42,122 nt of DNA from assembly GCA_029256575.1 (NCBI GenBank), contig JAQSXR010000028.1:1-42122 (forward strand), given 5' to 3'. The first letter of the stretch is position 1. Each line of letters opens with the position of its first letter. Source of the DNA: Clostridiales bacterium (GTDB lineage: Bacteria > Bacillota > Clostridia > Lachnospirales > JAQSXR01). This document shows, one piece after another, positions 1-42,122 of this stretch. Under the pieces are notes generated by a model. That model saw nothing but the letters and a program-made list of their open reading frames with translations, searched no databases and was not told where the DNA came from. Made by a program: the position numbers and the translations under genes.

Positions 1-1
1 T

Positions 2-103
2 AGGTCAAAAAGCAGCAATAAACATAGTTTATTGACTGTCGAAAGAATAAGTTCTAACGCTATGGAACGACTAGAATTAAAACGGATGATAATATTAAAC
101 TAA
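2..103 (+). CDS. C-terminal end of an unrecognised protein (partial, 5' end outside window)
   Basis: Frame 2 is open from the window edge to a TAA at 101-103 and reads about 33 residues ending MERLELKRMIILN. The composition (charged, then Ile/Leu rich) looks coding, and a strong terminator follows 22 bases later, which supports a real gene end. I do not recognise the family from this tail. It could also be a chance open frame because it is short. Confidence 0.45.
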   Translation, partial: RSKSSNKHSLLTVERISSNAMERLELKRMIILN

Positions 104-124
104 TATGTAGTTTTTAAGGTATAT

Positions 125-157
125 AAGCCTAAGATAAGAAATTATCTTAGGCTTTTT
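125..157 (+). terminator. Rho-independent terminator of the upstream gene
   Basis: AAGCCTAAGATAA (125-137) pairs perfectly with TTATCTTAGGCTT (142-154) around a GAAA loop, and the 3' arm runs into five T's. It separates the upstream gene from the V-ATPase operon. Confidence 0.9.
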
Positions 158-228
158 CGTATGAAAACCTTAAAAACTCCTATTTTGTTAATAAAATCAC
201 ACATTAAATTCCAAAATAATATTTAGTG

Positions 229-257
229 TTGCTTTTACAAAAATATAGGAGTATAAT
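229..257 (+). promoter_or_regulatory. Sigma-A type promoter of the V-ATPase operon
   Basis: TTGCTT (229-234) and TATAAT (252-257) are separated by exactly 17 bases. It lies about 60 bases upstream of the first operon gene and after the terminator of the previous gene. No other comparable promoter is seen up to the HD-GYP gene, so the ten genes are probably one transcript. Confidence 0.7.
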
Positions 258-317
258 CAGAACGAAAATGCAAAAAACTACATTTTACAAGAAGAAGTGC
301 AACGGAGGTGTGTAGAC

Positions 318-629
318 TTGGAAGAAATCATTAATGAACTTCTCAATATTGAACGAAAAGCTCAAGTAATTGCCAAAGAAGCAACTAATATGCAGCTAAA
401 TCTCGAAAATATGATCAGAGATAGAACAACAGCTATTAAAAATGCGATTGACATGGAAACTAAGCTTAAATTAAAGAATAGACTTGATGAAGAAGATAAA
501 AAAGTTAAAACTGAAATAAAAAGCAATCGATCTAAAACAGATAATAAGATCAGTACAATGCAATCGAGTTATGTATTAAATAAAGATAAGATTGAAGAAA
601 AAATCTTTTATACTATTATTGGTAGGTGA
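318..629 (+). CDS. V-type ATP synthase peripheral-stalk subunit G/H (NtpF-like)
   Basis: First gene of the V-ATPase operon. The 103-residue product is a nearly continuous charged helix rich in Lys, Glu and Ile, as expected for the stalk subunit that pairs with subunit E to hold the catalytic head still. The start is taken as TTG at 318 because GGAGGTG sits at 304-310, seven bases upstream; an in-frame GTG at 297 precedes that ribosome site and is unlikely to be used. The next gene begins six bases after the stop. Sequence conservation in this family is low, so the call rests on length, coiled-coil character and operon position. Confidence 0.75.
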   Translation: MEEIINELLNIERKAQVIAKEATNMQLNLENMIRDRTTAIKNAIDMETKLKLKNRLDEEDKKVKTEIKSNRSKTDNKISTMQSSYVLNKDKIEEKIFYTIIGR

Positions 630-635
630 TAACAA

Positions 636-1697
636 ATGGCAAGTGGTTTATATAGTTATGGAGGCGTTTCGACAAAAGTTCGCGCAATGAAGCGTAGAGG
701 TCTCAAATCAAATGATTATAAGTCAATAATGCAAATGAAATCACCAGATGATATTGTTATGTATCTTAAGACATTAGAAGGATATAGAGATATATTCAAA
801 GATATAGACGAAAATAATATTCATAGAGGCGAAGTAGAGCTTCGTATTGAAGCAGCAATGTATGTTGATTATATGAAGATTTATAGATTTGTAGATGATG
901 AGAAACGTAAGTTTTTAGATATATTTTTTACTAAGTTCGAAATAAATATTTTAAAATCACTTTTAAGAAAAATCTTTGATGAACAATCTGTAGACTATGA
1001 TTTATCTTTATTTAAAACTTTTTTTGAAAATCATTCTAGCTTTGATATTAAAATTTTATCAAAATCCAAAACTTTGGAAGATTTTGTTGAAAACCTTAAA
1101 GGGTCAGAGTATTATACCGTATTAGCTGGTATATCAGAGGAAACAAAGAATTTATTTAGCTATGAGATGAAATTAGAAAATTATTATTATCAAAAAGTTT
1201 GGAAACTAAAAGATAAATATTTAAAGGGTAATGATTATAAAGTTGTTGAAAGTATTATAGGGCAAAGAATAGATGTTCAAAATATTTTATGGGTTTATAG
1301 AAATAAGAAGTACTATAAAATCGATAATTCAGTTATATATGGATATATTATTCCTATAAGTTATAAATTATCAAAAAAAGAATTATCTGCTTTAGTTGAG
1401 ACAGATTCAATTGCAGAATTCTTGCTTCAGATCGATAACAGTTATTACAGCGGATTATTTGAAAATTTAGTAGGTGTATCAAATGACAAGATTAGTATTG
1501 ATACTCAAGTTAGCGCTTATTTACTAAAACAAATTTCTTCTTTAGCTCGTAATAATCCTTATTCTATTGCATCAATTATAAGTTATTTAAATGCAAAAGA
1601 AGTTGAATTAAGCGATATAATTTCTATGGTTGAAGGGGTAAGGTATAAACTTAAACCTGAGATGATAGAAAGATATGTAATAGGAAACAAATTATAG
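636..1697 (+). CDS. atpC: V-type ATP synthase subunit C (NtpC/AtpC)
   Basis: The 353-residue soluble, helical protein has the usual length and the N-terminal pattern of the V/A-type C (vacuolar d) subunit family. This funnel-shaped subunit sits between the central rotor stalk (D/F) and the c-ring. No membrane segment is seen, as expected. It overlaps nothing and is spaced tightly between the G/H subunit and subunit I. In Enterococcus hirae the order is F-I-K-E-C-G-A-B-D, whereas here C precedes I; this C-early order is seen in other clostridial operons (general knowledge, not checked). Confidence 0.85.
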   Translation: MASGLYSYGGVSTKVRAMKRRGLKSNDYKSIMQMKSPDDIVMYLKTLEGYRDIFKDIDENNIHRGEVELRIEAAMYVDYMKIYRFVDDEKRKFLDIFFTKFEINILKSLLRKIFDEQSVDYDLSLFKTFFENHSSFDIKILSKSKTLEDFVENLKGSEYYTVLAGISEETKNLFSYEMKLENYYYQKVWKLKDKYLKGNDYKVVESIIGQRIDVQNILWVYRNKKYYKIDNSVIYGYIIPISYKLSKKELSALVETDSIAEFLLQIDNSYYSGLFENLVGVSNDKISIDTQVSAYLLKQISSLARNNPYSIASIISYLNAKEVELSDIISMVEGVRYKLKPEMIERYVIGNKL

Positions 1698-1715
1698 CAA
1701 AGTTGAGGTGATGGC

Positions 1716-3602
1716 ATGATTGAAAAAATGAAGTTTGTAAATATTATGGGACCTAAAGATGACATTGATAGAGTACTATTAAAATATGTTACAAATCACG
1801 AGATTAGTTTAGAAGATGCAATTATAGAATTAGGAAAAGTAAAAGGACTTAAACCCTTTGCAGAAGAAAATCCATATAACAAGGTTCTTGAAACAGCACA
1901 AGAGCTAATAAGAATTGCAAAGGCAGAGCAAGATACTACAACTATAATTGATAAAACAAATGCTTTACAAATAATAAATGATATAAAGGCCTCTATTGAG
2001 ACAAGTACTGACAAAAAAAATGAATTGTTTCAAAAAAGAAGTCACTACGAGGAACTAAAAGAACAGGTCAAGCCATTTATAAGCTTGGAAATGAATTTAA
2101 GCGAATTATTCGAATTTCAATTTATTAAATATCGTTTTGGAAAATTACCAAGAGACAGTTACAAAAAATTCGAAGAATATATAAAAGAGAACGCAGATGC
2201 TTTTTTTATTCCATGTGATATGGATAGTAACAATGTTTGGGGTATCTATTTTGTTCCTGACTCATTAAGAGTTAAAAATGATGCAATATTTTCATCATTA
2301 CACTTTGAAAGAATTATACTTTCACATGAATATAAAGGAACACCATTGGAAGCTTACCATTCATTAGAGCAAGGCATAAAAGAAATTGATTCATTGATTA
2401 CACAAATTGATGATGAAACAACTGCACAAGTTAAATCTAGAAAAGAAGATATAGAAAATGCTTATGCAACTTTAAGACAATTAAATGAATGTTTTAAATT
2501 AAGAAAACTTGCTGTATGTACTAAAAATGATTTTTATATCTTAACTGGTTGGACAACGGACGAAACCGTATCGCAATTAGTAAGTGAAATGGAAAATGAT
2601 GATAATGTAGAGTTGGTTATTGAAGATGAACATTCAGGACTTAATAGTACACCACCAACAAAATTAAGAAACTTTTTCCTTTTCAAACCTTTTGAAATGT
2701 TTGTTAAAATGTATGGATTACCAAGTTATAATGAAATTGATCCTACGTTCTTTGTTGCAGTTACATACGCTATATTATTTGGTGTAATGTTTGGAGATGT
2801 TGGACAAGGTGCGTTATTAGTAATTGGTGGGCTTTTAATTTATAAATTCAAGAAAAACCAATTGGCAGCGATAATGTCATTATCAGGAATCTTTTCAGTA
2901 ATATTCGGGTTTGCATATGGTAGTATCTTTGGCTTTGAAGAAGTATTAGAGCCGTTATGGTTGAGCCCAATGCACGAAGTTAATTCTATTTTAATTATAC
3001 CTTGTATATATGGTGCAGCAATAATATTATTATCTATGATGTTTAATGTTATTAATGCAATTCGAACAAAAGATATATCAAGAATGATATTAGATAAAAA
3101 CGGTGTTGCTGGTATTATTTTTTATGGATCAGCATTAGCAATTGGTGCATTAGTAATATTCAAAAAAAATGGAATTGCAGTAACTATTTTTGGAGTATTA
3201 GTCGTAATTGGATTAGTTCTTATGATTTTAAAAGAGCCACTTACGAGATTAATTAAGAAGAAAAAACAATTAATAAAAGGTAGCAAAGTAATGTTCTGTG
3301 TAGAAACATTCTTCGAAATGTTCGAAGTGCTACTTAGTTATGTAACAAATACAGTTTCATTTGTCCGTGTTGGTGCATTTGCACTAAGTCATGCGGGTAT
3401 GATGGGAGTAGTACACTTACTAGCAGATACCGCTAGTGGAAATCCAAATATTGTAGTTTTAATATTTGGTAACTTATTAGTAATGGGTATGGAAGGTCTT
3501 ATCGTAGGAATTCAAGTACTTAGATTGGAATTTTATGAAATATTCAGCCGATTCTATACTGGTGGCGGTAGAGAATTTAAACCATTTAGCAAAAACGTAT
3601 AA
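1716..3602 (+). CDS. atpI: V-type ATP synthase subunit I (membrane subunit a)
   Basis: The 628-residue two-part protein has a soluble, coiled-coil-bearing N-terminal half (about 1-330) and a C-terminal half with seven or eight membrane helices from about residue 345. The family motif FGDVGQG appears in the first helices of the membrane half. A conserved Arg lies in SFVRVGAFALSHAG at about residue 551, the residue that faces the c-ring carboxylate during ion transfer. The start at ATG 1716 has GAGGTGAT just upstream. It forms the ion half-channels and anchors the stalks. Confidence 0.93.
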   Translation: MIEKMKFVNIMGPKDDIDRVLLKYVTNHEISLEDAIIELGKVKGLKPFAEENPYNKVLETAQELIRIAKAEQDTTTIIDKTNALQIINDIKASIETSTDKKNELFQKRSHYEELKEQVKPFISLEMNLSELFEFQFIKYRFGKLPRDSYKKFEEYIKENADAFFIPCDMDSNNVWGIYFVPDSLRVKNDAIFSSLHFERIILSHEYKGTPLEAYHSLEQGIKEIDSLITQIDDETTAQVKSRKEDIENAYATLRQLNECFKLRKLAVCTKNDFYILTGWTTDETVSQLVSEMENDDNVELVIEDEHSGLNSTPPTKLRNFFLFKPFEMFVKMYGLPSYNEIDPTFFVAVTYAILFGVMFGDVGQGALLVIGGLLIYKFKKNQLAAIMSLSGIFSVIFGFAYGSIFGFEEVLEPLWLSPMHEVNSILIIPCIYGAAIILLSMMFNVINAIRTKDISRMILDKNGVAGIIFYGSALAIGALVIFKKNGIAVTIFGVLVVIGLVLMILKEPLTRLIKKKKQLIKGSKVMFCVETFFEMFEVLLSYVTNTVSFVRVGAFALSHAGMMGVVHLLADTASGNPNIVVLIFGNLLVMGMEGLIVGIQVLRLEFYEIFSRFYTGGGREFKPFSKNV

Positions 3603-3643
3603 AATATACATTAGACAAGAGATGAAAGCGGAGGAATTTTAAA

Positions 3644-4072
3644 ATGAGAGTTGTTATAGGAGTTTTATTATTATTATCTATATTAGTACCATTCGGATTG
3701 TTTTTCTTTGGAGAAAAGAAGAAAAAGAGTTTTAAAAGAGTTATGGCTTTTAATGCAGTAGCATTTTTCGGTATTTTAGCATTTAGTACAGTGTTTTTAT
3801 TTTCACAAGGTGTAAATGCTGAAGAAGCAGTAGAAGCTACAGCAAAAATCACTGGAAGTGCTGCTGGTATGGCCTTTATTGCTGCAGCATTAGTAACAGG
3901 TTTATCTTCATTAGGTGCTGGTATTGCCGTTGCATCAGCGGCTTCAGCGGCTATCGGTGCAATTAGTGAAGATGAAGCAATATTCTCTAAAGCCCTTATC
4001 TTTGTTGCTCTTGCAGAAGGTATTGCACTTTATGGTCTTTTAGTATCATTTACAATCTTAGGTAGGGTGTAA
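3644..4072 (+). CDS. atpK: V-type ATP synthase subunit K (c-ring proteolipid)
   Basis: The 142-residue protein has a hydrophobic N-terminal part (two helices, residues 3-22 and 34-54, with a KKKK turn), then a short AEEAVEA linker and one c-type hairpin (about 72-140). The ion-binding carboxylate is Glu125 in ALAEGIALYGLL. Only one carboxylate is present, so the second hairpin is the true c unit and the first part resembles the leader or extra helices seen in Thermus-type c subunits. Helix one of the hairpin (GLSSLGAGIAVASAASA) has no Gln, and Glu125 is followed by Gly rather than Ser or Thr; both are typical Na+ ligands in related rings. A strong ribosome site (GGAGGA) precedes ATG 3644. Confidence 0.9.
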   Translation: MRVVIGVLLLLSILVPFGLFFFGEKKKKSFKRVMAFNAVAFFGILAFSTVFLFSQGVNAEEAVEATAKITGSAAGMAFIAAALVTGLSSLGAGIAVASAASAAIGAISEDEAIFSKALIFVALAEGIALYGLLVSFTILGRV

Positions 4073-4077
4073 CCAAT

Positions 4078-4386
4078 ATGCGTATGTACTTAATCAGCGA
4101 CAATGTAGATACCAAGACTGGTATGAGACTCGCTGGTGTTGATGGTGCCGTTGTTCACTCAAAAGAAGAAACTAAATTAATACTTGATAAAATTCTCGAT
4201 GAAAAAGATATTGCCATAGTTTTGATAACAGAAAAATTACGTGATCTTTTACCAGAATATATTGAGGACATAAAGTTAAACAGGAGATTACCATTAATAG
4301 TAGTTATTCCTGATAGACATGGTACTGGACTTAAATCAGATTTTATTACAGGATATATTAAAGAGGCTATTGGACTAAAAGTATAG
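4078..4386 (+). CDS. atpF: V-type ATP synthase subunit F (NtpG)
   Basis: The 102-residue Rossmann-like protein begins MRMYLISDNVDTKTGMRLAG and contains IAIVLITEKL and a terminal amphipathic helix, the standard pattern of the central-stalk F subunit. It binds subunit D and modulates ATPase activity. It starts five bases after the subunit K stop, so translation is probably coupled. Confidence 0.9.
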   Translation: MRMYLISDNVDTKTGMRLAGVDGAVVHSKEETKLILDKILDEKDIAIVLITEKLRDLLPEYIEDIKLNRRLPLIVVIPDRHGTGLKSDFITGYIKEAIGLKV

Positions 4387-4398
4387 GTAGGTGATATT

Positions 4399-4971
4399 GT
4401 GAGGTCAGAAAAGTTAGAAAAGTTTTCACAAGTTGTATTAAGAGAAGCTCAAGTTCAAAAAGGTTCAAAGATAGAAGACTGTGAAAGTAAAATTAATGAA
4501 GCTGTTAAAAAAATCGAAAATGAAACAAAACGAGCTTCATCACATTATTTACACAGTGAAATTAGAAAAGTTATTACTGCAAATACAAAAAGAATATCAG
4601 ATGAGCAAGTAACTTTACTACAAGAAATAAGTCATGTAAGAACAGAAATTGAAAATAATATAATGGATAATGTAACGAAGCGTATAAATGAATTTGTATT
4701 AACAAAAGAATATGAAGATTGGCTTTCTGATATTGTTGTAAAATCAGTAAAAAACTATGATCCAAAAGATATAATAGTTTATATAAATAATACTGATGAA
4801 AGATTAATAGGGCAATTAAACAAAATAACTACGGCTAATATTAAAGTTGCAAATGAGCACTTTATTGGAGGAGTTAAGATTGTTTGTGAAAGTAAAAGAA
4901 CAGTATTAAATAATACGATTCTTGAAGGATTAAAAGATGCTAGAGAGAACTTACAAAATGAAGTTATGTAA
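4399..4971 (+). CDS. atpE: V-type ATP synthase subunit E (peripheral stalk)
   Basis: The 190-residue protein has a long charged N-terminal helix (about 1-100) and a compact mixed C-terminal domain, including the conserved GGVKIVCESKRTVLNNTI segment near residues 152-170. It pairs with the G/H subunit at the operon start to form the stator. The start is GTG at 4399, preceded by GGTAGGTGA. It follows subunit F by 12 bases. Confidence 0.85.
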   Translation: MRSEKLEKFSQVVLREAQVQKGSKIEDCESKINEAVKKIENETKRASSHYLHSEIRKVITANTKRISDEQVTLLQEISHVRTEIENNIMDNVTKRINEFVLTKEYEDWLSDIVVKSVKNYDPKDIIVYINNTDERLIGQLNKITTANIKVANEHFIGGVKIVCESKRTVLNNTILEGLKDARENLQNEVM

Positions 4972-5004
4972 GTAATAATAAGAATGAGTATGGAGGGTGC
5001 TCCA

Positions 5005-6771
5005 ATGAATGCAGAAGGAAAGATTTATGGAATAAATGGACCAATTCTAAGTGTTATTGATTGTGATTCATTTAGAATGGCTGAAATGGTTCTTGTTGGT
5101 GAAGAAAATCTTATTGGTGAAGTTATTGGTATTTCCACTGAAAAAACAACAGTCCAAGTATTTGAAGAAACAGCTGGTTTAAGACCAGGAGAATTAGTTA
5201 AAGGTACTGGAACATCAATATCAGTAACGCTAGGACCTGGCATTATTGGAAATATATTTGATGGTATACAAAGACCTCTTAAAGACATTCAAAAATTATC
5301 TGGATATTATATTTCTAGAGGTATTGCAGTGTCATCGTTAAATAACGATAAAAAATGGGATGCACATATGACAGTTAAGATTGGTGATCAAGTTTCTGGA
5401 GGAACTATCATTGCTGAAGTTCCAGAAACGAGTGTTATTATTCATAAAGTTATGGTGCCTCCATCAGTAAAAGGAACCGTTACCAGTGTAAAACCAGATG
5501 GTCAATATACAGTAAATGATATTATTGTTCAAATAACAGACGAAGCTGGAAATACAGTAGATCTTACAATGGTACAAAAATGGCCAATACGTATACCAAG
5601 ACCAACAGCAAGAAGATGCCCAGTAGAAAAACCTCTGATAACAGGACAAAGAATACTTGATACTCTATTTCCTATTGCTAAAGGTGGTACTGCAGCGATT
5701 CCAGGTGGTTTTGGAACAGGTAAAACAATGTCTCAGCATCAGTTAGCAAAATGGTGTGATGCAGATATTATTGTTTATGTAGGTTGTGGTGAACGTGGAA
5801 ATGAAATGACGCAGGTTCTTGAAGATTTCTCTAAATTAATAGACCCTAAATCAGGTAAACCTCTACTAGATAGAACCATGCTTATAGCAAATACGTCAAA
5901 CATGCCAGTTGCTGCCCGTGAAGCAAGTATATATACAGGTGTTACGATAGCTGAATATTATAGAGATATGGGATATCATGTAGCGTTGATGGCAGATTCA
6001 ACATCACGTTGGGCAGAAGCATTAAGAGAATTATCAGGTAGACTTGAAGAAATGCCTGCAGAAGAAGGATTCCCTGCTTATCTTGCATCTCGTCTTTCAA
6101 GTTTCTATGAAAGAGCAGGATATGTTGAAACATTAAATAAAAAAGAAGGCTCAGTAACGATTATTGGAGCTGTTTCACCTCAAGGTGGAGACTTCTCTGA
6201 ACCAGTTACGCAAAATACAAAAAGATTTGTTCGTTGTTTCTGGACATTAGATAGAGCATTAGCATATGCTAGACATTTCCCAGCAATTCAATGGATGACT
6301 AGCTATAGCGAATATTTAACAGATCTTGAGCCTTGGTTTGAAGCGAATGTGTCTCCTGAATTCGTAAGATATAGAAATGAAATCATGAAGATTCTACATG
6401 AAGAAAGTAATTTGATGGAAATTGTTAAATTAATTGGTAGTGATGTATTACCAGATGATCAAAAACTAATTCTTGAAATTTCTCGTGTTATAAGACTTGG
6501 TTTTGTTCAACAAAATGCATACCATCCATTGGATACGTATGTTCCACTTAATAAACAATTAAAAATGATGGAAGTTATTTATTATCTTTATGAAAAATCA
6601 CTTTTATTAGTAAATATGGGTATGCCAGTATCATTGCTTAGAGAAGATGATATTTTTGAAAGAGTAATAGCTATTAAATATAACATTGGTAATGACGAAT
6701 TAGATAAATTAGAAGATTTTAAAAAAGAAATAGATGCCTTTTACAATAGACTCTATGATAAAAATGCGTAA
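5005..6771 (+). CDS. atpA: V-type ATP synthase subunit A (catalytic)
   Basis: This 588-residue protein hydrolyses or makes ATP at the A/B interface. The Walker A motif GGFGTGKT lies at 234-241, with GCGERGNEM (catalytic Glu) about 25 residues later. The roughly 90-residue insertion that distinguishes A subunits from F-type beta is present near 110-200. ADSTSRWAEALRE and the FPAYLASRL segment are also typical. ATG 5005 is chosen over the in-frame ATG at 4984 because GGAGGG (4992-4997) is seven bases upstream and MNAEGKIYGINGP matches the family's usual start. GGAGG for subunit B follows the stop directly. Confidence 0.95.
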   Translation: MNAEGKIYGINGPILSVIDCDSFRMAEMVLVGEENLIGEVIGISTEKTTVQVFEETAGLRPGELVKGTGTSISVTLGPGIIGNIFDGIQRPLKDIQKLSGYYISRGIAVSSLNNDKKWDAHMTVKIGDQVSGGTIIAEVPETSVIIHKVMVPPSVKGTVTSVKPDGQYTVNDIIVQITDEAGNTVDLTMVQKWPIRIPRPTARRCPVEKPLITGQRILDTLFPIAKGGTAAIPGGFGTGKTMSQHQLAKWCDADIIVYVGCGERGNEMTQVLEDFSKLIDPKSGKPLLDRTMLIANTSNMPVAAREASIYTGVTIAEYYRDMGYHVALMADSTSRWAEALRELSGRLEEMPAEEGFPAYLASRLSSFYERAGYVETLNKKEGSVTIIGAVSPQGGDFSEPVTQNTKRFVRCFWTLDRALAYARHFPAIQWMTSYSEYLTDLEPWFEANVSPEFVRYRNEIMKILHEESNLMEIVKLIGSDVLPDDQKLILEISRVIRLGFVQQNAYHPLDTYVPLNKQLKMMEVIYYLYEKSLLLVNMGMPVSLLREDDIFERVIAIKYNIGNDELDKLEDFKKEIDAFYNRLYDKNA

Positions 6772-6786
6772 AGGAGGACTATGAAC

Positions 6787-8169
6787 ATGCCGATAGAATA
6801 CTTTGGTCTAAAACAAATTTCTGGACCATTAATAGTGTTAGAAGGCGTTGAAAATGCGTCTTATGAAGAAGTTGTTGAAATTAAAATAGATGAAAATACT
6901 AAAAAAGTAGGCAGAATTATAGAAATTCATGGAGATAAAGCGATTATCCAAGTATTCCAAGGAACGGAAGACATGTCGCTCACGAATACAAGTATTAAGC
7001 TTACAGGTAAGCCAATGGAAATAGGTTTATCAGAAGACTTACTCGGAAGAACATTAAATGGTATTGGTAAACCAATCGATGGTTTAGGTAATATTTATTC
7101 AGAGAAAAAAGTAAGTATCAATGGTAAACCATTAAATCCAGTAGCGAGAGAGTATCCTAGAAATTTTATTCAAACTGGAATATCTGCTATTGATGGATTA
7201 GTTACATTAATCCGTGGACAAAAGCTTCCAATTTTCTCAGGAAATGGGTTGCCTCATGACCAATTAGCTGCTCAGATTATTCGACAAGCGACTCTTGGAT
7301 CTGATAGTAATGAAAAATTCGCTGTTGTATTTGCTGCAATGGGTATTAAAAACGACGTTGCTGACTTCTTTAGAAAGACTTTTGAAGAAAGTGGAGTTTC
7401 TTCTCATGTTGTTATGCTATTAAATCTTGCTAGTGATCCAGTTGTAGAACGTATCATTACACCAAGAGCTGCACTTACAATTGCGGAATACTTAGCTTAT
7501 GAAAAAGGAATGAACATTCTTGTAATTTTGTCTGATATAACAACATATTGTGAAGCCCTTCGTGAAATTTCATCGTCAAAAGGTGAAATTCCAAGTAGAA
7601 AAGGATATCCTGGATACTTGTATAGCGATTTAGCTTCTATGTATGAAAGAGCAGGCATTGTTCAAGGCGGTAAAGGTTCGGTAACACAAATACCAATCCT
7701 TACAATGCCGAATGATGATATAACACATCCAATTCCTGACTTAACTGGATACATTACAGAAGGTCAAATCGTTTTAGAAAAAAGATTGCATCAACAAAAT
7801 GTATATCCACCAGTTAATGTATTACCTTCACTATCTCGACTAATGAAAGACGGTGTTGGAGAAGGATTTACAAGGGAAGATCATCAAGCACTAGCAAATC
7901 AATTATTCTCATCCTATGCACATGTTGGTGAAGTTAGAGATCTTGCTTCCGTTATTGGTGAGGAAGAACTTAGCGATGTAGATAAATTATATATAATGTT
8001 TGGTAAAGCATTCGAAAACCAATTCATTAAACAAACGAAATTCGAAAATAGAGATATCGAACATACACTTGAACTGGGATGGAAGATATTAGGTATTCTA
8101 CCTAGAGAAGAACTTGATAGAATAGATACAGTATTTTTGGATAAGTATTATACTTCAAACAAGGAGTGA
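6787..8169 (+). CDS. atpB: V-type ATP synthase subunit B
   Basis: The 460-residue non-catalytic partner of subunit A has the A-like fold, but the Walker A loop is replaced by [15 protein letters not shown], typical of B. The arginine finger region is in the C-terminal half ([12 protein letters not shown]). ATG 6787 gives the family start MPIEYFGL and is nine bases after GGAGG (6773-6777); ATG 6781 lies only three bases from it. The product packs in an A3B3 ring. Confidence 0.94.
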
Positions 8170-8173
8170 TATA

Positions 8174-8785
8174 ATGAATCCAAATACATTTGCCACCAAA
8201 GGTAATTTAATGTTAGCAAGAAAATCATTAGCTCTATCTAAAAATGGATACGAATTAATGGATAAAAAGAGAAATGTATTAATAAGAGAGATTATGGAGC
8301 TTATTGGGACTGCAGAAGGTATACAAGCTGAAATTGACAAAACATTTAATGAGGCATATGTTCTACTTCAATGTGCAAATATTGAAATTGGTATTGCAAA
8401 TGTCGAACAATTAAGTTATGCTGTACCTAAGGAAGAAAATCTCAATATTAAGTCGAGAAGTATTATGGGTGTTGAGATTCCTATCGTACAATACAATGCA
8501 GGCGAAGATACTCCACCTTTTGGCTTTGCGGGTGCATCAACCTCATTATTTGAGGCTTATATGGCATTCGCTCAAGTTAAGGAACTTACCATAAGACTTT
8601 CAGTTGTAGAAAATACAGCGTATAGGCTTGCTGCAAATATCAAAAAAACTCAAAAGCGAGCAAATGCACTTAAAAATATTACAATACCAAAGTTTGAGGA
8701 ATTAGTTTCTTTTATTCAGAATTCATTGGAAGAAAAGGAAAGAGAAGAATTTACACGCCTAAAAGTAGTAAAGAAGCGAAAATAG
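8174..8785 (+). CDS. atpD: V-type ATP synthase subunit D (rotor shaft)
   Basis: The 203-residue protein opens with NPNTFATKGNLMLARKSLAL, close to the family consensus, and ends in a long helix with Lys/Arg-rich tail. The N- and C-terminal helices form the coiled-coil shaft that turns inside A3B3 and joins the c-ring through subunits F and C. It starts four bases after the B stop. It is the last ATPase gene of the operon. Confidence 0.93.
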   Translation: MNPNTFATKGNLMLARKSLALSKNGYELMDKKRNVLIREIMELIGTAEGIQAEIDKTFNEAYVLLQCANIEIGIANVEQLSYAVPKEENLNIKSRSIMGVEIPIVQYNAGEDTPPFGFAGASTSLFEAYMAFAQVKELTIRLSVVENTAYRLAANIKKTQKRANALKNITIPKFEELVSFIQNSLEEKEREEFTRLKVVKKRK

Positions 8786-8797
8786 GAGGTAAATTGC

Positions 8798-9880
8798 ATG
8801 GAAAAAACCATGAGGGTCTATAGTAACATGCTCAAACAAGGTATGATAGCGGCTGAAGACGTTTATCATTCAAGTGGGATGCTTATTATAGCAGATCAAA
8901 CACAAATTACAGACAGAATTATTCAGTTATTAAGACAGTATGATGTACTTAGCATTAGGGTCATGGCACCAAAGGAAATAGATAATGCACCAATCATTTA
9001 TTCTACTTATTCAAATAAAATAAAGACTAGCGATAATTTTTTAGCGTTTGAAAAAAGTGTCAATCAAAAAGCAGAGGAATTAAGTACTATTTTTTCTGAT
9101 ATAATTGAGAAAAGCCTTGAAATTGATCCAAATATTTTAGTAAATGATGTAAAAGCTATTTTTACAGGGATTAAGACTACTGGTGAAATTTTTGATTATT
9201 TAAACATAATGAGAACCAGTGATGATGTTAAATATGCACATTGTATTAATGTAGCAATTCTTTGTAATGTGTTTGGAAGATGGTTAAACATGCCTGAATC
9301 TGAAGTTGAGGTTCTCGTTCTTGCGGGTCTACTACATGACATTGGCAAAGTTAAAGTGCCAAAGGAAATATTAGACAAAAGTGAATCATTGAATGAAGAA
9401 GAATTTGAAAATATTAAGAAGCATTCAATATATGGGTACCGGATACTAGAAAAACAGAAAAATTTAGATCCAAGAATAAAAATGGTAGCATTACTTCATC
9501 ATGAACGTTGTGATGGAAAAGGCTATCCTCAAAGAAGAAAATATGATGATATTGATTACTTTACAAAATTAGTAGCGATTGCAGATGTTTACGAAGCAAT
9601 GACATCATCAAGAAAATACAGAAACAAAATATGTCCATTTGAAGTGGTTGAAATGTTTGAACGAGAAGGTTTTCAGAAGTTTGATCCTGACTTAGTGATT
9701 TCACTTTTGGAAAGAATTGCTCAAACTCAATTAAATAATGTAGTTAAATTAAGTAGTGGAGAAACAGGTGAAATTGTCTTTATTAACAGACTTAGTTTAG
9801 CACGACCAATTTTAAAAGTTAATGATGCTTTAATTGACTTAACAGATTGGCCAGATTTAAAAATAATAGAAGTATTATAA
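8798..9880 (+). CDS. HD-GYP domain protein, probable cyclic-di-GMP phosphodiesterase
   Basis: The 360-residue soluble protein has an N-terminal region (1-140) without a clear receiver or GAF domain, then a full HD-GYP domain. The metal motif HDIGK is at 180-184 and HHERCDGKGYP at 234-244, so the usual catalytic residues are intact. The family linearises cyclic-di-GMP to pGpG or GMP. The ribosome site AGGAGGT overlaps the stop codon of V-ATPase subunit D, and the terminator for the operon comes after this gene, so it appears co-transcribed with the ATPase. A link between ion pumping and c-di-GMP turnover is inference only. No membrane segment or signal peptide is visible. Confidence 0.88.
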   Translation: MEKTMRVYSNMLKQGMIAAEDVYHSSGMLIIADQTQITDRIIQLLRQYDVLSIRVMAPKEIDNAPIIYSTYSNKIKTSDNFLAFEKSVNQKAEELSTIFSDIIEKSLEIDPNILVNDVKAIFTGIKTTGEIFDYLNIMRTSDDVKYAHCINVAILCNVFGRWLNMPESEVEVLVLAGLLHDIGKVKVPKEILDKSESLNEEEFENIKKHSIYGYRILEKQKNLDPRIKMVALLHHERCDGKGYPQRRKYDDIDYFTKLVAIADVYEAMTSSRKYRNKICPFEVVEMFEREGFQKFDPDLVISLLERIAQTQLNNVVKLSSGETGEIVFINRLSLARPILKVNDALIDLTDWPDLKIIEVL

Positions 9881-9887
9881 TAATATA

Positions 9888-9917
9888 CAGTCACTTAAAT
9901 CTTAAGTGACTGTTTTG
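9888..9917 (+). terminator. Rho-independent terminator of the V-ATPase/HD-GYP operon
   Basis: CAGTCACTTAA (9888-9898) and TTAAGTGACTG (9902-9912) pair perfectly around a three-base loop and are followed by TTTTG. Flanking AATATA/TATATT can extend the stem. Confidence 0.9.
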
Positions 9918-9957
9918 TATATTATTGTATCAATACATTGTAAAAAAGGATGATATT

Positions 9958-10575
9958 ATGATAGCAGTATTAGATTACGGAGCAGGAAATTTAAAAAGTG
10001 TAGAAAAAGCTTTAGAGCATTTAGGGTATGATGTAATTATTACCTCAGATCCAGATGAAATTATGAATAGTAATGCATTAATTCTTCCGGGTGTAGGTGC
10101 ATTTGGAAATGCAATGAAGTGTCTAGAAGATAGTAATTTGATTCCTATAATAAAACAAAAAATTAGTGAGGGGACACCATTTCTCGGAATATGTCTAGGC
10201 ATGCAGATGTTATTTGATGAAAGTGAAGAAACACCAGGAGTAAATGGATTATCGATACTTGAGGGGAATATAATACGAATACCGGACAAAGAAGGTCTTA
10301 AGATACCCCATATGGGATGGAATTCAATACAAGTAAAGGATGGTTCAAAATTATTTGAAGGAATTGATAATGAATCTTATGTTTACTTTGTTCACTCGTA
10401 CTACTTAGTTGCAAAAAACAGCGAAATTGTTGCGGCTACTACGAATTATAGCGAGGATTTACAGATTGCTGTAGAATATAAGAATATATTTGCTACACAG
10501 TTTCATCCTGAGAAGAGTGGTGACATTGGACTAAAGATACTTGATAACTTCGCTAAAATGTCAGTAAGGGGGTAA
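9958..10575 (+). CDS. hisH: Imidazole glycerol phosphate synthase, glutaminase subunit HisH
   Basis: Class I glutamine amidotransferase, 205 residues. It releases ammonia from glutamine and passes it to HisF in histidine synthesis. The nucleophile is Cys79 in GICLGMQML, with His183 and Glu185 in [11 protein letters not shown] 9958 ([11 protein letters not shown]) is chosen because GGA of AAAAAAGGA ends seven bases upstream and this is the family start; an upstream in-frame ATG at 9925 falls close to the preceding terminator. The gene is four bases from hisF. Confidence 0.95.
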
Positions 10576-10579
10576 AATT

Positions 10580-11341
10580 ATGCATGCAAAAAGAATAATA
10601 CCATGCTTGGATGTTCACCAAGGACGTGTCGTTAAAGGCGTAAATTTTGTTAATTTAAAAGATGCTGGCGATCCTGTCGAGATTGCTGCAGAGTATGATA
10701 AGGCTGGTGCAGATGAACTTGTTTTTCTCGATATAACAGCATCCTCAGATGTACGAAATATCGTACTTGATATGGTTAGACGTGTTGCAGAAACTGTTTT
10801 TATACCTTTTACGGTAGGTGGAGGAATTCGAACGGTTGACGATTTTAAATATATTTTAAGAGAAGGCGCTGACAAAATATCTGTAAACAGTGCTGCCATT
10901 AAAAACCCCTCACTTATAACAGAGGCTGCATTAAAATTCGGAAGTCAATGCGTTGTTCTTGCAATTGATGCGAAAAAACGTGAAAATGCAGAAGGTTGGG
11001 AAGTCTATTTAAATGGAGGAAGGGTAAACACTGGTTTAGATGCCGTAGAATGGGCAACTAAGGCTTATAAATTAGGAGCAGGAGAAATTCTACTAACAAG
11101 CATGGATGCAGATGGAACCAAGCAAGGATATGACTTAGGATTAACAAGAGCAATATCTGAAAGTATAAATATACCTGTTATTGCTTCAGGTGGAGCAGGA
11201 AACATGGAGCATTTTAAAGATGCTTTTACAATTGGGAAAGCGGATGCAGTACTTGCAGCTTCGTTATTTCATTATAAAGAAATGGAAATAAGAGACCTTA
11301 AAGAATACTTGCATCGTAATAATATTAGTGTAAGAAAGTGA
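10580..11341 (+). CDS. hisF: Imidazole glycerol phosphate synthase, cyclase subunit HisF
   Basis: This 253-residue (beta/alpha)8 barrel uses ammonia from HisH to turn PRFAR into IGP and AICAR. Catalytic Asp11 ([14 protein letters not shown]) and Asp130 (VLAIDAKK) are present, as are phosphate loops VGGGIRT and SGGAGN. Only hisH and hisF of the histidine pathway are in the window; the rest must lie elsewhere. The stop codon TGA (11339-11341) is shared with the first base pairs of a GGGGACGG repeat array. Confidence 0.95.
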
Positions 11342-11472
11342 TACAATGGGGACGGTTCTTTTTGTATCACTTTGATACAATGGGGACGGTCCTTTTTGTT
11401 TTTGCATCAAAAAGTTACAAAGGGGACAGTCCTTTTTGCTTTTGTATCAAAAAGATACAATGGGGATGGTCC
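11340..11472 (+). repeat. GGGGACGG hairpin-repeat array, four units (upstream of pepF)
   Basis: Four direct units of the form GATACAATGGGGACGGTTC begin near 11340, 11374, 11414 and 11454; the last two are degenerate. Between units, TTGTATC and GATACAA arms form hairpins with five-base loops (AAAAA or ACTTT). The first unit overlaps the hisF stop. Repeats of this type are known in many Firmicutes and are often linked to REP-associated Y1 transposases; no such transposase gene is in this window. The remaining 170 bases to pepF are AT-rich and show no confident promoter. Confidence 0.85.
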
Positions 11473-11646
11473 GAGACCAGCGTAAAAGTCGAAATTTATT
11501 TTTAAATGAATATATTTACATACAAAAATAATATTTTTTGGAGCCTTACCTTCAAGATAGATAAGTTTTTGTTAGAAAACCAATATAGAAAATAATAGCA
11601 ATATATGATATACTGAAATATATATTTTGAAAGGATGGTAACATAA

Positions 11647-13449
11647 ATGGCTACTATTAAGTTAAAGAAAAGAAATGAAATTGATAAACAATATAAGTGG
11701 GCAATTGAAGATTTATATTCAAATAATGAAGAATGGCAAAAAGAATATGATCTAGTAAAGACTCTTGCGGAAGATTTGAAGAAGTATAAAGGGAAACTAG
11801 GAGAAAGCAGTGATACATTAATTGAATTCTTAGAGTTAAATGATGAAGCTTCTAAGCTTACTGAAAGAGTATATGTTTATGCAAATCAAAGATATCATGA
11901 AGATACTTCTGAACCAACTTATCAAAATTTATCTGACCTTGCAGGAAGTTTAATGGTTAGCGTTGATAGTGCGACTTCTTTTGCTACACCAGAAATTATT
12001 GAAATTCCAGATGAAAAATTAGCAAAATTTTTAAAAGAAAATGAAAAGCTTCAAGTTTATAAAACATACTTAAATAATATTATTCGAAAAAAAGCTCATA
12101 TTCTTTCAGCAGAAATAGAAGAACTTCTAGCGGATGCAGGTGACATGGCTGATTCTGCAAGTAATATCTTTTCTATGTTTAACAATGCAGATATAAAGTT
12201 CCCTGAGATAGAAGACGAAGATGGAAATACAGTTCAAATTACACATGGAAAATATATTTCATTAGTTGAGAGCTCAAATAGAAAAGTAAGAGAAGCAGCA
12301 TTTAAGGGACTATATTCAACATATGCAAAGTTCAAGAATACTTTAGCGGCTACATTTAGCTCTAATCTTAAGAAAGAAACATATTTTGCAAAAGTTAGAA
12401 AATATGATTCTTCTCTAGCAATGCATTTAGATGATAGTAATGTTCCGGTAGAAGTATATACAAATTTAATTGAAGCAGTTCATAATAATCTTCCACTTAT
12501 GCATCGTTATGTTGATTTGAGAAAGCGTTTTCTCAAATTAGATGAAATTCATATGTATGATTTACATTGTCCAATGGTTGCTGATGTAAAGATGAAGATT
12601 GATTTTGAAAAAGCAAAAGAAATCGTAGCGGATGGAGTAAAAGCACTAGGTGGTGATTATCAAGAGATTATCAAAGAAGGTTTTAATAATAGTTGGATTG
12701 ACGTTTATGAAAATGAAGGTAAACGCAGTGGAGCATATTCATGGGGAGCGTTTGGTACTCATCCATATGTATTACTAAATTATAATGAAACATTAGATAA
12801 TGTATTTACACTAGCTCATGAAATGGGGCATGCAATACATTCATATAAGTCAGATAAGACTCAACCATATATATACGCTGGATACAAAATATTCGTTGCA
12901 GAGGTAGCTTCAACATGTAATGAAGCACTACTTATGAATCACCTATTAGCTACAACGAAAGATAAAAATGAAAGAGCATATTTATTAAATCATTATTTAG
13001 ATCAATTCAAGTCAACATTATATAGACAAACCATGTTTGCAGAATTCGAAATGATTACACATAAAAAATTAGAAGATGGTGGATCATTAACGACAGAAGT
13101 ACTTTGCGAAATATATCGTGAATTAAACAAGAAGTATTTTGGTGAAACAATGGTAGTAGATGAAGAAATAATTATGGAATGGGCTAGAATACCACATTTC
13201 TATACTTCTTTCTATGTATATCAATATGCAACAGGATTCTCAGCTGCAGTAGCACTATCTAGAAGAATTCTTAAAGAAGGTGCACCAGCAATTGAAGATT
13301 ACTTAAACTTCTTAAGCGGTGGAAGCTCAAAAGATCCAATTGATCTATTAAGAGGAGCTGGAGTTGATATGGCAACTCAAAAGCCAATTAACGAGGCTCT
13401 AGCAGTGTTTAAAGAACTATTAGATGAGATGGAAGCAATATTAGAATAG
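11647..13449 (+). CDS. pepF: Oligoendopeptidase F (M3 family metallopeptidase)
   Basis: The 600-residue cytosolic zinc peptidase cleaves peptides of about 5-20 residues. The zinc site HEMGH is at 391-395 and the third ligand is Glu419 in FVAEVASTCNEALL. The N-terminal helical domain DKQYKWAIEDLY is characteristic of PepF. The ribosome site AAAGGATGG precedes ATG 11647 by seven bases. It is a single-gene unit bounded on both sides by GGGGACGG repeats, so it is not in an operon with hisF. Confidence 0.94.
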   Translation: MATIKLKKRNEIDKQYKWAIEDLYSNNEEWQKEYDLVKTLAEDLKKYKGKLGESSDTLIEFLELNDEASKLTERVYVYANQRYHEDTSEPTYQNLSDLAGSLMVSVDSATSFATPEIIEIPDEKLAKFLKENEKLQVYKTYLNNIIRKKAHILSAEIEELLADAGDMADSASNIFSMFNNADIKFPEIEDEDGNTVQITHGKYISLVESSNRKVREAAFKGLYSTYAKFKNTLAATFSSNLKKETYFAKVRKYDSSLAMHLDDSNVPVEVYTNLIEAVHNNLPLMHRYVDLRKRFLKLDEIHMYDLHCPMVADVKMKIDFEKAKEIVADGVKALGGDYQEIIKEGFNNSWIDVYENEGKRSGAYSWGAFGTHPYVLLNYNETLDNVFTLAHEMGHAIHSYKSDKTQPYIYAGYKIFVAEVASTCNEALLMNHLLATTKDKNERAYLLNHYLDQFKSTLYRQTMFAEFEMITHKKLEDGGSLTTEVLCEIYRELNKKYFGETMVVDEEIIMEWARIPHFYTSFYVYQYATGFSAAVALSRRILKEGAPAIEDYLNFLSGGSSKDPIDLLRGAGVDMATQKPINEALAVFKELLDEMEAILE

Positions 13450-13455
13450 AAATGA

Positions 13456-13505
13456 ACAATGGGGACGGTTCTTTTTGTATCACTTTGATACAAAGGGGAC
13501 GGTCC
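13456..13505 (+). repeat. GGGGACGG hairpin repeat, two units (downstream of pepF)
   Basis: This 50-bp block is identical to 11343-11392 except for one base (AATGGGG versus AAAGGGG), by direct alignment, and has the same orientation. It contains TTGTATC-ACTTT-GATACAA between two GGGGACGG boxes. It starts six bases after the pepF stop codon. Confidence 0.9.
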
Positions 13506-13515
13506 TCAAATGAAT

Positions 13516-13544
13516 TTGACAAAAACAATTTACTGTGATATTTT
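13516..13544 (+). promoter_or_regulatory. Possible promoter of the DUF6465 gene
   Basis: TTGACA (13516-13521) is a consensus -35 box; the element 17 bases on is TATTTT (13539-13544), a weak -10, with TATACA slightly further at a poor distance. The leader to the gene is about 120 bases and holds a perfect 10-bp inverted repeat (13595-13604 with 13622-13631). Confidence 0.4.
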
Positions 13545-13594
13545 ATACAATGTAAATGGGAAATGTTGTTAGTAACAACATTCTTACTTAACTA

Positions 13595-13631
13595 ACTATG
13601 ATGACAGTCCCACAAACTAAATCATCATAGT
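13595..13631 (+). repeat. Inverted repeat in the leader of the DUF6465 gene
   Basis: ACTATGATGA and TCATCATAGT are perfect inverted copies around a 17-base loop. It is not followed by a T-run, so it is not a terminator; it could be an operator or leader hairpin. GTTGTTAGTAACAAC (13565-13579) just upstream is a second small palindrome. Confidence 0.5.
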
Positions 13632-13674
13632 CTAAATGCTAACGTAATAAGGTATTTATAAAGGAGAGATTAGA

Positions 13675-13866
13675 ATGAAATCAACATTATATGTGGAGTA
13701 CCAAGGGAATAAAACGAATACTGACGAATTTGTGACACAGATAAAAAAATTATGGATTGAAGCTGGAAATAAAGTGAAAGACATAAAGAATATTGAAATA
13801 TATTATAAACCAGAAGAAAACAAATGCTACTTTGTTGTAAACGAAGATTTTAGTGGTAGTTTTTAG
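13675..13866 (+). CDS. Small DUF6465 family protein
   Basis: The 63-residue protein has the pattern TLYVEYQGNKTNTDEFVTQI, then WIEAGNKVKDIKNIEIYYKPEENKC... and YFVVNEDFSGSF. This matches what I recall of the DUF6465 family of Lachnospiraceae; its function is unknown. The predicted fold is alternating beta and alpha with a final strand pair. AAGGAGAG precedes ATG 13675. It stands alone, with its own terminator. Confidence 0.75.
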   Translation: MKSTLYVEYQGNKTNTDEFVTQIKKLWIEAGNKVKDIKNIEIYYKPEENKCYFVVNEDFSGSF

Positions 13867-13945
13867 TTCCATAACTATTAATTATCAAAGCTAAAACTAA
13901 AACTAACATTAAATTATTAATTACATATAATTTACTAAGAAATGT

Positions 13946-13979
13946 AAAAAACGTCATTCTGTGGGGAGTGACGTTTTTT
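13946..13979. terminator. Bidirectional terminator between DUF6465 and exonuclease genes
   Basis: ACGTCA (13951-13956) pairs with TGACGT (13969-13974), with an A-run on the left and a T-run on the right, so it can stop transcripts from both sides. The converging gene on the minus strand ends at 13994. Confidence 0.85.
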
Positions 13980-13993
13980 GCGTTTTATTTATA

Positions 13994-14737
13994 TCATATT
14001 AAAAATTGATTTGATTTACCAATTTTATATGCAAGTAAAATTATTTCTTGCTCTTCTTCAGTCATATCCCTATCATACATTTTCTCAAATTGCATAATAA
14101 GTTTTTCGGTATCAATTATTTTCCTTGGTTGTCTTGGTCTTATGCTAACATATGTTGGATCGTATATTTTTGTTTGCATTGATGGTGAATATATTTTTTT
14201 GAATATTTCAGCCGTATAATATGCATCATAAAATGCATTATGAAATTTATAGGTTAATGGGATATCAAGCTCTTCAGTAGCAACCTGAAGTCGAGGTAAC
14301 ATATTTAACGGATAGTCTAAATATATAGAAGTATACGGTTGAAGGTTAATGTACTTAGTGGGTAAAGATTTATATTGTAATCTGTGATATTCAGCATTTT
14401 TATATAATTCCTTTATATCTGACATTCCCCAAATACAAAAAGTTGTATCAGTTTCACCAATAAATTCTAAATAATCTCTATAAACCTCGGGAAATAATTC
14501 TTCGGTTAAAAGTACTTCTGTGGTAATACCGGTTAACTCTGAAATAAATAAACTTATTTTAGAATATATGCTTGGTTTCACAAGACGGTCAAAAGTTCCA
14601 ATTGTATTGAAATTATCATCTAATTTTATTGCACCTATTTGAATAATCTCAAAGGGATTTTTAGATGTTATTCTACTTACATCTTGTATAGAAGTTAAAT
14701 CTTGATTAAATTCTAAATCGAAAATAATATAATTCAT
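13994..14737 (-). CDS. DEDDh 3'-5' exonuclease (DnaQ/ERI-1-like)
   Basis: The 247-residue protein has all exonuclease motifs: FDLEF (Asp7, Glu9), WGMSD (Asp107), and HNAFYDAYYTA (His166, Asp171). It resembles the KapD/ERI-1-like stand-alone exonucleases that trim RNA or DNA 3' ends; the substrate is not known. The start is moved to the ATG at 14735-14737 because AGAAGGGG is seven bases upstream in the minus-strand transcript and MNYIIFDLEFNQ is the usual opening. It lies downstream of ung on the same strand, with a 209-base gap of AT-rich sequence. Confidence 0.85.
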   Translation of the reverse strand: MNYIIFDLEFNQDLTSIQDVSRITSKNPFEIIQIGAIKLDDNFNTIGTFDRLVKPSIYSKISLFISELTGITTEVLLTEELFPEVYRDYLEFIGETDTTFCIWGMSDIKELYKNAEYHRLQYKSLPTKYINLQPYTSIYLDYPLNMLPRLQVATEELDIPLTYKFHNAFYDAYYTAEIFKKIYSPSMQTKIYDPTYVSIRPRQPRKIIDTEKLIMQFEKMYDRDMTEEEQEIILLAYKIGKSNQFLI

Positions 14738-14946
14738 GAGATTACCCCTTCTAACAGATGACATATTTTTATTAGTATTTACTATAGATAGATTATATTT
14801 TATTAGTATTTGATAAAAAAGATAAAAAATATTAGTAAATTAAGGAAACATTAATTTAGATTTATCTATAATAATTTCCAAAACAAGTAACAATGTTATT
14901 GTTCAAGGCAATAATATGATCAAAAAATGAAGATGCTAAACAATCC

Positions 14947-15624
14947 CTACACTATATTCTCAATCTGCCAATCAATAGGCTTAATTCCTTTACTAATCAG
15001 AAATATATTAGCTCTACTAAAATGCCTACATCCTTCAAAACCACGATACACCGATAGTGGACTTGGATGTGAAGATTCTAATATTAAGTGTTTTGGATTA
15101 TTTAATAAACGCTTCTTTAATTGAGCTGGTTTACCCCATAACATAAATATAATTGGTGAATCTTGCTCATTTAGAATCTTAAGCGTACTATCTGTAAAAT
15201 TTTCCCAACCGATACCCGCATGTGACTGGGGAGAATGTGCTCTTACAGTCAGGACGGTATTCAGTAAAAGAACACCTTGATTTGCCCATTTTTCAAGATA
15301 ACCATTATTCGGTATGTAACAATCCAGATCTCTATTTAGCTCTTTATAAATATTTACAAGAGATGGTGGAACTTTTATACCTGGTTTTACAGAAAAACAA
15401 AGCCCGTGTGACTGGTTAAAATCATGATAGGGATCTTGACCAAGGATTACGACCTTGACTTCGGAAAGAGGAGTGTGATGATATGCATTAAATATATCAT
15501 CTTGTACTGGGAATACATCATTGTGTGCATACTCATCAGTGATCTTTAAAAATAAATCTTTATAATAAGGTTTCTTAAATTCAGGGGATAAGGCATCAAG
15601 CCAATCATTAGAAATTGCCGACAT
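14947..15624 (-). CDS. ung: Uracil-DNA glycosylase, family 1
   Basis: The 225-residue enzyme removes uracil from DNA in base excision repair. The catalytic loop GQDPYH has Asp64, and the minor-groove loop HPSPLS has His186; both are intact. AAAGGAGC precedes the ATG by eight bases on the minus strand, and a good promoter lies at 15694-15722. Confidence 0.96.
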   Translation of the reverse strand: MSAISNDWLDALSPEFKKPYYKDLFLKITDEYAHNDVFPVQDDIFNAYHHTPLSEVKVVILGQDPYHDFNQSHGLCFSVKPGIKVPPSLVNIYKELNRDLDCYIPNNGYLEKWANQGVLLLNTVLTVRAHSPQSHAGIGWENFTDSTLKILNEQDSPIIFMLWGKPAQLKKRLLNNPKHLILESSHPSPLSVYRGFEGCRHFSRANIFLISKGIKPIDWQIENIV

Positions 15625-15643
15625 AAGAATGCTCCTTTCGAGT

Positions 15644-15670
15644 GATACAGATGGGACAGTTCATTTTATT
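15644..15670 (+). repeat. Degenerate GGGGACGG-type repeat unit
   Basis: GATACAGATGGGACAGTTCA resembles the unit GATACAATGGGGACGGTTCT seen beside pepF, with several changes. It lies in the 5' untranslated region of ung. The similarity is visible by eye but the copy is worn. Confidence 0.55.
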
Positions 15671-15693
15671 TCAATGAATTATACATTAATATT

Positions 15694-15722
15694 ATTGTAT
15701 ATGAAATGACAAATCTCGTCAA
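15694..15722 (-). promoter_or_regulatory. Sigma-A type promoter of ung
   Basis: On the minus strand, TTGACG (15722-15717) and TACAAT (15699-15694) are 17 bases apart. The start would lie about 65 bases upstream of the ung ATG. Between this and the carA promoter (15723-15963) the sequence is AT-rich with inverted AGAATTA/TAATTCT arms near 15910-15950 and no gene. Confidence 0.65.
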
Positions 15723-15963
15723 TATTTTATCGTTGGAAGTACATATGGATACTTTTGAAGATCTGAGGTATTAATGCGTGATGTATATTTTGATAATTTA
15801 TTCTAATTTAACTAAACTTTATGCATTTAATTATTTTTGTGAAAATATTAATCTTAAGGGTCTGTTATCTTCAGAACGCTTGAATATAAGGCGATGATAG
15901 CAGTGTGTAGAATTATTATAAGTAAAATTAATTATGTTATGATTAATTCTAATGAATAAGTGC

Positions 15964-15992
15964 TTGCATTTTTATAAATAGTCATTTATAAT
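15964..15992 (+). promoter_or_regulatory. Sigma-A type promoter of carAB
   Basis: TTGCAT (15964-15969) and TATAAT (15987-15992) are separated by 17 bases. The expected start is near 15999, giving a leader of about 68 bases. Confidence 0.7.
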
Positions 15993-16008
15993 TAAACGTT
16001 AGAAAGCA

Positions 16009-16038
16009 AAAACGAAAAATAACATATTTTTCGCTTTT
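16009..16038 (+). promoter_or_regulatory. AT-rich leader hairpin at the 5' end of carAB mRNA
   Basis: AAAACGAAAAATA (16009-16021) pairs with TATTTTTCGCTTTT (16025-16038) around a three-base loop with one mismatch. It begins about ten bases into the predicted transcript, just before the carA ribosome site (AAAGGAAAGGTG). It may stabilise the mRNA or affect initiation. No PyrR-type binding hairpin is seen. Confidence 0.45.
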
Positions 16039-16066
16039 AATTCATAGAAAGGAAAGGTGATTTTAG

Positions 16067-17143
16067 ATGAAAGCTTATTTAATACTAGAAGATAATACAG
16101 TATTTGAAGGAGAAAGCATTGGTTCTACGAGAGATGCTGTTACTGAGATTGTATTTAATACTTCGATGACTGGCTATTTAGAAATACTAACGGATCCATC
16201 TTATGCGAGACAAGGAATTGTTATGACTTACCCGTTAATTGGTAATTATGGGGTGAATGAAGCAGATGTAGAGTCACTTAAACCATGGGCTGACTGTTTT
16301 ATCGTTCATGAGCTTGCCCCGTTTGCAAGTAATTTCAGAAATGAAATGAGTTTAAATGAATTTTTATTGAAAAATGATATTCCTGGTATTCAAGGTATTG
16401 ATACTAGAGCATTAACGAAGATTCTTAGAGAAAAAGGAACAATGAATGGTGTTCTTACTACGAATTCTGAGTATGATATTGATTTTGAAATTAAAAGAGC
16501 TAAAGCTAATAAAACTATTGATGTTGTTAAGATGGTAAGTACAAAGACAATAACCACCTTAAATCATGATGGAAATTATAGCGTGGCTCTTTTGGACTAT
16601 GGTGCAAAAAGTAATATTGCAAACTCATTAGTAAATAGGGGGTGTAAGGTTACAATTTACCCTTGTGAAACTTCAGCAGAAGAAATATTAGCTTCTAATC
16701 CAGATGGTATCATGTTATCAAATGGCCCTGGAGACCCAAAGGATTGTGGCATTATAATTGAAAATGTTAAGAAACTTTACGAATCGGATACTCCAATATT
16801 TGCTATCTGTTTAGGTCACCAACTATTAGGGCTTGCAACTGGAGCTGATACTTTTAAGCTAAAATATGGTCATAGAGGGGCAAATCACCCAGCGAAAGAT
16901 CTAATTACAGGAAGATCTTATATTACGAGCCAAAATCACGGGTATGTAGTAGATGACAAAACAATTAACCCTGATGTTGCCAAAGTAACATTTAGCAACT
17001 GTAACGATGGTAGTGTTGAAGGATTAACCTATAATAATAAAAAGATATTTACAGTGCAATTCCATCCAGAGGCTTCTCCTGGACCACAAGATACGGGCTA
17101 CTTATTCGACAGATTTATAGATATGATGGGAGGACAACAATAA
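16067..17143 (+). CDS. carA: Carbamoyl-phosphate synthase small (glutaminase) subunit
   Basis: The 358-residue protein supplies ammonia from glutamine to CarB for arginine and pyrimidine synthesis. The N-terminal CarA domain ([19 protein letters not shown]) is followed by a class I amidotransferase domain with Cys248 (AICLGHQL), His333 and Glu335 ([10 protein letters not shown]). Its stop codon overlaps the carB start by one base (TAATG), so translation is coupled. Confidence 0.96.
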
Positions 17144-20100
17144 TGCCAATAGACAAATCGATTAAAAAAGTGTTAGTTATCGGCTCAGGTCCTATTATAA
17201 TCGGGCAGGCAGCAGAATTTGATTATGCGGGAACACAAGCTTGTCGTGCTTTCAAAGAAGAGGGAGTATCTGTAGTATTAGTGAACTCAAACCCTGCAAC
17301 GATTATGACGGATAAAGACATTGCAGACAAAGTATATATAGAACCGCTTACCGTAGCATCTGTTGCAAAGATTATTGAAAAAGAAAGACCAGATAGTTTT
17401 CTTCCAACTCTTGGAGGGCAAACAGGACTCAATATGGCAATGGAGCTCTCAGAAGCAGGTGTTCTTGAAAAATATAATGTAAGAATATTAGGTACAAGTA
17501 CAAAGACAATAAAAATGGCTGAAGATAGACAAGAATTTAAAGACTTAATGAGTAGAATAGGTGAACCTTGTTTAGCGGGAGAAGTAGCTGAAACGATTGA
17601 GGAAGCAAGAATAATAGCAGCTCAAATAGGTTATCCAATTATCATAAGACCAGCTTATACTATGGGTGGTACTGGAGGCGGAATAGCAAGTGATGAGGCT
17701 GAGCTTGATAGCTTCGTAGAAAGCGGAATTAGATATAGTCGTGTAGGTCAAGTACTAGTTGAAAAGTGTGTATCTGGTTGGAAAGAAATTGAATACGAAG
17801 TAATGCGTGATTCGATTGGAAACTGTATCACCGTTTGCAATATGGAAAACTTTGACCCGGTTGGAGTTCATACAGGGGACAGTATAGTAGTTGCACCATC
17901 ACAAACACTAGCAGATAAAGAATATCAAATGCTTCGTACATCAGCGTTAAAGATTATATCAGAACTAGGAATCGAAGGTGGTTGCAATGTGCAATATGCA
18001 TTAAATCCAACTAGCTTTGAATATGCTGTAATTGAAGTTAATCCAAGAGTTAGCCGTTCATCAGCCCTTGCATCGAAAGCAACAGGCTATCCAATTGCAA
18101 AGGTTGCAACTAAGATTGCATTAGGTTACACATTAGATGAAATTAAGAACTCGGTAACAGGAAAGACTTATGCAATGTTCGAACCAGCACTTGATTATGT
18201 AGTTGTTAAGATTCCAAAATGGCCATTTGATAAGTTTGTTACTGCAAGACGTACACTTGGTACTCAAATGAAAGCGACAGGCGAAGTTATGGCAATAAGT
18301 TCATCTTTTGAAGCCGCTCTTATGAAAGCAGTACGTTCACTTGAACTATCAATATTTAGCCTTGAACTTCCAAAATACACTGCTATGACAACTGAAGTGT
18401 TGATGGAAAGTTTATATAAAATAGATGATGAAAGATTGTTCGTTTTATCCGAATGTGTAAGACGTGGAATAGAACCAGAAAAGATAAATGAGATAACTAA
18501 AATTGATCTTTGGTTTATAAATAAAATCGTTGGAATCATTAAAGTTGAAAATATATTAAAAGCAGGAAATAAAGATAAAGAAAGCATCCTTCTTGCGAAG
18601 AAAATGGGATTTACTGACCCAATCATTGCCAAATATTTAGGGATGAGTCGTAAACACGTTAAACATCTAAGAAGAAAGTATGACATTATGCCTTCTTATA
18701 AAATGGTTGATACTTGTGCAGCAGAATTCGAAGCACTCACTCCTTATTATTACTCCGTATACGGAGCAGAGAAGGAATTTGAAGCTAAGAGAGAAAACAC
18801 TAAGATATTGGTATTAGGCTCAGGACCTATCAGAATTGGTCAAGGCATCGAATTTGATTATTGTTCCGTACACTGTATATGGGCGCTAAAAGAAAGTGGC
18901 TATGAAACAATCATCGTAAACAACAATCCAGAAACAGTAAGTACAGACTTTGATATATCAGATAAACTATATTTTGAACCACTAACCTATGAAGATGTTG
19001 AAAATATTGTGGAATTTGAAAGACCATATGGAGCAATCGTTCAATTTGGTGGTCAAACAGCCATCAAACTTACGAAAGCACTTAATGAAATGGGTGTAAA
19101 GATTCTCGGAACTGCTGAAGAAGATATTGATAATGCAGAAGATAGAGAGAAATTCAATGAAATACTGGAACAATGCGGAGTACCTTGTCCAAAAGGTGGA
19201 ACAGTCTATACCGCTGAAGAAGCATTAGAAGTTGCCAATCGACTTGGATATCCAGTATTAGTTCGACCTTCTTATGTATTAGGTGGTCAAGGAATGGAAA
19301 TAGCATTTAGTGATGATGATATAACTTCTTATATGGAGATCATTAATCGAGTACATCAAGAACATCCAATCCTTGTTGACAAGTATTTAATGGGTAAGGA
19401 AGTTGAAGTAGACGCAATTTGTGATGGCACAGATATATTAATACCTGGTATTATGGAACATTTGGAGAGAGCAGGAGTTCACTCTGGTGACAGTATTTCA
19501 ATATACCCAACACAAACAGTAAGTCAAAAATGTATTGATACTTTAGTTGACTATACAACAAGATTAGCAAAATCATTAAAAGTGCTTGGTCTTATAAACA
19601 TTCAGTTTATAATATACAAAGAAGAAGTATTTGTAATAGAAGTTAATCCACGTTCTAGTAGAACAGTACCATATATAAGTAAAGTAACAGGGGTTCCAAT
19701 GGTTAAGCTTGCAACGAAAGCTATTCTTGGTGAAAAATTAAAAGACTTAGGATATGGAACTGGGCTCTACAAAACAGCAGATTATTTCGCAGTTAAAATG
19801 CCGGTATTCTCTTTTGAAAAATTGCACGACGTTGATATTAGCTTAGGGCCTGAAATGAAGTCTACAGGCGAAGTTCTTGGGTTATCAAAGGATGTTGATG
19901 AGGCTCTTTTTAAAGCCTTTGTTGGTGCAGGATTTAAACAACCAAAGCATAAACAAATATTAGTTACAGTTAAGAAGGAAGATAGAGCAGAAGTAACGGA
20001 ACTAATTCGTGAATATCAAGACTTAGGTTTCACAATCTATGCTACGGACGGAACATCGGAATACCTTAACGAACACGGTATAAGAGCACGTAAAGTTAAC

Positions 20101-20292
20101 AAAATAAGTGAATCTAGCCCAAATGTATTTGATATTATTGAAAAAGGAGAGATTGACTTTATCATAAATACTCCATCCCAAGGGAAACAATATAAACGAG
20201 ATGGATTTAAGATTAGAAGATTTGCTGTGGAAAGATCAATTTACTGTATGACATCTTTAGATACAGCAAAAGCATTGTTAAGTATATATTGA
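17143..20292 (+). CDS. carB: Carbamoyl-phosphate synthase large subunit
   Basis: The 1049-residue enzyme forms carbamoyl phosphate from bicarbonate, ammonia and two ATP. Two homologous halves are seen: [19 protein letters not shown] (about 9-27) and [19 protein letters not shown] (about 556-574), each with an ATP-grasp domain carrying a Gly-rich loop ([22 protein letters not shown]). The last about 110 residues form the MGS-like allosteric domain ([12 protein letters not shown]... [13 protein letters not shown]). Length is normal for the family. Confidence 0.97.
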
Positions 20293-20459
20293 ATGAAAAG
20301 ATAAAAATTCTTAATTCAAAAGGGTTTAATTTTCCTCTATAATATAATTACGGATATTTCTAGATAGGAGATGAAGGGGAGTGCAAACTATACAGAACTA
20401 CGAATATATAGTATAATTTTCTTATAATATTTTCCATATAATGCATGGGGGTGCTGAAG

Positions 20460-22250
20460 ATGAGAATAATAGGGGATTTCATGAAAATGTTAAAAATTCG
20501 AACTAAAATTATCTTACTCTATATCAGTGTACTTATTTTATCTTTAATTATCTCCTTTGCCGTCTTTAATCTCATGAATGATAGAAAAGTAGAACAAGAA
20601 GTGGGCGATGTTGCAATGCAAACGGTCAGCGCCTTAAAAGGGAATCTAGATTTAATCTTTGAGAACGTCTCGCAATTTTCCAACTTTATATATTTTGATA
20701 AAAATGTTCAAAAGGCATTATCGAATATCCAAACCTCGGGCATAGATCCATTAATTCAACAAACAATACAAAAAAGCTTAATTAATATGTTGTTATCAGG
20801 AAATTATATATCAAGCGTATTTGTTTTTGATAATTATAATAATTTCTATTACTCATATAAGGTTGGGCCAGTTTTTGTTAACAAAGAAAACATTAAGCAA
20901 TCAGAATGGTATAAGAATATGAAAGAAGCCAACGGAGAACTTCTTTTTATTCATAAAAGTGAAAATGTTATTTCATTCCAAACAAAAACGGAAAAGAATT
21001 ACATATCACTAATTCGAGAAATAGCAGATGTCGACACCTATAATCCCTTAGCAATTCTATTAATTACAGTGGATGAAAAAACAATACAAGACTATTTTGA
21101 TGAAGTTGGGAAAAAGTACAATTCTCAATTTTGTATTATTGACTCAAATGATAATTATATAGTAAAGCCATCTGGGTATAACGGCGATATGGATCAATTT
21201 TGGCTAGGTTCTGGGAAAGAGGAAGCAGGATATCGTACTGTACTTACTGGAAACGATAAAATGATAGTGGTTCAACAGGATTTAAAAATTAAAGATTGGA
21301 GGCTTATGGGTGCGTTACCTATGAACCTAAATAAAGTACCGGCTTCAAAATTTTATAGTCCATGGATTGCATTGATTGTGTCAATAAATCTAATTTTTGT
21401 TTTCGCTTGTTCTGTTGTTTTAACGAAGTTAATTTTTAAACCTTTGAATAAAGTGCAAAAACATATGAAATTGGTTGAAGATGGTCAGCTTATCGAGATG
21501 AATGTAGATATGCAAAATGAGAATGAAATAAATGATCTTAAAAAAGTGTTTAATCAGATGATTGAATCAATTAAGGAATTAATTGCAAAAGTGAAGAAAG
21601 AAGAAAAAATTATTGCAAAGCATGAATTGGATATTATCCAGGCGCAAATCCAACCCCATTTTCTCTATAATACCTTAGATGCTGTATCTGCATTGGCTTT
21701 GATTGGAGACAATGATAATTGTTTTAATATAACAAGGGCACTAGGGAATTTTTATCGTAATAGTTTAAATAGTGGATTAGATTTGGTAAGAATAAAAGAT
21801 GAAATTGAATGTATTGATAGTTATGTTACTATCCTAAATATTCGTTATGATAATAAAATTAAAATTACATATAACATAGAAAAAGAATTAATGGATTATA
21901 AGATTCTTAAATTAATATTGCAGCCAATTGTTGAGAATGCAGTTTATCATGGGATACGTTATTTAAAAGGTAATGGTAATATATCAATTGATGGATACAA
22001 AGTAGGGGATGAAATTATCTTTACAGTGATAGATGATGGACTTGGTATGAGCAAGGAAAAAATCTGTGAAATTGTAGAAGGTAAAACGCAAAATGGAAAA
22101 TCTGGATTTGGGTTGTATAGTTCAATTCAAAGGATTTCTCTTTATTATGATATCGAGAATCCGATAACGATTGCAAGTGAAATCGGAAAAGGAACGGAAA
22201 TTACCGTTCGAATCAAAGTAATTATAGGGGAGAGAACTGATGAAAATTAA
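20460..22250 (+). CDS. YesM-type sensor histidine kinase
   Basis: The 596-residue membrane sensor has one helix near 20-40, an extracellular sensing domain to about 295, a second helix near 300-320, a HAMP linker, a His_kinase domain with QIQPHFLYNTLDAV (His400), and an ATPase domain with N-box QPIVENAVYHGI and GLGMSKEK. It belongs to the HPK8/LytS-YesM class. ATG 20460 follows GGGGGTG by six bases; ATG 20481 with AGGGGA is an alternative. It overlaps the next gene by 11 bases and lies upstream of a sugar importer it probably controls. Confidence 0.92.
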   Translation: MRIIGDFMKMLKIRTKIILLYISVLILSLIISFAVFNLMNDRKVEQEVGDVAMQTVSALKGNLDLIFENVSQFSNFIYFDKNVQKALSNIQTSGIDPLIQQTIQKSLINMLLSGNYISSVFVFDNYNNFYYSYKVGPVFVNKENIKQSEWYKNMKEANGELLFIHKSENVISFQTKTEKNYISLIREIADVDTYNPLAILLITVDEKTIQDYFDEVGKKYNSQFCIIDSNDNYIVKPSGYNGDMDQFWLGSGKEEAGYRTVLTGNDKMIVVQQDLKIKDWRLMGALPMNLNKVPASKFYSPWIALIVSINLIFVFACSVVLTKLIFKPLNKVQKHMKLVEDGQLIEMNVDMQNENEINDLKKVFNQMIESIKELIAKVKKEEKIIAKHELDIIQAQIQPHFLYNTLDAVSALALIGDNDNCFNITRALGNFYRNSLNSGLDLVRIKDEIECIDSYVTILNIRYDNKIKITYNIEKELMDYKILKLILQPIVENAVYHGIRYLKGNGNISIDGYKVGDEIIFTVIDDGLGMSKEKICEIVEGKTQNGKSGFGLYSSIQRISLYYDIENPITIASEIGKGTEITVRIKVIIGERTDEN

Positions 22251-23013
22251 AGTTTTATTAGTTGATGACGAAAAATTAGAACGTGTATTAATACGTAAGG
22301 GTTATGACTGGGAGGCTAATGGATTCGAGATTATTGGGGAAGCAAGTAGTGGCGATGAGGCTTTACAATTATTTAGTATAAATGAACCGCACATTGTATT
22401 AACAGATATAAATATGCCTTTTATGGATGGCCTTATGCTTACAGAAAAGATAAAAGAACGTTCGAGAAATTGCCGTGTTGTTATTGTAACCGGATACCGT
22501 GAATTTGAATATGCAAGAAAGGCATTAAAGCTTGGAGTAAAAGATTTCATCTTAAAACCAATGAATATACAAGATATAGCCAATATTGTAGAAAAAATTA
22601 AGAACGAATTAAAGGATGAAGAAGAAGTTAACTTAAAAAATTCTATAAAACCTATCTATGAAAAGAATGATACAATCCAAAATAGAAAAAGTAATAAACT
22701 CATTGATCAAACGTTAGAATATATAGAAATACACCTATATGAACAATCACTAACTTTGAAAGATATTGCAAAGAAAGTATATTCCAATGAGAGTTATCTA
22801 AGCCGCGCTTTTAAAAAAGAAATGGGAGAATGTCTAATCGAATATATTACGAGAAAAAGGATTGAACAAAGTATTGTCCTTTTAAATACAACAAATTTGA
22901 AAGCATATGAAATTGCTGACCAAATTGGAATAGGTGATCCACATTATTTTAGCATATGCTTCAAGAAACAGGTGGGAGTTACGTTTAAAGAATATAAGAC
23001 AAGTAATAACTAG
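22240..23013 (+). CDS. YesN-type response regulator with AraC DNA-binding domain
   Basis: The 257-residue protein has a receiver domain (1-120) with acidic pair Asp9/Asp10, phosphoacceptor Asp56 (LTDINMPFMDG) and Lys in ILKPMN, then a linker and an AraC-type double helix-turn-helix (about 155-255: LTLKDIAKKVYSNESYLSRAFKK and YEIADQIGIGDPHYFSICFKKQVG). It is the partner of the overlapping kinase and is likely an activator of the sugar ABC genes just downstream. Confidence 0.93.
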   Translation: MKIKVLLVDDEKLERVLIRKGYDWEANGFEIIGEASSGDEALQLFSINEPHIVLTDINMPFMDGLMLTEKIKERSRNCRVVIVTGYREFEYARKALKLGVKDFILKPMNIQDIANIVEKIKNELKDEEEVNLKNSIKPIYEKNDTIQNRKSNKLIDQTLEYIEIHLYEQSLTLKDIAKKVYSNESYLSRAFKKEMGECLIEYITRKRIEQSIVLLNTTNLKAYEIADQIGIGDPHYFSICFKKQVGVTFKEYKTSNN

Positions 23014-23070
23014 ATAAAATTAAATTCCATATAATGTAAAAATAGTTACCTATTTTAACAAAATATTAAA

Positions 23071-23099
23071 TTGAGTAAAAGTAAGTTGCATTGTACACT
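23071..23099 (+). promoter_or_regulatory. Possible promoter of the sugar ABC importer
   Basis: TTGAGT (23071-23076) and TACACT (23094-23099) are 17 bases apart. A perfect 8-bp inverted repeat, TTAACATA (23104-23111) with TATGTTAA (23123-23130), follows immediately and could be a leader hairpin or regulator site. Confidence 0.5.
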
Positions 23100-23201
23100 T
23101 ATATTAACATACAGAGCATGCTTATGTTAAAGTTTTAGTGTCAAGGTAGCAAAACAAAAAATAGGTTCTAATTAAAATTGGGACAATATGGGGGTAATTT
23201 T

Positions 23202-24560
23202 ATGAAAAAAGTTTTAAAAAAACTAATCACACTTCTTTTAGTAGTAGTATTTACAATGAGTATGGCAGCTTGTGGTAAAGAAGATAAGGAAACATTAAAA
23301 GAACAGAATGATACTTCAACGAAAACCCAAGAAACACCAGACACGCCAGAAACACAAGAAAAAGTAGAACCAGTTACTCTAAATGTATGGCATCAATGGT
23401 CAAATGAAACAAATGAACTTAAAAAAGTATACGATCAAGCAGTTACCGATTATATAGCAGAAAATCCACATGTTACAATTAATACACAAACACTTGATAC
23501 GGAAGCATATAAGACTAAAATTTCTGCTGAATTTGCAGGAAATGCAAGTGGAATTGATGTATTTTACTACTGGGGTGCTGGTACTGCAAGAAAACTTATT
23601 AATGCAGATAAACTACTTCCTATAGATAAATATCTAACAGATGAAATAAAAGCAAAGATTTTACCAGGCGCAACGGCAGCATTTGAATATAATGGAAAAA
23701 CGTATTCGTTACCAACATTCTCTTGGTATATGACATTATATGCAAATAAAGATTTATTTGAGAAAGCAGGAGCAACCCTTCCTACAACTTATGATGAATT
23801 AATTGATGCAGTTAATAAATTAGGAAAACTTGATGGGGTTACACCAATCGCAGCAGGTGCTAAAGATGGTTGGAATGCAGCATTTGTTTATCAAGCATTT
23901 GCCCTTAGAGAAGTTGGAGCAACAAATGTTAATGCAATGTTAAAGGGGGAAATACCTTTTGAAGATGCAGGTTATACAGAAGCTGCGAATAAAGTAGTTG
24001 AATTATATGAATTAGGAGCTTTTGGTAAAAATCCATTAGAATCTGGTAATGATGATTCTAACGCAGCATTTGGTAGTGGTAGAGCAGCGATGAGAATTAT
24101 GGGTAGTTGGTTTGCCAACGGACTATATACGGATCCAACAATTACAATTAATCCTGACGACGTAGTAGCGTTAAAGATTCCTATGATACCAGGAAAAGGC
24201 AGTGCAAGTGATTATGCAGGCGGATTCGTTGAAGCATTTTGGGTGAACAAAAATACAAAATATGCAGATGAAGCTGCAAAATTTGCTATTAGTATTAATG
24301 AAAAAGTAGGTAAAGCAGCTTATGAAACAGGAACCGGTTTTTGTGGATGGGATATTGAGCTTGATGATAGTAAATTGAATCCATTATTTGTTCAAATAAA
24401 AGGTTTATTGGGAGAAAGCGTAGAAGGAGTATTAGCATGGGATACTTCTCTTGATTCTAATCCAGCTACAATTCACAATGAACAAGTACAGACGCTATTT
24501 GCCCCAAATGCAGACGTGAGTGCATTTATTAAAGAACATCAAGCGGCTATTAATAAATAG
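23202..24560 (+). CDS. ABC sugar importer, substrate-binding lipoprotein (CUT1 type)
   Basis: The 452-residue protein has a lipoprotein signal (MKKVLKKLITLLLVVVFTMS, lipobox MAAC, lipid Cys24), a Thr/Pro/Glu-rich tether to about residue 50, and a periplasmic-type binding fold starting TLNVWHQWSNE. It belongs to the large extracellular solute-binding family 1/8 for oligosaccharides; the sugar cannot be told from sequence. ATG 23202 follows GGGGGT by eight bases; the longer reading frame from TTG 23178 lies over that site. Confidence 0.9.
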   Translation: MKKVLKKLITLLLVVVFTMSMAACGKEDKETLKEQNDTSTKTQETPDTPETQEKVEPVTLNVWHQWSNETNELKKVYDQAVTDYIAENPHVTINTQTLDTEAYKTKISAEFAGNASGIDVFYYWGAGTARKLINADKLLPIDKYLTDEIKAKILPGATAAFEYNGKTYSLPTFSWYMTLYANKDLFEKAGATLPTTYDELIDAVNKLGKLDGVTPIAAGAKDGWNAAFVYQAFALREVGATNVNAMLKGEIPFEDAGYTEAANKVVELYELGAFGKNPLESGNDDSNAAFGSGRAAMRIMGSWFANGLYTDPTITINPDDVVALKIPMIPGKGSASDYAGGFVEAFWVNKNTKYADEAAKFAISINEKVGKAAYETGTGFCGWDIELDDSKLNPLFVQIKGLLGESVEGVLAWDTSLDSNPATIHNEQVQTLFAPNADVSAFIKEHQAAINK

Positions 24561-24599
24561 ACTATATATAATATTTGATTATATTTAGCACTTTTGTAT

Positions 24600-24639
24600 A
24601 AGGAATTATCACTTACTTGGACATAAGTGGTAGTTCCTT
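24600..24639 (+). promoter_or_regulatory. Intercistronic hairpin after the sugar-binding gene
   Basis: AAGGAATTATCACTTA (24600-24615) pairs with TAAGTGGTAGTTCCTT (24624-24639) with G-U pairs and an eight-base loop. No T-run follows, so it is more likely an mRNA-end stabiliser or partial attenuator that gives more binding protein than permease. Confidence 0.6.
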
Positions 24640-24716
24640 AACAATTTAAGACAATATAAGGGTATCATTTCAGCAAACACCCTTGACTAAACACTGTACA
24701 TAATAGGAGGGTATCT

Positions 24717-25610
24717 ATGGATCGGATGTTGGGTAGAAAGCGTTATATAGCGGTATTTATCTTACCTGCATTATTGGTATTTGTTTTATTTACAATAGCC
24801 CCTTTAATCGTTACGGGCATCTATAGCTTGTTTGAATATGATGGGATTGGTACGATGAAATTCTTAGGGTTGAAGAATTATATCGATTTATTTACTACTG
24901 ACAAACATTTTCTTACTGCAATAGTAAATTCGTTTATATTAGCGGGTGCATCAATTTTTATTCAACTTCCAATATCATTTTTTCTAGCGAGTATTTTAGC
25001 GAGAGGAGTAAAGGGAGAAAAGTTCTTTCGAACAATCTATTTTATACCAGTAGTTATCTCAAGTATGGTTATTGGCCAATTATGGATGAAAATATTTAAT
25101 AGTCAATATGGATTACTAAACACAATAATTAGATGGTTTGGAGATCCCGAATTTGAATTCTCCTGGCTCGCGACACCATCAACTGCTTTTTTTACTACCG
25201 TTATTCCGGCAGTATGGCAATATGTTGGGTATCATATGTTGATTTTTTATGCAGGTATAAAATCAATTCCTCCAGATTATCTAGAAGCAGCAAGGATTGA
25301 TGGAGCTAGTAAACGTCAGATTACTACAAAGATTATGATACCATTATTAGCTCCTGTAATTAAAATTTGCCTACTTTTTTCGTTAACAGGTTCCTTTAGA
25401 GCTTTTGATTTAATCTATGTAATCACAGGTGGTGGACCAAACCATGCAAGTGAAGTTCCTGGAACTTTATTGTATAATAATTTATTCCGACGAGGTCTTT
25501 ATGGTTACGGAAGTGCGCAAGCTTTTTTCATTGTTATTGAGTGTTTGTTATTCAGCTTTGTAATCAGGCGGCTATTTAAAAAAGCGGAAGAGAATGCGTC
25601 AGCAGTATAA
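24717..25610 (+). CDS. ABC sugar importer permease 1 (UgpA/MalF-like)
   Basis: The 297-residue permease has six membrane helices and the EAA loop EAARIDGASKRQITTKIMIP near residues 192-211, which contacts the ATPase. The start is ATG 24717, five bases after AGGAGGG. It lies between the binding-protein gene and permease 2. Confidence 0.92.
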   Translation: MDRMLGRKRYIAVFILPALLVFVLFTIAPLIVTGIYSLFEYDGIGTMKFLGLKNYIDLFTTDKHFLTAIVNSFILAGASIFIQLPISFFLASILARGVKGEKFFRTIYFIPVVISSMVIGQLWMKIFNSQYGLLNTIIRWFGDPEFEFSWLATPSTAFFTTVIPAVWQYVGYHMLIFYAGIKSIPPDYLEAARIDGASKRQITTKIMIPLLAPVIKICLLFSLTGSFRAFDLIYVITGGGPNHASEVPGTLLYNNLFRRGLYGYGSAQAFFIVIECLLFSFVIRRLFKKAEENASAV

Positions 25611-25622
25611 GGAGGTGGAAGG

Positions 25623-26453
25623 ATGAGATTGAAAAACATAAAGAAAAAGGCTCTTTTTGTTCTACTATTATTAATTGCAGTTGTTCAGCTATTTCCCCTA
25701 TATTGGCTTATTACTTACTCACTAAAGAGTAATGGTGAAATCTTTGGTGACAATGTGCTTGGACTTCCACGGGATTGGAGATGGATTAATTACAAAACTG
25801 CTTTGTCAGGTAGTGGTATCATAAGATATTTTTTAAATTCTATATTCTACTCTGTAGTAACGGTTGTTGTTGCAGGAACTATCAGCGCTATGGCAGCTTA
25901 TGCTATTGCACGAATGAAGTGGAAATTAAAGCACTTCGTATATGGGATATTTACAATTGGGATCATGATACCTGCTCAAGCAGCTTTACTACCATTGTTT
26001 CAATTGTTAGATAAATTAGGACTAAAGGGTGGATACTTAGGACTCTTAATTCCATATATTTCATTTGCAATTCCTATGGCTATTTTGATCTTGACTGGAT
26101 TTTATAAAAGTATACCAAAAGAATTGGAAGAGGCAGCCTATATTGACGGATGTGGAATATTTAGATGTTTCTCAACGATTATGCTACCAATTATTAAACC
26201 AGCCCTAGCAACCGCTTCCATATTTACCTTCCTCGGTACTTGGAATGAATTAATGTTTGCTAACACTTTAGTTGATAGTCAAAAATATCGAACTTTACCA
26301 GTTGGAATAATGTCTTTCTCAGGACAATACTCAACGGATTGGGGATTAATTGGGGCAGCGATGTTTCTTGCAACACTACCAACGATACTAATCTATTTTA
26401 TATTGAGTAATCAGATACAAGAAAGCCTAGTCGCTGGGGCAGTTAAGGGATAA
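25623..26453 (+). CDS. ABC sugar importer permease 2 (UgpE/MalG-like)
   Basis: The 276-residue permease has six membrane helices and the EAA loop EEAAYIDGCGIFRCFSTIML near residues 184-203. AAGGAGGTGG precedes ATG 25623. No ATPase gene follows; importers of this class commonly share an MsmX/UgpC-type ATPase encoded elsewhere, which is inferred here. Confidence 0.92.
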   Translation: MRLKNIKKKALFVLLLLIAVVQLFPLYWLITYSLKSNGEIFGDNVLGLPRDWRWINYKTALSGSGIIRYFLNSIFYSVVTVVVAGTISAMAAYAIARMKWKLKHFVYGIFTIGIMIPAQAALLPLFQLLDKLGLKGGYLGLLIPYISFAIPMAILILTGFYKSIPKELEEAAYIDGCGIFRCFSTIMLPIIKPALATASIFTFLGTWNELMFANTLVDSQKYRTLPVGIMSFSGQYSTDWGLIGAAMFLATLPTILIYFILSNQIQESLVAGAVKG

Positions 26454-26517
26454 TAAAAATACAATTGTGGATTGTTTGTTTGCATAATAAAACAACAATT
26501 CTTCATAGCCTTTACAA

Positions 26518-26608
26518 GGACCACTGAAAATACCAATATATACATTTTAAATGAAAACGAAGAATCCGTTTTTATTTGAAGATTGAAAATGGTACTTTTC
26601 AGTAGTCC
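26518..26608. repeat. Long imperfect hairpin (91 bp) in the gap before the ROK-like gene
   Basis: The outer arms 26518-26534 and 26591-26608 are inverted copies with two or three differences (GGACCACTGAAAATACC). Further nested arms are CATTTT with AAAATG, and AAATGAAAACG (26549-26559) with CGTTTTTATTT (26567-26577). No T-run follows. It could be a regulatory RNA, a leader or a small insertion. The rest of the 303-base gap (26454-26756) shows only AT-rich sequence and a bulged hairpin near 26471-26500. Confidence 0.7.
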
Positions 26609-26756
26609 ATTTCTTTGTCCTCATATAAATCACATAAAAACACGAAAAGAAAATTATATTGTAGTTATGCTTACTATAAGTTATAATTATAGTTAAAATC
26701 TATGATAGCTGATTGCAGATATTTAATTATTTCTGCAAGTATAAGGTGAGGTGTTT

Positions 26757-27845
26757 ATGAATAATCCATTTATAAGTAAGTTTGGTGATACTGGTTATGA
26801 ATATCCGACTAACTGCTCATTAAATAGAATTAAATTAGCAAAGCTACCAATAAAAGGTATTGAAGATGATATAGAGGGTAAAATAGTTTTGGATATATTT
26901 GGAGCTGGTGCTTTAATAAATGAAATTAAAAAATATGCGAATGAATTAAAGATAGATTTGAAACTTATTGAAGAGAAAGAATTACCGAAATACTTAAGTG
27001 CAAGCTTTGAAAGTGATGATTTTGTTGTTGTTCAAACAGCTAACGATATAGTAAGAAAGTTTGGAAATCGACTTGGGTTAATATTACTAACACTGAAGAT
27101 GGGTGAACAAGAAAATCAATTAGCTAGAGATGATTGGAATAAGGAAATGTGGGATTACTGGGCGAATATCAAAACAATTATTCTAGTTGGTGGGTTAGCG
27201 AGTGGAGTACTTGGAGTGAAATTCAAAGAATATACAATCAATCTATTTCATATGGCTAAAGTTGATCCTTATGAAATTATACTTTTTAATAATTCAGCTC
27301 ACATAGGAGTATTGGGTTGTGCTACACAAATAAAAGAACAAAATAGTATGAATATTATTTTTGACTTTGGACAAACAAATATAAAACGTAGTATAGTTAA
27401 GATATGTAATGGTGAAATATCTAATATAACAACACTCGAATCAAGAATATCAAAGTATGCTAGGTTTGATATTACAGGTAATAATGAGAACTATGAAGAA
27501 GCAATAAAGTTACATGAGTATTTAATGCAAGCAATTATAGATACCTATAACGTTGCCAAAGAATGTGGTGAGGTTGGAAGTGAAATTATAATTAGTATAG
27601 CAAGTTATACTATAAGAGGAAAGCTAGATGATAATCGAGGTGGGTATGCAAAGCTATCAAACCTTGCATTTAATTATGCAGATTACCTTTCAGAGGAATT
27701 ATCAAAATTATTAAGTAAAGAAGTGAAAGTTACATTAATACATGATGGAACTGCAGCAGCGTTGAATTTTAGAAACTATAAGGATTCTGTATGTATAACG
27801 ATGGGAACCGCATTTGGTATAGGTTTCCCGGAGATTAAAATATAG
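26757..27845 (+). CDS. ASKHA-fold (ROK/sugar-kinase-like) protein with apparently permuted motif order
   Basis: The 362-residue protein is not a standard member of any family I can name. Kinase-like motifs occur in an unusual order: an adenosine-type loop TIILVGGLASG (about 140-150) with the following helix end HIGVLGCATQI (182-192), then a phosphate-1 motif IIFDFGQTNIK (about 200-210), then LIHDGTAAALN (327-337) and VCITMGTAFGIGFP (345-358) at the very C-terminus. In ROK kinases and hexokinases the order is phosphate-1, then Asp-containing loop, then GTGIGGG, then the GGG adenosine loop. Start ATG 26757 follows AGGTGAGG. A sugar kinase role is possible from the ABC neighbour, but is inference. 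A chance motif resemblance is the main alternative. Confidence 0.6.
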   Translation: MNNPFISKFGDTGYEYPTNCSLNRIKLAKLPIKGIEDDIEGKIVLDIFGAGALINEIKKYANELKIDLKLIEEKELPKYLSASFESDDFVVVQTANDIVRKFGNRLGLILLTLKMGEQENQLARDDWNKEMWDYWANIKTIILVGGLASGVLGVKFKEYTINLFHMAKVDPYEIILFNNSAHIGVLGCATQIKEQNSMNIIFDFGQTNIKRSIVKICNGEISNITTLESRISKYARFDITGNNENYEEAIKLHEYLMQAIIDTYNVAKECGEVGSEIIISIASYTIRGKLDDNRGGYAKLSNLAFNYADYLSEELSKLLSKEVKVTLIHDGTAAALNFRNYKDSVCITMGTAFGIGFPEIKI

Positions 27846-27876
27846 ATAGGCATTAAAGGAAGGCATAGGAAAAGAA

Positions 27877-28632
27877 ATGTTAAATGAATTTTCAAGAACA
27901 GAATTAGTATTTGGTAAAGAGCCGTTAGATAAGATTAAAGACTCATTTGTAGCTATATTTGGTATCGGAGGAGTAGGTTCCTATACAGCAGAGGCGGTTG
28001 CAAGATGTGGAGTTTCAAAGATTGCTTTGTTTGATGACGATAAAGTATGTTTGACAAATATAAATAGGCAATTAATTGCAACTAGAAAAACTATTGGAAA
28101 ACATAAAGTTGAAGTGATGCGAGATAGAATACTAGAAATTAATCCCAAAGCACAAGTTGAGATTAATCAGTGCTTTTACGGACCAGATAATGCAGACAAT
28201 TATGATTTGAGCAAATATGATTATATTGTTGACGCAATCGACACAGTTTCGTCAAAAATTATACTTATAATGAAAGCACAAGAAGTTGGGGTACCAATAA
28301 TTAGTTGTATGGGAGCGGGGAATAAACTTGATCCAACACGTTTTGAAGTCGCAGATATTTATAAGACTTCAGTATGCCCACTTGCGAAAGTAATGCGTAA
28401 AGAGTTAAAGAAAAGAGGAGTAAAAAAACTTAAAGTTGTTTTTTCAAAGGAAGAAGCGATTAAACCAATCGATGTTGATTCGAATAGTTGTAAAAATCAC
28501 TGTGTTTGCCCTCCTGGAACAGCAAGAAGTTGTAAAGAAAGAAGACAAATACCAGGCAGTGTATCGTTTGTCCCTTCAGTAGCAGGCTTGATTATCGCAG
28601 GGGAAGTTGTTAAGGATTTAGCGAAGAAATAG
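27877..28632 (+). CDS. tcdA: tRNA threonylcarbamoyladenosine dehydratase TcdA (ThiF/E1-like)
   Basis: The 251-residue E1-like enzyme uses ATP to cyclise t6A to ct6A at position 37 of tRNAs. The nucleotide motif GIGGVGS is at 29-35, the family Arg motif TNINRQL at about 59-65, and MGAGNKLDPTRFEVADIYKT and CPPGTARSCKERRQIPGS are characteristic of TcdA (formerly CsdL/YgdL). It lies 31 bases after the ROK-like gene and 15 before the J-protein gene. Confidence 0.9.
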   Translation: MLNEFSRTELVFGKEPLDKIKDSFVAIFGIGGVGSYTAEAVARCGVSKIALFDDDKVCLTNINRQLIATRKTIGKHKVEVMRDRILEINPKAQVEINQCFYGPDNADNYDLSKYDYIVDAIDTVSSKIILIMKAQEVGVPIISCMGAGNKLDPTRFEVADIYKTSVCPLAKVMRKELKKRGVKKLKVVFSKEEAIKPIDVDSNSCKNHCVCPPGTARSCKERRQIPGSVSFVPSVAGLIIAGEVVKDLAKK

Positions 28633-28647
28633 AAATTAGGTGAGATT

Positions 28648-29628
28648 ATGAATGAACTAGCTAATTTGCTAGGTGGTATTGTAGGTTTTGGATTTGATTT
28701 AATAGGAATATTTTTTAGAGTTGTTTTTGCACTCATCATATGCGTGGTTGCTCTCTTTAAAAACAGAAATCCATTCTTTTGGGGATTCGCAACATTTTTA
28801 TTTCCATGGATAGGTATTTTGTTTTTCTTTATACCAGCAAGAAGGGTAGTCGTAAGAACTTACTTGTCAAATAACCCAGCTTTTATGGGCAAGGATATGT
28901 GTATTGGATCAATCATGGCATTATCTGCAATCGTAGCAAAAGCAGATGGAGCAGTTACAGCAGATGAACTTAAGGTGATTAAGAACTTTGTTACTACTAA
29001 ATTCCATATATTTGGAGATGATTTGGATTCTTATGCGGATGCATTTAACTATGGAAAAGAACATCCAGATGAATATAAAGAGTTTGCTAGGATTATAAAG
29101 ACTTATTATGGAAGACGAGACATAATTATTGGGTTAGCTTATACATTAGTCTCTGTTGCAATGAACGATGGAACAATATCGGAGCCGGAAGATACTATAG
29201 TAAGAAATATCATAGTTGAACTTGGACTTTCGGTATATGAATACAATAGCTTAAAAAATTCATTCAACTCACAAGGAAGTGGAACTTATTCACAATTTGG
29301 ACAAGGTGGTTTTGGTGGATTTGGAGGATTTACTGGTTTTAGTGGATTTGAAGGCTTTGAAGGTTTTGGTGAAGGTTATGCAGGGACCAATGGATATTCA
29401 GGTCCAAGTCAAACAAAACTAACAAAAAAATATTGTGAAGTTTTAGGTGTGGATGAAGATGCATCAATGAATGATATAAAGAAAGCATATAGAAGATTGG
29501 CGAAAGAATATCATCCTGATAAATTAGCGTCAGAAGGAATGCCAGCTGATTATCTAGAGTTTGCTAACAAAAAGATTCTTGAGATAAACGAAGCTTATGA
29601 GCAATTGAAAAAAATCAAAGGTGAATAA
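28648..29628 (+). CDS. DjlA-like membrane J-protein with TerB domain
   Basis: The 326-residue protein has two hydrophobic N-terminal segments (about 15-37 and 43-62), a TerB-like helical domain (about 82-200) and a Gly/Phe-rich linker (217-245). A C-terminal J-domain (about 260-324) follows, with the HPD motif at 289-291 in EYHPDK, needed to stimulate DnaK. The layout is that of E. coli DjlA (membrane anchor, TerB, J), with a longer Gly/Phe region. It probably recruits DnaK to the membrane face; the client is unknown. Confidence 0.86.
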
Positions 29629-29662
29629 ATAGAAGTCGAGAAATAAATCCATAGAATTATTG

Positions 29663-29696
29663 AACCACCTATAAAAAATTTAGTATAGGTGGTTTT
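29663..29696. terminator. Terminator between the J-protein and dtd genes
   Basis: AACCACCTATA (29663-29673) pairs perfectly with TATAGGTGGTT (29684-29694), followed by further T's. An A-rich loop and A-run also allow use by the converging dtd transcript on the minus strand. Confidence 0.85.
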
Positions 29697-29719
29697 ATAA
29701 TGTAGATATATATTCGTTA

Positions 29720-30040
29720 CTACTGTTTTTTAAAATCTTTTGTATCTATAATTAGTGTTACTGGTCCATCATTTAGAACAGATAGTTTCATGTCAGCACC
29801 GAATTCACCGGTCTGTACGAGAAGTTGTCCGTTTACTTGACTAAGTGAAAGGTTCATTTTCTCATTTTCATCTTCAAATATTCTAAGTCCAGTACATTTA
29901 TCCGCAAGCAACATTGCATCCTCTTCTGAGTCCTCAAGCCCAATTCCAAGTAAAATCACAAACCCAGTACCAATTTCCCCAACAATATTCCCATCTATCT
30001 TTACAGTTGCCCCAGTAGTTCTCTGAATAACAGCACGCAT
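29720..30040 (-). pseudogene. dtd: D-aminoacyl-tRNA deacylase, internally deleted (lacks catalytic motif)
   Basis: The 106-residue product reads as Dtd at both ends: MRAVIQRTTGATVKIDG, FVILLGIG, LRIFEDENEKMNLSL, then TGEFGADMKLSVLNDGPVTL. Normal Dtd has about 145-150 residues. The joint at residues 75-76 (NGQLLV|QTGEFG) removes the segment that carries the SQFTL motif, whose Ser/Thr help form the active site, and the following RKGxRPSF part. The frame is kept, so translation is possible, but activity is unlikely. The Gly-Pro element NDGPVT remains. It may be a decayed copy, a true short form or an assembly error. Confidence 0.8.
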
Positions 30041-30222
30041 TCTTCCATCTCCATTTCAAATTATTCGTTATTTAGATATTATATTATATTTATTCAAATA
30101 TTCAAATACAAATTTCCCATCAACAAATCACATTACCCTCTTTCCTCAACACATTCACTATATTAAATTTTGTTACGTATAAATATCTTTGTTTTCTATT
30201 ATATAACTATACAAGTTATATG

Positions 30223-30320
30223 ACTGTTACTATTACTATTACTGTTACAGTTAATGTTACCGTTGTTGCTACTATTACTATTTCTATTATTATTTCTATC
30301 TCTATTACTTTCTATTTCCC
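30223..30320. repeat. Low-complexity (TACTAT)-like tract
   Basis: About 100 bases of degenerate six-base pattern TACTAT/TACTGT/TTCTAT, pyrimidine-rich, end in a run of C's (about 30318-30331). A small perfect inverted repeat (TATAACT, 30202-30208, with AGTTATA, 30214-30220) lies just before. Possible frames through it are low complexity and not convincing as genes. Confidence 0.7.
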
Positions 30321-30355
30321 CCCACCCCCCACGACAAGCCAAGCCCTTGTACTTG

Positions 30356-30591
30356 TTTTGTCAGCCCTGCTTGTCCATTACCCACAATATTCTTCGTATA
30401 CTTGAGATAAATGTAAAAAATGTTTTTCCTTTGAATACACAATCACGGCTTTTGTACGCGACTAACAGACGCGCACTCCGTCTGATAGTCACGCACAAAA
30501 GCCGTGATTGTGGAGGCAAGAGAAAAACATCTAACCCCTATCTCAAGTATACGAAGAATCCCCCCCTTTAATCCCAAGCAGCGCGACAAAA
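30356..30591. repeat. 236-bp nested palindrome (MITE-like or structured RNA)
   Basis: Arms pair across a common centre near 30474: 30356-30373 with 30575-30591 (imperfect), 30389-30409 with 30539-30559 (21 bp perfect), ATGTTTTTC 30420-30428 with 30522-30530, 30438-30455 with 30495-30512 (18 bp perfect), and ACTAACAGACG with CGTCTGATAGT around the loop CGCACTC. It is richer in G+C than its surroundings. The element lies in the 695-base gap between dtd and the Afu-type operon and has no coding content I can support. Confidence 0.85.
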
Positions 30592-30642
30592 CGGTTAACC
30601 GATATAGTTCAGATTTCAGTATGAAAGTGCAGATTTGTGACA

Positions 30643-30671
30643 TTGTGAATTATCTGTGAACAATGTATTAT
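30643..30671 (+). promoter_or_regulatory. Possible promoter of the Fbp/Afu-type ABC operon
   Basis: TTGTGA (30643-30648) and TATTAT (30666-30671) are 17 bases apart. A perfect inverted repeat, TATAAAC (30677-30683) with GTTTATA (30692-30698), overlaps the expected transcription start and could be a regulator site. Confidence 0.55.
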
Positions 30672-30735
30672 TAACCTATAAACAATACATAGTTTATAAA
30701 CCAATCCAAACCAAAGTATATAGGAGGAGTTATCT

Positions 30736-31824
30736 ATGAAGAAAAGAGCGTTAGCAATATTACTTGCAGCAATGTTAGTTATGAGTATGGCAAGCTGTGG
30801 AAAGAAAGATGAAAAAGATGCTACAACAAAAACGAAGGACGATGTAACAACAACTACTACAGAAGCAGAAACACCAGTGGTAGAAGAAACAAAATTATCA
30901 GGAAAGTTAGTAGTATATTCACCACATCCACTTGAATTTATGGATCCACTTATTCAAGAATTTGAGAATAGAACAGGCGTATCAGTTGAAGTTATTGCAG
31001 CAGGTACAGGAGAATTAATTAAGAGAATTGAAGCAGAAGCAGGTAATGCGCAAGGAGATATTATGTGGGGCGGTACAATTGCTCTTCTTGGAACAAACAC
31101 TTCAATATTTGAACAATATACATCAGTAAATGAAGATGCTATTTTACCAGATTACAAAAACAAAACAGGAGCTGTAACAGCATTTACTGTAGTTCCAAGT
31201 GTACTTGTAGTTAATACTAATTTAGCAGCAGGAATTGAAATTAATGGATATGAAGATTTATTAAATCCAGAATTAAAAGGCAAAATAGCACACTGTGATC
31301 CTGCTAAATCATCTTCTTCATTTGAACATGTAATTAACATGTTAAATGCAATGGGTAATGGAGATCCAGAAGCTGGTTGGGACTTTACTGGAAAATTCAT
31401 CAAAAATCTTGATGGAAAATTATTAAGTGGTTCTTCCGCAGTTTACAAGGGAGTAGCTGACGGTGAATATACAGTTGGTTTAACTTTTGAAGAAGGCGCA
31501 GTTAAGAGTTTAGTAGACGGAGCACCAGTTGAAGTAGTATATATGGAAGAAGGCGTTATCTGTAGAGCAGATGGTATTGCAGTAATCAAAGATGCAGCTA
31601 ACATTGAAAATGCAAAAGCATTCATTGATTTCGTTACAAGTAAAGAAGCTCAAGAAATCGTTATCGCTAAATTAAACAGAAGAACAGTAAGAAATGACGT
31701 TGGTTCTGCAAATGGACTTACAGCTTATGAAGACATTAAAATCTTAAATGATGATGTTGATTGGGCAACTAGTAACAAACAAGCAGTTTTAGATAAATTC
31801 AAAGATTTATTTACATCAAACTAA
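30736..31824 (+). CDS. ABC importer substrate-binding lipoprotein, Fbp/Afu type
   Basis: The 362-residue protein has a lipoprotein signal with lipobox SMASC (Cys21), a Thr-rich tether (28-50), then a type II binding fold: KLVVYSPHPLEFMDPLIQEF, VIAAGTGELIKRIEAE and GDIMWGG. It resembles FbpA/AfuA/PhnS binding proteins. The FbpA iron site normally has two neighbouring Tyr after a G-E-x-x-x-G segment; here that region is GEYTVGLTFEEGA (243-255) with no Tyr pair, so Fe3+ is doubtful. Sugar phosphate or phosphonate are alternatives. AGGAGG precedes ATG 30736. Confidence 0.88.
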   Translation: MKKRALAILLAAMLVMSMASCGKKDEKDATTKTKDDVTTTTTEAETPVVEETKLSGKLVVYSPHPLEFMDPLIQEFENRTGVSVEVIAAGTGELIKRIEAEAGNAQGDIMWGGTIALLGTNTSIFEQYTSVNEDAILPDYKNKTGAVTAFTVVPSVLVVNTNLAAGIEINGYEDLLNPELKGKIAHCDPAKSSSSFEHVINMLNAMGNGDPEAGWDFTGKFIKNLDGKLLSGSSAVYKGVADGEYTVGLTFEEGAVKSLVDGAPVEVVYMEEGVICRADGIAVIKDAANIENAKAFIDFVTSKEAQEIVIAKLNRRTVRNDVGSANGLTAYEDIKILNDDVDWATSNKQAVLDKFKDLFTSN

Positions 31825-31859
31825 GCAAATTACGTAATTTTTTGAAATACCTTCCTTTT

Positions 31860-31889
31860 AATGGTGGTGACTAATTAGTCTCCACCATT
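31860..31889 (+). promoter_or_regulatory. Intercistronic hairpin after the Afu-type binding gene
   Basis: AATGGTGG (31860-31867) pairs with CCACCATT (31882-31889); inside, GACTA pairs with TAGTC. No T-run follows. As after the other binding-protein gene (24600-24639), it may protect the upstream mRNA or reduce readthrough into the ATPase and permease genes. Confidence 0.65.
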
Positions 31890-31961
31890 AATGATAAAAA
31901 GGACGGAAAAGGGAATAGAAGTTCTCAGACATATCTAAATTTTAAAAATGGAGGAATCACA

Positions 31962-33071
31962 ATGAGCGTACAAATACATGTAGAAAACGTAATAAAAAAG
32001 TATGGGGATAATGTAATTATTCCTAATTTATCAGTTGATATTGAGAACGGAGAATTATTCACTTTACTTGGGCCATCAGGATGTGGAAAGACTACTTTAC
32101 TTAGAATGATAGCAGGTTTTAATTCTATCGAGGGCGGTCAAATAAAATTCAATAACGATGTTATTAATGATTTACCAGCTCATAAAAGAAACATAGGTAT
32201 GGTTTTCCAAAGCTATGCGATATTCCCTCATTTAACGGTTAGACAAAATGTAGAATACGGCATGAAAATGAGGAAAGTAAAGAAAACTATTATGAAAAAG
32301 AAAGTAGATGACATTCTTCATGTAGTTAGAATTGATACATATCAAAATAGATTGCCAGAAAGATTGTCAGGCGGTCAACAACAACGTGTTGCATTAGCAC
32401 GTGCAATAGTAATAGAACCAACAGTTTTATTAATGGATGAACCACTTTCGAACTTGGATGCAAAATTAAGAATTGAAATGAGATCAGCAATTAAGGATAT
32501 TCAAAAAAAGGTTGGTATTACAACCGTATATGTAACACATGACCAAGAAGAAGCTCTTGCTATATCAGATAGAATAGCAGTTATGAAAGATGGAGTTATA
32601 CAACAAGTTGGAAAACCATTCGAAATATATTTAAGACCAAAGAATATATTCGTAGCAAGCTTTATTGGGCATTCCAATGTATTTAAAGCGACTATAGAAG
32701 TATTAGACAAGAAAGTATATGTTAAATTTGAAAACGGTTTTAAAGTTGAGATGACGAATTTAGTAGATACAGTAGTAAATGGGCAAGAAGTAAAAGTATC
32801 TGTTAGACCAGAAGAATTCACAATTGGAGAGAATGGATTTAAAGGAACAATTACTTCAAGCACTTTCTTAGGAAAATACGTTAATTATACAGTTAATTTT
32901 AATCAAAATATTATTGAAGAATTAGAAGGAAATATAGAGTTTACTCAAGATTTAAATACTTTTTCCAAAATTTTCGAAGTCGGAGGAAGCATAGGATTAG
33001 AATTGAATCTTAATAAGATAAATGTTTATACAGCTGACGGACAAACAAGTTTAATAAAAGGAGTGAATTAA
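31962..33071 (+). CDS. ABC importer ATPase, FbpC/PotA type
   Basis: The 369-residue ATPase has Walker A GPSGCGKTT (37-45), Q-loop VFQSYAIFPH, signature LSGGQQQRVALARA (135-148), Walker B LLMDEP (156-161), D-loop and His193 in VTHDQEEA. The C-terminal about 120 residues form a TOBE-like regulatory domain (VRPEEFTIGENGF...). GGAGGA precedes ATG 31962. It powers the permease encoded two bases later. Confidence 0.94.
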   Translation: MSVQIHVENVIKKYGDNVIIPNLSVDIENGELFTLLGPSGCGKTTLLRMIAGFNSIEGGQIKFNNDVINDLPAHKRNIGMVFQSYAIFPHLTVRQNVEYGMKMRKVKKTIMKKKVDDILHVVRIDTYQNRLPERLSGGQQQRVALARAIVIEPTVLLMDEPLSNLDAKLRIEMRSAIKDIQKKVGITTVYVTHDQEEALAISDRIAVMKDGVIQQVGKPFEIYLRPKNIFVASFIGHSNVFKATIEVLDKKVYVKFENGFKVEMTNLVDTVVNGQEVKVSVRPEEFTIGENGFKGTITSSTFLGKYVNYTVNFNQNIIEELEGNIEFTQDLNTFSKIFEVGGSIGLELNLNKINVYTADGQTSLIKGVN

Positions 33072-33072
33072 T

Positions 33073-34752
33073 ATGTCAAAGAAAAAATTTAAATTTGACT
33101 TTTGGTCCGGAGTAACCTTAGCGATTATGGCTGTATTTATTATATTCTTAATATACCCTTTGCTATCGCTTGTTGTTCAAGCTTTTAAGGATCCAGGTTC
33201 AGAAAGTTTTACATTAGCAAATTTCTCGAAATTTTTTAGTAAAAAATATTACTATACAACAATGATAAACAGTTTCAAGGTAACAATTTGTGTAACGGTA
33301 TTAGCAATATTAATTGGTGCACCGTTAGCATATATTATGAAAACAATGAAGATCAGAGGGAAAGCAGTATTAGAAATATTGATTATGATATCAATGCTTT
33401 CACCACCGTTTATTGGGGCTTATTCTTGGGTATTACTATCTGGTAGAAACGGTGTGCTAACTAGATTCTTAACAAATGTATTAGGTATACAAAACCCTCC
33501 AAGTATATATGGATTTGGTGGAATATTACTAGTATTTACATTAAAACTATTTCCATTTATATATTTGTATGTTGGAGGAGCACTTAAAAAAGTCGACGTT
33601 GCACTTGGTGAAGCAGCAGAAAGCTTAGGATGTAGTGGAATAAAGAAAGTATTTACTCTTATTTTACCATTGGTTTTACCATCATTATTAGCAGGTGGAT
33701 TACTAGTATTTATGAACTCTTTAGCAGACTTTGGAACACCGATGTTAATTGGTGAAGGATTTAGAACAATGCCAGTTATTATATATGATGAATATATTAG
33801 TGAAATGGGTGGTCAAGCAAATTTTGCATCTGCACTTAGTACAATGATGATAATATTTACTGCAGGATTATTCTTAATTCAAAAATATATCGTAAATAAA
33901 AAATCATTTACGATGAGTTCAATGAGACCAATTGAAGCTAAGAAAGTAAAAGGAATGAAAAATATATTAGCTCATTTATTTGTTTACTTTGTTGTTTTCT
34001 TAGCGATCATACCACAAATAACAGTAATGTTTACTTCTTTCTTAAAAACAAAAGGGACTCAATTCGTTGGAGGAAGTGCATTTTCATCAGCAACGTATTC
34101 GTTTGATAGTTACAAAAAGATATTCGAGAAGATGAAAACGCCGATAATAAACACATTTACATTCGGTTTAATAGCGATTATAATTATTATAATAATAGGT
34201 ATGTTAGGTGCTTACGTTACGGTTCGTAAGAAAAATATATTTACTAATATTTTGGATACAGTAACAATGTTTCCATATATAATTCCAGGTTCTGTATTAG
34301 GTATCACATTATTAGTTACATTTAGTAAAGGTTCACTTCCACTTGGAGGAACAGCAATCATAATAATAGTTGCCTTTGTAATAAGAAGGTTGCCATATAC
34401 ATTAAGATCAAGTGCTGCGATTCTTTATCAGCTAAGTCCAAGTGTAGAGGAAGCATCAATCAGTTTGGGGGCATCTCCTGTAAAGACGTTCTTTAAAGTA
34501 ACTACTCGAATGATGTTACCAGGAGTATTCGCAGGAGCAATAATGAGTTGGATTACTGTTATAACAGAACTTAGTTCCTCAATTATGCTATATGTTACGA
34601 AAACACAAACATTATCAGTTGCAATATTTACTGAAGTTCTAAGAGCAAGTTACGGAACAGCAGCAGCGTTATCAACTATATTGACATTAACTACAGTAAT
34701 TTCTTTATTAATATTCTTTAAATTCTCAGGAAGTAAAGAAGTAAGTATGTAA
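33073..34752 (+). CDS. ABC importer permease, fused two-domain FbpB type
   Basis: The 559-residue protein has about twelve membrane helices in two permease domains, each with an EAA loop: GEAAESLGCSGIKKVFTLIL (about 178-197) and EEASISLGASPVKTFFKVTT (about 458-477). This fused form is typical of FbpB/AfuB. Its start follows the ATPase stop by one base, with AAGGAGTG inside the ATPase gene. Confidence 0.93.
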   Translation: MSKKKFKFDFWSGVTLAIMAVFIIFLIYPLLSLVVQAFKDPGSESFTLANFSKFFSKKYYYTTMINSFKVTICVTVLAILIGAPLAYIMKTMKIRGKAVLEILIMISMLSPPFIGAYSWVLLSGRNGVLTRFLTNVLGIQNPPSIYGFGGILLVFTLKLFPFIYLYVGGALKKVDVALGEAAESLGCSGIKKVFTLILPLVLPSLLAGGLLVFMNSLADFGTPMLIGEGFRTMPVIIYDEYISEMGGQANFASALSTMMIIFTAGLFLIQKYIVNKKSFTMSSMRPIEAKKVKGMKNILAHLFVYFVVFLAIIPQITVMFTSFLKTKGTQFVGGSAFSSATYSFDSYKKIFEKMKTPIINTFTFGLIAIIIIIIIGMLGAYVTVRKKNIFTNILDTVTMFPYIIPGSVLGITLLVTFSKGSLPLGGTAIIIIVAFVIRRLPYTLRSSAAILYQLSPSVEEASISLGASPVKTFFKVTTRMMLPGVFAGAIMSWITVITELSSSIMLYVTKTQTLSVAIFTEVLRASYGTAAALSTILTLTTVISLLIFFKFSGSKEVSM

Positions 34753-34776
34753 TGAAATGAATTAGGGGTGAGTGAT

Positions 34777-36477
34777 ATGAGCAAAAGAAAAGGTGTAATT
34801 TTTAAAGATAAAATTAAACGTGCCTTTATGCTCTATGCACTCATTCCTATTATTTTTTCAATTGTATTAATAAATTTATCAGTAATATTTCTAAGCTATA
34901 GTATTGCGAAAAGAAGTACAAGAGAAAGTTCGATTGCAATATCAAATAATATAGAAAATCAATTTCTAGAATATATAGCAAAAGGTCAAGAACTAGGGGA
35001 TTCTCCAGAGATAAAATCATTAATATTAAACTCAACCTATAAAGAAATTTACCCCGAAGTTTATCTCTTTATGAATAATAATGACTTTAAATCAAAGTTC
35101 TATGTATTTGATGCAGAGGCTAATCTAATTACCGGAAGTAGATTGAATCTTCCAGGATACTTGGAGAACATTGAAGAACCACTTTCTTGGGGAATATTCA
35201 AACAAATGAAAAATGACTTTGGACGAACAGTAATGCAAAAAAACATAAGTGTTTCTAGGTATGGAGAAAGTACGATTTATTCAATCGGTAATGCTGTAAT
35301 CGAAGACGAAAAAATTATAGGTTATGTCATATTTGACATTTATGAAGAAAGTTTTAAAAATAATTTAGTAAATTATCCGGATACAATTGTTGCGTTAACG
35401 GATGGATACGATAATATAGTCTACTCTACAAATGCACTCTTAGTAAAGCAAAATGGAAAGCTTAAAAATGAAATAAGAGAAATTACGGATGAAGGAATTA
35501 AGAGTAACAAATACACCGTTTATAAACAGGAAATATTCGATGGTAAGTTAAAAGTTTATTCAATTGCAATCAGAGGTGATTTGAATTCAGCATTAGAAAT
35601 TACAAATATTTTCGGAGGAATCATGATACTAATTATTTTTGTTAGTATGACTTTCATGTCCGAAAAGATTGCTAAAACAAATTCTGGAGGCTTAATGGAA
35701 CTAGCCAATGCTTTTGAGAAGATGAAGCAAGGGGATTTTGATACGAAGATTAATCTAACCTCAACGCTAGAGTTTGAAAGTATTTCTCAAGTTTATAATA
35801 GTACTTTAGATGATATTAAGAGATTGATGGCAGAGAATGAAGAACGTGCTACTCGAAATGTAATGTCTGAACTTCAGGCATTAGAAGCACAATTTAATCC
35901 GCATTTCTTATTTAATACGTTAGAGACCTTAAGATATACAATTGATCTTGATACAGTAGCAGCCAAGAATATAATTAAATTATTGGCGAATATTTTAAGA
36001 TATAGCATTAATCAAGATTATCAAGTAGTTATGTTTGGGCAAGACTTAGAATTTATTAAGTGCTATCTTGAGATTCAAAGCTGTAGGTTTAAGGATAAAT
36101 TCAAGTATAATTTAAAAATTGATTATAAAACAGAATCATGCATTCTTCCTAAATTAATTATTCAACCATTAATAGAAAATGCTATAAAATATGGATTTGT
36201 AGGTAAAACAGAATTAATAGTTGAGATTAAAGCTAGTATTATTAATGGAAATTTAGTAATTATAATTACAGATAGTGGTATCGGTATTAATGAAAAGAAA
36301 TTATCTGAGTTAAGATTGATTATAAATCAAGAAAATAATTTATCGGCTCATATTGGATTACACAACGTTCAGAGAAGAATTAAGCTAACATATGGACCAG
36401 AATATGGAATCGAAATAAATAGTAAATACCAGGAAGGAACAAAGTTAAAGATTGTAATACCAGAAAGACATTTTTAA
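34777..36477 (+). CDS. YesM-type sensor histidine kinase (second system)
   Basis: The 566-residue sensor has a membrane helix near 18-42, an extracellular domain to about 280, a second helix near 282-300, HAMP-like segment, His_kinase motif QFNPHFLFNTLETL (His376) and an ATPase domain with QPLIENAIKYGF. ATG 34777 follows AGGGGTGA; the GTG at 34768 lies over that site. The gene is 24 bases downstream of the permease, so the sensor is likely part of the importer operon and reads the same ligand or its loaded binding protein. Confidence 0.92.
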   Translation: MSKRKGVIFKDKIKRAFMLYALIPIIFSIVLINLSVIFLSYSIAKRSTRESSIAISNNIENQFLEYIAKGQELGDSPEIKSLILNSTYKEIYPEVYLFMNNNDFKSKFYVFDAEANLITGSRLNLPGYLENIEEPLSWGIFKQMKNDFGRTVMQKNISVSRYGESTIYSIGNAVIEDEKIIGYVIFDIYEESFKNNLVNYPDTIVALTDGYDNIVYSTNALLVKQNGKLKNEIREITDEGIKSNKYTVYKQEIFDGKLKVYSIAIRGDLNSALEITNIFGGIMILIIFVSMTFMSEKIAKTNSGGLMELANAFEKMKQGDFDTKINLTSTLEFESISQVYNSTLDDIKRLMAENEERATRNVMSELQALEAQFNPHFLFNTLETLRYTIDLDTVAAKNIIKLLANILRYSINQDYQVVMFGQDLEFIKCYLEIQSCRFKDKFKYNLKIDYKTESCILPKLIIQPLIENAIKYGFVGKTELIVEIKASIINGNLVIIITDSGIGINEKKLSELRLIINQENNLSAHIGLHNVQRRIKLTYGPEYGIEINSKYQEGTKLKIVIPERHF

Positions 36478-36530
36478 TCCTATATAGAAGTTCGAAGAAC
36501 ATTATACACTTATGAATTGGAGGGATTTAA

Positions 36531-37328
36531 ATGCTAAAAATTATAATTGTTGAAGATGAAGAAATTATTCGAAAAGGAATCGTACACACAATTGATTGGA
36601 TGTCACTCGGATGTACCGTTATTGCAGATGCAGAAAATGGAGAAGAAGGATTAGAGAAGATTCTTTTATTACGACCGGATTTAGTAATATCTGATATTAG
36701 AATGCCAATGCTAGATGGACTTGAGATGATTGAAAAGGCAAGAGCAGAATATTATTTCGAAGCAATATTACTAACCAGTTATGGTGAGTTTGAATATGCA
36801 AATAAAGCAATTAAACTAGGTGTTTTTGACTATATATTAAAACCTTTGGATGAGGAAATTCTTGCAGAGGTTATTTTGCGTGTCAAGAATAAAGTTACGG
36901 ATCATAAAATTGTTCAGGATGTAAAAGAACAAGTAAAGGATATAGAAGACATAAAGATAATAGATATTGAGATGTTTAAAAAGGAATCAAACAATAATTT
37001 TTACGTAGATAAGGTTATTAGCTATATTATAGAAAATTATAATAAGAAGATTACTTTTGAAGAGGTAGCTGAAACTTTGGGGGTAAGCACAAGTTATTTA
37101 AGTAGAAAATTGAAGGAAGTTTCAAATCAGACATTTTTAGATATTCTGAATAAATATAGAATACAAAAATCGATTGAACTTCTAATGAATGGCAATAACA
37201 GGATATATGAAGTTGCTTATTTAGTAGGATTTAGTGAATATAAACACTTTTGTACTGTTTTTAAAAAGTACACGAATGTTCCACCAACTAAATTTACAAA
37301 GTCAAATATGTATCTTGCGAAAAAATAA
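36531..37328 (+). CDS. YesN-type response regulator with AraC domain (second system)
   Basis: The 265-residue protein has a receiver domain with Glu8-Asp9-Glu10, Asp55 (ISDIRMPMLDG) and the Lys of ILKPLD. A linker follows, then a C-terminal AraC-type double helix-turn-helix (about 160-258: ITFEEVAETLGVSTSYLSRKLK and YEVAYLVGFSEYKHFCTVFKKYTN). It is the partner of the preceding kinase. TGGAGGG lies before ATG 36531. Confidence 0.93.
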   Translation: MLKIIIVEDEEIIRKGIVHTIDWMSLGCTVIADAENGEEGLEKILLLRPDLVISDIRMPMLDGLEMIEKARAEYYFEAILLTSYGEFEYANKAIKLGVFDYILKPLDEEILAEVILRVKNKVTDHKIVQDVKEQVKDIEDIKIIDIEMFKKESNNNFYVDKVISYIIENYNKKITFEEVAETLGVSTSYLSRKLKEVSNQTFLDILNKYRIQKSIELLMNGNNRIYEVAYLVGFSEYKHFCTVFKKYTNVPPTKFTKSNMYLAKK

Positions 37329-37367
37329 TTAATTCTAAAATACGAGCGATCAAAGGAGACGGGGATT

Positions 37368-39071
37368 ATGGGAAAAAGAAAAAGAAATGAAGTAGCAAAA
37401 GAAAATATGAGTGTAAATAAGAGATTAAAAAAAGCCTATTATAATGCTATTTATACATTATTAGCAATTTTTGTATTGCTAATAGGCATTATGTTTTATG
37501 AAAGCTTCAAAAGTCAAAATACCTTTCAAGTATATGGATCTGGGCAAGGTGATGTAGGAAAACTTAATATGAACTTTAATAAACTTCATGCCAAGATGAG
37601 ATACTTAATATTTGAAACTGAACTAACTACGAATACGGCTACACTAGAAGAAATCAATCAATTATCAGTCGTGTTAATAGAAGATGCAGCAAATTTACAT
37701 AAAATAATGGTTGATGATAAGAGTAAAAGTAAATACCAAGATGTTATGACATATTTGGATGAATATATTATTCTAAAAGATCAAATGGTTGCTTTTGAAA
37801 AAGAATCTGGTAAGTATAATTCGAAAAAATTATTTAATACAGATGGATCATTAATTGCCGACAAGCTTGCTGTTACGCTGGAAGAACTTTTTGATTTTAT
37901 GAGTGTAAAGGGTGAAAAAGAAAGTGTAGACGCAATGTTTATACTACTTCTAATATCAATAGTTGTAATCTTTATTACCATTGGAGTATTAATTACAAGT
38001 ACGAAAATCGTAAATAGAACAATAAAAGCTATTTGTGACCCACTAGTTGATTTGACAAAAACTGCAGAGGAGATTTCACAAGGTAATCTACAAGTCCAAA
38101 TTACATATAGTTCAAACAATGAAATTGGAGTATTAGCAAGCAGTTTAGCAAATACTGTGAAAACCTTAAATCTATATATTAATGACATATCAGATAAATT
38201 AGAAAGCGTGGCTAATAATGATTTAACAGTTGAAATTGACCAAGAATACCTAGGTGATTTTATGCCAATCAAAACTTCGTTAATTAAAATATCTGATTTC
38301 TTAAATAATGTATTTAAGAAAGTAGATAACGTATCAGGTCAAGTTTACTCTGGAGCAGAACAAGTATCAAATGCGGCTCAAAACCTCGCAGAAGGATCAA
38401 GTAGCCAAAATAATGCAGTAGATCAAATATCACAAGCAATATTCAACATAAGTGGAAACACTACAAGAAATGAAGAACTTTGCCAAAAGGCAAATCAACT
38501 ATCTCAAGTAGCAAAGACAAGTGCGGAAGATGGAGAAAAGAAAATGGAACTTATGGTATCATCAATGAATACGATTAATGATACGAGTAATAAAATTTCT
38601 CAAATACTTCGCACGATTAATGATATTGCGGAACAGACAAATTTACTTGCGTTAAATGCGCAAATTGAGGCAGCAAGAGCAGGGGAAGCAGGAAGAGGTT
38701 TTTCTGTTGTTGCAAACGAAGTAGGAGCACTTGCAGAACGCTGTAGAATAGCAGCAAAAGAAACCGAAGATATGATAGCAGCAACTTTACGAGCAGTTAA
38801 AAAAGGAGATGCTGGAGCAAGAGAAACTTCAGAGGTGTTAAAACAAACAGTTGAAAATATTGAAATAGTAGCTGAAGTTGTAAACGACATATTAATGGCA
38901 ACGAATAAGCAAAAAGTAGAAATTTTCAATGTTTCAAATGATATAAAAATGGTTACAGATATTGTATATTCCAACTCTGCAACCGCACAAGAAAGCGCAG
39001 CAGCTAGTGAAGAATTATCTGCTCAAGCAGATGCAATGAGATCACTATTGAAGGATATGAAATTAAAATAA
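37368..39071 (+). CDS. Methyl-accepting chemotaxis protein
   Basis: The 567-residue receptor has helix one at about 26-44, an extracellular four-helix-type sensor (45-188), helix two at 189-211, a HAMP domain (about 212-265) and a long cytoplasmic coiled coil. The conserved tip is [23 protein letters not shown] (from about 422), where CheA and CheW bind; Gln432 replaces the more common Ala. It ends the importer/two-component cluster and starts 39 bases after the response regulator, so the cell may swim to the solute this operon takes up. Confidence 0.93.
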
Positions 39072-39128
39072 CGAGTGAATATGTATAATAAAAGAACAAA
39101 TACTAAAAAATATTATTTATAATCTTAG

Positions 39129-39158
39129 TTGACAAAACAATAAATAAGTTGCTATACT
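39129..39158 (+). promoter_or_regulatory. Sigma-A type promoter of glnA
   Basis: TTGACA (39129-39134) and TATACT (39153-39158) are 18 bases apart. The expected start near 39165 lies about 17 bases before a terminator hairpin in the leader. Confidence 0.75.
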
Positions 39159-39177
39159 ATCAATATTAATAAATCGA

Positions 39178-39212
39178 GAACAAAGGCGTTCAACTAATGT
39201 GGACGCCTTTTT
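39178..39212 (+). promoter_or_regulatory. glnA leader terminator with overlapping hexaloop antiterminator
   Basis: The terminator is AAAGGCGTTCA (39182-39192) with TGGACGCCTTT (39200-39210) and a T-run to 39212, placed just before the glnA ribosome site. An alternative hairpin, GAAC (39178-39181) with GTTC (39188-39191), leaves the six-base loop AAAGGC, with A first and G fourth as in known ANTAR targets, and uses bases of the terminator's left arm. The two folds exclude each other. Only one hexaloop is seen; the usual site has two. Confidence 0.65.
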
Positions 39213-39238
39213 GCGCACAATTTTAAGGAGGAATTATT

Positions 39239-40570
39239 ATGAGTAAGTATTCAAAAGAGGATATAATTAACATAGTAGAAGATAACGATGTTAGATTCAT
39301 AAGACTTCAATTTACTGATATTTTTGGAATATTAAAGAATGTGGCTATCACACCAAGCCAACTAGAAAAAGCCTTAGATGGTAAATGTATGTTTGATGGT
39401 TCATCGATAGAAGGGTTTTCCAGAATCGAAGAATCCGACATGTACTTAAAACCGGATTTAGATACATTTGTAATCTTTCCTTGGAGACCTCAACAAGGTA
39501 AAGTTGCCAGATTAATCTGTGATGTGTATATGCCAGATGGTACACCTTTTGAAGGAGATCCAAGATATATACTAAAAAAGGCAATTCAAGAAGCCAAAGA
39601 CTTAGGTTATGAATTAAACGTAGGACCAGAGTGCGAATTCTTTCTATTCCATACGGATAACAATGGAAGAGCAACCACAATAACTCATGATGACGCAGGA
39701 TATTTTGACCTTGGACCAAATGATCTAGGTGGAAATGCAAGACGTGATATTTGTCTAACGCTAGAAGATATGGGATATGAAATCGAAGCCTCTCACCATG
39801 AAGTAGCGAAAGGTCAACATGAAATTGATTTTAAATATGCGGAAGCTCTTGCTGCTGCTGACAATATAATGACATTTAAATTAGTAGTAAAATCAATCGC
39901 GCAAAGAAATGGTTTAAGTGCAACCTTTATGCCAAAACCAATTTATGGAGTAAATGGTTCTGGAATGCACGTAAATATGTCTTTAATGAAAAATGGAGAA
40001 AATGCTTTCTATGATGTAAATACGGAAAGCGGATTAAGCAAATTAGCAGAACACTTTATTGCAGGAATCTTAGAACATATAAAAGCAATAACCGCTATCG
40101 CAAATCCACTTGTAAATTCATATAAAAGACTAATACCAGGATATGAAGCACCTTGTTATATTGCTTGGTCTTTAAGCAATAGAAGTCCTTTAATTAGGAT
40201 ACCTGCATCAAGAGGAATGGGAACTAGAGTTGAGTTAAGATCTCCTGACCCATCGGCGAATCCATATCTTGTAATTGCTGCTTGTCTTACAGCAGGCTTA
40301 GATGGAATTAAGAAACAGTTAGAGCCTGTGAAGAGCATAGATAAGAACATTTACTTGATGAGTGCTTCTGAACGATTAGCTGAAAATATTGGTAATTTAC
40401 CAGAGACCTTATTCGAAGCTATCGAAGAATTAGGTAAAGACGAAGTGATTAAAGAGGCACTAGGATCACATTTATGTGAAAGATATATAGAGGGCAAGAG
40501 AGAAGAATGGGAAGCATTTCGAGTAACCGTTACGGAATGGGAAGTAAATCAGTATTTAGGGAAATATTAA
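39239..40570 (+). CDS. glnA: Glutamine synthetase type I (GSI-alpha-like)
   Basis: The 443-residue enzyme makes glutamine from glutamate, ammonia and ATP. Motifs seen: beta-grasp start, [11 protein letters not shown], metal Glu motif [20 protein letters not shown] and [25 protein letters not shown]. The adenylylation Tyr motif (NLYDLP) of the GSI-beta type is absent, so control is probably by feedback and transcription. AAGGAGGA precedes ATG 39239. Length equals the Bacillus type. Confidence 0.96.
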
Positions 40571-40606
40571 ACTATATTTACACAATAGAACTCGGAGATG
40601 ATAATT

Positions 40607-41143
40607 ATGAAATGTATAATAACTGCATTTCCAAGTCGTAATACCTTACAAATTGTAAAAGATATTTTATTAGGTGCTGGTATTAGTGTAAATGTTGAGT
40701 GTCAATCAGGCGCAGAAGCAATGAGAGCAGCAGCAGGTTATGATGGTGGCATATTAATTTGTTCTTCAAGATTAGTAGACATTTTGGTTGTTGATCTGTG
40801 TAATATGATACCTGAGGGCTTTGATATATTAGTACTTATTTCAGAAGGTCAAGGAGGAATTGAATTTCCTGACAATGTATTTTCACTAGGTGCACCTATA
40901 AATAAACAACATTTGATTACGAGTGTTTCAATGTTGATAAAAATAAGTAAGAGACTTGGAAAAAGACAAAAAGATGATACAGATGATACAGATCTTGATA
41001 AGGAAATTATTTCAAAGGCGAAAGAAATACTTATGAGTAAATATTATTTTACAGAGAAGCAGGCACATCGGTTTATTCAGAAGAGAAGTATGGATAACGG
41101 AACGAAAATGGTCACGACTGCAAGATTAATATTAGAACAATAA
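40607..41143 (+). CDS. ANTAR-domain antiterminator with degenerate receiver (NitR-like)
   Basis: The 178-residue protein has a receiver-like N-terminal domain (1-110) and an ANTAR RNA-binding domain at the end (about 125-175: KEIISKAKEILMSKYYFTEK, then AHRFIQKRSMDNGTKM). The receiver lacks the acidic pair (IITAFPS) and the phospho-Asp (GILICSSRLVD), so phosphate transfer is unlikely. ATG 40607 follows GGAG by nine bases. Its place 36 bases after glnA, and the leader switch before glnA, make it the likely regulator of glnA. Confidence 0.88.
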   Translation: MKCIITAFPSRNTLQIVKDILLGAGISVNVECQSGAEAMRAAAGYDGGILICSSRLVDILVVDLCNMIPEGFDILVLISEGQGGIEFPDNVFSLGAPINKQHLITSVSMLIKISKRLGKRQKDDTDDTDLDKEIISKAKEILMSKYYFTEKQAHRFIQKRSMDNGTKMVTTARLILEQ

Positions 41144-41166
41144 ATATGTATATAATGAAATTGAAC

Positions 41167-41195
41167 TTGACTAATTGGGGATTGTAACATAAACT
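41167..41195 (+). promoter_or_regulatory. Possible promoter of guaA
   Basis: TTGACT (41167-41172) and TAAACT (41190-41195) are 17 bases apart. The leader to guaA (about 90 bases) contains TGTTCTT and AAGAACA inverted arms; I see no purine riboswitch core. Confidence 0.4.
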
Positions 41196-41289
41196 AACTA
41201 GTAAATGTTCTTTTTCTTTTTGTATATACTAAGAACAGAAAAATAGATAGAAATAAAAATTGCTAGACATATTTCAAGGAGGATTACTT

Positions 41290-42122
41290 GTGCAAAACGA
41301 ATTAGTCATTGTTGTTGACTTTGGTGGTCAATATAATCAATTAATAGCTAGAAGAGTAAGAGAATGCGATGTATATTGTAACGTAGTTTCATACAAAACA
41401 TCGATTGAAAAAATAAAAGAAATGAATCCAAAGGGAATTATATTTACTGGAGGACCTTCAAGTGTATACGAAGAAGGAGCTCCAACTTGTTCAGCAGAAA
41501 TATTTGAATTAGGAGTACCAGTTCTAGGTATTTGTTATGGTAATCAATTAATGGCACATTTACTAGGTGGAGAAGTTAAGAGTGCAACTACTAGAGAATA
41601 CGGTAAAACAGTTATTAATGTAAACAATGACTCTCTATTATTCAAAGAAGTACCTGCAAGTACTTCATGTTGGATGAGCCATACAGATTATGTAGCTGCG
41701 CCTCCTCAAGGGTTTGAAATAGTTGCTCATACGGATGCATGCCCGGTAGCAGCAATCGCAAATGTTGAGAAGAAATTATACGGAGTTCAATTCCATCCTG
41801 AAGTAAATCATACACCAGAAGGATCAACAATGCTTAAAAACTTCTTATATAATGTATGTGAATGTAAAGGCGATTGGAAAATGGCAGACTTTACAGTTGA
41901 AATGGTTCAATATTTAAAAGATAAAATTGGCGATAAAAAAGTACTATGTGCATTATCTGGTGGTGTAGACTCATCTGTTGCAGCAGTACTCATTCATAGA
42001 GCTGTAGGCAAGCAACTTACTTGTATCTTCGTAGATCATGGCTTACTTCGTAAAAATGAAGGCGATGATGTAGAAAGAATATTTAGAAAACAATTTGATA
42101 TGAACTTAATCCGAGTAAATGC
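41290..42122 (+). CDS. guaA: GMP synthase (glutamine-hydrolysing), 5' part
   Basis: The frame is open from GTG 41290 to the window end (about 277 codons), so the C-terminal part is missing. AAGGAGGA is six bases upstream. The glutaminase domain has Cys82 ([10 protein letters not shown]; Asn where many have Met), His169 and Glu171 (QFHPEVNHT). The ATP-pyrophosphatase P-loop SGGVDSS begins at 223. The enzyme converts XMP to GMP. The ORF begins with GTG and has no stop in the window. Confidence 0.96.

What the first reader, a model, noticed from the sequence alone, without database searches (positions are those of the whole stretch)
26757..27845. ROK/ASKHA-like protein that looks circularly permuted
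Seen: a GG adenosine-type loop (IILVGGLASG, about 141-150) and its usual following helix end (HIGVLGCATQ) occur before the phosphate-1 motif DFGQTN (203-208), and the HDGTAAAL and GTAFGIGFP motifs come last. Known: in ROK kinases, FGGY kinases and hexokinases the phosphate-1 motif is near the N-terminus and the adenosine loop is in the C-terminal third. Inference: the chain has been recut inside domain II, joining the old C-terminus to the old N-terminus. The old termini lie close together in the fold, so this is physically plausible. If real, this is an uncommon natural permutation in a well-studied superfamily.
Basis: partly seen in the sequence, partly recalled or inferred. Interest (0 to 1): 0.8.

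Follow-up and report, generated by a model that had tools for sequence, protein, structure and literature searches.

The report
Circularly permuted ROK-like kinase family
This bacterial gene makes a kinase-like protein whose chain has been re-cut, so that the second half of a familiar sugar-kinase fold now comes first; the same re-cut chain is kept in at least two dozen related bacteria, and none of the family databases searched names it.

Summary
In detail: ORF 26757-27845 (362 aa) has the adenosine-type GG loop (141-150) before the DxGxT loop (203-208), with the catalytic-type HD motif (329-336) and phosphate-2 motif (350-358) last. It is not an artefact. I found 24 further homologues in Clostridia (33-51% identical to the window protein in the 11-member alignment), all in this order and none in the ordinary order; close pairs show purifying selection. 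A native-order profile of the 25 proteins gives three separate hits to a ROK profile: 48-194 to ROK 185-314, 200-224 to ROK 4-27, 311-357 to ROK 94-144. These are one cyclic shift. AlphaFold models agree: residues 195-362 superpose on the N-terminal halves of ROK N-acetylmannosamine kinases, residues 13-187 on the C-terminal half of the ROK repressor Mlc. So the circular permutation is supported. The family lacks the ROK ExGH and zinc motifs and scores below Pfam's cut-off: ROK-like, but not a ROK member as defined. The new termini fall beside the place where ROK proteins carry ExGH. It is most likely an ATP-dependent small-molecule kinase of unknown, perhaps carbohydrate, substrate. I found no published description.

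The parts
26757..27845 (+). Whole gene, 362 aa plus stop: circularly permuted ROK/ASKHA-like protein
   Evidence: ORF and translation; 24 homologues in the same order; dN/dS 0.10-0.22 in the four close homologue pairs where it could be computed
26743..26751 (+). Shine-Dalgarno-like sequence aaggtgagg, 5 bases before the ATG
   Evidence: sequence
26757..27341 (+). Residues 1-195: equivalent of the C-terminal part of a ROK protein (most of domain II)
   Evidence: profile residues 48-194 match ROK 185-314; model 13-187 superposes on Mlc 237-385, Z 8.0, 3.0 A over 127 residues
27177..27206 (+). Residues 141-150 IILVGGLASG, adenosine-type loop; G145, G146, L147 invariant in 25
27300..27329 (+). Residues 182-191 HIGVLGCATQ, equivalent of the C-terminal helix of ROK (AGIIGAA-type)
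   Evidence: hhalign alignment; helix 183-189 in model
27330..27347 (+). Residues 192-197, linker joining old C-terminus to old N-terminus; up to 14 residues longer in homologues
   Evidence: alignment A4
27348..27842 (+). Residues 198-362: equivalent of the N-terminal half of a ROK protein (domain I plus phosphate-2 hairpin of domain II)
   Evidence: model 195-362 superposes on human ManNAc kinase 405-559, Z 9.6, 3.2 A, 136 residues, 20% identity, and 197-362 on 4htl 1-145, 22% identity
27363..27380 (+). Residues 203-208 DFGQTN, phosphate-1 motif (D203, G205 and K210 invariant)
   Evidence: residues 200-224 match ROK 4-27; conservation
27741..27764 (+). Residues 329-336 HDGTAAAL, equivalent of ROK NDANxAAL; D330 is the expected catalytic base (inferred)
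   Evidence: residues 311-357 match ROK 94-144; H329, D330 invariant
27804..27830 (+). Residues 350-358 GTAFGIGFP, phosphate-2 motif at the new C-terminus
   Evidence: aligned with ROK LGTGVGGG; G350, G354, G356 invariant

Best explanation
The gene encodes a circularly permuted actin-fold (ASKHA) protein of ROK type. An ancestor was re-cut inside domain II, between the phosphate-2 hairpin and the next strand, with the old C-terminal helix joined by a short linker to the old first strand. The folded protein should be an ordinary two-lobed, cleft-forming kinase: ATP held between the DFGQT loop (Mg/phosphate), the GTAFGVG hairpin (phosphate) and the VGGL loop (adenosine), with D330 as the general base that takes a proton from a hydroxyl of a small-molecule acceptor. 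Shown: the motif order, conservation of the motifs, cyclic-shift homology to ROK, and an actin-like fold in the models. Inferred: ATP binding, kinase activity and the catalytic role of D330. The acceptor is unknown. The ExGH sugar-binding and zinc elements of ROK are absent, and the new termini lie where ROK carries them, so the substrate probably differs from that of the ordinary ROK proteins which the carriers also have. A carbohydrate acceptor is the most likely guess (about 45%), kinase activity of some kind about 60%. The confidence given is for the circular permutation of a ROK-like fold, not for the substrate or the activity.
For: Three ROK-profile hits in cyclically shifted order, reproduced with disjoint ROK sets; both halves beat 200/200 shuffles. 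Swapped half-by-half structural matches: 195-362 to hMNK 405-559, 197-362 to 4htl 1-145 and 5nck 1-149, 13-187 to Mlc 237-385; second model 191-353 to 2yhy 405-550, Z 9.9, 2.6 A. 25 members in one order, none in the ordinary order. Nucleotide-site motifs invariant and dN/dS about 0.1-0.2, which argues for an active protein. In GNE kinase, an ordinary ROK protein, the C-terminal helix packs into the N-lobe (PMC2742894), so joining the old ends is physically easy. Carriers also hold a canonical ROK. In one genus the gene lies beside glgB/glgC and their neighbours, and in two genomes beside a pullulanase-like gene.
Against: AlphaFold models rest on three sequences only (pLDDT 73.8 and 63.0; pTM 0.70 and 0.58) and are weak just where the new ends meet, residues 1-20 and 351-362. 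Profile E-values are modest (0.0009 to 0.017 for the whole native profile). Because the two ASKHA domains resemble each other, whole-chain same-order superpositions on actin, MreB and pantothenate kinase score similarly (Z up to 9.8, but 4.2-6.1 A and 6-14% identity). Gene neighbourhoods vary and do not fix a substrate. No activity was tested.
Confidence: 0.9

Rival explanations
1. Not permuted: an ordinary-order ASKHA protein with a degenerate first domain, where DFGQT is really the phosphate-2 motif of domain II and the N-terminal half is a worn-down domain I.
For: The two ASKHA domains share one fold; same-order whole-chain superpositions on actin, MreB and CAB1 pantothenate kinase reach Z 8-9.8.
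Against: It leaves a second phosphate-type hairpin (GTAFGVGFP) and the catalytic-type HD motif at the C-terminus unexplained, and the N-terminal half without its first strands (secondary structure). The profile hits are specific: GTAFGVGF aligns with ROK LGTGVGGG, HDGTAAAL with NDANCAAL, and 48-194 runs to the last residues of ROK. The swapped half matches have lower rmsd (2.6-3.2 A) and higher identity (up to 22%) than the same-order ones.
Confidence: 0.05
2. Permuted ROK-like fold that has lost catalysis and acts as a regulator or scaffold, like the non-kinase ROK repressors.
For: ROK includes repressors; ExGH and zinc motifs are absent; no steady operon partner.
Against: No sign of a DNA-binding domain in the 362 residues; the phosphate-1 Asp, the HD aspartate and the phosphate-2 glycines are invariant in 25 of 25, which a non-catalytic protein need not keep.
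Confidence: 0.25
3. Fusion or assembly artefact: two half genes joined in a misassembled contig.
For: Would give two halves in the wrong order.
Against: The same order over the full length in 25 proteins from about 24 separate assemblies and several genera, 33-51% identical to the window protein in the 11-member alignment.
Confidence: 0.005
4. The parent is another ASKHA branch such as FGGY kinases rather than ROK.
For: Low overall similarity to ROK; some FGGY kinases (recalled, not tested) also carry an HD catalytic motif.
Against: A profile of 19 FGGY kinases gives nothing (best E 0.15) where the ROK profile gives E 7e-6 and 0.0019 for the two halves; the best half-by-half structural matches are ROK proteins. 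BadF, hexokinase and others were not profiled.
Confidence: 0.12

Closest known systems
ROK family (PF00480): glucokinases, N-acetylmannosamine kinases (human GNE kinase, 4htl, 5nck), repressor Mlc
   Same: DxGxT phosphate-1 loop, conserved catalytic-type Asp, GTxxGxG phosphate-2 hairpin, GG adenosine loop, C-terminal AGIIGAA-type helix; three profile hits and half-by-half superposition
   Different: Cyclic order is shifted; no ExGH and no zinc motif in 25 of 25; the window protein has no Pfam hit in native order and only 12.2 bits against a cut-off of 22.9 after re-permutation
Fusobacterium nucleatum NanK (5nck) and Listeria Lmo2764 (4htl), ROK kinases without the zinc site
   Same: Show that the zinc site can be lost with the fold kept (PMC5458393); close structural matches to residues 197-362
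   Different: Ordinary order; FnNanK keeps ExGH
Other ASKHA proteins (hexokinase, FGGY kinases, actin/MreB, Hsp70, type II/III pantothenate kinases)
   Same: Actin-like two-domain fold and the same set of nucleotide-site motifs
   Different: Phosphate 1 in the first domain and adenosine loop in the second (established knowledge); no FGGY profile similarity

Membership tests
ROK family | DxGxT nucleotide-binding motif | tested here: met
   DFGQT at 203-207; D.G.[TS] in 25/25
ROK family | That motif in the N-terminal region, before catalytic Asp, phosphate 2 and adenosine loop | tested here: not met
   Adenosine loop at 141-150 precedes it in 25/25 members
ROK family | Strictly conserved catalytic aspartate in the active-site loop | tested here: met
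   D330 invariant in 25/25 and aligned with the D of ROK NDANxAAL; catalysis itself not tested
ROK family | ExGH sugar-binding motif | tested here: not met
   0/25 members, 23/24 ROK controls
ROK family | Zinc motif CxCGxxGC | tested here: not met
   0/25 members, 23/24 ROK controls; some true ROK kinases lack it too (PMC5458393)
ROK family | Pfam PF00480 gathering score | tested here: not met
   window protein: no hit in native order, 12.2 bits (E 0.13) after re-permutation, cut-off 22.9; best E in the family 0.016
ASKHA (actin/hexokinase/Hsp70) superfamily | Phosphate 1, phosphate 2 and adenosine motifs | tested here: met
   all three present, with invariant key glycines and Asp
ASKHA superfamily | Two RNase H-like domains in the order I then II | tested here: not met
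   actin-like fold found in the models, but domain II is split between the two chain ends
ASKHA superfamily | All motifs meeting at one nucleotide site | not testable with these tools
FGGY kinases | Profile similarity to FGGY | tested here: not met
   best E 0.15 against a 19-member FGGY profile

The most novel reading that the evidence does not exclude
A natural, ancient circular permutation of the ASKHA/ROK fold, fixed across several families of Clostridia, that moved the chain ends to the sugar-binding edge of domain II and thereby replaced the ExGH/zinc element and opened a new substrate specificity.
Probability: 0.4. Interest if true: 0.75.

Novelty: new variant of a known kind. Interest (0 to 1): 0.66.

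Why it matters
The actin/hexokinase/Hsp70 fold is among the best-studied nucleotide-binding folds, and I know of no described natural circular permutant of it; literature searches here found none. If right, it shows that the two-lobed hinge machine tolerates new chain ends inside domain II. It also explains why current family models miss these proteins: a permuted chain breaks a linear profile match into pieces that each fall below cut-off, so others may be hidden. The family is small, present in every member listed of some Clostridia genera, and ready for biochemical tests.

Tried and rejected
Direct searches with the native sequence gave nothing: Pfam, NCBIfam, PDB sequences, plasmids, viral contigs, first genome-contig scan. 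Profile searches of PDB sequences in either order gave only chance hits. G428/L008 was a chance match to what looks like a SpoIID protein. Re-permuting the whole family profile did not raise the raw hhalign score over the native order (34.1 in both); the evidence lies in the order of the separate hits, not in a higher total. The permuted profile over 398 genomes of the phylum found no ordinary-order relative. Whole-chain same-order superpositions were considered and set aside as domain pseudo-symmetry. Loci obtained through the genome search were not given to the structure predictor because its stated rule names other sources, so the models rest on three sequences. Plain Foldseek against PDB returned low-TM matches, mostly Hsp70, and was not used. 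Neighbour genes (glycogen, pullulanase-like, ABC-2 exporter, sporulation-type genes by synteny) were judged too variable to name a substrate.

Full report
Observation. The ORF at 26757-27845 (+) encodes 362 residues, with a Shine-Dalgarno-like sequence five bases upstream and many stops in the opposing frame.

Relatives. The native sequence has no Pfam, NCBIfam, PDB, plasmid or viral match. Whole-genome searches found it in one other genome of the same order (about 40% identity; its protein reads the same as that of the MAG below), in Lachnospiraceae bacterium 28-4 and a Lachnospiraceae MAG, and in two further families of the class. In one of those families it occurs in 20 of 398 sampled genomes, from 8 of 135 genera. 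Aligning 25 proteins gives one architecture of about 356-375 residues, always in the order adenosine loop, C-terminal-type helix, phosphate 1, HD motif, phosphate 2, with the chain ending within about 3-30 residues after GFP or GFT. The linker between the old C-terminus and old N-terminus varies by up to 14 residues, as expected of a joint. Invariant residues include D203, G205, K210, H329, D330, G350, G354, G356, G145 and G146. Close pairs show dN/dS of 0.10-0.22 where it could be computed.

Sequence test of the permutation. I built a ROK profile from 24 ordinary ROK proteins of the window's genome and related genomes. The native 25-member profile gives three separate alignments: query 311-357 to ROK 94-144 (E 0.0009), query 48-194 to ROK 185-314 (E 0.0044), query 200-224 to ROK 4-27 (E 0.017). 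Read in query order the ROK segments are 185-314, 4-27, 94-144: one cyclic shift. Two disjoint ROK subsets give the same three segments in the same arrangement, while ROK against ROK gives one collinear match. As separate profiles the N- and C-terminal halves score E 0.0019 and 7e-6 and exceed all 200 column shuffles each. An FGGY profile gives nothing. After re-permuting the window protein, Pfam ROK appears at E 0.13, 12.2 bits, still below its cut-off of 22.9.

Structure test. AlphaFold with three sequences gave pLDDT 73.8, pTM 0.70. In the DALI-like comparison, residues 195-362 match human ManNAc kinase 405-559 (Z 9.6, 3.2 A, 136 residues, 20% identity), 197-362 match 4htl 1-145 (22%) and 5nck 1-149 (18%), and 13-187 match Mlc 237-385 (Z 8.0, 3.0 A, 127 residues). 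A model of the Lachnospiraceae 28-4 protein (pLDDT 63.0) repeats the first match: 191-353 to 2yhy 405-550, Z 9.9, 2.6 A. Same-order superpositions on actin, MreB and CAB1 reach comparable Z but at about 4.2-6.1 A and 6-14% identity; I read these as the known likeness of the two ASKHA domains. Weak points: residues 1-20 and 351-362, where the new ends lie, are poorly modelled, and I had no coordinates with which to measure the active site. Z near 8-10 is not by itself strong, and the tool says so; the weight rests on agreement with the sequence test.

Where the cut lies. The chain ends right after the phosphate-2 hairpin. In ROK the next element is the ExGH sugar-binding motif and the zinc loop (PMC5458393; PMC2742894). 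Neither is present in any of 25 members, against 23 of 24 ROK controls for each. In GNE kinase the C-terminal helix packs into the N-lobe, so the old ends could be joined by a short linker.

Function. The nucleotide-site residues are kept, which favours an active phosphotransferase with D330 as base (inference). Every carrier tested also has an ordinary ROK protein, so this is not simply a stand-in glucokinase. Neighbourhoods vary: glgB/glgC and their neighbours in one genus, a pullulanase-like gene in two genomes, an ABC-2 exporter in several, sporulation-type genes by synteny, and in the window a sugar-type ABC transporter upstream and a ThiF-family gene 31 bases downstream. Several of these neighbour names (pullulanase, sporulation, radical SAM, glgD, glgA) were read from sequence by eye, not from a family search. 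Carbohydrate is the best guess for the substrate class but is not shown.

Novelty. Full-text searches found no report of a circularly permuted ROK or ASKHA protein; the library holds only open-licence papers, so this is weak evidence of absence. A 2005 kinase classification allows circular permutation within fold groups in general, but the passages found name no ROK permutant (PMC1079889). Verdict: a real, conserved circular permutant, a new variant of a known kind, with unknown substrate.

Noticed in passing
29720-30040 (-): A 106-residue protein resembling D-aminoacyl-tRNA deacylase (DTD) but apparently missing its middle: the sequence jumps from NGQLLV to QTGEFGADMK, where ordinary DTD (recalled) has about 40 more residues including the SQFTLYAD motif. 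Looks like an in-frame internal deletion.
   Followed up: no
20445-23013 and 34768-37328 (+): Two separate sensor kinase plus AraC-type response regulator pairs (YesM/YesN-like by eye), each next to an ABC transporter gene set (sugar-type 23178-26453; 30736-34752).
   Followed up: no
28648-29628 (+): Membrane-type N-terminus followed by TerB and DnaJ domains (Pfam PF05099, PF00226), a DjlA-like arrangement two genes downstream of the permuted gene.
   Followed up: partly
39239-41143 (+): Glutamine synthetase-like gene followed directly by a short protein that looks like an ANTAR-type regulator.
   Followed up: no
L010 1192-2247 (-), G000 contig C43: A ROK-type protein with an N-terminal DNA-binding-like region whose Pfam ROK match covers only positions 9-155 of 294; several genomes of the order show the same kind of partial match in frames of about 350 residues.
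   Followed up: partly
L050 3996-5168 and L093 6350-7522, also L091, L092, L094: A conserved protein without Pfam match (cluster C9, 390 aa in the complete copies) sits directly downstream of the permuted gene in genus g470, in most of these loci between it and the glycogen genes.
   Followed up: no
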